This document shows, piece after piece, positions 1 to 64,000 of a stretch of DNA of 64,000 nt. The notes under the pieces are model-generated. The model worked only from the letters and a program-made list of their open reading frames with translations. It was not told where the DNA came from and made no database searches. Source of the DNA: Calothrix sp. PCC 7103 (GTDB lineage Bacteria; Cyanobacteriota; Cyanobacteriia; Cyanobacteriales; Nostocaceae). The translations under genes were made by a program, and so were the position numbers. How positions within the stretch are numbered: position 1 is the first letter of the stretch; each line of letters starts with the position of its first letter. The stretch is from the NCBI RefSeq assembly GCF_000331305.1, contig NZ_KB217478.1, forward strand, positions 8,339,481 through 8,403,480, in the 5' to 3' direction.

Positions 1-56
1 AAACTAGGTCTGCTTTAAATATATTTTAAGTTTTGTTAAAAATTGTATAAGCCTTG

Positions 57-260
57 CTACGCTTGGCGAGAAATTTGCTTCTCAAAATTAGCTTGTGTTT
101 GATGCAGCAAAAGCTCTCGACTGTCATCTAAGCTTGGCTTAAGAGTAGGAACCAGATTACGAGCTTGTAGTGTCATATGAAACTGTAAATGAGCAACGTA
201 TTCGCTGAACTCCTCATTTACCGCGTCTTTGCCCCTTTTGAAATTTGATTCCGTTGCCAC
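57..260 (-). CDS. Small protein of unknown function (67 aa)
   Basis: Opens with GTG at 260, preceded by a good Shine-Dalgarno (AAGGAG, six bases upstream), which supports real translation. The product is hydrophilic and rich in Glu, Gln, Arg and Lys, and has no signal peptide or membrane segment. Its centre (residues about 15-45) looks helical. I do not recognise a family. It lies downstream of the radical SAM gene on the same strand, about 170 bases away, and could be co-transcribed or independent. Confidence 0.6.
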   Translation of the reverse strand: MATESNFKRGKDAVNEEFSEYVAHLQFHMTLQARNLVPTLKPSLDDSRELLLHQTQANFEKQISRQA

Positions 261-431
261 TGTGTTCTCCTTGATTAATTAATCGTGCCGAATGAATATT
301 GATCAACATTTGCCAAACTTATCATATTGTTTCATTTCAACATCGGCTTCGCAATCAACTGTTACGAAAGAAGTACAAAGTGCTGAGTTACCACTTTATA
401 CTCAGCACTCAGCACTTTAAACTCAGCACTT

Positions 432-2030
432 TTAAGCTATGGCTTCAGCTTTTTCTACTTTTTCAGCTTTCACAACTGGCACATAAGGCTTTTCGGTACC
501 TTGTGCTAAATACTCAGCTAGTTGTGCTTCGATTTGGTCGCGGACAATTTGACGATATTCTAAGAAATGCTCGTTGTGCGCGCAAGTTGCTAAATAGTGG
601 TCGAACACTTTTGGATTATGCTTCAAAATGCTAAATAAGTGATGCCAGAACTTCCAGCGAGTTTCCCGCTTAATTCCCTGGCGCCAAATTATAGTTAAGA
701 AAGCTTTGACTACAATCAATTCTGGCATTTTCGCAGGCGCCGTCCAACTTGGCCCACCCATCATCATAAAACAGCGATAAGTTCTGTCCAAATATGCTAC
801 TGGGTCATATAAAGCACAAAACGCTTCAACATATTCACGTGCTATTTCTTCTAATGGACGGGTGGCAATAAAGTTCATTAATGTAGTTTGATTAATGTTC
901 CCATCTGCATTTTCCCGCAGGCGCCCTTCTCTACTTAGACGATGCCATAAAGCAGTATTAGGTAACGCTTGTAACATTGCGAAAGTTGTCGAAGGAATGG
1001 CAGCTTGTTCCGCAAACCTAACAATACGTGAACCGGCGCCACTTTTTTCACCATCGAACCCAATAATAAACCCAGCCATTGGACGCAAACCAGTTCTGAT
1101 AATGGTTTCAACTGCATCCGTTAAAGAACTACGGGTATTTTGAAACTTCTTAGTCATCTGCAAACTGTCTTCGTCGGGGGTTTCAATACCCAAAAATACA
1201 GCTTTGAACCCAGACTCAACCATCAATTCCATTAATTCTTCGTCTTGAGCAAGGTCAATAGAAGCTTCTGTATCAAAACTGAAAGGATATTGATGTTCAG
1301 CCATCCAGGTTTTTAACTCTTTAAGCAACAACTTCACATTCCGCTTGTTGCCAATAAAGTTATCATCTACCATAAAAACGCTACGGCGCCAACCCAACTC
1401 ATAAAGACGGTCAAGCTCTGCAAGTAACTGTTCTGGAGTTTTAGTCCGTGGTTTACGACCGTAGAGAACAATAATGTCGCAAAACTCGCACTGAAACGGA
1501 CAACCACGCGAAAACTGAACTGACATTGAGTCGTAAGCATCAAACTCTAACAAGTCAAAGCGAGGTATAGGTGTACTAGTAACATCAGGTTTTTCGGTTG
1601 CTCTAAAAATTCCTGACTTTTCACCCTTATTTACAGCTTCGACAAACATTGGTAGAGTAATCTCACCTTCGTCTAAAATCAGGAAGTCGGTGCCAACATT
1701 TTGGACTTCGTGCGGAACTGAGGTAGGATAAGGACCACCAACAGCAACTAACTTACCATGTTGCTTTGCTTCTTTAATTTGGTCAAGTAAATCTTGCTTC
1801 TGAACAATCATCGCAGACAGAATTACCATATCTGCCCACTTCCACTCTGCCTCAGTAACAGCACGTATATTACGGTCAACTAATTTAAATTCCCATTCCT
1901 GGGGTAATATTGCAGCGACAGTTACTAAACCCAACGGAGGCAGTAGAACTTTGCGGTTAACTAGATCTAAGATTTTTTCGTATGACCAAAATGTTTTAGG
2001 AAACACCGGATAGACAAGCAATACACGCAT
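432..2030 (-). CDS. B12-binding-domain radical SAM protein
   Basis: A 532-residue protein with an N-terminal cobalamin-binding-like Rossmann domain (about residues 1-145, beginning RVLLVYPVFPK) and then a radical SAM core. The cluster motif RGCPFQCEFC has its three cysteines at about 177, 181 and 184, the CxxxCxxC pattern that binds the [4Fe-4S] cluster and SAM. The C-terminal ~180 residues resemble the DUF4070 extension of this family. The first domain lacks an obvious DxHxxG B12 motif, as in many relatives, so cobalamin dependence is uncertain. Family members modify lipids, tetrapyrroles or natural products; the substrate cannot be read here. ATG at 2030 has AGGAG about nine bases upstream. 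The lysine/alanine-rich tail (VKAEKVEKAEAIA) is likely disordered. Confidence 0.9.
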   Translation of the reverse strand: MRVLLVYPVFPKTFWSYEKILDLVNRKVLLPPLGLVTVAAILPQEWEFKLVDRNIRAVTEAEWKWADMVILSAMIVQKQDLLDQIKEAKQHGKLVAVGGPYPTSVPHEVQNVGTDFLILDEGEITLPMFVEAVNKGEKSGIFRATEKPDVTSTPIPRFDLLEFDAYDSMSVQFSRGCPFQCEFCDIIVLYGRKPRTKTPEQLLAELDRLYELGWRRSVFMVDDNFIGNKRNVKLLLKELKTWMAEHQYPFSFDTEASIDLAQDEELMELMVESGFKAVFLGIETPDEDSLQMTKKFQNTRSSLTDAVETIIRTGLRPMAGFIIGFDGEKSGAGSRIVRFAEQAAIPSTTFAMLQALPNTALWHRLSREGRLRENADGNINQTTLMNFIATRPLEEIAREYVEAFCALYDPVAYLDRTYRCFMMMGGPSWTAPAKMPELIVVKAFLTIIWRQGIKRETRWKFWHHLFSILKHNPKVFDHYLATCAHNEHFLEYRQIVRDQIEAQLAEYLAQGTEKPYVPVVKAEKVEKAEAIA

Positions 2031-2112
2031 AAATTTCTACTCCTACCGCATCATTTTTATAAATCAATGTAAACTCACTTAATATATAGATGAGTTTTAT
2101 GTAAATATGTTT

Positions 2113-2180
2113 CAGAAACCGGGTTTCTTTACTGACATTTACGACAAAACCAATAATTTTGGGCAGAAACCCGGTTTCTC
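2113..2180. repeat. Pair of dispersed AGAAACCSGGTTTCT palindromes
   Basis: Two copies of a ~15-base palindrome (AGAAACCGGGTTTCT at about 2114 and AGAAACCCGGTTTCT at about 2165) lie 50 bases apart between the radical SAM and epimerase genes. The same motif recurs in intergenic DNA at about 14721, 14773, 21594, 31366, 31412, 53868, 53919 and 57461, often as such pairs. It is a dispersed intergenic repeat family, not a gene-specific site. Confidence 0.75.
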
Positions 2181-2247
2181 AAGCCCTTTCACATTAGCAT
2201 TATTACTTATTTTTTTTTGCTACTCTGCTATACCTAACGTGGAAACT

Positions 2248-3195
2248 CTACCTTTTGACACCGCTAAGTCTTAAAACATCACTCATCGTTTCACAGTAGT
2301 TGGTTAAACCAAAGCTTTTCGGACTAACAGCATTTTTGTACGTAAAATGACGATATTCCATACAAAATCTGTCCCACGCTGCCATCTGAATACGGAACAG
2401 CACAATAATTACATTCGCTAAACCGAATGAAAGCGGGATACGGAACAAGATTTTTTTACCAAGGTAAGCACAAACTTGTTCTATAACTTGGTTTGCGGTA
2501 ATTCTAGTTTGTCCCAGAACTAACGATCTTTCTTGCCCTGCACTAGGAGGATTATTGACAAGATGTTTAACTACAGTGGCAATATCCTGACCGTGGATGA
2601 AGTGAAAGCTACCATCTGCCTTTAAAAATCGGATGATATCTATATATTTAGCTATTTCAGGAAGACCTGTTGTAATGTGCGAGTAAGGTTTGTTAGTATC
2701 TCCACCAAAAACAAACGTGGGAAAAACAGTTGTAACTTTCGGTGCAATCTTCAACTGCGATTTTTTCATTAAACAGTCGTACTTGGAACGAACATAGTCA
2801 GTTCCTATCTCACCTGCTTCTTTAAGTGGTTCACCATTATTACCTAAAACACTTGCCGTCGAGAAGTATATTACCTGTTCGCATCGTTCAAGGTCTAACA
2901 TATCCATTAGCTCCAGCGTTTTCGTGACATTCACATCAAACGTAATATCACCACCCCAAGCTGTTGCTGTCAAAACAGCCACATCAATAGTTTTCAGCAA
3001 ATCAGCAAACTTCCCTATTTCCTGCATATCACCTTGCAGCACAGTGATATTTTGACGAACATTTGTATCAATTTTTAATTTGTTAGGATTTCTTACGAGT
3101 AAAAATAATTCGTGTTCAGTCTCTTGAATTAACTGCTCACTAATATAATGACCCACACACCCACTGGCGCCTGTAACTAAAATACGCTTAGACAT
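2248..3195 (-). CDS. NAD(P)-dependent epimerase/dehydratase (extended SDR)
   Basis: 315 residues. The N-terminus carries the Rossmann glycine motif VTGASGCVG (about residues 7-15) of extended short-chain dehydrogenases. The catalytic YxxxK pair is visible as Y134/K138 in DYVRSK, with a preceding serine-rich strand (YFSTAS) that supplies the usual Ser. The C-terminal half binds the unknown substrate. Sugar-nucleotide epimerases, sterol-type dehydrogenases and dihydroflavonol-reductase-like proteins share this fold, so the reaction is not assigned. The gene lies between the radical SAM gene and hemE, all on the minus strand but separated by 200-500 bases, so they may not form one operon. No clear Shine-Dalgarno precedes the ATG. 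Confidence 0.88.
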   Translation of the reverse strand: MSKRILVTGASGCVGHYISEQLIQETEHELFLLVRNPNKLKIDTNVRQNITVLQGDMQEIGKFADLLKTIDVAVLTATAWGGDITFDVNVTKTLELMDMLDLERCEQVIYFSTASVLGNNGEPLKEAGEIGTDYVRSKYDCLMKKSQLKIAPKVTTVFPTFVFGGDTNKPYSHITTGLPEIAKYIDIIRFLKADGSFHFIHGQDIATVVKHLVNNPPSAGQERSLVLGQTRITANQVIEQVCAYLGKKILFRIPLSFGLANVIIVLFRIQMAAWDRFCMEYRHFTYKNAVSPKSFGLTNYCETMSDVLRLSGVKR

Positions 3196-3691
3196 AAGAT
3201 TTTGATCAAAATCCGGATTAAATTTAGGTAAAAATAATATCGCAGAGAATCAGCCAGTGCAAGTGTTTTGATACATACGACATGACATTCTAGATTTAGA
3301 ACCTACCTATAAGTTCCCCAGAATTTGCATAAGTTAAGCCTAACTCGATTTAGTAGAGCAGTACAGGCGCCTCCAAGCAAGCACATAAGAATGTGAACCG
3401 TGGTTCACAAAATATTTTTGATGGATTAAAATTTATGTCATTTGGAATAAATACGGTTTTATCACAATGGTAGGTATTTTTGCACTATTGGTAATAATGA
3501 AGGGCAAAGAACAACCAACAGCAGAAACACAACTACAAACAGAACTTGAATCACAAACTGATACTTCAACGAATTAAAATCTTAATACAATTGTCATTCT
3601 GAGCGCAGCGAAGAATCTTTAAAGATTTCACTCACTTATAGAGATGCTTCACTACGTTCAGCATGACATGTTTCACGCATACGGGTGCGGG
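3196..3691. other. Intergenic region, possible 36-codon reading frame
   Basis: About 500 bases between the epimerase and hemE. The only reading frame worth noting is 3467-3577 on the plus strand: 36 codons, beginning with the short hydrophobic stretch MVGIFALLVIM and followed by a Gln/Thr/Glu-rich tail. It has no ribosome binding site and I do not recognise it, so I do not call it as a gene. The hemE-proximal end is a dispersed inverted repeat. Confidence 0.35.
3592..3668. repeat. Imperfect inverted repeat, TGTCATTCTGAGCG family
   Basis: Two 27-base arms (3592-3618 and 3642-3668) are imperfect reverse complements around a 23-base spacer and would fold into a long hairpin just beyond the hemE stop. 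Single arms or tandem copies recur at 16678-16785, 27827-27852, 28129-28153 and 57879-57963, which makes this one of the commonest dispersed repeats here. Confidence 0.75.
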
Positions 3692-3694
3692 TAA

Positions 3695-4750
3695 TTACAC
3701 TGCTGTTAAACTTAACTGCTTTGCGGTTTCAAAAAAGAATCTTACATTGTCTTCGGGTGTTTCGGGTAAAACACCGTGACCGAGGTTGAGGATATGACCC
3801 CAGTTACCTGCTTTACGAACTGTATCGTAAATACGTTCACGAATAAATTCTTTGGAACCAAATAAAACACCTGGGTCTAAATTACCCTGTACTTTCATGG
3901 TTTTACCAAGACGTTGACGTGCGTCTGCCATGTCAACTGTCCAGTCTACTGATATAATATCGGCGCCTGATGTTGACATGCGTTCCAATACACCAGCACT
4001 ACCTGTTACCAAAAGAATTAACGGTGTGTCGGGATGTGTTTGTTTAACGCGCTCGAAAACCATTTTTTGGTAGGGTTGTGCAAACACTTCGTAGTCTTGA
4101 GGACTAAGTTGCCCTGCCCATGAATCAAACATTTGCACTACTTGGGCACCGCAGTCAATTTGATAGCGGACATAGGTAGCGATAGAATCGGCGAGTTTTT
4201 CCAACAGTTGATGTAAAATCGTAGAGTCGGAGAACGCCATGTTTTTAATAACCGAGTAGGTTTTAGAACCTTTACCTTCAACAGCATAAGCTGCCAAAGT
4301 CCACGGGGCACCAACGAATCCAAGTACAGTAGACTGCGTACCAACTTCAGAGCGTAAAGCCTGTAAAATCGTTTTGATGAAAGGTAACGATTCTTCAGGG
4401 TTTAAAGGGTGTAAATTATCTACTTGTTCCTGTGAACGAATTGGTGCATGAATAATAGGACCCTTTCCTTCGGCAATATCCATATCGATACCCAAACCAG
4501 GAAGTGGGGTAACAATATCAGAAAATAGAATTACACCATCGGGTTGAAATGCTTTCCAGGGTTGCAAAGAAACTTCGATAGCAACTTCCGGAATTTCCGA
4601 CCGTTCGCGGAACGAGGGATACTTCTCTCTCAAATCGCGATAAGCTTTCATATATCGTCCAGCTTGTCGCATCATCCAAACAGGAGGACGATCTACAACT
4701 TCACCACGAGCAGCCCTTAATAAATGAGGCGTATTTGCGGAAATACCCAT
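3695..4750 (-). CDS. hemE: Uroporphyrinogen decarboxylase
   Basis: Decarboxylates the four acetate side chains of uroporphyrinogen III to give coproporphyrinogen III, the branch step towards haem and chlorophyll in the cytosol. The signature [13 protein letters not shown] near residue 22 carries the arginines that bind the substrate carboxylates. The FSDI strand with its essential Asp, the MFDSWAG motif and the C-terminal [10 protein letters not shown] loop are all present. I use the ATG at 4750 (351 aa), matching the usual MG... start; an in-frame GTG two codons upstream (4756), behind AGGA, is an alternative. The length is normal and no residue looks abnormal. Confidence 0.97.
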
Positions 4751-4920
4751 TAACACTTCATCCTATATCGCTTTTTTATTTCATCATTTAGCTTACCATT
4801 CTAGGCTGACAAAAGTATAACCAGAAAAGAGAAAACAACCAAAACAAAGACTTTTTCTATATACCACAAATATTGACTTTCAAGCAATATTGTTACTTTT
4901 TGATTGTAAATTTTTGTAAA

Positions 4921-5064
4921 TTACATATCTTCGATTTCAGTTTCATAAAGCAGAACAGTCGTCTCCGGGCCAACTCTACCCATTTCAGGTAACAGACCCA
5001 TTTCCATTTCCACAAAATAAGTCCAAGTACCACAGTCTTGATGGTAATTTAAAACTTTACCCAT
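4921..5064 (-). CDS. Small conserved-looking protein (47 aa)
   Basis: A short frame with protein-like composition. It begins MGKVLNYHQD at an ATG at 5064 and is preceded by an AGGTGG ribosome-binding-like sequence. It contains CGTWTYFVEMEMG and an acidic C-terminus (YETEIEDM). The frame upstream of the ATG also reads sensibly (RKNQKVYFIGG) until a TAG, so relatives may have a longer N-terminus and this copy may be truncated. It looks like a small cyanobacterial protein of unknown function, but that is an impression and not a search result. It stands alone between hemE and the hybrid kinase. Confidence 0.55.
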   Translation of the reverse strand: MGKVLNYHQDCGTWTYFVEMEMGLLPEMGRVGPETTVLLYETEIEDM

Positions 5065-5550
5065 ACCACCTATAAAATAAACTTTTTGGTTTTTACGGTA
5101 TTGTGGCTAGGATTGCTTCTGATATACATTGTTAAGCATAGTGATACAGCTTAAATGCAAAGCTAATTTCTTAGTGAGCTAGCGGCGCCTAATTTCGCTA
5201 ACAAAGCTACAAAATAAAGTTCAAGTACTATAAAATAAATAGAATGTATAAATAAGTCAGTATTATTGTTTATCGTTTTACTAAAGTACTTTCTTACTAA
5301 ATTCAAACAACCTACCTCTGGACTTCAAATCTGTATGCACTAAAGAGTGATTTTGTTCAATCCAAAGTATAATTTTGTTGATTTCTTCACTAAACTACTT
5401 AGTCTTAAATATTACATAATGTAGGAATAGATTGTAGCGATATAGAAGATGGCAGGTAATCTGCGTCTAAAGATAGTGTTCGACTTATGCCAAAAGTGCC
5501 ATATTCGTAGAAAATAACCTATCATATTGGCGTATATCCATAAGTTTAAA
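5065..5550. other. Intergenic region, no gene seen
   Basis: AT-rich, with stops in all frames and one GGCGCC palindrome near 5183. It presumably holds the promoter of the plus-strand kinase gene, but I could not identify a convincing -35/-10 pair. Confidence 0.4.
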
Positions 5551-7245
5551 ATGTCGTCAAAATCCCAAGTTAACGTCCTACTAGTGGATGACCACACAGA
5601 AAATTTACTGGCGCTTGAGGGCATACTAGGAGGTCTAGGTCAAAATTTAGTGCGAGCAACTTCAGGCGCCCAAGCGTTGAAGTGCCTACTAAATCAGGAT
5701 TTTGCCGTGATTTTGCTAGATGTGCAAATGCCTGATATGGATGGTTTTGAAACTGCTGCTTTGATACGTCAACGTAAACGCTCGCTCCATACACCAATCA
5801 TCTTTCTAACTGCATTTAGCACGAGCGATAATATGGTCGAGCGGGGTTACTCATTAGGTGCAGTAGATTATTTATTCAAGCCTCTTCAGCCAGAAATATT
5901 AAAATCAAAAGTGATAGCGTTTATTGATTTGTATCAAAAAACTGCTGAAATCGAGCGACAAGCGGCAGAACTAGCGGCAATAAACGCTGAACTCAAAAAA
6001 AGTGAAGAAAAATTTCGTGGTTTAAGCGCTTGTTCTCCTGTAGGTATTTTTCTTACTGATATAAACGGTTTTTGCACTTACACAAATCCATCCTGTCAAA
6101 AAATATATGGGTTCGCGGAAGAAACTAGTATGATTGGTGAGGGGTGGATACAAGCCATTCACTCAGATGACCGCGAACGAGTAGTTAATGATTGGTATAA
6201 AGCGTCACGTGCAGGTGAAGAATATCACGACGAGTTTAGAATTATTACCAGTAGTGGAATTGAGCGTTGGATTTATGCTCATAGTTCGCCAATGCGCTCA
6301 GATAAGGGTAATCTTACGGGTCATGTTGGCACCGTTGAAGATATTACCTCGCGCAAACAAGCTGAAGCTGAACATATGGAATTGATTCGCGCACAAGCAG
6401 CGCGTACTGAGGCAGAAAATGCAAATCGTTTGAAAGACGAGTTTCTGGCTGTATTATCGCATGAACTTCGTACACCCTTAAACTCGATACTCGGATGGGC
6501 AAAACTGCTTCAGCGTCAGAAATTTGACGAGAAAAATATTGCACGGGGTTTAGAGATTGTTGAGCGTAATGCTCTTTTACAAACCCAGCTAATTAACGAT
6601 ATTTTAGATGTATCGCGAATTATGCGGGGTAAGCTAAAGCTCAATTTAACTCCCGTCAACTTAGAGTCTTTAGTGTTGCAAACAGTAAATGGTGTACGTG
6701 TCGAAGCTGAAGCTAAAAAGTTGCACCTCGACTGTATAATTGAACCTCTTTCAGAAGCACTAGCAACACAATCATACACTGATATTCAAGGAGCATCTTA
6801 TATAGTTACAGGTGATATTAATCGGTTACAGCAAGTAGTGGGTAATTTGCTTAGTAACGCCTTGAAGTTTACACCACCCAATGGCAATATTCAAGTCAAG
6901 CTGTACCTCGATAACGAGAATTATTCTATAGCTTCGGCGCCTACCGCTTTAATTGAAGTTCGTGATACAGGTATTGGTATTAGTGCTGATTTTCTTCCGC
7001 ACGTTTTTGATAGATTTCGTCAAGCTGATGGTAGTACAACTCGAAGCCATAATGGGTTAGGTTTAGGATTAGCAATAGTGCGGCATTTGGTAGAAATGCA
7101 TGGTGGTAGTGTTAGTGTTGCGAGTCCTGGTGTAAACCAAGGAGCAACGTTTACTCTTAAATTACCTCTACGAACCTATGGGCAAGGGGTGCAACAAACA
7201 CAAGATTCCCCACTTCTCAAAGAAGTTGAGAACTTAAAACGCTAA
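5551..7245 (+). CDS. Response regulator-PAS-histidine kinase hybrid
   Basis: A cytoplasmic two-component protein of 564 residues from the ATG at 5551; an in-frame TTG at 5527 would add eight residues but is less likely. Order: N-terminal receiver domain (about 1-125) with acidic VDD, phospho-acceptor Asp in VILLDVQMPDMDG and the FKP lysine; a short coiled coil; one PAS/PAC domain (about 150-275); a HisKA helix with the H-box SHELRTPLNSIL; and an HATPase_c domain with N-box (NLLSNALKF), G1 (DTGIGI), F-box (FDRFRQAD) and G2 (GLGLGLAIV). All catalytic motifs are intact. There is no transmembrane segment, so it senses an internal signal or a partner kinase. No cognate response regulator gene is adjacent. 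Confidence 0.93.
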   Translation: MSSKSQVNVLLVDDHTENLLALEGILGGLGQNLVRATSGAQALKCLLNQDFAVILLDVQMPDMDGFETAALIRQRKRSLHTPIIFLTAFSTSDNMVERGYSLGAVDYLFKPLQPEILKSKVIAFIDLYQKTAEIERQAAELAAINAELKKSEEKFRGLSACSPVGIFLTDINGFCTYTNPSCQKIYGFAEETSMIGEGWIQAIHSDDRERVVNDWYKASRAGEEYHDEFRIITSSGIERWIYAHSSPMRSDKGNLTGHVGTVEDITSRKQAEAEHMELIRAQAARTEAENANRLKDEFLAVLSHELRTPLNSILGWAKLLQRQKFDEKNIARGLEIVERNALLQTQLINDILDVSRIMRGKLKLNLTPVNLESLVLQTVNGVRVEAEAKKLHLDCIIEPLSEALATQSYTDIQGASYIVTGDINRLQQVVGNLLSNALKFTPPNGNIQVKLYLDNENYSIASAPTALIEVRDTGIGISADFLPHVFDRFRQADGSTTRSHNGLGLGLAIVRHLVEMHGGSVSVASPGVNQGATFTLKLPLRTYGQGVQQTQDSPLLKEVENLKR

Positions 7246-7254
7246 ATTAAAACG

Positions 7255-8991
7255 CTAAATATTTAGTGCATAATTTAGAAACCTGAGTATTGCTAAATCT
7301 TGTGATGTGTTTGTATCTGTGTTAGGCGCCTGATAAAATTGACCAGTCACCCAATTTTTATTCTCTTCTGGATTTATATACTTTTGATTTTTTACATCAT
7401 AGTATTTCCAGTAAGCTTCGTCTTTAAGCTTGTTATAATCACTTTGAGTAAATAATTTATCACATTTAGTAAAACTTAACCAGTTACTTAAACTATTTTC
7501 CATCTTTGCAATTCTACCATCACGAAAGTGGAAATGTATATAATCTTGATGAGTTTCATAATCTGTGATCAGCTTTGTAATTGCACATTCACTTTGACTC
7601 TGAATAATGCGATAAAGGAAAGTAAAAAATTTACCTTGTAATTCTGTATCTTCACATGATGCTAAAACTCTCCATTCATAAGTCGGAGTTGAAGTATTTT
7701 GTAAAAACGGGGTGATATTTATCGAAGTATAACGAGGATTTCTGACTATAATTGAAGCTTGACGTAAAACTTCGTGAGTTGTTTTTGCTGATATGCCTAA
7801 TATTTTTTTGTAGTTATATTCATGCTGTACAGGTGCTATACCATACGCAACACCAAGTATAAATTCGTAGATTGCCGCATCTTGGTCATCCAATAAATCA
7901 GGGTCTTGAATCACACCCTGTTTAACCATATTAATTTTTTTCTGGATATATTCTAATGTACTCAAACGTTTTTTATAACGTCCTATATGTTCATCGACTT
8001 GATTACCAAATGGCATTGCATAAATATTACTTTTTCTTGTAGGTGGCAGAATTTGCTCTAAAATTTGAGAGACCGCAGCAGATACAGAAGTAATATTAGC
8101 AAGGTGGTTAATTATTTGTTCAGTGGTTTTGTATTGATTTTTTATACCTATATGTAAATGTACTCCTGATGTTGTAGAAAAGTGGACTCCATTTTTTTTC
8201 AGCGTTGAAACTACAAATTCATATATATTAATTATTTCTTCTATCGACTCACATACAGGAAAACCAATTTCTTGACCACTATAAATTTTAAATCTAAATC
8301 GAGTATCTCGATTTTGTTTATAAAGATTTTCGTAATAATCTATGTTCTCTTGATTAGTACCATGTACTGACCCGTCAATTCCCACCTTTAATATATTATC
8401 ACCTGGTGCCTCCACTAAATCCAAAGCTTCGAGACGATTAAAAATAGCCAAAACAGTTTGTTCAATTTGATTATAATTATAGTCTTTGCTTGTGTCATAT
8501 ACTTGTAAAACTTGATTTTGTTTTTGTTTTAACTTGATATAATCCCAAGTACTTTTAATATTTTGAAAAAAGTTACATAATTTAGATTCCTGATTATAAT
8601 ACTGCAAATTAGTATTAAGTTTATCATGTTTGTATGCAGTTTTAAGCATAGCTTGCTTGTGCTTTTCAAAATCAACACGATTTAACTTTGCCTGATATTT
8701 TGGGTCTCCAGGATATTGAATACTTCCATAATAATTAATTAATCCGACCGTTACTATCATTTGAATTAATCTATTAAAATGTGGCTGACGTGTAAGGATG
8801 GCGCCATTTATCTTACTCAAATCATAAATTGGCTTTAACTTTTTAATAACCTCTGGTGCCAAACGGTACATAGGGAAGTCTGTTAACGGTAAAAACTCCA
8901 ACTCGGCGCCGGAAGTCACCAAATTTAAGAGTTGAGTATCTGGAACTAATTCAATAGATACAGTATCGCTATTACCGAGGCTGATGACCAT
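7255..8991 (-). CDS. Divergent amidoligase-like protein (glutamine-synthetase-fold)
   Basis: A 578-residue protein without an obvious everyday match. Several short motifs in the right order resemble the amidoligase_2 family (carboxylate-amine ligases of the GCS/GS fold): SGAELEF at 27-33 (family GvEiEf), GIDGSV at 204-209, GQEIGF with Glu241, SGVHLHIG at 275-282 (metal/ATP-site histidines, family GxHvH), and SINI...YEWR at 423-441 (family alNl...EFR). Such enzymes form amide or peptide bonds, often on peptides or cell-surface substrates. The middle (100-200) is long, Lys/Gln/Tyr-rich and unusual. It is convergent with the kinase (nine bases apart) and divergent from an exported S66 peptidase, which may act on related amide products. 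The family call is inference from motifs. Confidence 0.55.
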   Translation of the reverse strand: MVISLGNSDTVSIELVPDTQLLNLVTSGAELEFLPLTDFPMYRLAPEVIKKLKPIYDLSKINGAILTRQPHFNRLIQMIVTVGLINYYGSIQYPGDPKYQAKLNRVDFEKHKQAMLKTAYKHDKLNTNLQYYNQESKLCNFFQNIKSTWDYIKLKQKQNQVLQVYDTSKDYNYNQIEQTVLAIFNRLEALDLVEAPGDNILKVGIDGSVHGTNQENIDYYENLYKQNRDTRFRFKIYSGQEIGFPVCESIEEIINIYEFVVSTLKKNGVHFSTTSGVHLHIGIKNQYKTTEQIINHLANITSVSAAVSQILEQILPPTRKSNIYAMPFGNQVDEHIGRYKKRLSTLEYIQKKINMVKQGVIQDPDLLDDQDAAIYEFILGVAYGIAPVQHEYNYKKILGISAKTTHEVLRQASIIVRNPRYTSINITPFLQNTSTPTYEWRVLASCEDTELQGKFFTFLYRIIQSQSECAITKLITDYETHQDYIHFHFRDGRIAKMENSLSNWLSFTKCDKLFTQSDYNKLKDEAYWKYYDVKNQKYINPEENKNWVTGQFYQAPNTDTNTSQDLAILRFLNYALNI

Positions 8992-9188
8992 AAAATAAAT
9001 TCTAAATATATATCTTGCTGAATATATATTGAACGAAAATTTAAAGTCAAATAATCAGAATACATTTGCTATAAAAGTTTCATATTTAATTATTCATTGA
9101 AAACTTTGCTTTACATCGCTCCTAGCTTACTCAATAAATTTAGATTTCCCGAAAGACATATGTTACGATATGTTAAAATTGCAAATGC

Positions 9189-10205
9189 ATGAATATAAAC
9201 CGTCGTCAGTTTTTAACTACCTCTGGAATTACAGCTTTATCCACGATTTTATCGGCGCCAAAAGTCAGAGGAATACCACCACAAACCATAATTAAACCGC
9301 CGCGCTTACGAATTGGTGATACTGTTGGGTTAGTGGCGCCAGCAAGTATTGTTGAACAAAGTGATATTGATACAGCACAACAGACTTTGATGAAATTGGG
9401 GCTAAAAGTCAAACTAGGAAAGTATGTCTTAAAACAGTACGGGTACTTAGCAGGTCAAGATAGCGAACGAGCGTTCGATATCAACGCAATGTTTACAGAT
9501 AAATCAGTTCAGGGAATAATTGGGATGCGTGGAGGTTGGGGTTGTAATCGGATATTACCGCTACTCGACTATACTCGTATTCGCAACAATCCTAAAATTA
9601 TTCTTGGCTACAGCGATATTACATCATTATTATTAGCAATCGGCGCCCGTAGTCGTATTATTACTTTTCACGGACCAGTTGCGACATCAACTTGGAACGA
9701 CTTTACACTTTCTTACCTCAAACCTGTTTTATTTGATGGTGCGACAGTGACAATGCAAAACCCAACAACCTCTTCAGGTAATATTCAAGTTATCACACCA
9801 GGTAAAGCAAAAGGTAAACTGGTTGGTGGAAACTTATCGGTACTGTGTGCAATGGTCGGTTCTATATATCTTCCCTCATGGAACCATCGCATTTTATTTT
9901 TAGAAGACATCGGTGAAGATGTTTACCGTGTTGACCGAATGCTAACACAATTAAAGAACGCAGGAATTCTCAACCAAATATCTGGACTGATTTTTGGACA
10001 ATGTACCAATTGTAAACCAAGAGAGGCGCCGACATTTGCTTTAATAGAAGTACTTAAAGACCATATTCAACCTTTGGGTATTCCAGCTTGGTATGGTTCA
10101 ATGATAGGTCATATTAAAGATAAGTTTACCCTGCCTCTTGGCGCCGAAGTAGAAATAGATGCCACTTTGGGAGTAATCAAAATGTTAGAACCAGCAGTAA
10201 AATAA
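9189..10205 (+). CDS. Exported S66 peptidase (LD-carboxypeptidase/MccF-like)
   Basis: 338 residues. The N-terminus MNINRRQFLTTSGITALSTI has the arginine pair and hydrophobic stretch of a Tat-type signal, so export to the periplasm is likely. The mature part fits peptidase family S66: RIGDTVGLVAPAS, the nucleophile region MRGGWGCNRIL, GYSDIT, and the C-terminal FLEDIGEDVYRVDRML Glu region and GHIKDKFTLPLG with the catalytic His. In peptidoglycan recycling such enzymes cleave the L,D bond before the terminal D-Ala of tetrapeptides; MccF relatives cleave carboxamides. The divergent amidoligase-like gene 197 bases away suggests a possible make-and-break pair. The nucleophile serine often found in GxxRGGYG is not conserved literally here, so activity should be treated as likely, not certain. 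Confidence 0.88.
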   Translation: MNINRRQFLTTSGITALSTILSAPKVRGIPPQTIIKPPRLRIGDTVGLVAPASIVEQSDIDTAQQTLMKLGLKVKLGKYVLKQYGYLAGQDSERAFDINAMFTDKSVQGIIGMRGGWGCNRILPLLDYTRIRNNPKIILGYSDITSLLLAIGARSRIITFHGPVATSTWNDFTLSYLKPVLFDGATVTMQNPTTSSGNIQVITPGKAKGKLVGGNLSVLCAMVGSIYLPSWNHRILFLEDIGEDVYRVDRMLTQLKNAGILNQISGLIFGQCTNCKPREAPTFALIEVLKDHIQPLGIPAWYGSMIGHIKDKFTLPLGAEVEIDATLGVIKMLEPAVK

Positions 10206-10270
10206 TGGCAACGGATAGAACGGATGTAACGGATGGTTTATCTGTTACATTCGTTTATAATCCGTTGCCA
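10206..10270. terminator. Imperfect hairpin between convergent genes
   Basis: TGGCAACGGAT at 10206 pairs with ATCCGTTGCCA at 10260, and the interior halves are also partly complementary, forming a long imperfect stem. It fills the whole gap between the convergent peptidase and nucleotidyltransferase genes. A bidirectional terminator is the simplest reading, but there is no strong T-run. Confidence 0.5.
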
Positions 10271-10271
10271 A

Positions 10272-11159
10272 CTATCTATTCCTAAAATCAATCAAAGATT
10301 GTAAATAAGCATCAGGCATTCCAACATCATAAAACTTACCTTGAACAACATAACCCGTCATACCCGCACGCTGTCTTAATGTATCCAAGCAAGTAGTAAG
10401 CTGAAATTCGCCTTTCATCCGGACATTATTATTAATGTCGTCTTCTAAACAATCAAAAATACTCGGCGTTAAAGCATATAATCCGAATATACTTAAAAAC
10501 TCATCTTCTCCCAAACCATCTACACGCAAGTTTTGACGCGCGTATTCAATTGCTGGTTTTTCAGAAACTTGTGATATAGATAAAATAGAGTTTTGCTCCT
10601 TCCAAGTACCTGTTACACATCCGACTTTATGTAAAAGGTCTGAATTAACAGTAGTTAAACCAATAACGCTGTGGTTAACCTTTTCGTATATATCTAAAAC
10701 TTGTTTGGCACAAGATTTTTTCTCTTTCGATGAATATATATGGTCGCCAAGCATCAATAAAAATGGTTCATTGTCTACCCATTCTTTCGCGCAATATACA
10801 GCATGACCATAACCTTCTTGCTTATCTTGGGTAATAACCTTAATTCGGTCGCCAATATCAACTAAACGTTTACTAAGCTTTTGATTTTCTGGCGTTAGCT
10901 TTTCAAATAAGGCTGCGCTTGGTGGTCTTTTAAATAACTTCTTAAAAATCTGCTTATCATCAGGTTGAACTATAATAGCAATTTCCTCAATTCCGGCACT
11001 AAGCGCTTCTTCGATAATTAAGAAAATTACAGGTTTGGCGCTACCATCTTTATCGATGACTGGAAACAGTTCTTTCTTAACTACTTTAGTGGTTGGAAAT
11101 AACCTAGTTCCAAAACCTGCTGCGGGAATAACTGCTTTTGTGATTTTATTTGCTGGCAT
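10272..11159 (-). CDS. GalU-like nucleoside-diphosphate-sugar pyrophosphorylase
   Basis: 295 residues with the nucleotidyltransferase signature AAGFGTRLFPTTK near residue 14, where the Lys/Arg bind the triphosphate. Also visible are KELFPVIDK, the sugar-phosphate loop QEGYGHAVYCA, and MLGDHIYSS with the metal-binding Asp. This is the UTP-glucose-1-phosphate uridylyltransferase (GalU) type. Its start overlaps the end of the upstream GHMP kinase by 14 bases on the same strand, a translationally coupled pair. Kinase plus pyrophosphorylase is the classic two-step salvage of a free sugar to an NDP-sugar, so the true substrate may be a sugar-1-phosphate other than glucose-1-phosphate. Confidence 0.85.
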   Translation of the reverse strand: MPANKITKAVIPAAGFGTRLFPTTKVVKKELFPVIDKDGSAKPVIFLIIEEALSAGIEEIAIIVQPDDKQIFKKLFKRPPSAALFEKLTPENQKLSKRLVDIGDRIKVITQDKQEGYGHAVYCAKEWVDNEPFLLMLGDHIYSSKEKKSCAKQVLDIYEKVNHSVIGLTTVNSDLLHKVGCVTGTWKEQNSILSISQVSEKPAIEYARQNLRVDGLGEDEFLSIFGLYALTPSIFDCLEDDINNNVRMKGEFQLTTCLDTLRQRAGMTGYVVQGKFYDVGMPDAYLQSLIDFRNR

Positions 11160-12189
11160 AAATCGTTAGTTTCAAACACTGCATTTGGGGAAAGTCACGT
11201 TCGATGATGTCGATAACCTTCTGCTGACTCTCCTCGTTTTCAACAAGAAATTGCGCTGTTCCGTCTCCCTGCGAACCAACTCCTTTACCACCCAATATAT
11301 AACGCTGAATTGGCGGATAATCTAGTAAGTTATGTAACACAGGCGCCGTTAGCTGTTCTGGACAAGCGGGGATCAGATGGGCATCAAATTCAGCTTGGGC
11401 AGTTCGCATCAAATCACCAAGTTGTTTTGCATCACCTGCTTGTAGAGCATCAATTGCCGCTTGGGTAATTTCATAGCTAACCGTACTAAGGTATTTTTGA
11501 ACATTCCTTTGAACCGAATTTTTAGCAAAAGGATAACACTCATTGAGTTTAGCCAAAATTTCTTGAGTATTTTTGCCCGCATCCAAATCAACAAGCACAA
11601 GATACAGATTTTTCGGCACCTTTAACTCAATTATTTCCGCGCGCTCGTTATCGAATACCATTGCGATCGGACGATTTCCATATGCACACCCTTGGTCCAT
11701 GCGCCCGCATTGCGAAGGCGTGCTAATTTCCCCTAAATAAGCAAACTCCATTTCCCCGCGCAGCGTCAACTTTAAGTTATATACCTGATTAAACGCTCTC
11801 GCCACCAAAACGCAAATCGCTGCACTCGACGATAAACCCTTCTGAACTGGTAAATCTGTCAAATAATTGTCAATTTCCAAACCACCCACTTGGAAGTACG
11901 ACAAAAATTGATAAGCAACTCCTGCCGCATAGCTAAAAAAACCTCCTTTTTGCGCCTCATGCAATAAAACCTGTTTTTCCATCGGTAAAGCCAAAATCTC
12001 GCTACCTTCAACAGAAGAACGCACAATCAACTTATGGGGATGCGCTTCTGCTTCTGCATACAGTCCTTGATTTGTGCCAACTAACAATGTATAACCTACT
12101 CCCAACTTAGGATTATAACGGCGATAACCCCCCGCCCAATCACTATGCTCACCAAACAAACACAGGCGCCCTGGCACAAACAGGTTCAT
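11146..12189 (-). CDS. GHMP-family sugar kinase
   Basis: 347 residues. It begins MNLFVPGRLCLFGEHSDWAG, the substrate-binding motif of galactokinase-type GHMP kinases (GRVNLIGEHTDY in GalK). The ATP loop is PVQKGLSSSAA near residue 115, and the C-terminal GGKGVGSQGDGTAQFL matches motif 3. The protein is somewhat shorter than typical galactokinases (about 380-400 aa). Immediately after CGRMDQGCAYG comes the usual acidic segment. It is predicted to phosphorylate the anomeric hydroxyl of a hexose or uronic acid. It is co-transcribed with the overlapping nucleotidyltransferase. Sugar identity cannot be inferred from sequence. Confidence 0.87.
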   Translation of the reverse strand: MNLFVPGRLCLFGEHSDWAGGYRRYNPKLGVGYTLLVGTNQGLYAEAEAHPHKLIVRSSVEGSEILALPMEKQVLLHEAQKGGFFSYAAGVAYQFLSYFQVGGLEIDNYLTDLPVQKGLSSSAAICVLVARAFNQVYNLKLTLRGEMEFAYLGEISTPSQCGRMDQGCAYGNRPIAMVFDNERAEIIELKVPKNLYLVLVDLDAGKNTQEILAKLNECYPFAKNSVQRNVQKYLSTVSYEITQAAIDALQAGDAKQLGDLMRTAQAEFDAHLIPACPEQLTAPVLHNLLDYPPIQRYILGGKGVGSQGDGTAQFLVENEESQQKVIDIIERDFPQMQCLKLTIYASK

Positions 12190-12277
12190 AAATAACCCCA
12201 GAATAAATATTTTTCTTATGTACTTTGTGTAACATATTTTCCTTAGTCATTAATTTTGGAGAGTAGAATCAACGAAC

Positions 12278-12304
12278 CGCAAAGAACGCAAAGGGCGCAA
12301 AGAA
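12278..12304 (+). repeat. Three 9-base CGCAAAGRR units
   Basis: CGCAAAGAA, CGCAAAGGG and CGCAAAGAA lie head to tail between the sugar kinase and the acetyltransferase, in otherwise featureless AT-rich DNA. Confidence 0.6.
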
Positions 12305-12437
12305 AGAATTAAGAAGAAAGAACACACCAAAACTTTTGACACTAACCATTACACCTGAAACGCAAAAACAAAGTGCATACACGCACCATAACATTAATGT
12401 AGTATAAGTAGTATGGAATATTATTCTATTCAAACAT

Positions 12438-13319
12438 ATGAAGAATCGTTATCAAAGCTCATTCTCACAAGACACCACCCTTATTTCCAAACTATTCAAC
12501 CTACTAGAAATTCTATTTCCAGGCGCCGAACTTACTACACTCGCAGAACAAGCAAGAAAACTAGGCGCCGCATGGGAAGATGCATCTACACCATTTGTAC
12601 GCTTCGATAATGACGGTAGCCTAATAGCCCACGTCGGAGTATTAGAAATTCCAATGCGACTAATGGGAGAAAACACAATAGTTGGAGGAGTTCACGCAGT
12701 ATGTACTCATCCCGATTATCGTAGATGTGGTTACTATCGTGAAATCATGAATGAAGTATTAGATTATTGCGATAAACGCTACGAAACCTTAGTACTAACA
12801 ACTTCCAACCCTGAATATTACCAACCATTTGGATTTCGTTTTGTCCAAGAACACAGTTTTACAACCAGTATCAACTCAGAAGGCAGTGTAAACGGAACAC
12901 GTTTGCTTGATCTTAATAATATTGATGACGCGAGACTACTACACCGACTATTAGAAACGCGGACACCTGTATCTAACATTGTAGGTATAGTTAACGAAAA
13001 GCCTTTATTTCTGGTCAACGAAGCGACAAGACCCATGTATTATTTTCCAGACTTAGACACAATTGCCTGTATGTCCATTCAAGACAACGAACTTAAATTA
13101 TATGACTTAGTGGCGCCGAAAATATTCCCTCTACAAGAACTTGTACAAAGAATACCTCAACCAATTCAATCTTGCTCTATTTACTTTAGCCCAGATAGCC
13201 TTAACACAGAAGCCCAAGCATCACCAGAAATGTTAGACGGAGATTCACACTTAATGGTTCGCGGCACATTTACCCCAGAACAGCAAAAATTCATGATTCC
13301 ACGCTCCGCACGTTGCTAA
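12438..13319 (+). CDS. GNAT acetyltransferase, Eis-like
   Basis: 293 residues, starting MKNRYQSSFSQ. The acetyl-CoA-binding core of GNAT enzymes is clear: GGVHAVCTHPDYRRCGYYREIM at about residues 83-104, with the V/T-x-P-x-x-R-x-x-G pyrophosphate loop. It is followed by YETLVLTTSNPEYYQPFGF, typical of the Eis/GCN5 subgroup. The C-terminal ~120 residues probably form the second, degenerate domain seen in Eis-type proteins; at 293 aa it is shorter than full Eis (~400), so a third SCP-like domain is absent or reduced. The acyl acceptor is unknown. It stands alone. Confidence 0.85.
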   Translation: MKNRYQSSFSQDTTLISKLFNLLEILFPGAELTTLAEQARKLGAAWEDASTPFVRFDNDGSLIAHVGVLEIPMRLMGENTIVGGVHAVCTHPDYRRCGYYREIMNEVLDYCDKRYETLVLTTSNPEYYQPFGFRFVQEHSFTTSINSEGSVNGTRLLDLNNIDDARLLHRLLETRTPVSNIVGIVNEKPLFLVNEATRPMYYFPDLDTIACMSIQDNELKLYDLVAPKIFPLQELVQRIPQPIQSCSIYFSPDSLNTEAQASPEMLDGDSHLMVRGTFTPEQQKFMIPRSARC

Positions 13320-13803
13320 GTACTACGGTGATAAAATGAAGTTTTAATTATTCGCCAAGCCAAATTGGCCAGCTAACAGGTAGAAATATTATGCCAATTC
13401 AAATTTATTATATAATGCATTTGAACTTTACTTTAAATTAAGTTGAAAGATTATTTGGTTTTATAATTTCCAATTCAAATCTAAAAACTTACTTTTACCC
13501 TGTAGTCGCGCCCAAGTTCTGCAAGAGTGAAAATTTATTGGCATTTTAGGTATATTTACTTCCGGATGCGGAAAAATTATGATACTACGTTCAGCATTTA
13601 GCTAGATATTAACCGCAAGATAGATACAATACCCCTATATTTTCTGATACTACATAGGATTTGTGCTTTGTAAGACAAACATATACACGTAACTGTTTAA
13701 TATGAACTGTGAGTTTTTGACTAGTGCCAGATGAAAAAGTGTCACTCACCTCACTCCGCAACTAATTACACAGGAGATATTCTAAGTTAGTGCAAGGAGT
13801 GAT
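13320..13803. other. Intergenic region, no gene seen
   Basis: AT-rich sequence after the acetyltransferase with no convincing coding frame. It leads into the structured segment starting near 13804. Confidence 0.4.
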
Positions 13804-13956
13804 ACCACTTCACCATATGTTTGCCACAGGTTATTTTCGCAATACCCCTTACACTCTGGGGTAGGGCGAAACCTCAAATGTTGCAGCAAACTAGTGAATT
13901 GGTATTAAGTTATACGGGGAAGCGCTAGGAGTCGTCAAAATCCAAGCGCTTTTTTG
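13804..13956 (+). ncRNA. Structured RNA candidate with terminator
   Basis: A nested rod-like fold can be drawn by eye: 13804-13815 with 13896-13907 (one mismatch), GTTTGC 13821 with GCAAAC 13888, TTTCGC 13837 with GCGAAA 13868, and TACCCC 13845 with GGGGTA 13860. It is followed by a separate hairpin, AAGCGCT (13922) with AGCGCTT (13947), ending in TTTTTT, a typical rho-independent terminator on the plus strand. I do not recognise a known family such as 6S, tmRNA or RNase P. A repeat-derived hairpin is the main alternative. The small frame 13956-14159 beyond it has no coding support. Confidence 0.4.
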
Positions 13957-14261
13957 TGCGCGTACACAAAACACACTTTATACAAGGCACCGAGCGAAAA
14001 TGTAATATTTCGTTCAGGTTGTACTTTGCCGTATTTTTGACAAACAGGTATTGTTTCTCACACCTCACTGGTACCCAGCAACATATACGTTGTAACCTTC
14101 TGGATGTGCAAATGTCATCTGTAGGATGTTTAAATTTTCTTATAGTACTAGTGAATTAAAAGTACTTAAGCAAACACTTTATTTATTTTTGTGAATAATT
14201 GTAAAATATTATATATGGGTAATAATACCTGATTTGACTATACTGATATAAATAATTACCT

Positions 14262-14711
14262 ATGCCATCACTAAGTACAAAAACATCTGACTGGAAAATT
14301 AAGCTGTTATATGACGGTGAGTGTCCTTTGTGTGTACGCGAAGTCAACTTTCTTCATATGCGCGATGCAGGTAGAGGGTTAGTTGCTTTTGTAGATATTG
14401 CGGATGAAAACTATAACCCTTCGGAAAACGGTGGGGTTGACTTTGAAACTGCTATGGGTCGCATTCATGCAGTATTACCTGATGGAACACTAGTTAAAAA
14501 CGTTGAAGTGTTTCGCCGCATTTACGAAACTTTGGGGATGGGGTGGGTTTATGCTGTGACGAAGTTGCCCGTTATCGGCGCCATAGCTGATTTTATATAT
14601 GGTATTTGGGCAGACTGGCGCCTTGCTTTGACAGGAAGACCAAATTTGGCGACAGTTGTGCGAGAGCGTCAACAACGTATGGAGTGTACAGAGCGTTGTC
14701 GAATTGACTAA
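14262..14711 (+). CDS. DCC-family thiol-disulfide oxidoreductase (DUF393)
   Basis: 149 residues with the family hallmark YDGECPLCVREV near residue 17, a thioredoxin-like CxxC (CPLC) preceded by Asp-Gly. The rest fits DUF393: the Asp-rich strand VAFVDIAD, then IHAVLPDGTLVKNVEVFR and an amphipathic or weakly hydrophobic C-terminal half (VYAVTKLPVIGAIADFIYGIWADWRL). It ends with a cysteine pair (MECTERC). The partner and reaction are unknown for the family. Monocistronic by position. Confidence 0.9.
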   Translation: MPSLSTKTSDWKIKLLYDGECPLCVREVNFLHMRDAGRGLVAFVDIADENYNPSENGGVDFETAMGRIHAVLPDGTLVKNVEVFRRIYETLGMGWVYAVTKLPVIGAIADFIYGIWADWRLALTGRPNLATVVRERQQRMECTERCRID

Positions 14712-14720
14712 AATGTGGTT

Positions 14721-14788
14721 TAGAAACCGGGTTTCCTTCCCATTGTGTTTATGATTGTTGTGTTCAGTGAGGGGAAACCCGGTTTCTG
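14721..14788. repeat. Pair of AGAAACCSGGTTTCT palindromes
   Basis: AGAAACCGGGTTTCC and GAAACCCGGTTTCT flank about 37 bases between the convergent DCC and ureohydrolase genes. This matches the paired arrangement at 2113-2180 and 53868-53935 and could serve as a bidirectional terminator. Confidence 0.65.
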
Positions 14789-14789
14789 G

Positions 14790-15827
14790 CTATTTTTGCC
14801 AAGATAAATTTAGAAAGTTTGCTAGCTTTAGAACAATTCTGGCGCCGACGTTACCATCCCACTCTGCGTCACCAACTTCACATAAGTCAAAGCCAATAAT
14901 TTTTCTATCACTGTTTACTAGTTCTCTAAATAAACAAAAAGCTTGTTCTAATTCTAAACCACCTGGTACTGGAGTACCTGTTTTTGAACAAAGTTTTGGG
15001 TCTAAACCGTCAACGTCAAAGCTAATATGAACGTATTCGGGTAGATTATTAACGATTTCTCGGCATAAATCTATCCAGGTGGCGCCAGAATATTGTCTTT
15101 GCTTGATTAGTGAGTCGTAGTAGGCGACTATACGATTGTTTGAGTTGTTAATGAAATCAACTTCTTCATGACAAATATCGCGTAAAGCTACTTGAACTAA
15201 CTTAGAGATTTGCGGAATTTTCATGGCATTAAACATAATTGATGCATGAGAATATTTAAATCCTTCATATGCATCACGTAAATCGGCATGTGCATCAATA
15301 TGTAAAATTCCAAAATCAGGATACTTTGCTGCTAATGCTTGGAAGTAACCTAGTGGAACACTGTGGTCTCCACCGATAACACCAACTCGCTTACCTTTAT
15401 TAATTGCTTCTTGACAGTTTTGGAATAACCATTGATTCACATTGGCGCCTGCCTGGTTAATTTCTGTAACAACAGGTGTTAGGTCTGGTGTTTCTGTGAG
15501 TGACTTACCTTGCTCTAAGCGTTCAATTATGGATGCTGCGCGCGTGCGGTAATATTCGTTTTTTTGTAATATATCTTGGGGAATCTCTTGCATAAAAATT
15601 CCCTGCTTCCACCCATCAGGATTATCAAAATCAAACAAATCTAACTGGGGTGATGCTTCTAAAACTCTTTGTGGTCCTGAAGCTGTGCCGGCGCCGTAAG
15701 ATACAGTTACCTCCCACGGAACCCCAAAAACAATCAAATTCGCCGACTCATAATCAAATGGTAAACCAAAAAGATTCCCATTCGTCTGGCCTACTCCACT
15801 AGGGTTGTAGTCTTGGAGATTACCCAT
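14790..15827 (-). CDS. speB: Ureohydrolase (agmatinase/arginase family)
   Basis: 345 residues with all binuclear-metal motifs of the family: GGDHSVPLG, DAHADLRDAY and SFDVDGLDP, plus the late Glu in GFDLCEVG. Members hydrolyse agmatine, arginine or other guanidino compounds to urea. Agmatinase is the default guess and would feed putrescine to the spermidine synthase encoded at 22-23 kb. Cyanobacterial relatives include a guanidine hydrolase, so substrate specificity is uncertain. It reads divergently from the Uma2 gene, and no guanidine riboswitch was recognised in the 96-base gap. The symbol reflects family, not proven activity. Confidence 0.85.
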   Translation of the reverse strand: MGNLQDYNPSGVGQTNGNLFGLPFDYESANLIVFGVPWEVTVSYGAGTASGPQRVLEASPQLDLFDFDNPDGWKQGIFMQEIPQDILQKNEYYRTRAASIIERLEQGKSLTETPDLTPVVTEINQAGANVNQWLFQNCQEAINKGKRVGVIGGDHSVPLGYFQALAAKYPDFGILHIDAHADLRDAYEGFKYSHASIMFNAMKIPQISKLVQVALRDICHEEVDFINNSNNRIVAYYDSLIKQRQYSGATWIDLCREIVNNLPEYVHISFDVDGLDPKLCSKTGTPVPGGLELEQAFCLFRELVNSDRKIIGFDLCEVGDAEWDGNVGARIVLKLANFLNLSWQK

Positions 15828-15923
15828 AATACGCTTCCAGCATTTTGAACTAAACGATTACTATGTTAAAGGTTTAACGTAGAAAGGGTTATTATATAGA
15901 GTGTGTGTACCAGCGTGTAACTT

Positions 15924-16673
15924 ATGGTTCTACAAGCTCCACCCCAGAAGAAACAGCCAAGCATCACTTGGGAAGCACTTCCTCCCGACTTTGCTCTACC
16001 AGATGATCCTGTGGAAAACATTCAACAACCCCCTCTCGCTGCTGGACTTACTGATGCGTTAGGTGCAGCGGGACGTATTCAACCGCAGATGCTAATTGGC
16101 TCCAATTTTGGGCTGGTTGCAAACGTTAACAAAAAAACAGTTGTAAAAGCACCAGATTGGTTTTATGTGCCAAATGTGCAACCTGTGGCATCCGATGTAA
16201 TTCGTCGTAGCTACACTCAGAATTTAGAGGGCGACCCCATTGCAGTTGTAATGGAATTTCTCTCGAATGAAGATAATGGAGAACTTTCTGTACGTGCGAC
16301 TCCACCATATGGAAAACTTTACTTTTACGAACAAGTTCTCGCTGTTCCCACATATGTAACTTATGACCCTTACGAACTAATTTTAGAAGTACGGCGCCTG
16401 CAAAATAAACAGTACGTACTACAGCAACCATCCGAGCAGGGGCGCCACTGGATTCCTGAGTTAGAGTTATTTCTAGGAATTTGGCAAGGTGAGCGACTGT
16501 GCCAAACAATGAATTGGCTACGATGGTGGGATGCAGATGGCAATATGTTGTTATGGAGTAGCGAGCAAGCTGTCCAAGAACGTCAAAGCGCGGAGCAAGA
16601 ACGCCAACGTGCGGACAAGCTAGCCGCAAAACTACGCGAATTAGGTTTAGACCCTGATGAAATAAGTTCATAA
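15924..16673 (+). CDS. Uma2-family (DUF820) endonuclease-fold protein
   Basis: 249 residues. It matches the cyanobacterial Uma2/DUF820 family with the PD-(D/E)xK-like core: KAPDWFYVPNV, then VVMEFLS, then a KLYFYEQVLAVPTYVTYDPY segment and a LELFLGIWQG strand. The C-terminal ~45 residues form a charged coiled coil (EQAVQERQSAEQERQRADKL), common in this family. Dozens of paralogues are usual per cyanobacterial genome and their function is unknown despite the nuclease fold. The stop is followed within five bases by a tandem repeat. Confidence 0.9.
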   Translation: MVLQAPPQKKQPSITWEALPPDFALPDDPVENIQQPPLAAGLTDALGAAGRIQPQMLIGSNFGLVANVNKKTVVKAPDWFYVPNVQPVASDVIRRSYTQNLEGDPIAVVMEFLSNEDNGELSVRATPPYGKLYFYEQVLAVPTYVTYDPYELILEVRRLQNKQYVLQQPSEQGRHWIPELELFLGIWQGERLCQTMNWLRWWDADGNMLLWSSEQAVQERQSAEQERQRADKLAAKLRELGLDPDEISS

Positions 16674-16677
16674 TTAT

Positions 16678-16785
16678 GGAGATGCTTCGTACCTCAGCAT
16701 GACAGGAGATGCTTCGTACCTCAGCATGACAGGAGATGCTTTGTACCTCAGTATGACAGGGGATGCTTTGTTTTTTAGCATGATG
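16678..16785 (+). repeat. Four tandem 27-base repeats
   Basis: Units begin at 16678, 16705, 16732 and 16759 with consensus GGAGATGCTTCGTACCTCAG plus CATGACA. The first two are identical, and the fourth has decayed. They are tandem copies of one arm of the inverted repeat at 3592-3668. Confidence 0.85.
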
Positions 16786-16931
16786 TATTTGGCGCCTTAC
16801 AAATTATTGTGTTACAGTGTGTAGCAAGATAGTAATACAAAGCGATGCTATGGTTTGGGTTCTGTATGCCCAACTGGTGCGCTCTTAAGATTCAATTGTG
16901 CGTATGCCGCATTATTTGTAGCTGTCTTATC

Positions 16932-17001
16932 GTGTGATTAGCTCAGTTGGCAGAGCATCCGAAGAATCGGCTGGACGAAGGTTCGAGTCCTTCATCATAC
17001 C
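16932..17001 (+). pseudogene. Degenerate tRNA-like sequence
   Basis: Acceptor arms GTGTGAT and ATCATAC pair, the D arm is normal (GCTC...GAGC) and the T arm is perfect (GAAGG TTCGAGT CCTTC). The anticodon arm is broken: between the D and T arms CCGA and TCGG enclose only four bases, so no normal seven-base loop with U33 can form, and the variable region is short. It reads as a decayed tRNA. No CCA is encoded. Confidence 0.6.
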
Positions 17002-17003
17002 CC

Positions 17004-17078
17004 AAAAAGTTAGCTCATTAGGTAGAGCGGTCGGCGTTTAACCGATTGGTAGTAGGTTCGATTCCTACACTTTTACCA
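17004..17078 (+). tRNA. tRNA-like gene, Asn-type body with altered anticodon loop
   Basis: D arm, anticodon stem (GTCGG/CCGAT), T arm (GTAGG TTCGATT CCTAC) and an encoded 3' CCA are all present. The seven-base loop reads CGTTTAA where tRNA-Asn normally reads CTGTTAA, so U33 is replaced by G and the positional anticodon becomes TTT. The acceptor stem (AAAAAGT/ACTTTTA) has an A-A mismatch at the first pair. It follows the previous tRNA-like sequence by two bases. A further T-arm-like hairpin (AACGG TTCGATT CCGTT at 17152-17168) suggests a third remnant. Functionality is doubtful. Confidence 0.5.
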
Positions 17079-17498
17079 ACCCTGTCCTGGTCAAAAGACA
17101 CTACTTTGAAGAAGTAGCTCCAACAAAAATGGAAAAAGGGAGAAATCCCAAAACGGTTCGATTCCGTTATTTTAAAAACTCTGTGGTGCAGGTGCGCGTT
17201 TTTGCTTGTCATTCGTGGTGAGCTTTAATGCAACAGTGAAGGCGCCTGTGCGTTTACATTTTATCTGACTTGAGTATGCCCTTCATTTGTAACATCTAAG
17301 TTCTTTACAGAATTTGGAATTAGCAAATTGAACGGTATATGTGAGCGTTGTTTTCTTAACTGCCGAAAGGTACTTGAGTGACAATAATCTTAATCCAGTA
17401 GATAAATATGTATTTGCCCGCACCTTAACTGTAGACACTTGCACTTGCGGAGTTTATAATTATTTTTTATGTAGTATATATGCTACAAATTATAAATT
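17079..17498. other. Intergenic region with possible third tRNA remnant
   Basis: Contains the isolated T-arm-like hairpin at 17152-17168 and a GGGAGAAATCCC hairpin just before it, as a long variable arm would give. The rest up to the SPFH gene shows nothing I can name. Confidence 0.35.
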
Positions 17499-19082
17499 AT
17501 GGCTTTATTTAATTTTGACTGGGTAAAAATACCCAAATTATCTATCAATATCACTATGTGGAAAACTTTTTATATCAAACCTAACGAGCTTGGAATTTTG
17601 TATCATCGCAGCGATTTTAAGAAAATTTTGCAGCCTGGTACTTATACTTATTTTGGTAGTCACTGGCAAGTTAAAGCATATGACCTGAATGTGCCAGAAG
17701 CTAAGATTGAAAATTTAGAATTGTTGCTGCGAAACCACGGTTCTGAGTTGGAAGATTATCTATTAATTGTGCGAACTGCATTTAACCAAACTGCTTTGGT
17801 TCGTTTGGGTCAAAACTGGTTGAGCGTTGCACCAAATCAATTACGCGCGTTTTGGCGTGGTTTTATTGAAGTGGAAGCACATGTCTTTAATTTGGAGGAA
17901 AGCTTAGAGTTACCATCTGAGTTTGTTCAACAAACGCGCAGTCTGGTTTTGGGTGGAATTAGAAAGTTTCAAATTTCTGAGTCTGAAATTGGTTTATTGT
18001 ATGTGCAAAATAACTTTGTTCGACCTTTAGAACCAGGTGAGTACGCATTTTGGATTTTTGATAGAGATGTAGCTGTTCGTACTCTTAGCCGAATTATCCC
18101 AAATCCAGATTTTCCTCTTGAAGATGTTTTGATTCAAAGACATCCTGATTTTGTTGCTGCTTATTGTGAGGTCGTGCAATTACTGAGTACTCAAGTAGCT
18201 ATTGTACGATATCAAGGTAAAGCTATTTCTATACTGGCGCCGTCTAGTCGCAAGCTTTTTTGGCAAGGTGTAGAAGTCGAAGTTATTGATATCAGCGCAG
18301 ATGCGAAGTTATCACCTCGCTTAGTAGCTGAGTTAAACTCTGGTTTACCTGAAGTAACTTATCTTGCTTGCAAGAGTTTGCATTTATGCGAGGTTAAGGC
18401 ACAGCACATTGGTCTATTATATATTAACCAAGAGTACAAGAGTGAACTTCAACCGGGTGTTCATGCATGGTGGATATTTGGACGGTCTTTCCAAACTGAA
18501 GTTTTTGACTTGCGTCAACAAGCAATGGAAGTATCTGGTCAAGATATTCTTTCTAAAGATAAAGTGCCTTTGCGGTTAAACTTGACGGCTGGTTATCGTA
18601 TTGTAGAACCATTACGAGCAAAAAATGCTTTGTCAGATATTAGTAACTTCTTGTACAAAGAATTACAGTTTGCTTTACGTGGGGCTGTTGGTGAAAAGAC
18701 TCTTGATGCTTTGCTCGAAGATAAAGGCGCCGTTGATACGAGTATTTCTGAATACATTCGCACGAAGACAGCAGACTATGGAATTGAAGTTGCTTCTGTA
18801 GGTGTTAAGGATATTATTTTACCAGGTGAGATTAAGACTATTTTGAGTAAGGTAGTCGAAGCCGAAAAAGCTGCTCAAGCTAACGTGGTTAGGCGCCGTG
18901 AAGAAACAGCCGCAACTCGTAGTATGCTAAATACCGCGAAAGTTATGGAAGATAACCCTGTTGCATTGCGGTTGAAGGAACTTGAAGTGCTAGAACGAAT
19001 TGCCGAGAAAATTGAGAAAATTCAAGTAAATGGTAGTTTGGATAGCATTTTAACTGAGTTAATTAGCATTAATAGACAATAA
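17499..19082 (+). CDS. SPFH/band-7 (slipin-like) protein with three N-terminal repeats
   Basis: 527 residues. Residues about 330-500 form an SPFH domain (VSGQDILSKDKVPLRLNLTAGYRI, then QFALRGAVGEKTLDALL and DYGIEVASVGVKDIILP), followed by a helical Glu/Ala/Lys region, as in slipin/prohibitin proteins. Upstream the same ~70-residue unit occurs three times, at about 30 (LGILYHRSDFKKILQPGTY), 162 (IGLLYVQNNFVRPLEPGEY) and 302 (IGLLYINQEYKSELQPGVH), the last merging with the SPFH domain. There is no clear N-terminal membrane anchor. Such proteins scaffold membrane microdomains. The start could instead be the ATG at 17556; neither has a good ribosome binding site. Confidence 0.85.
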   Translation: MALFNFDWVKIPKLSINITMWKTFYIKPNELGILYHRSDFKKILQPGTYTYFGSHWQVKAYDLNVPEAKIENLELLLRNHGSELEDYLLIVRTAFNQTALVRLGQNWLSVAPNQLRAFWRGFIEVEAHVFNLEESLELPSEFVQQTRSLVLGGIRKFQISESEIGLLYVQNNFVRPLEPGEYAFWIFDRDVAVRTLSRIIPNPDFPLEDVLIQRHPDFVAAYCEVVQLLSTQVAIVRYQGKAISILAPSSRKLFWQGVEVEVIDISADAKLSPRLVAELNSGLPEVTYLACKSLHLCEVKAQHIGLLYINQEYKSELQPGVHAWWIFGRSFQTEVFDLRQQAMEVSGQDILSKDKVPLRLNLTAGYRIVEPLRAKNALSDISNFLYKELQFALRGAVGEKTLDALLEDKGAVDTSISEYIRTKTADYGIEVASVGVKDIILPGEIKTILSKVVEAEKAAQANVVRRREETAATRSMLNTAKVMEDNPVALRLKELEVLERIAEKIEKIQVNGSLDSILTELISINRQ

Positions 19083-19100
19083 AGTTTTGGATAATTGTAT

Positions 19101-19117
19101 GGTGGGCAATGCCCACC
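19101..19117. terminator. Perfect hairpin between convergent genes
   Basis: GGTGGGCA-A-TGCCCACC lies in the 78-base gap between the SPFH gene and the antiporter. A compact bidirectional terminator is likely, although no long T-run follows. Confidence 0.55.
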
Positions 19118-19160
19118 TTACTGCACAGTTCGTATGCCTGTGCTACGAGTAACCTGGGTA

Positions 19161-21227
19161 CTAGTTTGTTTCTCCTAGTAAGATGAATGAAGTTTTTAGT
19201 TGTTTAATTACTTGCGTTGTAACTTCACTGACTGCTAATCCTCCAGCAGTACGGTAGCGCACTGAACGCAAAATCACTATATCGGTATTTAATGCTTCTT
19301 GAGTAATTATTCTGGCTATATCATTACCTTTTACTGTTTTAATAATAGTGTTGATTTTTGATTGGTTTTTCGAGGCTATATCTAATATTTTTGATTCAAA
19401 TAATTCTACTTGAATTTGCGTAGTTTTTGGGTTACGAATGTGTAATAAAATTATTTCGGCTTGATTCCCTTCAGCTAGTATTTGAGCAAACCTAATGGCG
19501 CCTGTTGTTTGAGATGTTAAATCTCCGACGGGTACGAGAATTTTTTGGAACTCTGTTGGACTTTTTAAAAGACGAGTTACTGCAACTGGGCAGTGAGAAG
19601 ACCAAAAAATACTATCAATTATATTACCGAATACTTTTGCCTTTAAACCGATGTTTGGTGACCAACCTAATATTAATAGGTTTGCGTCTTGCTCTCGACT
19701 AACACGACTAATACCTAAAGCTATATCATCATCTATCCGAATTGCTGGCGCCACTTCTATATCAAATTCTTTGCTTATATCTGTGGCTAAATCTAATCTT
19801 TCTCTAGCTTGCACAAGTTCCGTTTTTAATTGAGGATTATCCATTTGGATATGTCCTTTTGTTATTGCTAATGGCACCAGTCTTCCTGACTCGTAACGAG
19901 CTAAAATTGCTGCCATTTCTAGTAAATAACGTTGGGTTTGCGGGTTATAAATTGGAACTACTACAGTGAATGTTTGATGAATTGTATCTACCACATCATC
20001 GCGGTAGTTACTCCACCAAGTTGAGAGAGGTTCAGAAGCTAAATCTGCTTGGGGGACAGTCAGGGAAGCGGCAGACCTCGCTGTTATTACTGGGCCAAGA
20101 ATAGCTGTGACTAGCATTAGAACTATAACACTGTTTAAAACACCACTATTAATTAGTCTTTCATTGTTGGCATTTACAGTTTCATAGGCAACTAATGCAG
20201 CAGCGAGTGTGGCAGCTACTTGTGGTAAAGATAATGACCACATTGTTAATAGTTCTACATTGTTATAACGGTAAAAAACTTTAGCTAGATATGCGGCAAT
20301 AAATTTACTACCTATTAAACCTATAACTATTGCTGCTGTTAAACCTATTGAGCTTAAAGTCTTGATGAATGCTGGTATATCAATTAGTAATCCCATGTCT
20401 ATGAAAAAACAAGGGATAAATAATGCACTGCCAATAAACTCTATTTTCTCTTTGACTGGACTACGTCCTAAAACATCGTTTACCGCTAAACCCGCTAAAA
20501 AGGCGCCAACTATTTTTTCTACACCAATAAGTTGGGCGCCAACCGATGCTAAAAACAAAGCTAATAAAATAAATAAAAATTGGTTACTTTGTTCATCGCC
20601 TGTACGTTTAAAAAATTCTTTTCCTGCCCAATCAAATCCAAATAAAACAATTACTGAATAAATAGCTAATCCACCCAGTAAAGTAATTAAACTCAAAGGT
20701 GTAAATTCTCCACCGTGAATTCCTACACATACTGCTAGTACTAATAAAGCACCTGTATCTGTGAAAATTGTGGCGCCGATAGTAACTGTGACGGCTTCAT
20801 TTGCTACCACTCCTAAGCGACTGACGATTGGATATGCTAAAAGGGTATGTGAAGCAAGTAGAGAGCCAATTAAAACAGAGCTATTCCAACCAAAATTAAA
20901 TATTCTACCAATTACAATACCCGCAATCATTGGAACTATAAATGTTAAGAATCCAAATCCTATTGAACGGTTTTTTGTTTTACGAAATTGCTCTAAGTCT
21001 ATTTCTAACCCTGCCACAAACATTAAATATATTTTGCCAATTTCAGATAGTAATTTGATGGTTTCTGACTCAGGATCGAGAAGTTTTAACCCGCTATCAC
21101 CCAAAATTACACCTGCTACAAGCAAACCTACTAGTCCAGGCAGTTTTAACCGCTCGAAGAGTGGTGGAATTGTAAATATTACTATTAAAAGAATGGTAAA
21201 TGCAATGATTGGGCTATTTATAAGCAC
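19161..21227 (-). CDS. CPA2 cation:proton antiporter with Usp-like C-terminus
   Basis: 688 residues. The first ~390 hold about twelve hydrophobic segments of the Na+/H+ or K+/H+ exchanger (CPA2) family, including LLASHTLLAYPIV and TIFTDTGALLVLA, where the Asp is the likely ion-binding residue. The C-terminal ~290 residues contain two universal-stress-protein-like domains (about 405-550 and 555-685), with ILGWSPN and KILVPVGD strands typical of nucleotide-binding Usp folds, probably regulatory and cytosolic. Inner-membrane or thylakoid location is expected. Starts at GTG 21227 with AGGA eight bases upstream. Confidence 0.92.
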   Translation of the reverse strand: MLINSPIIAFTILLIVIFTIPPLFERLKLPGLVGLLVAGVILGDSGLKLLDPESETIKLLSEIGKIYLMFVAGLEIDLEQFRKTKNRSIGFGFLTFIVPMIAGIVIGRIFNFGWNSSVLIGSLLASHTLLAYPIVSRLGVVANEAVTVTIGATIFTDTGALLVLAVCVGIHGGEFTPLSLITLLGGLAIYSVIVLFGFDWAGKEFFKRTGDEQSNQFLFILLALFLASVGAQLIGVEKIVGAFLAGLAVNDVLGRSPVKEKIEFIGSALFIPCFFIDMGLLIDIPAFIKTLSSIGLTAAIVIGLIGSKFIAAYLAKVFYRYNNVELLTMWSLSLPQVAATLAAALVAYETVNANNERLINSGVLNSVIVLMLVTAILGPVITARSAASLTVPQADLASEPLSTWWSNYRDDVVDTIHQTFTVVVPIYNPQTQRYLLEMAAILARYESGRLVPLAITKGHIQMDNPQLKTELVQARERLDLATDISKEFDIEVAPAIRIDDDIALGISRVSREQDANLLILGWSPNIGLKAKVFGNIIDSIFWSSHCPVAVTRLLKSPTEFQKILVPVGDLTSQTTGAIRFAQILAEGNQAEIILLHIRNPKTTQIQVELFESKILDIASKNQSKINTIIKTVKGNDIARIITQEALNTDIVILRSVRYRTAGGLAVSEVTTQVIKQLKTSFILLGETN

Positions 21228-21389
21228 TTTTAGTATCCTTTTTATTAGTTTTTGACGAGTGAAAAAACAATTGCTAGTAGGATAAGGGTTATCTTTTGTT
21301 TACAGTTCTACCTTTAGACGGGATTTTAATTATTCAATATTATCATTAATTAATTTTGTGTATAAATTATTTATGTTGTGGTCATAATA

Positions 21390-21488
21390 ATGCTCAGTAG
21401 CGAAGCCAACTGGTTAAGTTACCCAATACCTGAAGCTTTGATGATTTTGGTGATGTTAGGAGTAGGCACTTATGCTGGATACGTATGA
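21390..21488 (+). CDS. Possible 32-aa single-span membrane protein
   Basis: ATG at 21390 opens MLSSEANWLSYPIPEALMIL and ends with a Gly-rich hydrophobic stretch (VMLGVGTYAGYV), enough for one short membrane span. There is no clear ribosome binding site. It lies in a 413-base gap between the divergent antiporter and the NTR-like protein gene. I do not recognise it; the sensible composition, with no rare codon run, is the only support. Confidence 0.3.
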   Translation: MLSSEANWLSYPIPEALMILVMLGVGTYAGYV

Positions 21489-21593
21489 ATTTTTACCTGC
21501 TTTCGCTCGAATCGGCAAGATTGGCAAGGGATGTAACGGATAAGTGCTTGGTAACAACTGCAACAAAAATTGTAAATCAACGTCTAGGCTTCT

Positions 21594-21609
21594 AGAAACC
21601 CGGTTTCTT
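21594..21609. repeat. Single AGAAACCCGGTTTCT palindrome
   Basis: A lone copy of the dispersed palindrome, about 30 bases upstream of the exported-protein gene. Confidence 0.6.
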
Positions 21610-21640
21610 TACGTTATGACATGCACGAAAGTTATTTAAT

Positions 21641-22126
21641 ATGTTGAAGTTATCAAGCAATAATAAACACTTTAAATCTTGGTTAGTAAAATCAAAACTA
21701 GTAGGAGCCAGCTTTTTTGTATCTATTATTTTAGGTGCAATTTTATCGCAACCTGCAAGTGCTTGTAGACCTGCACCCGGAAGTACACCTGCAACTTTGG
21801 CGGCAAGGGTGGATAATACTCCTTATGTTTTTGATGGTACTGTGATTCGAGTGAATGAAGATAAAGTGACAGTTCGAGTCAAGCGCTATTTTAAAGGTAA
21901 AGGTTCAAGGATTGTTACTTTGACGGGGTTTAATAGAACTTCTTGCGATAATTTTATTACTACTACTGGCGCCCGCTATTTATTTTTTGCTAAACCCGCA
22001 GAAAAAAAGATTTTGACTGCGGTTTATGATGGCGCCTTTGGTTCAGTACGTGAGTGGTCTAATGATACTGAAACTGAGTTGAGGGAGTTGGGTTTACTTG
22101 GTAGAAGTAAAAAACGTACATTGTAG
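21641..22126 (+). CDS. Exported NTR/TIMP-like domain protein
   Basis: 161 residues. A signal peptide is clear: basic start (HFKSWLVKSK), hydrophobic core (ASFFVSIILGAIL) and a likely cleavage after ASA, leaving a mature N-terminal Cys (CRPAPGS). The mature part resembles the OB-fold NTR/TIMP-like family: VFDGTVIRV, VRVKRYFKGKGS, a second Cys in TSCDNF that could pair with the first, and GARYLFFAKP. The function is unknown; in bacteria these are small secreted or periplasmic proteins. The stop codon TAG lies at the very edge of a dispersed GTAGAGACG repeat. Confidence 0.75.
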   Translation: MLKLSSNNKHFKSWLVKSKLVGASFFVSIILGAILSQPASACRPAPGSTPATLAARVDNTPYVFDGTVIRVNEDKVTVRVKRYFKGKGSRIVTLTGFNRTSCDNFITTTGARYLFFAKPAEKKILTAVYDGAFGSVREWSNDTETELRELGLLGRSKKRTL

Positions 22127-22205
22127 AGACGTGATTAGTAGAGACGTGATTAGTAGAGACGTGATTAATTCCTGCGGGAAATCCTCCCGATTACACGTCT
22201 CTACG
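22122..22205. repeat. GTAGAGACGTGATT repeat cluster
   Basis: Three direct copies of GTAGAGACGTGATTA are followed by an inverted copy ending ACACGTCTCTAC. The cluster spans the whole gap between two convergent genes, and its terminal TAG triplets serve as the stop codons of both. Perfect palindromic versions occur at 47869-47898 and 60337-60366. Confidence 0.8.
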
Positions 22206-23094
22206 TGGATATAATTTTTTGTTGAATATAACCAGGTAGTGCAAACGCTGCTTGATGAATATCTGGGTTGTAGTAGCGTAGGTTATGTAATGTCGTAAAT
22301 TGCGCTGAAGAGTCACGGTCAAAGTTATTAACTGGGTGTTGTCCCTGTTTAGAGCAATATGTCAAACTCCACATTCCTGTAGGGTACATGGGTATAAATA
22401 CTAAGTATGGATGTACAAAGTCGGCGCCGAAAACTTCTTTGAGGCATTTATTTAAGTCTACGAATGCGTCAGGATGGAATAGTGGTGACTCGCTCTGTAT
22501 TGTTACTACTCCACCAGGACGCAAGCAACGGTATACGTCTTCGTAAAATGATTTGCTGAAAAGTCCTTCTGATGGGCCTACTGGGTCGGAGGAGTCGATA
22601 ATGACTAAATCATAAGATGCATCGGCGGCATCTTTGACGAATTTAATGCCATCGTCGATGAGCAAATTTAATTTGGGATGTTCTAGGGCTGATGATATTG
22701 TGGGTAAAAATTGCTTGCTAGCGCGTACTACAACTTCGTCAATTTCTACCATTGTCACTTTTTCGATACCTGGGTGACGCATTAGTTCGCGAATTGTACC
22801 ACCATCTCCGGCGCCGATTACTAATACATCTTTGATACTAGGATTAGCGAACATTGGTACATGAACAATCATCTCATGATAGTTTGCTTCATCTGATTCG
22901 GTACACATAACCATGCGGTCAATAGTCAGCATTTTACCCCGGTCGTATGTATCAAATATTTCTACTACTTGAAATGGCGATTGCTCTTTAAAAAGACATT
23001 CTCCTTTGACGCGAATTGACAGCGCGCTTTTGTTATTGTGGTCTATTACCCATTCGTCTTGGTTAAATTCGGATGATGTATCAGGTATAGTCAT
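22201..23094 (-). CDS. speE: Spermidine synthase
   Basis: 297 residues from the ATG at 23094 (a TTG at 23130 would add 12 unusual residues). Transfers an aminopropyl group from decarboxylated SAM to putrescine. The nucleotide/SAM-binding motif VLVIGAGDGGTIREL (with the family GGG replaced by GDGG), the acidic MVEIDEVVV, and the catalytic-site strand VIIDSSDPVGPSEGLF are intact, as is the TYCSKQGQHPV end. The length is typical (about 280-300). The ureohydrolase at 15 kb could supply putrescine. Its stop is provided by the adjoining repeat. Confidence 0.95.
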   Translation of the reverse strand: MTIPDTSSEFNQDEWVIDHNNKSALSIRVKGECLFKEQSPFQVVEIFDTYDRGKMLTIDRMVMCTESDEANYHEMIVHVPMFANPSIKDVLVIGAGDGGTIRELMRHPGIEKVTMVEIDEVVVRASKQFLPTISSALEHPKLNLLIDDGIKFVKDAADASYDLVIIDSSDPVGPSEGLFSKSFYEDVYRCLRPGGVVTIQSESPLFHPDAFVDLNKCLKEVFGADFVHPYLVFIPMYPTGMWSLTYCSKQGQHPVNNFDRDSSAQFTTLHNLRYYNPDIHQAAFALPGYIQQKIIST

Positions 23095-23242
23095 TTTACT
23101 AGTTATTTTAAAGGGTGCGTTATCAAACAAATCAAATGCCAGTGGAAAGTATACATGACTTTGGCACCCAGAGTTTCTAAATTTAGAGACCTATTTTTTG
23201 TTAATATTTAAGATTCGAGAGATCAGAACACGGATTTTAGAT

Positions 23243-24646
23243 ATGAGCAAGGGCACGCTGTTTGATAAAGTTTGGGAATTGCACACTGTAGGCACTTTGC
23301 CATCAGGGCAAACACAGCTATTTATAGGACTTCACCTTATTCACGAAGTTACTAGTCCCCAAGCTTTTGCGATGCTACGCGAACGGGGTTTGAAGGTATT
23401 ATTTCCAGAACGGACTGTGGCAACGGTTGACCATATTGTTCCTACTGACAACCAAGCACGTCCATTTGTTGATACTCTTGCTGAAGAGATGATGCAGGCG
23501 TTGGAGCATAACGCTTCATATAATAATATTACTTTTTATAATATTGGTTCGGGCAATCAGGGAATAGTTCACGTTATTGCACCTGAACAAGGTTTGACTC
23601 AACCAGGTATGACTATTGCTTGTGGTGATAGCCATACTTCCACACATGGCGCCTTTGGTGCTATTGCTTTTGGTATTGGGACTAGTCAAGTTCGTGATGT
23701 TCTCGCTTCCCAAACGTTGGCTTTGGCAAAACTAAAAGTTCGTAAAATTGAAGTTAACGGTGCCTTAAAGCCAGGTGTATATGCTAAAGATATTATTTTG
23801 CATGTTATTCGTACCCTTGGTGTTAAGGGTGGGGTTGGGTATGCATACGAATTTGCTGGAACTACCTTTGATGCAATGAACATGGAAGAACGAATGACCG
23901 TTTGTAACATGGCTATTGAAGGTGGCGCCCGTTGCGGTTATGTTAATCCTGACCAAGTAACTTATGATTATCTTAAAGGACGCGACTTTGCTCCTAAAAG
24001 TCAAGACTGGGATAAAGCTGTCGCGTGGTGGGACTCGATAAAAACTGATGATAATGCTGAATATGATGATGTAGTTGTTTTTAAAGCCGAAGATATTCCT
24101 CCTACTGTTACTTGGGGAATTACACCTGGTCAAGGTATTGGAGTTGACCAACAAGTACCAACTCCCGAACAGTTGAGCGAAGATGACCGCGTAATTGCCC
24201 AAGAAGCATATAAATATATGGATTTGGCGCCAGGTCAATCTATCGAAGGCACTAAAATAGACGTATGCTTCATTGGAAGTTGCACTAATGGACGTATTAG
24301 TGACCTACGCGAAGCTGCAAAAATTGCTAAAGGGCGCCAAGTTGCTTCTGGTATAAAAGCCTTTGTTGTTCCAGGTTCCGAACGAGTCAAAAAACAAGCA
24401 GAAGAAGAAGGACTCGATAAAATCTTTGTTGAAGCTGGCTTTGAATGGCGTGAAGCTGGATGTTCGATGTGTCTAGCAATGAATCCTGATAAATTAGAAG
24501 GACGACAAATAAGTGCTTCTTCTTCTAACCGTAACTTTAAAGGGCGCCAGGGTTCTGCAAGCGGTCGTACTTTATTAATGAGTCCCGCAATGGTTGCTGC
24601 TGCTGCTGTTAAAGGTCAAGTCTTTGACGTGCGCGAGTTAGTGTAG
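23243..24646 (+). CDS. leuC: 3-isopropylmalate dehydratase, large subunit
   Basis: 467 residues from the ATG at 23243 ([14 protein letters not shown]), the family-standard start; a longer frame from 23198 is not preferred. Catalyses the isomerisation of 2- to 3-isopropylmalate in leucine biosynthesis, together with LeuD encoded 129 bases downstream. The [4Fe-4S] ligands are visible in [10 protein letters not shown] and in [11 protein letters not shown], and the [14 protein letters not shown] loop is conserved. The frame is complete. The gap to leuD contains hairpins and a tandem repeat, so the two genes may still be one operon. Confidence 0.97.
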
Positions 24647-24718
24647 GTTGGGTGGAGGCTTTGCGGAACCCAACATTAACTATATCTATATATAAGGGAC
24701 GGGCAAGGATGCCCATCC

Positions 24719-24751
24719 CACAAGATTTCCACAAGATTTCCACAAGATTTC
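24719..24751 (+). repeat. Three exact 11-base repeats (CACAAGATTTC)
   Basis: Head-to-tail exact copies at 24719, 24730 and 24741, in the leuC-leuD gap. Just upstream GGGACGGGCA and TGCCCATCCC (about 24696-24719) form a hairpin. Both could modulate expression between the two subunits, but repeat origin is as likely. Confidence 0.75.
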
Positions 24752-24775
24752 AAGCTAAAAATATCTAGAATTTAT

Positions 24776-25369
24776 ATGCCAAGTGAAGTAAAATCAGTTT
24801 CAGGTCGCGCTATTCCTTTAGTAGGTAACGACATCGACACCGACCGTATTATTCCCGCACGCTTTCTACGTTGTGTCACCTTCGACGGGTTAGGCGCCCA
24901 TGCTTTTGAAGATGACCGTATTGCCCTCAAAGGTCAACATGCTTTCGACCAACCGCAATATCAAGGCGCCAATATTCTAGTAGTCAACCGTAACTTTGGC
25001 TGCGGTTCATCGCGCGAACACGCACCGCAAGCTTTAGCAAAATGGGGTATTACTGCGGTAGTTGGTGAAAGCTTCGCTGAAATATTCTTCGGTAATTGCG
25101 TAGCGATGGGCGTACCTTGTATGACAGCCGATAGCGAAACAGTGAAACAACTTCAAGACTTAATTACCGTAAACCCAGAAATATCAGTAACAGTAAACCT
25201 AGAAACAATGGAAGTCCAATGTAATGACTTTACAGGTGCCGTCTCAATAAATGAAGGAGCAAGAAACATGTTTGTCTCCGGTTCCTGGGACGCATGTGGA
25301 CAACTAGTCGCGCAAGCAGAACAAGTCAAAGCCACCGCAGCAAAATTACCCTACATAGCTTGGAAGTAA
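24776..25369 (+). CDS. leuD: 3-isopropylmalate dehydratase, small subunit
   Basis: 197 residues, the usual length for LeuD. The swivelling-domain motifs are present: the start [22 protein letters not shown], and [17 protein letters not shown], whose Gly-Ser-Ser-Arg segment closes over the substrate. Works with LeuC as a heterodimer in the cytosol. ATG at 24776. A 14-base perfect inverted repeat follows the stop by five bases and probably terminates the transcript. Confidence 0.97.
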
Positions 25370-25374
25370 AGTCG

Positions 25375-25434
25375 GGTGCGTGATGCCTACAACAAATCAT
25401 CAACAAACATTACAATCTTCAGGCATCACGCACC
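25375..25434. terminator. Inverted repeat after leuD
   Basis: GGTGCGTGATGCCT at 25375 and AGGCATCACGCACC at 25421 are perfect reverse complements with 32 bases between. A smaller relative (GGTGCGT...ACGCACC, 26279-26308) follows the next gene, so this is a repeat used as a terminator-like hairpin. Confidence 0.6.
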
Positions 25435-25810
25435 ATCTACCTTAGTAATTACACGTTCAACAGTGCCAAAAGCTACATAGGGTTTGCTTAAAGGCACTTT
25501 CAATGATAATATATATATAGTTAAAAAGTTTTGCGGCGCAGAACAGAGTTTGTCAAGGTGCTTTTACATTTACAAAGATTTGTAAATATAAAAATATTCA
25601 AAATTTGATTGTGGGGTGTCGCGAGCCACCATAAATTTGAAATGGGCAGGGATGCTGATTTCAAATTGCGGGAAAATTATGAATTTTTATAATCTTCTGA
25701 TAGTACTGCATAAAGCTACATTGATTACTCCTATAAGATATTAGAAATCATTTACGTTGACCTCGGATTACCGATTCCCAGTTTAATTATAATAATTTAA
25801 GGGTAAAAAA
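25435..25810. other. Intergenic region, no gene seen
   Basis: AT-rich, with a run of TATATA near 25510 and no credible frame. It precedes the unknown gene at 25811, whose ATG has AAGGG nine bases upstream. Confidence 0.4.
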
Positions 25811-26266
25811 ATGTCTTGTGATGCACTCAAAGCAATTTATACTATACAACCAGATATGCTAGCAGAGGCTGCTAATATTGCGGCTTTGGTTTTCCCTGAT
25901 ACTGAGTACAAGTTATTATATCGGCAAGCTAGCTGTTTTGATGCTGCTTTTATTTTTCCAAAAAATCAATATCATTTGTTAGGTCAAAAAATTGGCAATA
26001 ACAACTTGTCTATAACTTTCAAAAAAGAAAAACAGATTGGCAAGAATGTCAATTTCAGTGTGTGCTTTTTCCCAAAAATTAATACTATGACTTTATCTGG
26101 ATACTATTCTGAAGGAATGGCTCACCTTATTTATACCCCATTTAATAATCATAACTGGTTGAATGGCAAAGGGTATAAAATTACTACTCCTGATTGTGTT
26201 GGAGAGAAATTTGAGTTTTTGGCGCCGAAGTTTTATACTTTTTTTGAAGAATTTTTTCTAGACTAA
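25811..26266 (+). CDS. Protein of unknown function (151 aa)
   Basis: Begins [17 protein letters not shown], with AAGGG upstream at reasonable spacing. It is soluble-looking, rich in aromatic residues and Asn, contains four cysteines and has no signal peptide. Predicted beta-rich in the middle ([20 protein letters not shown]). I do not recognise a family. The gene is followed 62 bases later by the pentapeptide-repeat gene on the same strand, with a small hairpin between them. Confidence 0.7.
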
Positions 26267-26278
26267 ATGGCGTGCATT

Positions 26279-26308
26279 GGTGCGTGATGCTTGATTGTAT
26301 TACGCACC
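26279..26308. repeat. Short GGTGCGT/ACGCACC hairpin
   Basis: Seven-base perfect arms around 16 bases, just after the stop of the unknown gene. It shares its arms with the inverted repeat after leuD. Confidence 0.55.
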
Positions 26309-26328
26309 TAATCTTATATGTGTATATT

Positions 26329-26826
26329 ATGACAAGTGATACAGCATCATATTTATATCAAGCAGTAACTGAATTTCTTGAACAGGATGCTCAACAGCGT
26401 CTAATAATACTTCAGAAATACGGAATTGCTCGTTATACGTTTTTGCTACAAATGCGTTTGAATGAAGCTAATATAATTTGTGTAACCAGATATTTACAAA
26501 ATCCCAGAGGATTAAAGTTTCCAAATTTGATAGGAGCAGATTTATCTGGTTTAATTTTGGATGGTATTAATTTGATTCGCGGTAATTTGTCTGGCGCCAA
26601 TTTAAGCAATACTAGTTTAGTCAAAGCTGACATGATATTTGTTAATTTTACTGGTGCCGATTTACGCAACGCTAATTTATCTGGCGCCACGCTCAATGAA
26701 ACAATATGGCAAGATACATTAGTTACAGGATGTCAGCTTGATAATACTATTGGTTTAACACAGGCACAACGTCAAGATTTACTTTCGCTGGGCGCCAAAT
26801 TCGGCAATTACCACAACTATACATAA
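26329..26826 (+). CDS. Pentapeptide-repeat protein
   Basis: 165 residues from the ATG at 26329 ([13 protein letters not shown]); an upstream in-frame ATG would add a hydrophobic leader overlapping the repeat hairpin and is less likely. After a ~60-residue helical region, A(D/N)LXX repeats run from about 70 to 130: [45 protein letters not shown]. These form a right-handed quadrilateral beta helix. The cellular role of most cyanobacterial members is unknown. The end, [18 protein letters not shown], is a common C-terminal cap. Confidence 0.85.
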
Positions 26827-26885
26827 TTTAAATATAAGTCAAAATAGAAGAAGGTAACTCCTCTATTAATAAAATTGTTTCAAAT

Positions 26886-27614
26886 ATGAGTAGCAGCAGC
26901 AACTTCCGCGAAGCTATTAACCAGGCAAAAAATCAAGCTCTGGTCGGTCCAAACGTAATTGCTAACGCCCTTCCTTTTGTGGGTGGGGGTCTTGTGTTAA
27001 CAGCAGTTGGCACTTATGGCGGTTTGTATGTACGTCAAAACAACCCAAGTATCTTCTTTCCTACGTTTATTGCAGCGTTTGTCCTAGAACTGATACTTTT
27101 CTTTGTTGCCCAGAACGTTGCAGAGAAAGGTAACAACAAAGTCGCGCTACCCTTACTAGCAACCTATAGCCTTTTATCTGGGTATACCCTGAGTGGCATT
27201 GTTGCAGTAGCTTTGGGTACGAGAGGTGTAGGAATTGCAGGAATTGGGTTTGCAGCACTTGGTTGTGGAGTCACCTTTATTGGCGCCCGTCAAATTGGCT
27301 CTAACATGAGTGAATCTGATGGAATGGCGTTAAGTAAAACAATCAGCTTAGGATTAATTGCTTTACTTGTAGTAATGCTAACCCAAGTCGTCTTCCGTAT
27401 GTTTGGCGTGTATACGCCAGGTTGGTTAGAAATAGGTATTTCGGGTATAGGGGTATTTTTGTTTGCAGGAGCAGCTGTTGTTGACTTCTACATTTTACCG
27501 CGTGCTTACCATGACAACCAATATCTAAGTGCTGCGCTATCAATGTACCTAACCTACATCAACTTGTTCATTTTTATCCTGCGTCTGCTAATTGCGCTAA
27601 ATAGCCGTGATTAA
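26886..27614 (+). CDS. Bax inhibitor-1/YccA-like membrane protein
   Basis: 242 residues with about seven hydrophobic segments after a polar ~20-residue N-terminus. The pattern and the last segments (GVFLFAGAAVVDFYILPRA, LYLTYINLFIFILRLL) match the BI-1 (TMBIM) family, whose bacterial members may be pH-gated cation leak channels; the conserved C-terminal Asp region is VVDF. Location: inner or thylakoid membrane. A rho-independent terminator follows at 27644. Substrate and role are inferred from family only. Confidence 0.8.
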   Translation: MSSSSNFREAINQAKNQALVGPNVIANALPFVGGGLVLTAVGTYGGLYVRQNNPSIFFPTFIAAFVLELILFFVAQNVAEKGNNKVALPLLATYSLLSGYTLSGIVAVALGTRGVGIAGIGFAALGCGVTFIGARQIGSNMSESDGMALSKTISLGLIALLVVMLTQVVFRMFGVYTPGWLEIGISGIGVFLFAGAAVVDFYILPRAYHDNQYLSAALSMYLTYINLFIFILRLLIALNSRD

Positions 27615-27643
27615 TCTCTGACGGGATATTATTTAATATTTTA

Positions 27644-27668
27644 CTGTGGTGTTATGCCACGGTTTTTT
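27644..27668 (+). terminator. Rho-independent terminator
   Basis: CTGTGG and CCACGG form a six-pair stem (one G-T) with a seven-base loop, followed by TTTTTT, 30 bases after the BI-1-like gene. Confidence 0.75.
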
Positions 27669-27775
27669 ATTGTGTAATGGGCGCCTTTATTGATGCAAAT
27701 AAATATTCAATTTTGTCCAGATTTATGAAATGACAAAGCGAATATAAATTTCAGATGCACCCTGATTAATACTTG

Positions 27776-27804
27776 CCTCAGCCTTTTATGGGCTGAGGTT
27801 TTTA
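27776..27804 (+). terminator. Strong rho-independent terminator, possible sRNA 3' end
   Basis: CCTCAGCC/GGCTGAGG stem with a seven-base loop, then TTTTTA. It comes about 110 bases after the previous terminator with no gene between, so it may end a short untranslated RNA starting after 27670. Confidence 0.7.
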
Positions 27805-28190
27805 TTGTTAAAATATAAAACTGTCTGTCATTCTGAGCGCAGCGAAGAATCTAATATTTAGTCATATATTTAGAGACTTAACTTCATTTAACATATCTTT
27901 TTAATTGTATTGCTACTTTATAAAATTTCATTTTCTTGAATAATTATATGAGTTTAAGATTTGAGATATTTCTAAAGTTTCAAGTTAAGTAATCCCTGGT
28001 AAAATACAAACTTTGTGGTTTATTCTTCTCTCCGTGAACTTTCGTGGTCTTTGTAGTCAAAAAAATATGTGTGACTACAGGTGAGACACCTATGCTGCAA
28101 CATCCTAAATTTTATGACATAAACCATTAGATGCTTCGTACCTCAGCATGACAATTTATAATTTTTCTTACTTTTAAAATATTTTCTTAG
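27805..28190. other. Intergenic region with two dispersed-repeat arms
   Basis: Holds one arm of the TGTCATTCTGAGCG family at 27827-27852 and the opposite arm at 28129-28153, about 300 bases apart. No coding frame was seen. Confidence 0.6.
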
Positions 28191-28209
28191 CCCCCCTTAT
28201 TAAGGGGGG
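28191..28209 (-). terminator. C6TTA/TAAG6 hairpin
   Basis: A nine-pair stem of CCCCCCTTA and TAAGGGGGG, with one central base, lies ten bases beyond the stop of the minus-strand decarboxylase gene. It would end that transcript, although the following T-run is weak. Confidence 0.5.
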
Positions 28210-28218
28210 TTGGGGGGA

Positions 28219-29862
28219 TTAGACTTTACAGGTTAGGTCGCCGGCTTTTTGGGAGAAGCGAGCGTTTTCGCGGTAGTCTACTGGGCAGTCTATTACTGCG
28301 GGTACGTCTTGGGCTAGTGCTTCTTTGAGGACGGGTATGAAGTCGGTTGCGGATGTTACTCTGTAGCCTTTTAGACCCATGCTTTCGGCGAATTTTACGA
28401 AGTCGGGGTTGCCGAAGTGGACGAATGATGAGCGACCTTTACCGAAGTGGTTTTCTTGTTTCCATTCGATTAGACCGTAACCTCCGTCGTTGAATATTAA
28501 GGTTACAAATGGTGTGCCTACTCGCAGTGCGGTTTCTAGTTCTTGACAGTTCATCATGAACCCTCCGTCTCCTGTAGCTGCGATGACTTTACGGTTGGGA
28601 TGTACTAGTTTGGCTGCTACGGCGCCTGGTATGGCTATACCCATTGCGGCGAAGCCGTTAGATATTATACAGGTGTTGGGACTGTGGGCATGATAGTGAC
28701 GGGCTATCCACATTTTATGGGCGCCTACATCTGATATTACGATGTCTTCTGGTCCCATTACTTGTCGCATGTCGTAAATTAATTTTTGTGGTTTTATTGG
28801 GAAACCGTCATCGGATGCATATTGTTCGTAGTCTTCGCGGATGTTGTCGCGTAGGGTGAGGGAGTAGGGTTTTGGTTTGCCGTATCTGTCGGCTACTTTT
28901 AATATTTCGTTTAATGAGTCTGATATGTCACCGACTACTTCAACTGTTGGTATATAGCTGCTGTCTATTTCTGCTGAGTTGGCACCGATATGTATAATGG
29001 GTATTTTGCCGTCGGGATTCCATTTTTTCGGTGAAAATTCTATAAGGTCGTAACCTATACAAATTACTAGGTCGGTGTTATCGAAACCGCAGCTAACAAA
29101 ATCTCGTTGTTGTAACCCAACTGCCCATAATGCTAAAGGGTGAGTGTAAGGAATTATACCTTTACCCATAAATGTATTGGCTGTAGGAATATTTAGTTGA
29201 GTGGCAAATTGAGTGACTGCATCACTAGCTAGGGCGCGAATTGCTCCGTTTCCAACTAGGATAATTGGGTTGACTGCTTGAGAGATTGCAGCTGCGGCTG
29301 CACGGATACTAGCAAAAGATGCAAAGGTTTTGTCAGGTTTGTCGATGCGTAAAGGTTGACCATCTACTGGCATCGCGGCAATATTTTCTGGTAAGTCGAT
29401 ATGTACTGCACCAGGTTTTTCGCTTTGCGATTTTTTGAAGGCTTTACGTACTAGTTCTGGTGTGATGCTTGGTCGAACTATTTGTTTACTCCATTTGGTG
29501 ACTGGGGCGAACATTGCTACTAAGTCTAAGTACTGATGCGATTCTATATGCATTCTGTCAGTACCAACTTGTCCGGTTATTGCTACTAACGGCGCCCCAT
29601 CTAAGTTAGCATCGGCAACACCTGTCATTAAATTGGTAGCGCCTGGGCCTAGTGTAGAAAGACACACACCTGCTTTCCCGGTTAGGCGCCCGTATACGTC
29701 AGCCATGAATGCTGCACCTTGTTCATGACGAGTAGTAATGAATTGAATCGAAGAATTTTTAAGTGCTTCGAGTACGTGTAAATTTTCTTCTCCAGGAAGA
29801 CCGAATACGTACTGTACGCCTTCGTTTTCCAAACATTTTACTAATAATTCTGCTGTATTCAT
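28219..29862 (-). CDS. 2-oxoglutarate decarboxylase (acetolactate-synthase-like)
   Basis: 547 residues of the thiamine-diphosphate enzyme superfamily. The TPP-activating Glu is in FGLPGEENLHVL near residue 25, and the cofactor/Mg motif is ATGDGGFMMNCQELETAL, with GGYGLIEWKQ after it. By sequence alone it would be annotated acetolactate synthase. The neighbour 18 bases upstream is a succinic semialdehyde dehydrogenase. This exact pair is the known cyanobacterial shunt that converts 2-oxoglutarate to succinate without a 2-oxoglutarate dehydrogenase complex, so 2-oxoglutarate decarboxylase is preferred. No regulatory small subunit (ilvN) is adjacent, which also argues against acetolactate synthase. 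Confidence 0.85.
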   Translation of the reverse strand: MNTAELLVKCLENEGVQYVFGLPGEENLHVLEALKNSSIQFITTRHEQGAAFMADVYGRLTGKAGVCLSTLGPGATNLMTGVADANLDGAPLVAITGQVGTDRMHIESHQYLDLVAMFAPVTKWSKQIVRPSITPELVRKAFKKSQSEKPGAVHIDLPENIAAMPVDGQPLRIDKPDKTFASFASIRAAAAAISQAVNPIILVGNGAIRALASDAVTQFATQLNIPTANTFMGKGIIPYTHPLALWAVGLQQRDFVSCGFDNTDLVICIGYDLIEFSPKKWNPDGKIPIIHIGANSAEIDSSYIPTVEVVGDISDSLNEILKVADRYGKPKPYSLTLRDNIREDYEQYASDDGFPIKPQKLIYDMRQVMGPEDIVISDVGAHKMWIARHYHAHSPNTCIISNGFAAMGIAIPGAVAAKLVHPNRKVIAATGDGGFMMNCQELETALRVGTPFVTLIFNDGGYGLIEWKQENHFGKGRSSFVHFGNPDFVKFAESMGLKGYRVTSATDFIPVLKEALAQDVPAVIDCPVDYRENARFSQKAGDLTCKV

Positions 29863-29880
29863 AATGTCTTGCCCCTGTAA

Positions 29881-31245
29881 TTATTTCACCCACACTGTTT
29901 TAACATTTACAAACTCATGTATCCCCTGGATACTTAGTTCGCGACCGTAACCAGAACGTTTAATGCCCCCGAAAGGTAAGCGGGGGTCTGATTTTACCAT
30001 GCCGTTTATAAATACTGAACCTGCTTCGATTTCGTTGATGAAGCGTTTTTGCTCGCTTTCATCGTTACTCCAAGCACTGGCGCCTAAGCCAAAGGGTGTA
30101 TCATTGGCAAGTTCAATAGCTGCATCGATGTCTTTGACTCGAAACAACATTGCCACTGGCCCAAAGAATTCTTCTTTGGCAATGGGGTTTTCTTTAGAAA
30201 TTTTTAAGATTGTTGGTGGATAAAAGTTACCAGGACGGTCAGCGATAGGATTACCACCTGTTAATACTTTTGCTCCATTGTTGACAGCAGCTTTGACTTG
30301 CGAGTCTATATCTTGAAGGATATTGGGTGTCGCAAGTGGGCCGATGTCGGTGTCGGTTGACATGGGGTCGCCGATTTTTAAAGCTTGGAATTTTTGTAGG
30401 AGTAATTGTTCAAATTTATCTGCTATTGTTTCAGTGACTATAAATCGTTTGGCTGCGATGCATGATTGTCCGTTGTTTAACATGCGTGCGCTTGTGGCTG
30501 TTGTTGCTGCTAGCTCTAGGTCTGCACTCTCCATTACTATAAATGGGTCGCTTCCACCTAGTTCTAATACGACTTTTTTAATTTCTTTGCCTGCTGTTGC
30601 TGCTAGTGAGGCGCCTGCTGGCTCGCTACCTGTTAGGGTTGCGGCTTTTACGCGGTCGTCGGTTATAATGTCAGCGACTTTGTTGGCGCCGATGAGGAAA
30701 GTTTGAAATACACCTGCCTCAAAGCCTGCTTTTTGGAAAATTTCTTCGATGGCTATGGCACACTGAGGTACGTTTGAGGCATGTTTTAATATACCAACAT
30801 TACCTGCCATTAAAGCTGGCGCCGCAAAGCGAAAGACTTGCCAAAACGGGAAATTCCACGGCATTACAGCAAGAATAATACCTAATGGCTGGTAGCGAAT
30901 AAAACTAGCGTTTGCATCTGTTTCTACACTTTTATCAGCTAGAAATTGCGGCGCCGTTTCGGCATAATAACGACATACTAGAGCGCATTTTTCGACTTCA
31001 GCAATAGCACTTTTATAAGTTTTGCCCATTTCTAAAGTCATCAAAGCTGCAAATTTAGCTTTGTCTTGTTCTAAAATCTCTGCTGAAGAATTGAGTAAAT
31101 GCGAGCGCGTCTCGAAACTTGTGTGACGATATCTTAAAAATACCTGCTGTGCCAAATCTATTTTGGCGCCTATTTCAGTATCATTGAGCGGCTCGAAAAT
31201 CCTGAGTAGTTCCCCGGTAGCGGGATTAATGGTAGCTATTGCCAT
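29881..31245 (-). CDS. Succinic semialdehyde dehydrogenase
   Basis: 454 residues, NAD(P)-dependent aldehyde dehydrogenase family. The general base is in LELGGSDPF, the nucleophile Cys in NNGQSCIAAKR, and the Rossmann turn in TLTGSEPAG; the end FINGMVKSDPRLPFGGIKRSGYGRE is typical of SSADH. It oxidises succinic semialdehyde to succinate and sits first in a two-gene operon with the 2-oxoglutarate decarboxylase gene. A GGGG purine run lies upstream of the ATG. The length is typical for the cyanobacterial enzyme. Confidence 0.92.
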   Translation of the reverse strand: MAIATINPATGELLRIFEPLNDTEIGAKIDLAQQVFLRYRHTSFETRSHLLNSSAEILEQDKAKFAALMTLEMGKTYKSAIAEVEKCALVCRYYAETAPQFLADKSVETDANASFIRYQPLGIILAVMPWNFPFWQVFRFAAPALMAGNVGILKHASNVPQCAIAIEEIFQKAGFEAGVFQTFLIGANKVADIITDDRVKAATLTGSEPAGASLAATAGKEIKKVVLELGGSDPFIVMESADLELAATTATSARMLNNGQSCIAAKRFIVTETIADKFEQLLLQKFQALKIGDPMSTDTDIGPLATPNILQDIDSQVKAAVNNGAKVLTGGNPIADRPGNFYPPTILKISKENPIAKEEFFGPVAMLFRVKDIDAAIELANDTPFGLGASAWSNDESEQKRFINEIEAGSVFINGMVKSDPRLPFGGIKRSGYGRELSIQGIHEFVNVKTVWVK

Positions 31246-31540
31246 GACAAATACATCCCCTTAAATACACCTATAGATAATATTTATTTTTGACTTAACC
31301 ATTATAGTAATGAGCAAAAATTGATTATGTATAACACTATTATAATTTTAGTGTCTGCCTATAAAAACCGGGCTTTTTTATGAGATTGCAATAAAAATGA
31401 CAATTTTGCTTAAAAACCCGGTTTCTTGCAATTATTTTAGATTCAAAATTTACAATGTTAATTAGTATATATATTTAAAAGAGTCTTTTATGTATTTCTT
31501 CATTCAGTATTTATACTGATGAAATTAATAAAATTATAAA
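31246..31540. other. Intergenic region with palindrome pair
   Basis: Upstream of the SSADH gene. Contains two degraded copies of the AAACCSGG family (about 31366 and 31412). No gene or promoter that I can name. Confidence 0.5.
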
Positions 31541-33151
31541 TTAGTGCATTCTTGTTTGATATACTTTTACTAGGCGGTCAATACCTTTAAAGCGGTACTC
31601 ACCCATTTCGTAAAATGAAGAATTGGCATTAAGCAGTTGATAAGTTGCTTCACTGACGACGCATTCACCTGGTGGACATACACTTTCTAAACGTGATGCT
31701 AAATTAATTGTTGCTCCTAATGCAGTGTATTCTACCCGTTGCGAACTGCCAACATCACCAACAACGGCTTTACCACTGTTAATTGCTATTCGTAATTGCA
31801 AAGGTTCCTGCCAGAAGTTATTGGCATTTAGATTTTCTAACCGAATTAGCATTCCTTGTGCAGCAGCAACCGCACGTTCTGCATGGTCGGGCTGTAGTTC
31901 GGGGGCGCCGAAAAAAGCCATGATACAATCACCGATATATTTATCTAAAGTGCCACCGTAGGCAAAAACCTCTTGAAGCATTTCTTCAAATAAATTATTG
32001 AGCATTTCGGCAATTTGCGTTGGTGTCATCCGTTCGGAAATAGCTGTAAATCCAACGATATCGGCGAATAAAATGCTAATTTCGCTTTCTTTGGGTGGTA
32101 AACGTCCATCGGGCAAAGCACCAACTTCGATTAATTGTTGAACAACTGCTGGTGAATGATATCGTTCTAAACGCTGACGTATTACTTCTTCGCTTTTGAG
32201 TTTTTCTGCTAACAACCAACGTTGAACGCTTGATGCTACGATATTTGCTAGCGCTGAGAAAAAACTTAACTCTTGCTCTCCTTCTGCTTCCCAATGGTAT
32301 GAAGAAAGATGCGCGTCTGCATATAAAACGCCAACTACTTTATTTTCATCCCATAGAGGTACAGCCATTGCGCTGCGTATATCGTTCATTAATATGCTGT
32401 GTTCGCTTGCAAATCTTTCGTCGTTTTGTGCGTCAGCAATTTGAATCGCTATTTTTTCTTCAAATACTTTTTGGCAAATACTGCGACTTACCCAACTGCC
32501 ATCTGCTGAGAGTTTTTTTTCTTTGGCAGAAATTCGTACTGCTGCACTTATTAATTCTAGCTTGCCACAGCCTTTAACATCGATTAATAACGCTAAACGG
32601 TCGATGCTGTCTAAGTAGCGAAATACAACTTCTTGCACTTGTAAAAAAATTTCTTCTATTGACGTGGCAGCAGAGAGATTTTTCGCGATGTTTACCAAAT
32701 CCTTAAGACGCGCAATTGTTTTATCTTTGTTACTATCGCTACCTGAATTTCCTTGTGCTTCTATCCAGCTTTCTTGCAACTGCTTGACGTTTCGCAAGAT
32801 AGTTCGCTGTTCTCCTGCTTCTGGGAACCCTGGCACCTGAAGACGAAAATCATTCTCTTTGAGAATAACAAGCATGCTGATGTTGCCCAACCATATTACA
32901 TCGCCATGATGGAATTTTTGTGGCGCCGTAATCATTTTATCATTAACGTGTGTCCCGTTTTTGCTTCCCAAATCCTCAACTGTCCATGTGTCGTCAGGTG
33001 CTTTTACTAAACGAGCATGATAGCGAGAAATTCCGCCAAACGGTAAATATAAGTCGCATTCCGGTAGACGACCAATTGTAAACACATCTTGATGCACTTC
33101 TACCGTTTTTTCAGTGTTTCCCTCTTTAAGTCGTAGCTTCAGGTCGGTCAT
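31541..33151 (-). CDS. FHA-GAF-class III adenylate/guanylate cyclase
   Basis: 536 residues from the ATG at 33151 (MTDLKLRLKEG); upstream in-frame starts would add up to nine residues. An N-terminal FHA domain (about 15-95) has TIGRLPECD, SRYHARL and DLGSKNGTHVN, the phosphothreonine-binding residues. A GAF domain follows (about 165-320), then a short helix and a class III cyclase domain (about 355-530). The metal-binding aspartates are in SILFADIVGF and KYIGDCIMAFFG. It makes a cyclic nucleotide, with output probably controlled by partner phosphorylation and a GAF ligand. Cytoplasmic. The C-terminal half is of the adenylate cyclase type. Confidence 0.93.
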   Translation of the reverse strand: MTDLKLRLKEGNTEKTVEVHQDVFTIGRLPECDLYLPFGGISRYHARLVKAPDDTWTVEDLGSKNGTHVNDKMITAPQKFHHGDVIWLGNISMLVILKENDFRLQVPGFPEAGEQRTILRNVKQLQESWIEAQGNSGSDSNKDKTIARLKDLVNIAKNLSAATSIEEIFLQVQEVVFRYLDSIDRLALLIDVKGCGKLELISAAVRISAKEKKLSADGSWVSRSICQKVFEEKIAIQIADAQNDERFASEHSILMNDIRSAMAVPLWDENKVVGVLYADAHLSSYHWEAEGEQELSFFSALANIVASSVQRWLLAEKLKSEEVIRQRLERYHSPAVVQQLIEVGALPDGRLPPKESEISILFADIVGFTAISERMTPTQIAEMLNNLFEEMLQEVFAYGGTLDKYIGDCIMAFFGAPELQPDHAERAVAAAQGMLIRLENLNANNFWQEPLQLRIAINSGKAVVGDVGSSQRVEYTALGATINLASRLESVCPPGECVVSEATYQLLNANSSFYEMGEYRFKGIDRLVKVYQTRMH

Positions 33152-33557
33152 GGGTGACGAAAACTCCATCCAGGGCAAAGTTGTGCTAGCATCTTAACTC
33201 AGCAGCCTGTTGGCTTGGTAATTGACTGGTCATTTTTGCCCACATTCCTTGATATGAGTAATATAAAGCACATAATATTTTCGCAATCTAATTCCAGAAA
33301 CGCAAGGTTAAGAGTACTAGATATTTGATACAAAATATTTAATCTGAGTAATTTCAACTAGAGTATAGCTTATTGGCGTAGGTCAGGCGAGTGGTGTAGG
33401 TCAGGCGAGATGCCTAACCCACGGTGATTTATTACACAAATCAAAATCAAAATAAGTATATTCGCATATTCTTTACAACAGCTTTATTCTATCTTGACCT
33501 TTTTTTAGTCAATATTATATAGACAAAAGAATTTTAGCGACTAGATATTAATAAATA
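33152..33557. other. Intergenic region with short direct repeat
   Basis: Between divergent genes. GTAGGTCAGGCGAG occurs twice in a row at about 33379 and 33401, part of a dispersed intergenic sequence. The remainder is AT-rich and presumably holds promoters for both genes. Confidence 0.5.
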
Positions 33558-35057
33558 ATGAAACGAGACAAAACATCTTCCGTATTACTAATTTGGGGTT
33601 TTCCAGCAGATTTATTATTGGTGCTTGTTGGTATTGTAACAGTTGCAATTGCAACACTATACCCGTTTAATTTTTCAGTATCAGATAATTTTTCGCTTGG
33701 CACTATTTTTAAGCGATTTGACAACACGAGTTTTTTTAAAGACCAAGTAAATAATATTTTACTGTTCATGCCGCTTGGTTTTGGAATTGCAAGTATTTTA
33801 CTTAGAAAAAATGTTTCGCCACTAATTCAAATACTTGCTGTGATTGCCACTGGCGCCTGTTTATCTTTTACGGTAGAATTTTTACAATCGTTTTTACCGT
33901 CACGAGACCCTACTCCTGCTGATATTTTTAATAACGCGCTGGGTAGTTTTGTCGGGTTGCTTAGTTTCTATATATTAGACACACGTCAATTTCGTTCTAC
34001 GCTTGATTATATTCAAAATAGCCGCATTAGTAATTCTCGTGCTGGTATTGTAGGATTTTTGACTGGATATATTATTTTGGCGTTTTTTGTTGGTATTTCG
34101 TGGGAAAACAATATTAGTTTAAACCAATGGAATACAAATTTCCCTTTGGTGATTGGTAATGAACGAACTGGTGATAGACCTTGGCAAGGAAGTGTATCGC
34201 AAATAGCTATTGCTGATAAAGCTTTTTCTGATAGCGAAATTGAAAAAGTTTTCTCTAACCCTAATTATTTAGCTAGTACCAATGATTTGATATTAGCAAA
34301 ATATGAATTTGATGGGAAAGATAGCTATCGCGATATTACAGGGAAACAACCTGATTTATTATGGCAAGGACAAGTATCTAACGGTTCAAGCAGAAATGAA
34401 AAAGGTATATCTGTTGATTCGAGTCGCTGGTTAAAGACAGAAGAACCAGTTAAATTAATTAATCAAAGAATTAGTGAAACTTCAGAATTTACGATTATTA
34501 CTACTGTCGCTTCTGCTAATCTTTTGCAGAAAGGACCTGCACGGATAATTTCTGTTTCTGGTGACCCGATGCATCGAAATTTTACTATTGGTCAAGATAA
34601 TACTAATTTATCGCTGCGTTTGCGAACTCCTATAACTGGACAAAATGGTTCGGATATTAACTTGTCGGTGCCTAATGTGTTCTCTGATACTAACCCACGT
34701 CATATAATTATTAGTTATGCGAAGGGTAAAATTCAGGTAAATGTAGATAAATCAGAAAATGTTTATGTATTTAACTTGTTAGAACTATATCCTAATAATC
34801 AAAAAGTTTTTGCGTATGCAATTACTTTTATTCCGTTAGGATTGTATTTAACAGTGTTGATTATTATGGTTAAGCGCAAAGCGTTTAATTTGATTCTACT
34901 TATTTGTGGCGCCGTTTTACCTTCTTTGATAATTGAAAGCGTTTTAATTCATGCTAGTGATAAAAGTTTTAGCTTGGTGAATTTAATGCTGGGAGTATTT
35001 TTTACTGCTTGCACAGCGTTAATGTTTAAAGCACGAACTTTGATATTGAGTAATTAA
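33558..35057 (+). CDS. VanZ-like membrane protein with LamG-like domain
   Basis: 499 residues. The first ~150 contain four to five hydrophobic segments with VanZ hallmarks (NNILLFMPLGFGI, FTVEFLQSFLPSRDPTPADIFNNALGSFVG). After a further span (about 160-180) comes a ~210-residue soluble, beta-rich part that looks like a concanavalin-A/LamG-type jelly roll (VSQIAIADKAFSDSEIEKVF is typical of LamG-containing proteins). Three more hydrophobic segments close the protein. The soluble domain is probably periplasmic, where it could bind glycans. The role is unknown; it is convergent with rbgA. Confidence 0.75.
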   Translation: MKRDKTSSVLLIWGFPADLLLVLVGIVTVAIATLYPFNFSVSDNFSLGTIFKRFDNTSFFKDQVNNILLFMPLGFGIASILLRKNVSPLIQILAVIATGACLSFTVEFLQSFLPSRDPTPADIFNNALGSFVGLLSFYILDTRQFRSTLDYIQNSRISNSRAGIVGFLTGYIILAFFVGISWENNISLNQWNTNFPLVIGNERTGDRPWQGSVSQIAIADKAFSDSEIEKVFSNPNYLASTNDLILAKYEFDGKDSYRDITGKQPDLLWQGQVSNGSSRNEKGISVDSSRWLKTEEPVKLINQRISETSEFTIITTVASANLLQKGPARIISVSGDPMHRNFTIGQDNTNLSLRLRTPITGQNGSDINLSVPNVFSDTNPRHIIISYAKGKIQVNVDKSENVYVFNLLELYPNNQKVFAYAITFIPLGLYLTVLIIMVKRKAFNLILLICGAVLPSLIIESVLIHASDKSFSLVNLMLGVFFTACTALMFKARTLILSN

Positions 35058-35064
35058 TTAGTAG

Positions 35065-35083
35065 GGTTGGGTTGCACCCAACC
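35065..35083. terminator. Perfect hairpin between convergent genes
   Basis: GGTTGGGT-TGC-ACCCAACC occupies most of the 30-base gap between the VanZ and GTPase genes and probably terminates both. Confidence 0.6.
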
Positions 35084-35087
35084 GGAG

Positions 35088-35984
35088 TTATTCGTCACCG
35101 CTAAATTGAGTTGGTATTTCTAGGGGTATTTGACCTAGAAATCCTTTGCGATAGTCTGTGAGTAGCTGACGTGCGGTGCGTTCGACATCTCCTTTGTAAC
35201 GATGTTCTGCTAGAGCATGAAGATAACCTTCACCTGTATGCTCTGTTGGGTCTAGCTTATAACGCTCGTTTAATGCTTGTTTTGGTAATAGTTCTGGCGC
35301 CACTGCTTCTAAGTAACTAATTATATCAAGAAAAGCAGCGGCGACTAACTGATTATCATACGACGCATCACCGATATCATCGCAAATCGCTAATTTGACG
35401 GCAGCATCTTGATTTTGTAGTTTTAAAGGAATTACTCCGGGTGCATCGAGTAATTCTAATTCATCAGAAATTCTTACCCAGCGTAGCGAACGTGTCACAC
35501 CGGGACGTGCGGCACTTTCTACTACACGTTTTCCTAATATACGGTTAATTAATGCTGATTTTCCAACATTGGGAAAACCAATTACAACCGCACGGACGGG
35601 ACGTGGTAGCATTCCTCTGCTTTTGCGACGCTCATTTAATTGTACACCTTCAGCTTGAGCGGCTTTGAGTACCGCTGGTACACCTTGCCCATGTTGAGCA
35701 TTGGTATAGTAGGGAACTTCGCCTTGTCGTTTAAACCAGTTTATCCAGGCTTGCTTCGTTTGCGGTAAAATCATGTCGAAGCGGTTGATTACTAAAACGC
35801 GGGATTTGTTTCCTATCCATTCTTGTAATTGTGGGTGATGGGTAGATACTGGGATACGCGCATCACGTACTTCTAATACTACGTCAACAAGCTTTAGCTG
35901 CTCTTTTAGTTGCTTTTCTGCTTTGGCTATGTGACCTGGGTACCACTGGATAGTATTTAATTTATAGTTTTGTGTTATTCCCAT
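35088..35984 (-). CDS. rbgA: Ribosome-biogenesis GTPase RbgA/YlqF
   Basis: 298 residues with the circularly permuted G-motif order of this family: G4 (VINRFDM) first, then G1/P-loop (GFPNVGKSALINR), G2 (PGVTRSLRW) and G3 (LLDAPGV). The N-terminus KLNTIQWYPGHIAKAEKQLKE is diagnostic. Needed for late assembly of the large ribosomal subunit in the cytosol. The C-terminal domain is the usual length. ATG at 35984. It is followed upstream by a triple TTAGGAG repeat and a broken gene. Confidence 0.93.
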   Translation of the reverse strand: MGITQNYKLNTIQWYPGHIAKAEKQLKEQLKLVDVVLEVRDARIPVSTHHPQLQEWIGNKSRVLVINRFDMILPQTKQAWINWFKRQGEVPYYTNAQHGQGVPAVLKAAQAEGVQLNERRKSRGMLPRPVRAVVIGFPNVGKSALINRILGKRVVESAARPGVTRSLRWVRISDELELLDAPGVIPLKLQNQDAAVKLAICDDIGDASYDNQLVAAAFLDIISYLEAVAPELLPKQALNERYKLDPTEHTGEGYLHALAEHRYKGDVERTARQLLTDYRKGFLGQIPLEIPTQFSGDE

Positions 35985-35993
35985 TGATTTAAG

Positions 35994-36014
35994 TTAGGAG
36001 TTAGGAGTTAGGAG
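35994..36014. repeat. Three exact TTAGGAG repeats
   Basis: Seven-base units head to tail at 35994, 36001 and 36008, just upstream of rbgA. Read on the minus strand they give CTCCTAA, not a ribosome binding site for rbgA. Confidence 0.7.
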
Positions 36015-36033
36015 TTCAGCTAGATTCATAATA

Positions 36034-36335
36034 CTACTTTGTGATGTTTTTGATTGCGGTTGCGGTTTGTTCTGGTGGGGAGCATCCACTTTTGGAACAT
36101 ACATAATTATTTGGCGCCAGAAAGCCTACTATAAGGGTAGTCTAGAAAAGTCGATCTGCCAAAAGTGGATGCTCCCGTTCTGGTTTGCCTTCTAGGGGGA
36201 ATACTAAAACGCTTTTGATTTTGGTGTTGTCAATTAATTGTTTTAGGTGATTTAATTGTTTATCTAGAATTGCGACTCCTGCGTAATTCTCTGCTTACTC
36301 CCGCATCCACACCCACTTTCTTTTTTGCGCGACAT
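36034..36335 (-). pseudogene. Broken small gene interrupted by a MITE
   Basis: The ATG at 36335 opens MSRKKESGCGCGSK but hits a stop at 36264. In another frame the sequence continues sensibly (ENYAGVAILDKQLNHLKQ, then KSVLVFPLEGKPE) until a 100-base insertion at 36077-36176. Deleting the insertion and one copy of its 8-base duplication restores ...GKPEQTATAIKNITK and a stop at 36034. So a roughly 65-aa protein with a CGCG motif has suffered one frameshift and one insertion. I do not recognise the family. Confidence 0.6.
36077..36176. mobile_element. MITE, ~100 bases, 18-base inverted ends, 8-base target duplication
   Basis: The ends GGGAGCATCCACTTTTGG (36078-36095) and its exact complement (36159-36176) flank 63 bases with no coding potential. 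GTTCTGGT occurs immediately on both sides (36069-36076 and 36177-36184), a clean target duplication. Eight-base duplications and GGG ends occur in several IS families (for example ISKra4-type and IS256/ISL3-type), so the helper transposase is not identified. No transposase gene is in the window. Confidence 0.85.
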
Positions 36336-36363
36336 ATTTATAAAAGAGACCAATATATAGTTA

Positions 36364-37170
36364 CTACAACCTGGCTCTCTCGTATTCCGCAATAGTATTA
36401 GCAGAAATATTCGCGTCTGCTGACCAAGGGTTTTTGTAGAATCTAAATTTTTGTTTAAGAACTAACCAAAAGAATGGCGCCGCATCGAACAAATATCTCT
36501 TCCAGAGTCGAGTCGGTTCAGTGGAAAGTCGATATAACCACTCTAGACCAACTTGGCTCATCCATTTTGGCGCCCGTGTTATTGTTCCTGCTTCAAAATT
36601 GATGGTGGCGCCAATTGCTAAGAAAATTTTGATGTTTTTTAATTTATGTTTATACTTAGAAATCCACATTTCTTGCTTGGGGGCGCCTACTCCAATTGCT
36701 AGAACTGTTGCTCCTGAACGATTGATTAACTCTATTATGCTTTGACATTCTTTTTCGTTTTTCTCAAACCCCATTGGTGGAGAATAAGTTTCAATAATGA
36801 TATTACGCCCTACTTTGGAGTTGATATTACGCTGGGCTGTATACCCGACTTCTCCAATTCCTCCTAACAAAAATATTTTGATATCTTCGTCATCTCGATA
36901 ATAACTATAGAAAGCTGGAAATAAATCTGAGCCTGAGATTTTTTCTTTAATTGGTATACCTAAAAACTTAGATGTGAACATCAAAATTTTACTATCGCAA
37001 ACTATGTAATCTGCTTTTTGATAGGCATGATAAAAATCTAAGTTTTTTTGTAGCTTAATTAGATGGTCTACATTAGGAGTAAATACAATACCACCAAATT
37101 TTAGTTTTTTCAATAATTGATACATTGTTATGTTATCAATAGTCAAATTAAATAGTTGAACTCGATTCAT
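36364..37170 (-). CDS. WecG/TagA/CpsF glycosyltransferase
   Basis: 268 residues of glycosyltransferase family 26. Diagnostic segments are FTPNVDHLIKLQ near the start, and the catalytic region VLAIGVGAPKQEMWI with IFLAIGATINFEAGTITRAPKWM. These transfer GlcNAc/ManNAc-type residues onto lipid-linked intermediates at the cytoplasmic face. It is the last gene of the long minus-strand polysaccharide locus (36.4-46.5 kb). The length is typical. Confidence 0.9.
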   Translation of the reverse strand: MNRVQLFNLTIDNITMYQLLKKLKFGGIVFTPNVDHLIKLQKNLDFYHAYQKADYIVCDSKILMFTSKFLGIPIKEKISGSDLFPAFYSYYRDDEDIKIFLLGGIGEVGYTAQRNINSKVGRNIIIETYSPPMGFEKNEKECQSIIELINRSGATVLAIGVGAPKQEMWISKYKHKLKNIKIFLAIGATINFEAGTITRAPKWMSQVGLEWLYRLSTEPTRLWKRYLFDAAPFFWLVLKQKFRFYKNPWSADANISANTIAEYERARL

Positions 37171-37337
37171 TGTCTTATTATATAAGTAAGTAGTTCTTTG
37201 AGAAAGTAAGAGATAGAGAGCGGTTTTAGTTCTAAGCTTTGTGTATTTATTGCTAGGTTAGCAAAAATGCCCACTCATATTTATTTGAGCAGAAAAACTG
37301 TTTATCTTTCTGTTTTTTTCGTAAAATGAGTTACCCA

Positions 37338-38267
37338 TTAAGTTTTTACCAAAATTTTTTGATCTAAAATGTCTAAAATAGTACTATCAATGTCAATATC
37401 AAATTTACGTGCGAAATAATATTGATTTTGTTTCATTAAAGTATAATCATCCTTGGTTAGAGTTGCTGGACTACCATAACTACTTTGATAAAAATCTACG
37501 TAATGCTTACATTCATTCGATAATTTGAAAAGGTTACTGTTGACTAGTACAGTCTGAATAAAAGATTCTTCAGGGTTGATTACATATTTATAATGCTCAA
37601 GAATATCGGGATGCTTTTGAGTAAATTTATGTATATATTCAAGGCATTTTTTAGACAGAATAGAAAAATACGAACCTCCATAACAAATAAATTCATCATT
37701 AAATGGAGATTTAACTCTGGTTCCTATCATCAGACCATAAAAGAAATGAATTCGCAAAAGTGGTTGAAAGTAATTAATCACTTTTAATGGTTTTAAGAAT
37801 ACTTTTAACCAATTAGGGAAATTAGTCGAATTTACTTTATACTTGTATAAGTATCTATCAAACCCTTGTTTAATAGTCCATGAACTTTCTTTATAAAATA
37901 CTTTAAAATATTCAATATAAGCATCGTAACTATTTGTAGATAACAAAAGTTCTAGTTCTGAAATAGATTGAGTTGGATAATCTTGTCCTGTTAGATTAAT
38001 AAACCAATCAAAATCTAGATTATTGTTAAATAACCAGTTAATAGTTGATAAATACTCTCGAAGTATTGAAAAATCTCCTCTGCCTGTTGTGACTTTAAAT
38101 AAATGAATATCTGGATATTGTTTTAATTTAGATATATCTAGAGTGCAATAAGTAGAATTATGACTCAATATAATTATTGAGTTTGGACTCGATCTTTTAA
38201 TATTACGGATAAGTCGATATATTTGCTCTGGATTTTTATAAGTTTGAATCAAGAAACAGATTTTCAT
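37338..38267 (-). CDS. GT14-like (core-2/I-branching type) glycosyltransferase
   Basis: 309 residues. The segments MKICFLIQTYKNPEQI, DWFINLTGQDYPTQS and NPEESFIQTVL fit the branch beta-1,6-N-acetylglucosaminyltransferase family seen in bacterial capsule and EPS clusters. Soluble, with no signal peptide. AT-richer than its neighbours and without a GGCGCC site, it may have been acquired with the flanking transferases. Donor and acceptor are unknown. Confidence 0.75.
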   Translation of the reverse strand: MKICFLIQTYKNPEQIYRLIRNIKRSSPNSIIILSHNSTYCTLDISKLKQYPDIHLFKVTTGRGDFSILREYLSTINWLFNNNLDFDWFINLTGQDYPTQSISELELLLSTNSYDAYIEYFKVFYKESSWTIKQGFDRYLYKYKVNSTNFPNWLKVFLKPLKVINYFQPLLRIHFFYGLMIGTRVKSPFNDEFICYGGSYFSILSKKCLEYIHKFTQKHPDILEHYKYVINPEESFIQTVLVNSNLFKLSNECKHYVDFYQSSYGSPATLTKDDYTLMKQNQYYFARKFDIDIDSTILDILDQKILVKT

Positions 38268-38382
38268 ACTCTGATGATCTTTTGACTGATGAAAAATTAA
38301 TAGGGAAACAATACAAAGAAACCAGATTTTTTGTTGAGATATTGTAATAAAAAAATATTTCGCACGAAAACCTGGTTTTTAG

Positions 38383-39366
38383 CTAAGGTGAAGTGGATAA
38401 TTGTGGTTTACGGAAAGTGGCTTTTATAGGGTTTATGAACCAGAGTAGATAAGCTGCAACACCAGTTATTACAGTTTTACCTGGTTCTTCTAATAAAATA
38501 TGCCAATGATTGATTAGAACAAGGTTGAATAGCTTTGCAGCAGTTATTCCGTCACCCAAGCTCACCAAACGACGCGCTGTATAACGCATATGGTAAGCTT
38601 TTGCAGCTTTTTCACAGTGTGCGATGATATCTGGAGCATAGGAACGAGTTTTTTCTATTACCGTTTCTAGCGCTTCTAATTGTTTCATCGCGTTCGCAGA
38701 AAGTCCTCCTGTAGTTATTCTGTACAAAGTCAGTACTTCTGGAATTCCTTCGTGGCGCCAGTGAGTCAGAATAGAGATTCGTAGCCAACATTCGATATCT
38801 TCAGCACGACGCAAAGCTTCATCAAAGTAGTAATCTTCGGTGGCGCCGTACAAATTATCTTGAAATTTAATTGCTTCAAAGACTTCACGTCTTATAACTG
38901 CCGCTGAACCGTTACCAACAGGATTACGACACAGTACATATGAGGGTGTGATGTCATGGAGCTTGCGAGGTCTTTGATAAAGTCCTGTAAGATTGCCCTC
39001 TTCATTAATAAATGCGGAGTAACAAAAGCTGATTCCTACTGTTGGTGAATTGTCAAGATGTTTGACGTGTTTTTCTAGTTTGTCCGGAGTCCAGATGTCA
39101 TCCGCATCTACAAAAGCTATATAGTCACCTTGAGCATGGCGGATGCCTGTATTTCTAGCTCCTGGTAGTCCTCTATTTGCTTGATGAATAATCTTTATTC
39201 TCGAATCTTTGAACTGTCGGCAAATTTCTATGCTGCCATCAAGAGACCCATCATCAATGATGAGAATTTCCAAGTTTTGATAAGTTTGTGACAGAACAGA
39301 GTTAACTGTTGCAGCAACATACTTTTCGGCGTTATATACAGGGATAATTACGGAAACTTTTTTCAT
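38383..39366 (-). CDS. GT2 glycosyltransferase, tandem copy 1
   Basis: 327 residues from the ATG at 39366 (MKKVSVIIPVYNAEKYV). GT-A fold with IIDDGSLDGS near residue 37 and the metal-binding YIAFVDADDIW (DxD) near 90, plus the acceptor-side segment with RAEDIECWLRI. Closely similar over its whole N-terminal half to the next gene upstream, so the two arose by tandem duplication. Cytoplasmic, building the EPS repeat unit; the sugar is unknown. No clear ribosome binding site. Confidence 0.9.
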   Translation of the reverse strand: MKKVSVIIPVYNAEKYVAATVNSVLSQTYQNLEILIIDDGSLDGSIEICRQFKDSRIKIIHQANRGLPGARNTGIRHAQGDYIAFVDADDIWTPDKLEKHVKHLDNSPTVGISFCYSAFINEEGNLTGLYQRPRKLHDITPSYVLCRNPVGNGSAAVIRREVFEAIKFQDNLYGATEDYYFDEALRRAEDIECWLRISILTHWRHEGIPEVLTLYRITTGGLSANAMKQLEALETVIEKTRSYAPDIIAHCEKAAKAYHMRYTARRLVSLGDGITAAKLFNLVLINHWHILLEEPGKTVITGVAAYLLWFINPIKATFRKPQLSTSP

Positions 39367-39439
39367 ACAATTAACCAAATCATTTCAGGGACAATTAATA
39401 TATAAAGAAAAATTTTCGAGTGTAAATAACTTTTGAAAT

Positions 39440-40459
39440 TTATCTTCCAAATTCTTCTTGCATTTTGCGTCTTTGGATAAAGCCTTTTGCTTTTAAAATC
39501 AAATGTTCGACTTGAAAGTATAAAGATTTTGGCATCAGCCAAAGTGAATAAGACATTACCAATGTCAAACTTGTAGTTAGTGGTTCTGTTAATAGCAGAC
39601 GCCAGTTAAATTTTAAAGCTTGATTAATAACTTTTACAGCAATCGAACCAGCCTGTCTACGTACAGCTTCGCGCGCTAAATCTCGCAACCGATAAGCCAT
39701 AGCTTGATGTTTCCATTTATCTATTAGTTCTGGTGCATATAAGCGTGTCTTCTCATCTATTTTTTCCCAATAATCTATGGCTTTTAGTAAATCCCCCGAA
39801 CGGCTTTCTGGATTAACTCTGTATAAAGTTAATACTTCAGGTATACCTTCAAACTTCCAAATGCTTTGAATCGCTATACGCAGCCAACACTCAATATCTT
39901 CTAACACAGTAAATTTAGTGTCAAAGTAACAATACTCTTCTGTATTAGAGTCTTCTTTAAAAGCTATTGCTTCAAAAACTTCTCGTCTAAACACTCCAGA
40001 TGAACCATTCCCAAGTGGGTTAGTGTAGAGTAAATCAGACACTTCAATATCTTTCAGCTTAGGCATTTGATATATATTTAAAGATTGCCCAAGTTCATTG
40101 ATAAGAGCAGAACGACTAAAGCTTATTCCAACGTTAGGAAAATTATCTAAATGTTCTACATGTTTTTCTAACTTCTCAGGTATCCAAATATCGTCTGCAT
40201 CTATAAAAGCAAAATAATCACCTTGAGCATGACGAATACCTGTATCTCTTGCCGCTGAAACTCCTTTGTTTTCCTGCCGAATTATTTTAATTCTAGGGTC
40301 TGTGAATTGTTGACAAGCCTGTATGCTTTGGTCAGGAGAACCATCGTCAATGATTAGAATTTCAATATTTTTGTAGCTTTGCAATAATACCGATTTAACT
40401 GTTAGTGCAACATACTTTTCAGCATTATATACGGGAATAATTACGGAAACTTTTTTCAT
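39440..40459 (-). CDS. GT2 glycosyltransferase, tandem copy 2
   Basis: 339 residues starting MKKVSVIIPVYNAEKYV, as in the neighbour at 38.4 kb. DDGSPDQS and YFAFIDADDIW mark the nucleotide-sugar site, and LEDIECWLRIA the catalytic-base region. AAGGA lies three bases ahead of ATG 40459. Divergence from the sister copy is concentrated in the acceptor-binding C-terminal half, consistent with a different linkage or acceptor. Confidence 0.9.
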   Translation of the reverse strand: MKKVSVIIPVYNAEKYVALTVKSVLLQSYKNIEILIIDDGSPDQSIQACQQFTDPRIKIIRQENKGVSAARDTGIRHAQGDYFAFIDADDIWIPEKLEKHVEHLDNFPNVGISFSRSALINELGQSLNIYQMPKLKDIEVSDLLYTNPLGNGSSGVFRREVFEAIAFKEDSNTEEYCYFDTKFTVLEDIECWLRIAIQSIWKFEGIPEVLTLYRVNPESRSGDLLKAIDYWEKIDEKTRLYAPELIDKWKHQAMAYRLRDLAREAVRRQAGSIAVKVINQALKFNWRLLLTEPLTTSLTLVMSYSLWLMPKSLYFQVEHLILKAKGFIQRRKMQEEFGR

Positions 40460-40521
40460 AATTCCTTCGCATCTGTATTTAATATTACAGTAAAGATGTA
40501 CATCGTCAATAAAAATAAAAG

Positions 40522-41514
40522 CTAAGATTTGATAAGATTTGCTTTTTGGGCTGGCATTGCACGTGAATTAGTAATAAAGTTTAGTATTCTTCCTGCAACT
40601 TCAGGTGTAAGAAAATGCATTGCAATTAACTTAACTACTAAAATAAGAGCGTATTTTTTGAAGATAACTGTTGGGTATAAACTAGCAGCTTTTTGCAAAT
40701 GATAACGAGATTGTGTAACACCTTTGAAACCTGGAACGCGAGTTAAATATAGCTGACTCCAGTATAAGTGACAATTTGCAATACTTTTTGATCTTATTTT
40801 TGATAAAGATTGAATTCCTTGTGGAGCATTTTGAATAGCTTTGTTTATAACTGTGAGTACAGATTTTTCAAACGCTTCGATATTAGTTGAAGCAGAACCT
40901 GAAGATAGACGGTAAAAAACTTGATACTCAGGTACAGCAACAAATGACCATTTGCTCGCTAATCGTAGACACCAATCCCAATCTTCATAATGACTCAAGC
41001 TTGTATCAAAAATACCAACAGAATCGATAGCTGCTTTCCGAACTAGAATATTAGAAGATATACCTATAATAAAATTACCAGCAAGTAATTTAGTATAAAC
41101 ATTTCCTTCATAATATATAGGGTCACATTTATGAACTTGCTCGCCGTTTTCACTCATGATATAAGTCAAGCTATAAGCTAAACCGGCTTCAGGATGTTGT
41201 TCTAAGGCTGAATATTGAAGCTCTAATTTATTTTGTGTCCATAAGTCATCGCCATCTAAAAAAGCGATATATTTTCCTCTTGCTACTGAAATTCCACGAT
41301 TACGCGCTGTAGAAACACCACTATTTTTATAAGTAAAAACTTTGACTCTTTCATCTTGAATACTATTTAAAATTTTTAAAGTATCGTCTGTCGAGCCATC
41401 ATTAATAACTACAATTTCAAAATCAGAAAAGCTTTGTTTCTGAATTGATTCTATAGTTTCTAATATTGTTCTTTGATTATTATAAGTTGGAATAACTACA
41501 GATATAGTCGGCAT
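40522..41514 (-). CDS. GT2 glycosyltransferase
   Basis: 330 residues from the ATG at 41514 (MPTISVVIPTYNNQ), with GGAG at good distance upstream; a TTG six codons earlier is not needed. DGSTDD and YIAFLDGDDLW are the GT-A motifs, and HYEDWDWCLRLA the catalytic-base region. More distant from the two tandem copies downstream. The C-terminal ~80 residues are partly hydrophobic and helical. Part of the EPS operon. Confidence 0.9.
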   Translation of the reverse strand: MPTISVVIPTYNNQRTILETIESIQKQSFSDFEIVVINDGSTDDTLKILNSIQDERVKVFTYKNSGVSTARNRGISVARGKYIAFLDGDDLWTQNKLELQYSALEQHPEAGLAYSLTYIMSENGEQVHKCDPIYYEGNVYTKLLAGNFIIGISSNILVRKAAIDSVGIFDTSLSHYEDWDWCLRLASKWSFVAVPEYQVFYRLSSGSASTNIEAFEKSVLTVINKAIQNAPQGIQSLSKIRSKSIANCHLYWSQLYLTRVPGFKGVTQSRYHLQKAASLYPTVIFKKYALILVVKLIAMHFLTPEVAGRILNFITNSRAMPAQKANLIKS

Positions 41515-41573
41515 ACATATACTCCAGTACAAAAAATATGAAAGTAGGTCGGTGAAAGCAAAATTTAAGTAGA

Positions 41574-42830
41574 TTAAGAATTAGATGTTATTGCATATCT
41601 AGCACCCCAAATGGTAAAGATTGGCATTGCTACAAAATGAGAAACAAGAACAGCTACTGCAACTGGGACAATTCCCCATTTAACAGCGATTAATATCGAT
41701 AGTGCAAAAATTGTGGTAAAAATAACGCTCCATTTGACATTAATATCTGTTCTATCTATAGCTTGTAACAGCGTTGAAGTTGCTATTGCAAAGGGACGTG
41801 GTAAAGCGGAAAGACAAATTAAGACTAGAACTGGAATACCTACTACCCATTTTTGTCCAAAAATTATTGGCACATAGAATGGCGCCAGACTTGATTGCAC
41901 AATTACTAACGGTACAAACACCGCTGAAATAGTTTTTAAACCATCCAAATATCGTTTTTTGAGGTCTTGTATATTACCGCGCGCAGCACAAAGATGAGGT
42001 AGTAAAGCAATAATAAATGAATTTATGACACTTAAACTAATTCCTAACCCAGCATTAAAGGCAAAATAGTAGATTCCCAAAGCGTTAATTCCTAAAAATC
42101 TTCCGACAATTAGGTAGTCTAGATTGTTTCGGAGATTATCTAATAACTGTACAGTTAATATATTTCTACAAAATACGAATATTTCTTTCCAACGATAAAG
42201 TGTAAAAATACGTTTTGGGCGCCAAGAGCTATATTTGTAAGCAAAAAATAGCCATATAAAAGGAGAAGAGATAACTGAGGGTAATACAATTGCCCACAAA
42301 CCCATGCCTGATGCTGCTAAACATAGTGTTATTAAATTATTAATGGCTGAATCGGTAGTTTGAGTTAACGCCATCAAATTCATTCGATTTTCTCGTTCAA
42401 TCAATGCCCATTGAATAACAAAGTTGGGGACGATTAAATGATAAAAGGCAACAACACATATTGGCAAAATAATTTCATTTGATTTGTAGAACAAAGCTAT
42501 TGGAAAAGCTGCCGCACATTGAAGAATAAAAATAAGAATACAAAATATCCAATTGAGGCAATAAGATGTGTTGATTAAATCATCTAAATCTTTTTCATTA
42601 GCTTGAATAAGTTTACTTGCAATTCCAAATTTCAGTGAGAAAACAACCGCGAATTCTCTAACAGTGAATATTATTGCTGCTAGTCCGTAATCATGTGGAG
42701 ATAATAAACGCGCAATAACTACCGTAGTCACTAAACGAAAAACTCGATTAAGAAACTCTCCTCCAGCTAAAAAGCTAAGATTACGAACAAATTCGTTAGA
42801 AAACCTTTTTTTGATTTTATTAATTAACAT
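41574..42830 (-). CDS. Wzx-type polysaccharide flippase
   Basis: About 418 residues from the ATG at 42830; GTG at 42842 is an alternative. Ten to twelve hydrophobic segments in the MATE/PST arrangement. The N-terminus RNLSFLAGGEFLNRVFRLVTTVVIARLLSPHDYGLAAI is characteristic of MviN/Wzx-type lipopolysaccharide exporters. It would move the lipid-linked repeat unit across the inner membrane to the Wzy polymerase encoded next door. Confidence 0.9.
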   Translation of the reverse strand: MLINKIKKRFSNEFVRNLSFLAGGEFLNRVFRLVTTVVIARLLSPHDYGLAAIIFTVREFAVVFSLKFGIASKLIQANEKDLDDLINTSYCLNWIFCILIFILQCAAAFPIALFYKSNEIILPICVVAFYHLIVPNFVIQWALIERENRMNLMALTQTTDSAINNLITLCLAASGMGLWAIVLPSVISSPFIWLFFAYKYSSWRPKRIFTLYRWKEIFVFCRNILTVQLLDNLRNNLDYLIVGRFLGINALGIYYFAFNAGLGISLSVINSFIIALLPHLCAARGNIQDLKKRYLDGLKTISAVFVPLVIVQSSLAPFYVPIIFGQKWVVGIPVLVLICLSALPRPFAIATSTLLQAIDRTDINVKWSVIFTTIFALSILIAVKWGIVPVAVAVLVSHFVAMPIFTIWGARYAITSNS

Positions 42831-42866
42831 TGGCAAATTCACCTGTATTTATTATTTAATTTGACT

Positions 42867-44153
42867 TTAGTTATATACAATGCGAACTTTGCCTTGACTT
42901 GCAAGATTCCAAATATCTAACTTATTAAGAGTCGAATGCATTGAAATTGTAATTGTTACATAAAGCAACCAGTGAATTGTACCTATCATAAAACGACTTT
43001 CAGACAAATTCATTAGTACTAAACAAGTTAGGTATAGTAACGGAACAAGACCTTCTGCACCTTGAACATGGCGTACCCAAATTAATGCTTTTAAGCTAAT
43101 ACTAAGTAAACTAATTACTAAAGCAATCAATCCAATTAAACCTAAACCAAGATAAAGGTCAAGAAAACCATTGTGAGCATGAATTGGCTCAAATCCCCCT
43201 CCTATTTCTCTCCAAACATCTGCCGTTTCTCCTTCCCATTTACCTAACCAAAACGTTTCATAGCCATAACCTAGCCAGGGACGCTCTTGAATTTTATTGA
43301 AAACTACGGGCCAAATCTGTGTACGACCAGTAAAAGTCATATCTCTACCCAAGCTAGTTAAAATAGATTCTGCATTGCTTACCAATAGTAAAGAAGCAAC
43401 CCCACTAATTAAAATTGTGATAATCAAAAATGGTAATGCTTTTTTATGATTCCAACGCAAAGCCTTAACGAAAGGAGTCAGAACCATTACTATTAATACA
43501 ACGACTAGGGCAGTTTGTGATTTTGAGCCTAAGATTACCGCTGTTGATATGATAAAACCAGCCCACATTATTTTACGAAATTTAGTATTACTTATTGCAT
43601 TTAAAAAGAAAGTTACTGCACTCAAACTTGTAATGTTTCCCAGGTCATTTTTATGGACAAAAACACCTCGCCAAGCACCTGTATGTACTACGTCTTCTAT
43701 GTTAGCAACAAAACCTCTGCCCATAACTCCATAACTTGGTAAAAGTACAGCGAATAATAAACTTAACAATGAAATGGCGCCAAACATCCAAGTAAACATT
43801 TGTAGTTGTTCGTGAAGACTATAACATGTAGCTAAATACACTCCAAATACAGTAACCCGTACTAGAGGCATAATTTTTTCTAATGTCAGCATTGGTGTGT
43901 CAGACCAAAATGGCGAGACTAGAGCAATTCCCAATAAAATCCACAAGAGTTTTTCTCTAGTAATAATATTTACAACTCTTTTCCATCTAGTAAGGATGAG
44001 TACTGAACTAATTACTAAACAAGTATCAGGAAGTACTAACTTAATTGGATATAAAAAGTGGGTTTCGGAAATAAATGGGTCAATGGCGCCTGTATAAAAA
44101 AAGAGCGAAATGACTGCAAAAATTTTTTCGATTAATCTTTGATGTTTGTACAT
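42867..44153 (-). CDS. O-antigen/EPS polymerase (Wzy/ligase-like)
   Basis: 428 residues with about ten membrane segments and a large periplasmic loop. The Wzy_C signature runs from FTGRTQIWPVVFNKIQE through RPWLGYGYETFW to HAHNGFLDLYLGLGLIGL, with the conserved Arg and His expected in polymerases and ligases. Sits between the flippase and the Wzc-type gene, so a Wzy polymerase is favoured over an O-antigen ligase. Confidence 0.88.
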   Translation of the reverse strand: MYKHQRLIEKIFAVISLFFYTGAIDPFISETHFLYPIKLVLPDTCLVISSVLILTRWKRVVNIITREKLLWILLGIALVSPFWSDTPMLTLEKIMPLVRVTVFGVYLATCYSLHEQLQMFTWMFGAISLLSLLFAVLLPSYGVMGRGFVANIEDVVHTGAWRGVFVHKNDLGNITSLSAVTFFLNAISNTKFRKIMWAGFIISTAVILGSKSQTALVVVLIVMVLTPFVKALRWNHKKALPFLIITILISGVASLLLVSNAESILTSLGRDMTFTGRTQIWPVVFNKIQERPWLGYGYETFWLGKWEGETADVWREIGGGFEPIHAHNGFLDLYLGLGLIGLIALVISLLSISLKALIWVRHVQGAEGLVPLLYLTCLVLMNLSESRFMIGTIHWLLYVTITISMHSTLNKLDIWNLASQGKVRIVYN

Positions 44154-44183
44154 GGGCTATCGATGAAAAAAATCTGACTTAAA

Positions 44184-46457
44184 CTACGATAAACCAACTG
44201 GGTTTTTAGGATTGTTTGCATTTTCAGGGGTTTTAGCATTAGCACTTTTTTTGCTAGTTATGGGACTATCAGGAGCATAATAATTTGTTCTGAAATGAAA
44301 ATAACTATCAGATTCATTATTTAAAATGACGCCGTTAATTACCAAACCGAGAACATTCTGACCTGATTGTTCTAATAAACCTTTAGTATTGATAGCACTG
44401 TTAGAATCAATAACTCCAGGTCGAGATACCATTAAAATTCCATCAGTTATCTTGCCTAAAATTAAAGCATCAGCAGCCATTAATATTGGTGGTGCGTCAA
44501 AAACTATATAATCATAATTCCTTGATTCATTGTTGATAAGTGTAGCCATTGCTTGAGATTTCAATAGCGTTAGTGGATTTGGCGGTATAACACCAGATGT
44601 CAGAAGATGTAAATTTGGCATAATTTCTTTCGTTGCCATTGATGTATCGCACCGACCAACAATTACATTGCTTAAACCCAGTTCGTTCGTTTGTCCCCAT
44701 ATATCATGCTGAGAGGGATGACGCATATCTGCATCTATAAGTAGAACTCTTTTCTTCAATTCGGCAAATACAGTAGCCAAATTAGCTGCGACGGTAGACT
44801 TACCCTCTTGAGGAATTGAACTAGAAATTACAATCACTTTTGGCTTTTGGTCTGAGTCAATAAACTCCAGGTTAGCTTGCAGCATCCTATAGACTTCACT
44901 GATGGGTGAATGAGGAGCATCTATAACAGGTACTAGGACGTGCAATGTTTCTAAACCTTGATAATGCACAGCCTTTTTCTTTTCAAAAGCTGGAATTGCT
45001 GCTAACAATGGGTACGAGAAAATATTTTGAATTTGCTTAACACTTTTCAAAGAAAAATCTCTTTTCTCTAAAATTACTACAGTTGCCATAAAAATTACTA
45101 GGCTAATAGCACTACTTCCTATTAATAAAGAAACCAATCCCTTATCCAAAGATGGACGCAAGGGTTGTGATGCTGCTTCAACAATCCTGGCATTGATTAT
45201 GTTTTGATTTTCTGCTGCTTCTATTTCTTTAAGTTTTTTCAAAAGAGTCTCGTAAGTTGCTTGTGCAGCTTCTAACCTTCGTTGTATTTCTCGCTCTTCT
45301 TCTTTTAGTTTTGGTAAGCTATTTATTCTCTGCTTATATTTAAATAGATTATCTTCTAAAGAGCTTATTTGATTTGCTAAACCATTTTGTTCAACTTGCA
45401 AGTTGATTAACTGCTTCATCAGACCTAATTCTAGTTCTCCGGCACGCAAATCTGTTTCAGGAATTGATTGATTGGCGCCAATCTCTTGAACTATTCTTTC
45501 TTGTAATTGACTTCTCAAAGTTGTTAATCGATTCTTGAGGTCAATAATTTGTGGATTTTCGTCTTGCAAGCGAGTTCTTCCAGCTTTCAACTCATCTTCA
45601 GTTTTCTGAATTGATGCCAATGTTGCTTGAACTGAAGAAGACTCGCTAAGTTTTGCTACAGTTATAGCTCTTTGGGAATCCATACCCAATTTATTAATCA
45701 AATCTTTATTTTGGGCATTAACATCAGAAAACTTGGCTTTTGCTTCCGAAATCGCTGTTTTAAGCTTTTCAACAGTTTCTAATGATAGTTTTGCTTCTTC
45801 GTCTATGTCTACAAGCTTATTTTTTTCCTTAAATTTTCGCAACGCTTGTTCAGCTTTACCAACAGTCTCTTGAGTTGCTGGTAATTGTTTAGCGATAAAA
45901 TTTCTAGCTGCTAATGCTTCTAAACGGTTTACTAATCTGTTATTTTCTATATAGGCTTTCATTATTTGATTAACTACTAACGCAGCTTTCGCAGGGTCAG
46001 TATTTGTGTAAGATATTTGTAGAATATCTGTACCTCTAATTTCTTCTACTTTAAGATTATTTTTTAGTATTGCTTCTGATATTTCTTTGTTTCCCTTTCC
46101 ATCTGACATTACTGAATTAACTACTTTATTCAAAACTGGTTGAGAAAGTATAATTTCAGTCTCTGTTTTTAACGGATTACCTTGTAGTGTTAAAGGAGTT
46201 AGTTGTGTTTTTGCCTCTTTTAGTAAACCTGTTAAAGAAGCTGATTCATCTGGTTTAACAAGAATTTTCCCTTCTGCTACGTAATTAGGTTTTGAAATTA
46301 GCATTACACCTGCAATGCTAAGAGCTAAAAATCCACCAGCAACTGCCGTTGCAGCTAACCATTGGCGCTTCAAAATAAACCAGTATTGCTGAAAATCTAT
46401 GTTTAAATCTTCAGAGTTTTTGATTTCTACAGTTATTGGTTGTTCAGTACGATTCAT
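44184..46457 (-). CDS. Wzc-type chain-length regulator/tyrosine autokinase
   Basis: 757 residues from the ATG at 46457 (MNRTEQPITVEI). Wzz domain with two membrane spans (about 35-55 and 435-460) bracketing a long periplasmic coiled coil. A C-terminal BY-kinase has Walker A SIPQEGKSTVAANLA, Walker A' VLLIDADMRHPS and Walker B YDYIVFDAPP. The tail has only one adjacent Tyr pair (TNYYAPDS), a small cluster compared with typical Wzc. First gene of the EPS transcription unit, controlling chain length and export. Confidence 0.92.
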   Translation of the reverse strand: MNRTEQPITVEIKNSEDLNIDFQQYWFILKRQWLAATAVAGGFLALSIAGVMLISKPNYVAEGKILVKPDESASLTGLLKEAKTQLTPLTLQGNPLKTETEIILSQPVLNKVVNSVMSDGKGNKEISEAILKNNLKVEEIRGTDILQISYTNTDPAKAALVVNQIMKAYIENNRLVNRLEALAARNFIAKQLPATQETVGKAEQALRKFKEKNKLVDIDEEAKLSLETVEKLKTAISEAKAKFSDVNAQNKDLINKLGMDSQRAITVAKLSESSSVQATLASIQKTEDELKAGRTRLQDENPQIIDLKNRLTTLRSQLQERIVQEIGANQSIPETDLRAGELELGLMKQLINLQVEQNGLANQISSLEDNLFKYKQRINSLPKLKEEEREIQRRLEAAQATYETLLKKLKEIEAAENQNIINARIVEAASQPLRPSLDKGLVSLLIGSSAISLVIFMATVVILEKRDFSLKSVKQIQNIFSYPLLAAIPAFEKKKAVHYQGLETLHVLVPVIDAPHSPISEVYRMLQANLEFIDSDQKPKVIVISSSIPQEGKSTVAANLATVFAELKKRVLLIDADMRHPSQHDIWGQTNELGLSNVIVGRCDTSMATKEIMPNLHLLTSGVIPPNPLTLLKSQAMATLINNESRNYDYIVFDAPPILMAADALILGKITDGILMVSRPGVIDSNSAINTKGLLEQSGQNVLGLVINGVILNNESDSYFHFRTNYYAPDSPITSKKSANAKTPENANNPKNPVGLS

Positions 46458-47328
46458 ATGACAAAATGGAATCAAATGCTTGACAAAAATTTTATATGAC
46501 TGGAAATTTTAAGTTCATCAACGTTAATAAATAAACACTATGAACTTTTAAACACTACAAAGACCCTATTCCTCAAATGTGGTCTAGAATTTCTGCATAG
46601 TTATTGAAGAATACTACTTTTATTATTCTTCTATGTGCATTTGTTAAGTCAGGCACCACTAAAAATCTAACTTAGTCATAATTTCTTACTTGTCTTTAAC
46701 AGACTGAATAAGAGCAAACTTCTTACGACGTTCTACTTAACTACGAAGCATAGATTCGTCATATTCTATTTTTGAAAACACGATACGATGCAATAAAACT
46801 TGATGTAAGTACTAACTACTTAATTAAAAGTCACTTTTGCTACATAAGCTTACAGTAACTACACTTGCTAATCATAAGCAGTTGAAAAGAACTTACTACA
46901 GTCTTTCCTGATAGATAGAAAACATTTGAGCTTTAAACAGTGTATAACTTATTCACAGTAAGTCAACCATCTTTGACATGCTCTTGCCAAAAACTTTATA
47001 TTTTTTACAATTGATTTGTAAATTCTTTACATTTATGACTCACTACTTGGCACAGTTTAACGCGAAAGGTAAAGCGACAAAGGGAAGGTAAAATTTTGAT
47101 TATTACTCAATAACCTTTTTCCAAGCTTCCTAGGATTTGACATATAAATTATAAAAAATAAATTTTTGGCAAATTAGTATAAAAAAATACTTTATCTTAA
47201 GTACTATTTCGGTTGTAAGTTGTTTTACGTTAATACGCCTTAAGTGTAATTTAGAACTTATAACGCCGAAACCGAGTTTCTAAGATTTTGTCAGTTTTAT
47301 AATTAATAGGCTAATACTCCATGTCATT
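46458..47328. other. 870-base intergenic region, EPS promoter region
   Basis: Lies between divergent transcription units. AT-rich with stops in all frames; one degraded palindrome near 47265 (GAAACCGAGTTTC). It probably contains the promoter of the EPS operon, but no confident elements or leader RNA were seen. Confidence 0.5.
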
Positions 47329-47913
47329 ATGTACGATAAAGTACAATTACGCTCTTGTCTACTTCAAACACGCGCGGCATTATCTTTAATTGAGCGGCGC
47401 CAGAAAAGCGATGATATTTGTAGTCACCTCATTGATTCGCAATTACTGACGAACGCTAAAACCATTCTTGCGTATTTTAGCTTTCGTACTGAACCTGATT
47501 TAAGTTCTTTATTTTATGACTCTAACTACCGTTGGGGATTTCCTCGCTGTGTTGGTAAAACTATGTCTTGGCATGTTTGGAAACCTGGAGATTCTACGAA
47601 CACAGGCGCCTATGGTATTACCGAACCAAACAGCGATGCCCCTATAATTGAACCAAACGAAGTTGACTTAATTTTAGTCCCGTGTGTTGCTTGCGACTAC
47701 AAAGGATACCGTTTAGGCTATGGTGGCGGTTATTATGACCGAATGCTAAGTGAAACTCAGTGGCAATCTATACCAACTATTGGAATAGTGTTTGAATTTG
47801 CTTACTTGCCACAATTGCCTATTGAAAGTTGGGATAAACCATTACAAAATATCTGTACAGAAAATATGTGTAGAGACGTGATTAATCACGTCTCTACATT
47901 CAATCACGTCTAA
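47329..47913 (+). CDS. 5-formyltetrahydrofolate cyclo-ligase
   Basis: 194 residues. The ATP/folate site KGYRLGYGGGYYDRML near residue 123 is the family signature, and the N-terminus RSCLLQTRAALS fits. It converts 5-formyl-THF to 5,10-methenyl-THF. The last ~18 codons (MCRDVINHVSTFNHV end) are encoded by a dispersed palindrome at 47869-47898, so the natural C-terminus has been replaced or extended. The catalytic core is complete. Confidence 0.93.
   Translation: MYDKVQLRSCLLQTRAALSLIERRQKSDDICSHLIDSQLLTNAKTILAYFSFRTEPDLSSLFYDSNYRWGFPRCVGKTMSWHVWKPGDSTNTGAYGITEPNSDAPIIEPNEVDLILVPCVACDYKGYRLGYGGGYYDRMLSETQWQSIPTIGIVFEFAYLPQLPIESWDKPLQNICTENMCRDVINHVSTFNHV
47869..47898. repeat. Perfect 30-base palindrome inside a gene 3' end
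   Basis: TGTAGAGACGTGATT followed by its exact complement. The same family as 22122-22205 and 60337-60366. Here it lies in frame at the end of the cyclo-ligase gene. Confidence 0.85.
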
Positions 47914-47921
47914 AATCTAAA

Positions 47922-48755
47922 ATGCTACTAAAAAACCCTAGAATAAAAACTTTATTAATGTATGGAGTGCTAACTTCCACCGCACTCGTAACACTCTTTC
48001 CATTACTGTGGCTGGTTGGCACTGCTTTTAAATCGCAAACAGAGAATATATTTCAATCTCCACCACAATTATTGCCCGCCCAACCTACTTTTGATAACTT
48101 TGTCACTGTTTGGCAAACTAACCCTTTTGGACAATATCTGTTCAATAGTACTATTGTGGCGGTCTTGACTGTTTGCTTGAATTTAATATTTTGTGCTTTA
48201 GCTGCTTACCCATTAGCCAGATTATCTTTTCCTGGACGCGACTGGATATTTACTGCCATAGTCACGACAATCATGATTCCTTTTCAAATTGTCATGATTC
48301 CACTATATATATTAACGGTGCAAATTGGGCTACGGAATACCTACTTGGGAATGATTTTCCCAAGTTTGGCTTCCGCATTTGGTATATTTCTGTTGAGACA
48401 AGCTTTTTTGGGTGTTCCTAAAGAACTTGAAGAAGCAGCGCGGATGGACGGATGTTCAGAATTGGGACTGTGGTGGAATATTATGTTGCCAGCAATCCGT
48501 CCGGCACTTGTTACCCTGGCTATTTTTGTATTTATTGGAGCTTGGAGTGATTTTCTGTGGCCCCTCATCGTTATTCAAGATGAGAGTTTATATACATTAC
48601 CCCTTGGGGTGGCAAAATTAGCAGGAACCTTCTCACTCGACTGGCGTTTGGTAGCTGCCGGCTCTGTAATTTCGATTGCCCCTGTGATGATATTATTTTT
48701 ATTTCTACAACGATATATTGTACCTACTGATGCTGGCAGCGGTGTCAAAGGGTAA
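47922..48755 (+). CDS. Carbohydrate ABC transporter permease (MalG type)
   Basis: 277 residues, six membrane spans. The cytoplasmic coupling loop KELEEAARMDGCSELGLWWNIMLPAIRPAL is the EAA motif of MalG-like permeases. It starts eight bases after the folate gene stop, so it may be co-transcribed. No MalF-type partner, solute-binding protein or ATPase gene is nearby, so it must work with proteins encoded elsewhere. The substrate is likely a sugar or sugar-derived osmolyte. Confidence 0.9.
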   Translation: MLLKNPRIKTLLMYGVLTSTALVTLFPLLWLVGTAFKSQTENIFQSPPQLLPAQPTFDNFVTVWQTNPFGQYLFNSTIVAVLTVCLNLIFCALAAYPLARLSFPGRDWIFTAIVTTIMIPFQIVMIPLYILTVQIGLRNTYLGMIFPSLASAFGIFLLRQAFLGVPKELEEAARMDGCSELGLWWNIMLPAIRPALVTLAIFVFIGAWSDFLWPLIVIQDESLYTLPLGVAKLAGTFSLDWRLVAAGSVISIAPVMILFLFLQRYIVPTDAGSGVKG

Positions 48756-48766
48756 ATTAATAGAAA

Positions 48767-49471
48767 TTAATATGCCCCTGAAGCTTTTATCACAACCCAA
48801 ATGGTTTTGATAATTAACTTCAAATCGTACATTGCTGACCATTTCTGTTGATAGTCAATATCCATTTGGACTATTTGCTCAAAATCTTTAATGCTAGAAC
48901 GTCCGTTTGCTTGCCACTCTCCGGTCATTCCGGGTTTGACTTGCAAGCGTACATAATGATGACCTTGGTAATTTTTTACTTCATCAACTGTAGGTGGACG
49001 GGTACCGACTAAACTCATTTCTCCTTTTAAAACATTCCAAAATTGTGGAAGTTCATCCAAGCTCGAACGTCTTAGTAACCGACCAATGGGAGTTATACGA
49101 GGGTCATTGGCACATTTAAATATGTGTCCCTGAGCCTCATTTTTAACTAAATGCTTGAGTTTGTCGGCATTCACGACCATCGAACGAAACTTCCATATTT
49201 GAAAAGTTTGCCCATGTAGACCACAACGAGTTTGCTTGTAAAATATTGGCCCTCGGTCGTAGGAAAAGTTTGCTATTGCAATGGGTATTGCTAAAAAAGC
49301 TGTTATTATCAGCCCAACGATGGCGCCGATAATATCAATTAGTCTCTTGGTACTACTTAAGACAGATGGGTGTATTGGCTGTTGTAAATACTGACTCAAG
49401 TACTGCTTGTTCAGTACTGACTCGCGAGTATAAGGACTCGGATTGGGAATATATGCAGACACAGTTTTCAA
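48767..49471 (-). CDS. Priming sugar transferase (undecaprenyl-phosphate type)
   Basis: 234 residues of the bacterial sugar transferase family. After one hydrophobic segment (IIGAIVGLIITAFLAIPIAI, about 48-67) come the hallmark PIFYKQTRCGLHGQTFQIWKFRSM, DELPQFWNVLKGEMSLVGTRPP and KPGMTGEWQANGRS. It transfers a sugar-phosphate to the lipid carrier, starting the repeat unit for the nearby EPS locus. Starts at TTG 49471, so the exact start is uncertain; the amino-terminal ~40 residues are polar. Confidence 0.92.
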   Translation of the reverse strand: MKTVSAYIPNPSPYTRESVLNKQYLSQYLQQPIHPSVLSSTKRLIDIIGAIVGLIITAFLAIPIAIANFSYDRGPIFYKQTRCGLHGQTFQIWKFRSMVVNADKLKHLVKNEAQGHIFKCANDPRITPIGRLLRRSSLDELPQFWNVLKGEMSLVGTRPPTVDEVKNYQGHHYVRLQVKPGMTGEWQANGRSSIKDFEQIVQMDIDYQQKWSAMYDLKLIIKTIWVVIKASGAY

Positions 49472-49664
49472 TTCGGTTCTTACGTAGGTTTTGTCTTACT
49501 TAATCATCATAGTCAAGTGAATTTACTACTCAACACCTAAAATTCAAAATTTATCCAATCTTTGGATAAAGCAACAGAAAAGTAAACTTTCAGTATTTTT
49601 ATTTGTAAAGTTTGTATGAAGAAAGATAACGATATATGTAAATTACGTAGAGAGAAAAATAGGG

Positions 49665-49700
49665 AAGGGGAAGGAGATAATTAATATTCCTTTCCCCTTT
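49665..49700 (-). terminator. Terminator of the large ATPase gene
   Basis: AAGGGGAAGGA and TCCTTTCCCCTT pair around about ten bases, with one bulge. On the minus strand this is followed by TATTTTTCT, just beyond the stop at 49706. Confidence 0.6.
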
Positions 49701-49705
49701 CTGCT

Positions 49706-52700
49706 TTACAAAGGCACACCAACGGCAAAGTTAACGGTGTAAGGTTCTTCTAGTGACTGTTGAGTGCTGGCTTTGACCCCATCAAGTAAACGGCGCAAGG
49801 TGTTTATTTGCTGAATATTGGGACGATAGGTAAGACTACCTTGTTTTTCAAATAACTCGGCTTCTTTTGCTGCTTTGTAATCAAAATTTTCTAACGAAGC
49901 TTGAGTTAACCACATTGACTCAGTGTTACCAGGTACCAGACCTGCGGGTAGTTCACCTTCTAAAAATGCCAGCAGTCTTTGTTGGCAGTTACGAGTGTTA
50001 ATACCGCGTTCCTCGAATAGTGCAATAACTTCGCCAAATGTTAAAGCATGTTCTGGCAAAACGCGCAATAATTCTGTAAACAAGAAATAATCTGTATATT
50101 GTTGTCTTGACACTTCTAAAACTTGGGGATGAAGTGGTAGTAAGCTTAACCCATAAGCTACACGACTACATGTAGGGGCGCCATTTTCGCCAAGATACAA
50201 ATCTTGAATTATTCTGGCATTTGGAAGTTTTTGGCGTAACCACCTACTAACGGCGCCAAGTGTTGCAACCCCACCTGTTAAAATGGCTTGGTTAATAGCT
50301 TCGGTAGGAATACCACGTGCTACCAATAAACGATTTAGTTCACGGTTGAGACGACGGACAAACGGCACAAATACTTGTCCCTCTAAATCACGCCGTTGCA
50401 AAACCCAACGCTGGTCAGCTAATGCAAAAGAGTATGATTCTTGATGTTGCAAAATTAGTTTCATTGCTGTTGCAGCATCTAACAGTGCTTGTCCTAAATG
50501 TGAACTTTCAAGTCGCTGTAATAGGCGAATGCGTTCGATAATATCTGGTTCACCTGGTCGCGGTAACGTTAACTCTTCCCATTTCAAGCTTGATAGTCGT
50601 GTTGCTTCTAATCCTTGTATGCTTGGTTGCCAGTGTAAAGGGTTACTTGCTATTGGCTCAGAGTCAGGCTTTTCTGATAAGGGTTGGCGCCATTTTGGCG
50701 GTAGCAATAACTGACAGAGTATGTCTATTTCGATACCTTTACCGCCGTATGCGAAACTATGAAGCATGAAGTCACTGTGAGACAACTCCAATAGGTTTTC
50801 GGGTAACTCAACTAGTCCCATTTCGGTAGCGCTGGCGCCTATATTCATGATTAAAGTGTTACCCTGTAGTGATTGTTCACTGCTTTTGGCACTGCGAAAA
50901 CCATTTCGAGTATTTAGCTTAACTTCCTCACCGTTGGCGCCGTCAAGTTCGCTGAGTAAACTAGCAATTGCTTCTTCAACAAAAAATACTTGCTGGGGAT
51001 GAACAATTAATTTTGAAAGCAGCAAAGCTTCACGAATATTAAAACGATATTGCTCTGACCAGTTTGACGGACACGAGCAAACAACACCAGATATATTATC
51101 GATAATACGACGGAAGCTTTCTTGGTTAATACCCATAGCAGTTGCCGTTAAGCCTAAAGTCGTGCTATTCCGGTCAGATTTAAGAGTTAACAGTAACTTT
51201 GATAGTGAGCGTACCATCCATACTAAAGGTACCGTCGCAACTTCATTTAATTGCAGTACAGGTTCCCATTTATGTGAAGTTTTTGCTCCGGACTGGTCTA
51301 GAGGCAAATCTTGGTTTTCATTTGATTGAATTTGCTTTTCGCTTCTATAAGGTAAAGCTATTTGTAAATAAGGCTTGAGTTCGGCAGAAAAGAGATTTTG
51401 CGCTCTCTGTGTACTATCTTGGCTACCAATTGGTAAACCAGCACTTGCAGGTAAGTAGACTTCTGCAGGTAATCGAAACGAACGTTTGGCACCGTTTGTA
51501 TTAATATCGTCTGTTGACCAGTAAAGGGGATAAACTTCTGCTGTTAAACGATTTAATAAAGCAGCAGAAATTCCAGTTGTTCCTAAATCTATCCCCAAAT
51601 ACCACGCTGAGTCTACTGTATCAGCTATATCTTCATCGTTATCAATAGATGTAAATGCAGGTTTTTCTTCGACGTTTATTTGGGGTTCTATTTGGGGTTC
51701 TATTTGTTCTTCTATTGGGGGTTCTGTTGGTGTTTCAAGAGGTTGTATGGTTTGTTGTTGAGGAGAAGGATTTATATATTGCTCACCATCAAACTGTCTT
51801 AAATCTTGGTCTAATCGCTGTATCTGCTCTTCATCAAGCGAAATATTCGGCATTGCTGCATCAACTTGAGCTGATGCTTCAGAAAGCAATGCTTCTTTTG
51901 GCAAAGTTGTAATAATATTATTTGTTTGATTTATGTGATTTTCAGGTATATCAATACCAATTGAAGTAGATGCATCTTCAAAAACTAAATCTGTTAATGA
52001 GGTAATTGTATCGGCAGCAGTTGGTTCATAATGTGTCGAAGCTTGGTCAATGCGAACAAATGCTTCCCACGCATTTGATATTTGCCCCGCAATGCTTGTT
52101 TCTTGTGGAGCTTGAAAGTCTTGTAAATCTAGTAGTTCCGTATCTGCGCTATCAAGCCAAGGGTCTGGTACAAATGTTGTTTCTGTCTCTAGCGCCGAGG
52201 ATGTTTCTTCCGTTTCTACTGTTTCTGGTAACTCAGTGGGTGCTGATGGTGTAATAAATGTAGTATGTGTAATATTAGTCTTTTCTTCAAAAGTTGGTGA
52301 TTGTAAGGCACTTTCTATAGAAATGCTGGAAATAATTCTTTCGTCTTGGTTTGGGGGAGAAGTTGCAGAATCTAAGTTAGCTTCAACATCAACTGTATCA
52401 AATATATCAACTGTATTTGGAGTTGCTTCTGGCTCTGTTGGAGTTAAAGGCGCCTCTAAATTTACTGGTGAATCAGGGATAACACTGATGGGGTTTGAAA
52501 GAGGTAAGCTCACTTGCTGATACGATGTTGGTGTATCTGAGGCGCCGAATAAGCTCGCATAAAGTAAGTCAACCTCATCAACTTGAGATTGAGTATTAAT
52601 TTTAGTTATTTGTGATGATTGGGTATTTAAGTTTGTGCTTAAACTATTTGCACTCGGATTTAATTCTAAAAGTAAAGCATCTAAATCAGGAGTAGCGTTA

Positions 52701-53644
52701 GCATCACTGACTAAAGTAGTGTCAATATCTGGTAGCGAAACCGTATTTTGAGCTTCTTGTTGAGCTTGGTGTTGCAATGACTGTGACTTGTTTGTAAGCT
52801 CTGATAAAAACATATTTACAGACTGCAATTGCTGCATTAAATTGTCAATCCAATTTTTTAGTAGTTGCTCACCTTGTACACCCTCATGTTGCATACTCAC
52901 GAATGCTTCAGCCAAAGACGAGCGGTAATTATTTAAATTACGCTGTAAAGTTTCAAACGAAAGATTTACATTGCCATCGAACTCAACTATTTTTTGGTCT
53001 AACTCATTATAAGACCGCGAAATACGTTCTAATAGTTCGGCTGATTGCGCTTCGATAACAGAAGGCGCCTGACTTGTTTTAATTAATGGTGGGGCAGTTG
53101 CTACAAGATCGTACATTTGCTCTGGTGTTGAGAGCGGTTGTACAGGAGGTGGTAATTGTGGTGTGGTAGTTGAGACTCGGTTTGCTAGCACCTGTAAAAA
53201 TTCGGCAATCATTTGCTCTTGGTTTGCCATTTGGTTTGCCAAGGAGTAATTATGCATCCGAGAAACTTCAAGCTGGCGAATTTCTTCAACCAGATTTTTT
53301 CGCTCTTGCTGCATGGTTTCAATTTCAACGCGCAACGGCTCAATTAATGTTCTTAAGTCGTTTATTTGGGAGGAAGGGGAATTACGTTCTTGAGATTGAG
53401 ACTCATTATTGGGTAAGTCGTCGCTGCCAATATACTTAGCTAATAAGGGAGACAGTAACGCTGCCTGGGAGGGCTGCGATTCGGTTTCGATTGAAGCTAA
53501 AAAGTCACGCACTCGCTCTAATACCTGTCTGGGTTCCTGTCCTTGATTAGCAAGAACTCTAAGGGCGCGCTTACCTTTATTATTGGCGAGCAAGTTATCA
53601 ATATCTGCAATTAGCGTTTGAATTTCAGTTGAGCGGGAAGTCAC
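49706..53644 (-). CDS. Giant protein: coiled coil, disordered linker, Hsp70-like ATPase
   Basis: 1312 residues. The first ~300 are helical, with coiled-coil stretches (NDLRTLIEPLRVEIETMQQE). About 300-675 is a low-complexity acidic, Ser/Thr/Pro/Glu-rich linker with short repeats (PPIEEQIEPQIEPQINVEE). From about 680 an actin/Hsp70-like ATPase begins: phosphate 1 YLGIDLGTTGISAALLN near 685, phosphate 2 LIMNIGASATEMGLVEL near 933, and adenosine motif LTGGVATLGAVSRWL near 1125. It lacks a normal Hsp70 substrate domain. Starts at GTG 53644 with AGGT upstream. Probably cytoplasmic. I know no function. Confidence 0.75.
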   Translation of the reverse strand: MTSRSTEIQTLIADIDNLLANNKGKRALRVLANQGQEPRQVLERVRDFLASIETESQPSQAALLSPLLAKYIGSDDLPNNESQSQERNSPSSQINDLRTLIEPLRVEIETMQQERKNLVEEIRQLEVSRMHNYSLANQMANQEQMIAEFLQVLANRVSTTTPQLPPPVQPLSTPEQMYDLVATAPPLIKTSQAPSVIEAQSAELLERISRSYNELDQKIVEFDGNVNLSFETLQRNLNNYRSSLAEAFVSMQHEGVQGEQLLKNWIDNLMQQLQSVNMFLSELTNKSQSLQHQAQQEAQNTVSLPDIDTTLVSDANATPDLDALLLELNPSANSLSTNLNTQSSQITKINTQSQVDEVDLLYASLFGASDTPTSYQQVSLPLSNPISVIPDSPVNLEAPLTPTEPEATPNTVDIFDTVDVEANLDSATSPPNQDERIISSISIESALQSPTFEEKTNITHTTFITPSAPTELPETVETEETSSALETETTFVPDPWLDSADTELLDLQDFQAPQETSIAGQISNAWEAFVRIDQASTHYEPTAADTITSLTDLVFEDASTSIGIDIPENHINQTNNIITTLPKEALLSEASAQVDAAMPNISLDEEQIQRLDQDLRQFDGEQYINPSPQQQTIQPLETPTEPPIEEQIEPQIEPQINVEEKPAFTSIDNDEDIADTVDSAWYLGIDLGTTGISAALLNRLTAEVYPLYWSTDDINTNGAKRSFRLPAEVYLPASAGLPIGSQDSTQRAQNLFSAELKPYLQIALPYRSEKQIQSNENQDLPLDQSGAKTSHKWEPVLQLNEVATVPLVWMVRSLSKLLLTLKSDRNSTTLGLTATAMGINQESFRRIIDNISGVVCSCPSNWSEQYRFNIREALLLSKLIVHPQQVFFVEEAIASLLSELDGANGEEVKLNTRNGFRSAKSSEQSLQGNTLIMNIGASATEMGLVELPENLLELSHSDFMLHSFAYGGKGIEIDILCQLLLPPKWRQPLSEKPDSEPIASNPLHWQPSIQGLEATRLSSLKWEELTLPRPGEPDIIERIRLLQRLESSHLGQALLDAATAMKLILQHQESYSFALADQRWVLQRRDLEGQVFVPFVRRLNRELNRLLVARGIPTEAINQAILTGGVATLGAVSRWLRQKLPNARIIQDLYLGENGAPTCSRVAYGLSLLPLHPQVLEVSRQQYTDYFLFTELLRVLPEHALTFGEVIALFEERGINTRNCQQRLLAFLEGELPAGLVPGNTESMWLTQASLENFDYKAAKEAELFEKQGSLTYRPNIQQINTLRRLLDGVKASTQQSLEEPYTVNFAVGVPL

Positions 53645-54227
53645 AGTGATTTACCTAAGCTAGAACTGGACGAGGGCTTTTCTGCCTTATAAAGCATTAA
53701 CGACAAACCCCGAAGTTTTGGTAAACTTCTCGTTTGTTGTGCGACAGCATCTGATGCTGCGGTTTGCTAATCGCTACTAGGGTACAGCATTATTTACAAA
53801 ATTTCCGCTCTTGGCGCCAAAATTATATTTGAAGCTTAAATAGACAGAACTTACGCATAAAATCCCAGAAACCCGGTTTCTACGCAAAATAGTCATTTTT
53901 ATATAAGATATTAATTAAGAAACCGGGTTTCTACGTAGGTTACTATGAGTATCATTAATGTTGGGCGTATAAGTAGTTTTGTGATTATATTTGCAATATG
54001 TTGTTTGCTGAAAAGGAATTACACTAGACTAAGAGCTAATTAGAGTTAGAGCTTTATCTTTTTATACCCATAGATAAAATTTGTATCGGAAAAGCAACTC
54101 GATTTCAGTTCTTTGTTACAAACTTTTCGCTTTATCTTTGAAACCAGTTATGCTTTGATAGCGTAGGGTTAAGTTTAACTTTTTAGGTTTATTAACGCTT
54201 GTTGCTGCAATATTTAAAAATATTCTA
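53645..54227. other. Intergenic region with palindrome pair
   Basis: Between divergent genes. Two copies of the AGAAACCSGGTTTCT palindrome (about 53868 and 53919) are separated by about 35 bases. The remainder is AT-rich with no gene. Confidence 0.6.
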
Positions 54228-54929
54228 ATGGAAGACCGATATAGCTTAATCAGCCCTGCCAATCCTACGATAGTTACGTCGTCACCCTTTTTTCAAGGGT
54301 TGCCACAAAGTGCTATCGATTTGGCACTTACTCATCTTGTTACCCGTACCCATCCGGCAAATCAGGTTATTTTACTCGAAAATGACTGGGGGGGTTCAGT
54401 ATATTTTATTGCTCAAGGTTGGGTCAAAATTCGGACTTACAATCTTGAAGGTAAGGAAGTAACGCTGAATATTTTAGGAAAAGGTGAATTATTTGGTGAA
54501 ATGGCGGCACTTGATGAAGTTCCCCGTTCAACCGATGTAATTACTTTAACGGGTACTATTATAGGTAGTATGCCTTCTCAAGATTTTGTTAAGTTACTTC
54601 AAACTGAACCAATGGCAGGAATGCGGTTATCTCAACTAATGGCACGAAGATTACGACAAGTAAATCGGCGCCTGCGGTTGCGCGAATCAGACAGTCAGTC
54701 TAGAGTAGCAGATACATTAATATTTCTAGCTGAGGGGCAGGGAATTAAAGGAGACTCTGGTACAGAAATACCCATCCTACCGCATCGGGAGTTAAGCAGT
54801 TTGAGTGGATTAGCGCGTGAAACTGTAACAAGAGTTTTAAATAGGTTAGAAAAGAAAGGACTAATCAAGCGTGACCAAGATTCAATATGCATTCCTGATT
54901 TGTCAGCATTAGAAAGGATGATTGTATAA
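54228..54929 (+). CDS. Crp/Fnr-family transcriptional regulator
   Basis: 233 residues. The N-terminal cyclic-nucleotide-binding fold shows GGSVYFIAQGWVKIRTYN and GELFGEMAALDEVPRSTDV, keeping the Glu and Arg of the cAMP pocket pattern. The C-terminal winged helix has HRELSSLSGLARETVTRVLNRLEKKGLI, a clear recognition helix. It is distinct from NtcA. First of three genes on the plus strand (regulator, DUF2232 protein, CobT) that nearly abut, so it may be an operon. The effector is unknown. Confidence 0.93.
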   Translation: MEDRYSLISPANPTIVTSSPFFQGLPQSAIDLALTHLVTRTHPANQVILLENDWGGSVYFIAQGWVKIRTYNLEGKEVTLNILGKGELFGEMAALDEVPRSTDVITLTGTIIGSMPSQDFVKLLQTEPMAGMRLSQLMARRLRQVNRRLRLRESDSQSRVADTLIFLAEGQGIKGDSGTEIPILPHRELSSLSGLARETVTRVLNRLEKKGLIKRDQDSICIPDLSALERMIV

Positions 54930-54945
54930 ACTGAGCGCGAGAATC

Positions 54946-55626
54946 ATGGTTCCAGAAAAAGAATGGTCTGAAAAAAAAGAAATATTAAAATCTCCAGAGA
55001 TAAGAGTTGATGCACCACTACGAATGGTGGAAACTGCCTTTTTAGCTAGTACAGGCAGTTTAATTTGGTTTATTAGCTTTTATTTTCCGGCGTTTTCCCC
55101 TGTTTTGCGGATATTTTTTCCGGTTCCAATTGCCTTAGTTTACCTGCGTCGAGGCAAACGTGCAGCTTGGATGGCAGCTGTTGTATCTGGGTTGCTGTTA
55201 TCGGTACTCATGGGGCCGATTCGCAGCTTACAGTTTGTGATGCCGTTCGCGTTTATGGGGGTATTACTAGGTGTCGCATGGAATCGCCATGTTCCTTGGA
55301 TTGTTTCGATTAGTTTAGGAGCGTTGTTAGGGACAATTGGTGTATTTTTTAGAATTTGGTTTATATCGATATTAACCGATGAAGATTTATGGATTTATAT
55401 AATTAATCAAGTAACTGGTATAATTGACTGGATTTTTCTGAGGATAGGTATTCTATCGACTCCTAGCCCGTTTTATATTCAAATCGGCGCCCTTATATTT
55501 GTTCTATTCAATAATTTTCTATATTTATTTTTAGTCCACATTGGAGCATGGCTATTATTAGACCGTCTTGGTAATCCTATACCTCGTCCTCCGCATTGGG
55601 TACAAGTTTTACTAGATTATGATTAA
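54946..55626 (+). CDS. DUF2232 membrane protein
   Basis: 226 residues from the ATG at 54946; a TTG at 54922 overlapping the regulator stop would add eight residues. Six to seven hydrophobic segments after a charged N-terminus (EKEWSEKKEILKSPEIRVD). Resembles the DUF2232 family, whose bacterial members resemble small-molecule transporter membrane components. The linkage to cobT suggests a possible corrinoid-precursor role, but this is inference. Overlaps the cobT start by eight bases. Confidence 0.85.
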   Translation: MVPEKEWSEKKEILKSPEIRVDAPLRMVETAFLASTGSLIWFISFYFPAFSPVLRIFFPVPIALVYLRRGKRAAWMAAVVSGLLLSVLMGPIRSLQFVMPFAFMGVLLGVAWNRHVPWIVSISLGALLGTIGVFFRIWFISILTDEDLWIYIINQVTGIIDWIFLRIGILSTPSPFYIQIGALIFVLFNNFLYLFLVHIGAWLLLDRLGNPIPRPPHWVQVLLDYD

Positions 55627-56734
55627 TATCTATACTCAGATTCCTCTAGGAAAAGCCTGGGTAACTAAGCATTGCAGGTTGCCAATATTTGTCTGCGTAT
55701 TAGCATTTACTGAGACAGCTTTGATACCCGGAATATCAGCCGCTGGTCTAACTCCAGAAGACCGTATGTACACCGCTTGTGCTGATGCGGAGTTCTTGTA
55801 TCACGGCGCCTCCAGAAGACCTGAGTATCCTTTACCACCATTGACCGCAGGAGCATCACCTGTAATTATTTCGCGTGCGGTAGTCGAAGAACTAAAGTTG
55901 CCTGTTTATATTTTTAATGCTGGATTAATTAAGGCGCCGCCTTTAAGTATTAGTGCAATTGATTTAAAAGGTACACATGCTTTATGTGTAAGTAGTGGTA
56001 ATGCAATAAAATTATCTGTAGTCCGTCACTTATTCCAGCAAGGATTAGAGTGGGGAAAGAAGCTAGGACGTGAAGCTCAATCAAGTAAAAATTATTCTAA
56101 TCAAAGATATTTAATTTTAAGCGAGTGCGTTGTTGGTGGAACGACGACAGCTTTGGCGATTTTAACAGCTTTAGGAATTAACGCTGCGGGAAAAGTGAAT
56201 AGTAGTCATCCTGTTTGTAATCACACGCAAAAATTAGCGGTAGTGCAAACAGGAATAAAGACAATGAGTAAAACTTCTGATGACCCACTAGAATTAGTTG
56301 CATCAGTTGGAGACCCAATGCAAGTAGTAGTAGCTGGGATGGCAATAGCTGCGAGTCGTTTTTGTGGGGTAATGCTTGCTGGAGGTACTCAAATGCTGGC
56401 AGTGTATGCTTTATCCCGTGCGTGTGCGAATTTTTATGGCTTAGAGTGGCAACCAGACCAAATTGTAGTAGGTACTACTCGTTGGGTTGCAGAAGATACT
56501 TCTGGCGCCACAATTGAATTAGCTTCTTTAATCGGCGATGTTCCGCTAATTGCTACCCAACTTAATCTTACTAACTCTCGTTACGAACAATTGCGTGTAT
56601 ACGAGCAAGGCTTTGTTAAAGAAGGTGTAGGTGCTGGTGCTGCTTGCATTGCTGCATATCTATACCAAAACTGGCAACAAGAGCAGCTACTAATGGCAAT
56701 AGAAAGACAAATTGACAAATTGAAACAAAATTAA
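55619..56734 (+). CDS. cobT: CobT-like NaMN-dependent phosphoribosyltransferase
   Basis: 371 residues. Fits the cyanobacterial/archaeal CobT-related family (TIGR00303 type), which uses nicotinate mononucleotide to activate the lower ligand base in cobalamin assembly. Visible landmarks are SECVVGGTTTALAILTALGINAAGKV, the substrate loop SVGDPMQVVVAGMAIAAS, LAGGTQMLAVYAL and the C-terminal KEGVGAGAACIAAYL with a catalytic-type Glu. The start overlaps the DUF2232 stop, which suggests translational coupling. A perfect terminator palindrome follows. Base specificity is unknown. Confidence 0.85.
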   Translation: MINIYTQIPLGKAWVTKHCRLPIFVCVLAFTETALIPGISAAGLTPEDRMYTACADAEFLYHGASRRPEYPLPPLTAGASPVIISRAVVEELKLPVYIFNAGLIKAPPLSISAIDLKGTHALCVSSGNAIKLSVVRHLFQQGLEWGKKLGREAQSSKNYSNQRYLILSECVVGGTTTALAILTALGINAAGKVNSSHPVCNHTQKLAVVQTGIKTMSKTSDDPLELVASVGDPMQVVVAGMAIAASRFCGVMLAGGTQMLAVYALSRACANFYGLEWQPDQIVVGTTRWVAEDTSGATIELASLIGDVPLIATQLNLTNSRYEQLRVYEQGFVKEGVGAGAACIAAYLYQNWQQEQLLMAIERQIDKLKQN

Positions 56735-56735
56735 T

Positions 56736-56763
56736 GTAAAGACTAAACATGTTTAGTCTTTAC
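56736..56763. terminator. Perfect 28-base palindrome terminator
   Basis: GTAAAGACTAAACA followed by its exact complement, one base after the cobT stop and just before the end of the convergent coiled-coil gene. Probably terminates both. Confidence 0.7.
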
Positions 56764-56770
56764 ACGTTTA

Positions 56771-57148
56771 TTAATAATTGATTCGTTTGAGTAGTAGTTG
56801 CTCTTCTAAAGCGGCAATGCGATTGTACGCTGCGGTTAGTTGTGCAGTTAACCGTTGAATTTGAATTTCGGGTGTTAAATACCTATCTCCCCCTTGAAAA
56901 TTAATGTCTGTAAAAATTCCATCAGCCAAAACGTCTTTATGCTCTAATTCTGGATTAGAGATTGTATATCCTTTCAACTGGTACCTACCAGCTTCACCTA
57001 ACTCGTGTGAACTGTCTCTAACGCTGGTTTTCTCTGTATTACACGTCGATAAAGCTTGAGAGACTTTATGCTCAAGTTGCTGAATAACCTGGTAGAGGGC
57101 ATCGACTTTATGGCTTAAAGTCAAGACCTGTTTCTGCAATAGCTCCAT
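56771..57148 (-). CDS. Coiled-coil protein of unknown function (125 aa)
   Basis: Two heptad-rich segments (about 1-35, LLQKQVLTLSHKVDALYQ; and about 95-122, IQRLTAQLTAAYNRIAALEE) flank a central ~50-residue polar part with YQLKGYTISNPELEHKDV. No membrane segment. I recognise it only as a type of small cyanobacterial coiled-coil protein. Convergent with cobT. Confidence 0.65.
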   Translation of the reverse strand: MELLQKQVLTLSHKVDALYQVIQQLEHKVSQALSTCNTEKTSVRDSSHELGEAGRYQLKGYTISNPELEHKDVLADGIFTDINFQGGDRYLTPEIQIQRLTAQLTAAYNRIAALEEQLLLKRINY

Positions 57149-57659
57149 TTAATACCCTCAGCGGTATGTTTACTCTATATTATTCAATTTCAAGTCAATG
57201 TTAACTATACTTATGAATTATTTAATTATTACTACTCTTTGATTGAATACTATACAGAATTTAATTAAATAAAAATACTTCTAAAGATTTAATAAAGTGC
57301 CGACTCAGTTAGATGTTTAGTTAAGTAAAGCCATAAAAACAAGAAATAACGGTAAAAAACAAGATATCTAACCTTTATTCGCTGTTTTAAACATAAAAAT
57401 CCTAAAATAACCCGATATTGTAGGTTGGCTTTAGGAACGGAACCCAACACCCTTCCCAGAAACCGCGTTTCTTAATACATCTGTTTCAGTATTATCACTA
57501 GGTATGTCTTAAAACTTTCAAATTTAATAAAGGTGTTACTAATCAGAAAATTTTGGGCATCCTAAGTAGGAATATAAAGCTACAAAGTATACAATATTAT
57601 CACTTAATAAACGAATAAATTATTATCTGTTATCGGCTTGTACATGCTTATCCTACGAT
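57149..57659. other. Intergenic region, no gene seen
   Basis: AT-rich. Holds one degraded palindrome near 57461 (AGAAACCGCGTTTCT) and a GTTGGCTTTAGGAACGGAACCCAAC hairpin-like sequence near 57423, both dispersed repeats. Confidence 0.5.
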
Positions 57660-57790
57660 TGGATTAACCGCACACCAAGCCGTAAATTTATTGTGATGAG
57701 ACTTTAGGCGCCAGCAACATCGTTAAAAAGAGGTTAAGATTTAAGTCTTAGCTTGCATAGCGCGTTCTCACCAGAGAGCGCGCCTTTTGT
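57660..57790 (+). ncRNA. Possible small RNA ending in a strong terminator
   Basis: A stem of TAAGA/TCTTA (about 57735-57750) is followed by GCGCGTTCTC/GAGAGCGCGC with a four-base loop and CTTTTGT at 57760-57790. No gene lies directly upstream on the plus strand, so the terminator may end an independent short RNA. Confidence 0.35.
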
Positions 57791-57878
57791 ACTGGTATAA
57801 AAATATGTTATCTCTTTTTATGTACTATGTATGTACTTTATTCTATAGAGATACAGAGTTCACTTAAGAGTTTACCCT

Positions 57879-57963
57879 ATAATGTTTGAGATGCTTCGTG
57901 CCTCAGCATGACAAGTTGATAGCGATAATGTTTGAGATGCTTCGTGCCTCAGCATGACAAGTT
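57879..57963 (+). repeat. Two 39-base repeats, period 46
   Basis: ATAATGTTTGAGATGCTTCG and the following CATGACAAGTT region occur at 57879 and 57925. These are copies of the same arm as the tandem array at 16678. Confidence 0.75.
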
Positions 57964-58007
57964 TACTTGTTTGGAGTAAAAGCTTTATTAAACAGTCTTA
58001 GAAAAAA

Positions 58008-58081
58008 TCGGAACGTTGGGATTTGAACCCAAGACCTCCACTACCCCAAAGTGGCGCGCTACCAAGCTGCGCTACGCCCCG
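58008..58081 (-). tRNA. tRNA-Pro (anticodon GGG)
   Basis: Acceptor CGGGGCG pairs with CGTTCCG (two G-T pairs), D arm GCGC...GCGC, anticodon stem CCACT/AGTGG with loop TTGGGGT (U33, anticodon GGG), and T arm TTGGG TTCAAAT CCCAA. The discriminator is A. CCA is not encoded. All arms are canonical. Confidence 0.92.
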
Positions 58082-58156
58082 AAGAATACAAATTTAACTT
58101 TGTAATCTTTAACTTAGCTATAATAACACAATTCTGAAGAAAAATAGCATGTTTAA

Positions 58157-58522
58157 TTAAAAAACTTTGAGCGTACTTGCTGCTTGAAGTAAACCTGGTA
58201 CAGCATCGGCCTCCCATTTTCCTTCGCAAGCGCGTTCATTATTAATGATGAAGCGTAAGCTATAGGAGTGATGGTAGCCTTCTACTTCCATCCAGATTAA
58301 ATCGCTTTCGGCTTCTATGGCTATTTTTTCAGAGTCCATTAACTCAGGTCTCAGTTGTTTCATTGTGTCAGCAAGCTGTGCTGATAACCTACAAAAATCA
58401 TCTAACTCAGCTTCTTTTAACTCAACAGACCAGTCCGAGGTACCTACTAATCCTTTAAATTTTGGCGCCGAAGGGTTCCAACCAATACGCCAACCAACAC
58501 CACTTTTAATGACACGTTCCAT
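58157..58522 (-). CDS. DUF1818 protein
   Basis: 121 residues. It opens MERVIKSGVGWRIGWNPSAPKFKGLVG and has a beta-rich core with WSVELKEAELDDF and IWMEVEGYHHSYSLRFI, the pattern of the DUF1818 family restricted to cyanobacteria and plastids. One base separates it from the upstream gene's stop, so they form an operon. Function unknown. Confidence 0.88.
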   Translation of the reverse strand: MERVIKSGVGWRIGWNPSAPKFKGLVGTSDWSVELKEAELDDFCRLSAQLADTMKQLRPELMDSEKIAIEAESDLIWMEVEGYHHSYSLRFIINNERACEGKWEADAVPGLLQAASTLKVF

Positions 58523-58523
58523 T

Positions 58524-59072
58524 TTAGCTTTTGCCTGTGAAGGCGTTTGTTAAAGCTTGTACTAAAGCAGCACGCTGGCTACGGCTAAGTTTTTTCACGG
58601 CAGCCCTATCACCGTCAAATGGGTTTGTTGTTAAATTATCTTTTCCTGGATAGCTGTAATCGTACATGATTTCATTGGCATCAAGATAATCTGCCAAAGT
58701 TAACTTCCAATCTAAACGAAAGTTAGGTGCCCGTCCCTTTGTGTAGATATGGTAGCGAATTATGCGACCGACTAAAGTATTATCAGTGGCAACTTTACCA
58801 CCCTCTTTGGCTTTGTAAGTATTTTCTTTAGGTAAATCTGGTAATTGTTGGTAAATTTTTTGCCAAACATCACCGATAACAATACGCTGCTGTGCCGCTG
58901 CTGGCTGGGAGCCAAATAAGCTTATATTAGATAAGATTGGTGGGCTAACTTCGGCACTGCAAAGCACGGCAACCAAAACTGTTACAAATAAAGCGAAATA
59001 TAGAATTCGGCGCGCTGGGTATAAAGAATACAATTTAGATTGAATAAATAAAGGAATAGGATTTTTTTCCAT
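58524..59072 (-). CDS. Membrane-anchored or exported protein of unknown function
   Basis: 182 residues. One hydrophobic segment (ILYFALFVTVLVAVLCSA, about 24-41) and a small-residue stretch (SQPAAAQQ near 56-63) that could be a signal cleavage or linker. The ~120-residue remainder is soluble, with WQKIYQQLPDLPKENTYK and NTLVGRIIRYHIYTKGRAPNFRLDWKLTLADYL. Co-transcribed with DUF1818. I recognise a cyanobacterial-type hypothetical, no function. Confidence 0.7.
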   Translation of the reverse strand: MEKNPIPLFIQSKLYSLYPARRILYFALFVTVLVAVLCSAEVSPPILSNISLFGSQPAAAQQRIVIGDVWQKIYQQLPDLPKENTYKAKEGGKVATDNTLVGRIIRYHIYTKGRAPNFRLDWKLTLADYLDANEIMYDYSYPGKDNLTTNPFDGDRAAVKKLSRSQRAALVQALTNAFTGKS

Positions 59073-59136
59073 TGTTGGAATTAGTTTATTTAGTACAAAA
59101 TTATTTATCCCCCAAAAGGGGGATCACATTTAACTT

Positions 59137-59373
59137 CTAGACTTCACCAATGATTTCCGGTTGAGTTAGCTCATCTGACATTTCGATAATTGCGCGCAAT
59201 ACAGGTTTCATGAGCGTATCATCGGCATTATCAAAATCTTCGTAACGGCGCCGTTTTGCACGGTTAGCAACTTGAACCGTGATGCGATAACGATTTGAGG
59301 CTGCATGTATCAAATCTTCAGCACGGTGCATAATCTGAGACTGAGTTGTCTCGAACTTTGAACGCTTGAGCAT
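59137..59373 (-). CDS. rpoZ: RNA polymerase omega subunit
   Basis: 78 residues from the ATG at 59373 ([43 protein letters not shown]); a GTG two codons upstream is less likely. The [13 protein letters not shown] segment and length match the cyanobacterial/plastid ycf61-type omega. Stabilises the beta' subunit in the RNA polymerase core. Confidence 0.95.
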
Positions 59374-59495
59374 AATCACTGGTTCAGTAGAACAACTTTT
59401 AGTTTAGCACTCGTGATTCATTACTCCGGGTAGAGGATATACATACAGTTGAAATTTTATAAGTAGCTTGTAATATCACCTAAATTTAGCAACTT

Positions 59496-59915
59496 ATGGC
59501 AAACCTTTTAGAGACTGCTTTGAATGCAGGTAATTTTAAGACTTTAATCAAAGTAGCTGAAGCTGCTGGGTTACTGGATACTATTGAACATGCAGATTCT
59601 TTGACTGTATTCGCACCTACTGATGATGCGTTTAATAAGTTGCCACAATCAACTTTAGATGAACTTCTTCAAGATATTCCTAAATTAAAGAGAATTGTCG
59701 CGTATCATGCTGTGTTTGGAGATGTACGCTCTGATGATTTAGCTCAAATTGATGAGGCACCGACTGTAGAAGGTTCTATATTAGCAATTGAATCTTCTGA
59801 CGGTAAGGTTAAAGTTAATAATGCAAATGTACTAAAGGCTGATATTCTTGCTGATAACGGCGTAATTCACGTTATTGATGAAGTATTAGTTCCCACGATG
59901 GTTACAGTCGAATAA
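59496..59915 (+). CDS. FAS1 (fasciclin) domain protein
   Basis: 139 residues forming one FAS1 domain: TLIKVAEAAGLLDTI, SLTVFAPTDDAFNKLPQSTLDELL (the H1 box), KRIVAYHAVFGDV, and GVIHVIDEVLVP (the H2 box). There is no signal peptide, so the domain is probably cytosolic, unlike many secreted FAS1 proteins. Common in cyanobacteria; adhesion-type or unknown role. Confidence 0.92.
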   Translation: MANLLETALNAGNFKTLIKVAEAAGLLDTIEHADSLTVFAPTDDAFNKLPQSTLDELLQDIPKLKRIVAYHAVFGDVRSDDLAQIDEAPTVEGSILAIESSDGKVKVNNANVLKADILADNGVIHVIDEVLVPTMVTVE

Positions 59916-60336
59916 CCATGCAGGGGGATTGGGTAGCATTTTATAAAGCTTGCTTAATTCCTCTACATCAATTTCAAACCAAAAGTCGGCACATTTACTT
60001 TTTATATCAACCCTTAGACAAATAAACACACAAATAAACACAAACCCTGTACAGTACAAAATAACTACCGAATCGTCATAAAGATTTTGGCTTTTGTTTT
60101 GCGTGTTGTTTTTTTAGGCTTTACTTTTTTAAACTGTTTTGATTGGATAAATACTAAAGTATCATTCTGCTCAGTATTCTTGTATTAAATAATGTAAGCT
60201 TTTGTTTGTATATAAAATTACTGATATTATCATTCTAGAAAAAGTTATATTTTCTAAAAAGCAATTTTTGTATGAATTAAGTATAACTTGTACTGATGAT
60301 AATGATTATTATAAGTTTTAAATAGAATTGATGTAT

Positions 60337-60366
60337 TGTAGAGACGCGATTAATCGCGTCTCTACA
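60337..60366. repeat. Perfect 30-base palindrome
   Basis: TGTAGAGACGCGATT with its exact complement. The same family as 47869-47898, with GCG instead of GTG at the centre of each arm. Confidence 0.85.
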
Positions 60367-60392
60367 TTTTATTTGTTATGTTAACTAATATA

Positions 60393-60436
60393 AAACTGGG
60401 TAACTTCTCGGTTATACCTACTAAGCTACCCAGTTT
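60393..60436 (-). terminator. Likely terminator of the DGR transcript
   Basis: AAACTGGGTA and TACCCAGTTT form a ten-pair stem around 24 bases. On the minus strand it lies 110 bases beyond the TR and is followed by TTATATT. Confidence 0.5.
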
Positions 60437-60484
60437 GGTTTGATTTTTGGATACTGTCACCAGCATCACCGGAACAGGGCTGGA

Positions 60485-60540
60485 CTCTTCTCTGACACTC
60501 CCAACGAATTAACTAATTCGCCAGCTCTCGTACAGAAGAG
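60485..60540 (-). promoter_or_regulatory. Nested hairpin immediately 3' of the TR
   Basis: CTCTTCT (60485) pairs with AGAAGAG (60534), enclosing a perfect CGAATTA-AC-TAATTCG hairpin (60505-60520). In the TR-RNA sense it begins four bases after the TR. TR-RNA function in studied DGRs depends on structured flanks; a similar job here is inference. Confidence 0.5.
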
Positions 60541-60544
60541 CGCT

Positions 60545-60668
60545 CGCCGCACCACCACACACCACCCGAAAACCGTTGTTGTTGTTATCGTTGTCGGGAG
60601 TGTTCCTGTTGCGATAAGCAGAACGGCAGTTATGCGGATTGTTGTTCCACGAACCACCGCGCAGCAGT
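60545..60668 (-). repeat. DGR template repeat (TR), 124 bases
   Basis: Matches VR (63122-63245) at 110 of 124 positions. All 14 differences fall on adenines of the TR sense (minus) strand. In that frame the TR reads with AAC/AAT codons at the variable sites ([11 protein letters not shown] and [10 protein letters not shown]), the usual diversification-ready template. It lies 20 bases beyond the RT stop. Confidence 0.97.
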
Positions 60669-60688
60669 CGGGGTTGCCTGTCCCTTCT

Positions 60689-61747
60689 CTACACTCTCAT
60701 CCAGTCGAGAGTTTTAGATATTTGTTGTTGTAGTTGGTAAGTATCGCCGTGTTGTAGATGGGCAAACCAACTGTTCATTGATTGGGATACTTTTTTTATG
60801 TCAATTCTGTTATTTATATATTCATGGTGCATTTTTCTGATACGGCGCCTTGCCCTACGCAAGTTTTCGGTACGCACACGAATACGGTCTGGTAACACGC
60901 GAAAACCTAAGAAATTGGCGCCGTGTTTTGTTTCAAATAATTGGCTCTTCACAGGATGGATTTTTATTCTCAGTCCCGTTAAATATTCTTCGATAGCGAG
61001 TCTGGCATCTACTAAGAACTCTTTATCATCGGCGAACAAAGCAAAATCATCAACGTAGCGAAGATATTTTTTGACTTTGAGTTGCTCTTTTATATAATGG
61101 TCAAAACCATTCATATAGACATTAGCAAAAAATTGGCTAGTTAAATTACCAATTGGTAAACCTCGGCGCCGTTCTAAGGGAGTGAGTAAATTATCTCCAT
61201 CAAAATGTTCCACTGCTGGGTATTGTTCATTACTGTTATCGATAATAGTATCAATTAGCCAAAGCGTATCTGGACATTTGATTTTGCGGCGTAGTAAACC
61301 TTTGAGAATTTCATGGTCAATACTAGGGAAATATTTTTGAATATCGCATTGTAACACATAGCGACTTGAGCGAGCAAAGCCAATAAAACGACGTAGCGCG
61401 CGGTGAGTACCAAAAGCAACACGGTTCGCGTATGAATCTGCTATAAAAGTTTTTTCGATAGGCGCCGCAATTACATTACACAAAGCATGATGTACCACCC
61501 TATCTCTATACGGAGCAGCAGAAATCATTCTAATTTTAGGCTCGTGAATGTAAAAAGTTTTGTAGGCGCCGGGTTGATAAGTTTTGTGCTTCAATTTCGC
61601 TTGCGTTCGGAAAATCTCATTCTCCAAATTATAATTATAAGCCAAAACACCCTGCCGATAACGTTTTCCCTTTTCAGCTTTTTCCGCTGCCGAAAGAAGA
61701 TTCTCAAAATCAGTAATAGCACTATAAAGACAACCCAACCTCTTCAT
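60689..61747 (-). CDS. DGR reverse transcriptase
   Basis: 352 residues from the ATG at 61747 ([18 protein letters not shown]), the usual DGR-RT start; a longer frame would overlap avd. The RT motifs are complete: [11 protein letters not shown], first catalytic Asp in [12 protein letters not shown] near 135, LPIGNLTSQ near 197-205 in place of the retroviral QGxxxSP (diagnostic for DGRs), YVDD at 231-234, and GANFLGFRV. It copies TR RNA into adenine-mutagenised cDNA that replaces VR. No endonuclease or RNase H domain, as is usual. Confidence 0.96.
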
Positions 61748-61781
61748 ATTTGTTCGTATATTGTTTGTAGTAAGCACTTTA

Positions 61782-62222
61782 TTACTTATATTTTTGCTGC
61801 TTAATCCAACCACCTAACTGAATACCAATCTCATAAATTGACTCCCCTGCGACTTTATAGCGATGTATAGGGATTAATTTAAGTTTCCTTAAAATGCGAG
61901 TTTGACAACGCAAAAGCTGCAACTGAGTATTGAGTAACTCTAACTTCTGTAATTTTTGATTTGCATAACGAGCTTCAACCAATCCCTCATAAAAGCTGTA
62001 CAACCTATTTGATATTCTATCTCCTAAACCAAACTTATAAGACTTGTTTAGACCATTGAGAATAGGAATATACCAAATGATGAAATCAAACGTTTTTTGA
62101 ATAATACTTAACTCATCTTTATCCTCTAGCAAATCATTCTCTAAAAAATCATCATCTACAGAATCATCCATTGAAAATTCATCCATATACACCCGGTTAA
62201 ATGACATTTTTGTAACCGACAT
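61782..62222 (-). CDS. avd: Avd-like DGR accessory protein
   Basis: 146 residues. After an acidic N-terminus ([22 protein letters not shown]) comes the four-helix Avd core: [59 protein letters not shown] and the closing [18 protein letters not shown]. In characterised DGRs Avd forms a pentamer that binds the RT and TR RNA and is needed for mutagenic homing. The acidic N-terminal extension is not part of the minimal core. 34 bases upstream of the RT start. Confidence 0.93.
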
Positions 62223-63109
62223 TCACATCATATAACCCAAAAATCTCAACACAAACATCGTGAAATATTTTGATATATTATATAAAATTTCGCAATGTAA
62301 AGTATGAATATATATTACTTTTTGTAATTATTTGAAAATCAAACTATTTTGGCTCAGAGTTTTTAAAAACTTTAATATTATTCAATCATATTAAACTATA
62401 AAATCAGATTTTTGCAACATGTATTACTGTCAATATAGTACCCAATTGTGTGTATAAGCCTTATTGTTGCTGTATCAGTTTTATCTGTTTTCCGTTGAAA
62501 GTGGGACAGGCTGCGATTCCTATGCCACAAAAGTTTCACTAAATGATTCTGTGTAAATGAAATAATTGTCTGCTTTGCAGCAAGCTTAGAAATTATAAAA
62601 AATTGGTTGCGGCAAAAACGCGATAGGGAGCGTCTCTACAACAATAAATAAAGATATAGACACTTAATATTTTGAATGTAGTGTTTCTGTATAATGCCAA
62701 TATTCCTTGTTTAACTTATATCTTGAACCTACACCCTAGAAGGGTAGGGCTATACAAACTAAGCCTGCCTACGCAGGCTAAAAATACTGATTATTCGTCT
62801 TGTTGATAAAAAGATGTGTTTATTAATTATTGAAAATCTAAGTATTAATACGTATTATGATTATATATTAAGCTATCCTTTGGGAAAGGCTGCATTTTAC
62901 GCATTCAGCTTTACATGTCTTAATATTTCGCTTTAATCCAAATAACCTAGAGATGCAACACAATATATATAGCTTCTCTAAAAAAATAACTTGACAATAA
63001 ACGTTTAAACTTGATATAGTAATATCGGAAAAATAAATTCGGCTCGCTTCGCTCGCAAGAAGGGTAAAAAAATACAGGGTAGAGGGTAAGAGTGTAAAAG
63101 TGTCAAGGG
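62223..63109. other. ~890-base gap between DGR target and avd
   Basis: AT-rich with stops throughout. Holds a degraded GTAGAGACG repeat arm (about 62617-62640) and an AGCCTGC/GCAGGCT hairpin near 62764-62781. No GGCGCC site and no second TR-like copy were seen. Coding frames here are antisense shadows or noise. Confidence 0.6.
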
Positions 63110-63445
63110 TTAAAGAATCCACGCCGCACCACCACACACCACCCGAAAACCGAAGTGGAAGTAATCGAGGCCGGGAGTGTTCCTGCTGCGATAAGCAGAA
63201 CGGCAGTAACGCGGATAGTTGCTCCACGAACCACCGCGCAGCAGTTTTTGATTACCATTATCAATTTTTAATTCTGTATTTTCCCTTGCTCCGGCATTGT
63301 CATAATTAGGTTTGGCTGAATAATTATCGGCACACCATTCCCAAACATTGCCATGCATATCATATAAACCGAAATGGTTAGGAGGAAAAATCCCTACTGT
63401 AGTAGTTTTTTCTCTATCTTCACCTTTCGGAGCATCGGCGTAGGG
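63110..63445 (-). pseudogene. DGR target, C-terminal part downstream of internal stop
   Basis: 111 codons in the same frame as 63446-64000, cut off by the TAA at 63446. Reads PYADAPKGEDREKTTTVGIF, then LYDMHGNVWEWCADN and the VR-coded LLRGGSWSNYPRYCRSAYR to the end (CGGAAWIL). This is the second half of a SUMF1/FGE (C-type-lectin-like) fold with the variable surface. An internal start at ATG 63358 is possible but would give half a fold. Confidence 0.8.
63122..63245 (-). repeat. DGR variable repeat (VR), 124 bases
   Basis: Pairs with TR at 60545-60668. Compared with TR, eleven codons differ (for example Asn to Ser, Tyr, Leu, Phe, His; His to Arg; Asp to Gly), all through changes at TR adenines. 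Its 3' end is the GC-rich invariant tail (GGTGGTGCGGCG) expected for the homing initiation region, shared with TR. Confidence 0.97.
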
Positions 63446-64000
63446 TTATCGTGTACAGTCAAAATTCGCTAACTCGCTTGTAATAGTTTCACCAAAATGG
63501 AACGGAGTAATAGTTCCAGCACGGCAGGCGTATTCCCATTCAGCTTCGCTCGGCAGTCGGTAATTACGTCCACTATATTTAGTTAGTCTATCACAAAACT
63601 CTATAGTAGAGTACCATGATATTCGCTCTACTGGCAACTCATCACCTTTAAAACGTGATGGTTCGGGTTTTAATTCACGATTTATTTGTGGTAATGCTGC
63701 AACCGCACGCCATTGTGCCTGAGTAACTGGGTATTTGCCCATGAAAAAGGGTTGAACTGTAACTTCATGCTGCGGACGTTCATTATCTCTACTACCTTCT
63801 TCACCTTCCGGCGCCCCCATTAAAAATGTACCACCTGGAATTGCGACCATATCGAGAGTAATTTCATTGCCAAGATTTTCGGTAAAGTATTGTGCAGTTA
63901 GACTTTCGCGGTTAACGATGGCGCCGCGACGGTTGACTGTTACAGTTTCAAAGGAGAATGTTTGTAGTTCTGAAGTACCTCTTTCCAAAGCTATCTCCTG
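63446..64000 (-). CDS. DGR target protein, SUMF1/FGE domain, N-terminal part (partial)
   Basis: The frame stays open to the window edge, so the start lies outside. Visible residues: TVNRRGAIVNRESLTAQYF linker, then the FGE-sulfatase domain (LDMVAIPGGTFLMGAPEGEE, FFMGKYPVTQAQWRAVA, NYRLPSEAEWEYACRAGT). It ends ANFDCTR followed by TAA, where related proteins continue with a sugar-fold loop (typically NYPYADAPKG). Cyanobacterial DGRs often diversify exactly this domain, giving a ligand-binding, probably surface-exposed protein. Alternatively the stop is an assembly or sequencing error. Confidence 0.9.
   Translation of the reverse strand, partial: QEIALERGTSELQTFSFETVTVNRRGAIVNRESLTAQYFTENLGNEITLDMVAIPGGTFLMGAPEGEEGSRDNERPQHEVTVQPFFMGKYPVTQAQWRAVAALPQINRELKPEPSRFKGDELPVERISWYSTIEFCDRLTKYSGRNYRLPSEAEWEYACRAGTITPFHFGETITSELANFDCTR

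Follow-up and report, generated by a model that had tools for sequence, protein, structure and literature searches.

In the current study, we characterized a locus at the 3′ end, on the minus strand, of the 64-kb stretch of DNA analyzed here (the window). Its sequence identifies it as a genuine diversity-generating retroelement (DGR), a bacterial device by which one segment of a sensor gene is randomly rewritten. It comprises a DGR-type reverse transcriptase (RT), an accessory variability determinant (Avd) and two repeats, the template repeat (TR) and the variable repeat (VR). We are confident that the locus is a cyanobacterial DGR bound to a VMAP-type ternary conflict system; this confidence concerns its identity and design, and a loss of present-day activity, considered below, would be compatible with it. 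The locus is an ordinary, well-formed DGR of a class already in print, of which it is one further example. It adds to that class a broken local target, a clean target in trans and a structured RNA 3′ of the TR. An earlier sequence-only reading had proposed a DGR with all core parts, and RT, Avd, TR and VR were all found on the minus strand as it had said. Read in the direction of transcription, 60391-64000 on that strand opens with the middle and 3′ portion of an FGE-family target, followed by an AT-rich gap and then avd, rt, TR and the structured RNA (Table 1).

Table 1. Features of the DGR and of the adjoining operon. Plain positions are those of the window; positions prefixed L019 are those of that locus.
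Feature	Position	Strand	Remarks
EAD1-TIR protein	L019:11636-12376	same strand as DGR	EAD1 and TIR_2
EAD1-VMAP-M1-VMAP-C protein	L019:9952-11490	same strand as DGR	512-aa ORF
MoxR-like ATPase	L019:8221-9126	same strand as DGR	AAA_5 43.8 bits; adjoins target
Target, upstream part, 3′ end (FGE N-terminal half)	63446..64000	-	732-codon part; continues past window end
In-frame TAA truncating target	63446..63448	-	67 codons before start of TR/VR alignment
Target, 3′ part (FGE C-terminal half, including VR)	63110..63445	-	split from upstream part by stop
Variable repeat (VR)	63122..63244	-	adenine-only differences from TR
Avd	61782..62222	-	family match from residue 38 onward
DGR reverse transcriptase	60689..61747	-	352 aa from ATG at 61747; 374 aa if GTG at 61813
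Template repeat (TR)	60545..60667	-	123 nt; 21 bases after RT stop
Structured RNA directly 3′ of TR	60391..60544	-	about 153 nt; model R1 143.2 bits, E 1.7e-35

The frame of the RT is open, and its ORF (60689-61813, minus strand) holds both of the motifs that had been read in it, LPIGNLTSQ and YVDD. The protein matches RVT_1 (78.4 bits) and the PHROG reverse-transcriptase family phrog_1423 (405.7 bits). The nearest solved structure in a sequence search of the PDB was 8ub7 (168.8 bits), with a group II intron RT as runner-up (68.6 bits) and other group II intron RTs lower. Since phage BPP-1's own brt gene matches 8ub7 over 1-328 with 765.5 bits, this structure is the RT of the BPP-1 DGR. A 48-row tree placed the window RT among DGR RTs, where it clustered with three RTs from other genera of the same family (L086, L087, and L091; support 99/95) and apart from the genome's two further DGR RTs. 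Long-branch warnings applied to this tree. Its outgroup consisted of four longer RTs of the same genome, assigned to group II introns from their length and set apart by a branch with support 93/93; next to L001, one of the four, Rfam gave a group II intron match. The Avd-like gene of the sequence-only reading scored above cut-off with both NCBIfam DivGenRetAVD (111.3 bits, cut-off 80) and Pfam bAvd (61.4 bits, cut-off 40). A group II intron or retron RT that happens to lie next to a chance repeat has a negligible probability: the NCBIfam group II intron RT model does match the protein, with 128.9 bits, but this is far below its cut-off of 300, and such an identity is ruled out by the Avd, the adenine-only differences between TR and VR, the BPP-1 RT as nearest structure and the position in the tree.

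The TR just after the RT matches the VR, as had also been proposed, and the two differ in the way expected of a DGR. Over 119 core columns, 14 of 28 adenines of the TR are changed in the local VR, as are 0 of the 91 other bases (hypergeometric P 6.8e-11). The longer alignment given by blastn (133 columns) contains 15 differences at adenines and three at other bases, and these three lie at its 3′ edge, outside the repeat. Adenine occurs in 17 codons of the TR. No change at A turns any of them into a stop, and such changes give access to about 2.7e16 proteins. Among related loci, 68 of 83 have a TR classed as clean; because the filter for this class requires an adenine excess, the adenine pattern of these loci is not independent evidence. 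A post-VR hairpin like that of BPP-1 was not seen at the VR of the window (z +0.51). Over a set of 95 VRs, which did not include the kinase VR described below, the mean z was -1.56, with z < -2 in 36 VRs only and a perfect stem of at least 7 bp in six, and the hairpin was not borne out as a constant feature. A recent phage source is not indicated either: two loci of IMG/VR matched at 37-41% identity in a search sensitive to close relatives only, and each of the 165 matching phage records was below 60% identity.

The sequence-only reading had placed within 3.5 kb a SUMF1/FGE-type target gene with a C-terminal VR. The family assignment stood, in that both target pieces match the FGE-sulfatase family, and the FGE frame does carry the VR at its 3′ end. 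The gene is not intact, however: an in-frame TAA separates the VR from the upstream part. Nor is the whole gene within the 3.5 kb, as it begins outside the window (ORF L019:5927-8125). Its frame runs for 732 codons from beyond the window to the TAA, 67 codons ahead of the start of the TR/VR alignment, and is then open again to the end of the VR. Since the TAA is in frame, the local VR is not translated with the rest of the target, and because the target is not intact in the assembly, the local cassette, as it is, cannot make a full-length variable protein. We could rule out that the DGR itself created the stop, because no TR codon reaches a stop via A and the TAA is not part of the VR. It is improbable, although worth weighing, that the stop is an artefact of the assembly or of a single copy, and that the population, which may be polyploid, retains an intact local target. 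There is a single assembly, no further stop occurs between the TAA and the end of the VR, and homologous loci with open targets exist, all of which would fit an artefact. On the other hand, the TAA is located in a short altered stretch rather than a homopolymer, as judged by eye against paralogues, and related targets at two loci of other species of the genus, L082 and L083, are also broken, elsewhere in the gene, one by a TAA and the other by a frameshift within the VR. The targets at these two loci are related to that of the window over its full length (54-55%), and their RTs belong to the branch of a second DGR of the genome (DGR B; support 100/100). We take the breaks in L082, L083 and the window as separate events. 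Broken targets were not established as a rule of the genus, and the counts vary with the rule used: fewer than 200 open codons precede the VR in 6 of 95 VR genes, two more genes (L088 and L136) have a stop within the VR, and a different rule gives 10 of 95 broken genes, some with doubtful frames.

A VR at the 3′ end of an open target was found in trans. When the TR was searched against the whole genome, as had been suggested along with the sequence-only reading, ten places matched at E 0.01, namely the TR itself, the local VR, a further VR at C7:5170806, a place at C12:805886, and six that belong, as TRs and VRs, to two further DGRs or their relatives. The VR at C7:5170806 differs from the TR at 15 of 28 adenines and at none of the 91 other bases (P 9e-12) and lies in a gene of intact frame, 3.23 Mb from the window locus. 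The 555-aa ORF matches Pkinase (140.2 bits) and, over positions 4-254 of 255, FGE (186.9 bits), and its FGE part also matches 2y3c, the solved variable protein of a Treponema DGR. The working target of the DGR is therefore likely to be this remote Ser/Thr kinase-FGE gene, served in trans, because the gene is intact and the TR fits its VR at all 91 non-adenines; as a counterpoint, the kinase VR could be the fossil of past homing. The other DGRs of the genome are in varied condition. In DGR B (C7:5.99 Mb) both the RT and the target are open; the target carries VWA_CoxE (43.1 bits), and the VR is changed at 8 of 30 adenines and 0 of 83 other bases. Neither of the two VRs of DGR C (C10:0.22 Mb) has a change at any of 94 non-adenines. 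Two FGE genes at C10:55-56 kb fit every TR poorly, with 12 and 14 of 94 non-adenine changes relative to the TR of DGR C. These data bear on the possibility, which we regard as unlikely though it is the most serious of the rivals, that the DGR died recently, with RT, TR and RNA intact and the local target lost, so that there is no homing at present and the clean matches are leftovers. Such a reading shares the identity of the locus with the best explanation and differs from it on present activity. The TAA in the local target would agree with it, as would the in-frame TAA near the start of the RT of DGR C and the decayed VR at C12:805886, which lies in a frameshifted TIR-FGE gene and differs from the TR at 15 of 28 adenines and 12 of 91 other bases. 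Against a dead DGR stand the open frames of RT and Avd, the absence of any non-adenine change in 91 positions of both VRs, and the intact kinase target.

The DGR is the 3′ end of a larger operon, in which genes for an EAD1-TIR protein, an EAD1-VMAP protein and a MoxR-like ATPase precede the target, Avd, RT and TR. The part of this operon that encodes the conflict system lies beyond the edge of the window and was not visible to the sequence-only reading. All Pfam matches of these proteins are above cut-off: AAA_5 as given in Table 1, VMAP-C with 70.4 bits, VMAP-M1 with 30.6, EAD1 with 80.2 and 70.6, and TIR_2 with 88.3. The VMAP protein unites EAD1, VMAP-M1 and VMAP-C in one ORF, and the ATPase is labeled MoxR by context, Pfam bpMoxR not being matched. 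As for the third component, the window target gave no Pfam match to a vWA domain; a DxSxS-like motif seen by eye, together with the related targets, suggests that a vWA domain may nevertheless be present. Operons of this layout, which Kaur et al. also treat, are tied to sensors diversified by DGRs in the available text of Dore et al., according to which the DGRs of multicellular cyanobacteria in this clade appear for the most part to act on the sensors of VMAP ternary systems (PMC10907252). Among the loci compared, the nearest full match to the window locus was L163 from Scytonema sp. RU_4_4, with the order VMAP, MoxR, target, RT, TR and RNA, and with identities of 43% for VMAP, 66% for MoxR, 61% for the target and 75% for the RT. 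Its target frame is open, with 880 codons before the GFR motif of the VR. An Avd was not found in L163 by tblastn at E 1e-10, nor was a separate EAD1-TIR gene within the stretch examined.

Another feature of the locus is the structured RNA directly 3′ of the TR, a region that is conserved across related DGRs. RNAalifold predicted 40 pairs from 52 loci, and 30 of the 40 show compensatory changes. In related loci 95.2% of the cells are paired, vs. 31-43% when the structure is slid, and 356 cells show double changes vs. a shuffled mean of 100.7. An AGTCCAG anchor is present in 57 of 68 loci and absent in 11, and the alignment behind this analysis (A1) comprises 52 of the 57. Model R1, whose training set of 43 sequences includes the window's own, matched the window and 33 of 38 named RT loci, including Thiotrichaceae and a Desantisbacteria MAG (the MAG with 46.8 bits), and missed L192, L196, L197, L198 and L199; at least two of the 38 (L164 and L172) are probably the same sequences as training contigs. 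Of 27 loci taken from the 31 outside A1, it matched 24, the misses being L101, L129 and L152. At E 1 there was no match in the five loci of other RTs of the same genome, in BPP-1 or in two viral loci. The same stretch is spanned end to end (model 1-144 of 144) by RT-14 of Rfam (RF02921) in the window and in L109, with 47.8 and 46.5 bits, neither of which reaches the gathering score of 48.1. RT-14 had no gathering match in ten sister loci and, at E 0.05, matched one of nine loci, again L109. RT-14 is probably the same element. A literature search, which missed the papers likeliest to treat RT-14, found no link between it and DGRs. According to the available text of PMC12875486, the structured spacer 3′ of the TR in BPP-1 recruits RT-Avd and primes the cDNA, and we propose by analogy that the RNA of the window may be its equivalent, with the same recruiting and priming role. 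The flanking RNA as a part of DGRs is not a new idea, since in Nostoc punctiforme it has already been predicted to be part of the DGR particle (PMC12691664, in the text available).

The RNA also occurs at templates that have no RT nearby. When 388 genomes of the order were searched, R1 was found in 109 (E 1e-6) and the RT in 72 (E 1e-110), with both in 70, the RNA only in 39 and the RT only in two; the 39 are an upper figure, given how strict the RT threshold is and how close the weakest RNA matches come to theirs. Sixteen of the 39 were chosen for a closer look, ten of which had no RT match at E 1e-20 and six a partial one; in one of the ten (G119) a short RT piece lies beside the RNA at weaker E. 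Twenty RNA loci were examined by tblastn, of which five have RT pieces and 15 have neither RT nor Avd in the stretch. A VR is present in the stretch at eight of these 15 and at none of the other seven, including the copy of the genome studied here. This copy, at C12:812584, was rejected as a fourth DGR of the genome, as no TR, VR, RT or Avd lies beside it. Among the VRs, those of L209, L210, L221 and L222 have two non-adenine differences and that of L220 has four, and those of L208, L213 and L219 have 9 to 17 and look decayed. The best RT-less case is a caspase-like-FGE gene with a VR, followed by TR and RNA, in G241, G288 and G295 (L209, L210, and L222). The TR is identical across the three genomes, and 14, 8 and 12 of its 28 adenines, respectively, are changed in the VRs; the two non-adenine differences of each VR lie at the edge, among its final few letters. 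Neither an RT match at E 1e-20 nor an Avd above the Pfam cut-off was found in G241 and G288; in G295, RT and Avd are present elsewhere in the genome. These cassettes fit templates served in trans or a recent loss of the RT. A literature search found no RT-less cassettes of TR, RNA and VR, and the available text of PMC4372165 and PMC5299996 does not concern them; the action of DGRs in trans as such is already known (PMC10907252, available text). A tentative view, which we hold with less than even confidence, is that the template RNA (TR plus 3′ RNA), rather than the RT locus, is the unit of a cyanobacterial DGR and that RTs serve several TRs and VRs across the genome; non-autonomous cassettes would then persist across species, and the DGR of the window, its local sensor dead and its remote one live, would have been kept for the remote target. 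On such a template-centered view, the RT-less cassettes would depend on supply in trans or on an RT that has so far escaped recognition.

From the parts observed, we infer the following course of events for the DGR bound to the VMAP system. The TR would be transcribed together with the 3′ structured RNA, and RT and Avd would bind this RNA and copy the TR to cDNA, misreading adenines. The cDNA would then replace the 3′-terminal VR of an FGE/C-type-lectin gene, in trans where the kinase-FGE gene is concerned, so that ligand-contact residues would vary and the scaffold would stay constant. The diversified protein may act as an antigen sensor whose signal reaches the EAD1-VMAP and EAD1-TIR proteins via the MoxR-like ATPase. 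If the covarying RNA marks the TR, templates, including orphans, become findable without searches for RTs or repeats. The RNA also gives a concrete test of which TRs an RT serves and could move the field, and a truncated target of its own together with a kinase target that fits the same TR makes the locus a natural test of homing in trans.

The closest published counterparts are the DGRs of clade 5E of Dore et al., a label applied here by description only. As described in the available text of two studies, these DGRs share RT, Avd and TR with the window locus, along with an FGE/CLec VR that closes the target gene, a target of vWA-like type (putatively so in the window), a MoxR ATPase, partners with EAD and TIR, and the occurrence of multiple DGRs in a genome (Kaur et al., 2020, PMC7159879; Dore et al., 2024, PMC10907252). 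Unlike in those DGRs as described there, the local sensor is truncated here, and the TR is common to the locus and a kinase-FGE gene 3.23 Mb away. Targets in trans and disrupted RT loci have been described in Thiohalocapsa (Dore et al., PMC10907252, available text). Remote kinase targets are also in print, as CLec-Ser/Thr kinases with a VR at the 3′ end that lie far from the DGR; in the available text of that study remote targets were linked at >50% identity, whereas the match here is exact at all 91 non-adenines compared (Vallota-Eastman et al., 2020, PMC7517822). The BPP-1 DGR has the same logic of RT, Avd, TR and VR, the same adenine mutagenesis and a structured spacer 3′ of the TR, and differs in gene order, the TR being before the RT in BPP-1 and after it in the window. 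In N. punctiforme, the available text of PMC12691664 reports that the TR-RNA is highly expressed and that adenine-specific mutation, at a low level, was seen by resequencing.

In three other genomes, a caspase-like-FGE gene with a VR is followed by a TR and the structured RNA (L209, L210 and L222), and neither RT nor Avd was found around these cassettes within the stretch examined. The printed TR is identical across the three species, and differences in the VRs are nearly confined to adenines. Avd was likewise not found (tblastn, E 1e-10) in L163:8877-10001 of Scytonema sp. RU_4_4, the nearest full homologous locus among those compared. At four further loci (L173, L174, L180 and L194), the RT is on one strand and the TR-marking RNA on the other, so the template does not always run in the same direction as the RT.

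Within the Calothrix genome, the RT of a further element, DGR C, has an in-frame TAA close to its start, yet both of its VRs show zero non-adenine changes relative to their own TR. A broken RT with clean VRs suggests either that DGR C died recently or that it was served in trans. Worn sequences also occur: a TIR-FGE gene, divided between two frames, carries a decayed VR that is closest to the window's TR, and a worn copy of the template RNA, from which the TR is absent, adjoins what reads like the remnant of a kinase gene. The palindromic repeat of the window, to which a second arm is related, is possibly a small mobile repeat; in L209 and L210, a similar repeat is present in the interval from the VR to the TR.

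Coordinates of the cassettes, relics, repeats and neighbouring genes
Feature	Location	Remark
Caspase-like-FGE gene with VR, then TR and structured RNA	L209:8966-9640	
Same arrangement	L210:8960-9658	
Same arrangement	L222	minus strand
DGR C	L023 (C10:223.0-224.1 kb)	Calothrix genome
TIR-FGE gene	L021:4729-6019 (C12:805 kb)	Calothrix genome
Worn template RNA copy	L207:9585-9727 (C12:812584-812726)	Calothrix genome
RNA polymerase omega subunit	window 59137-59379	ordinary neighbour
tRNA	window 58008-58081	ordinary neighbour
Palindromic repeat	window 60337-60366	core TGTAGAGACG
Related arm	window 62618-62641
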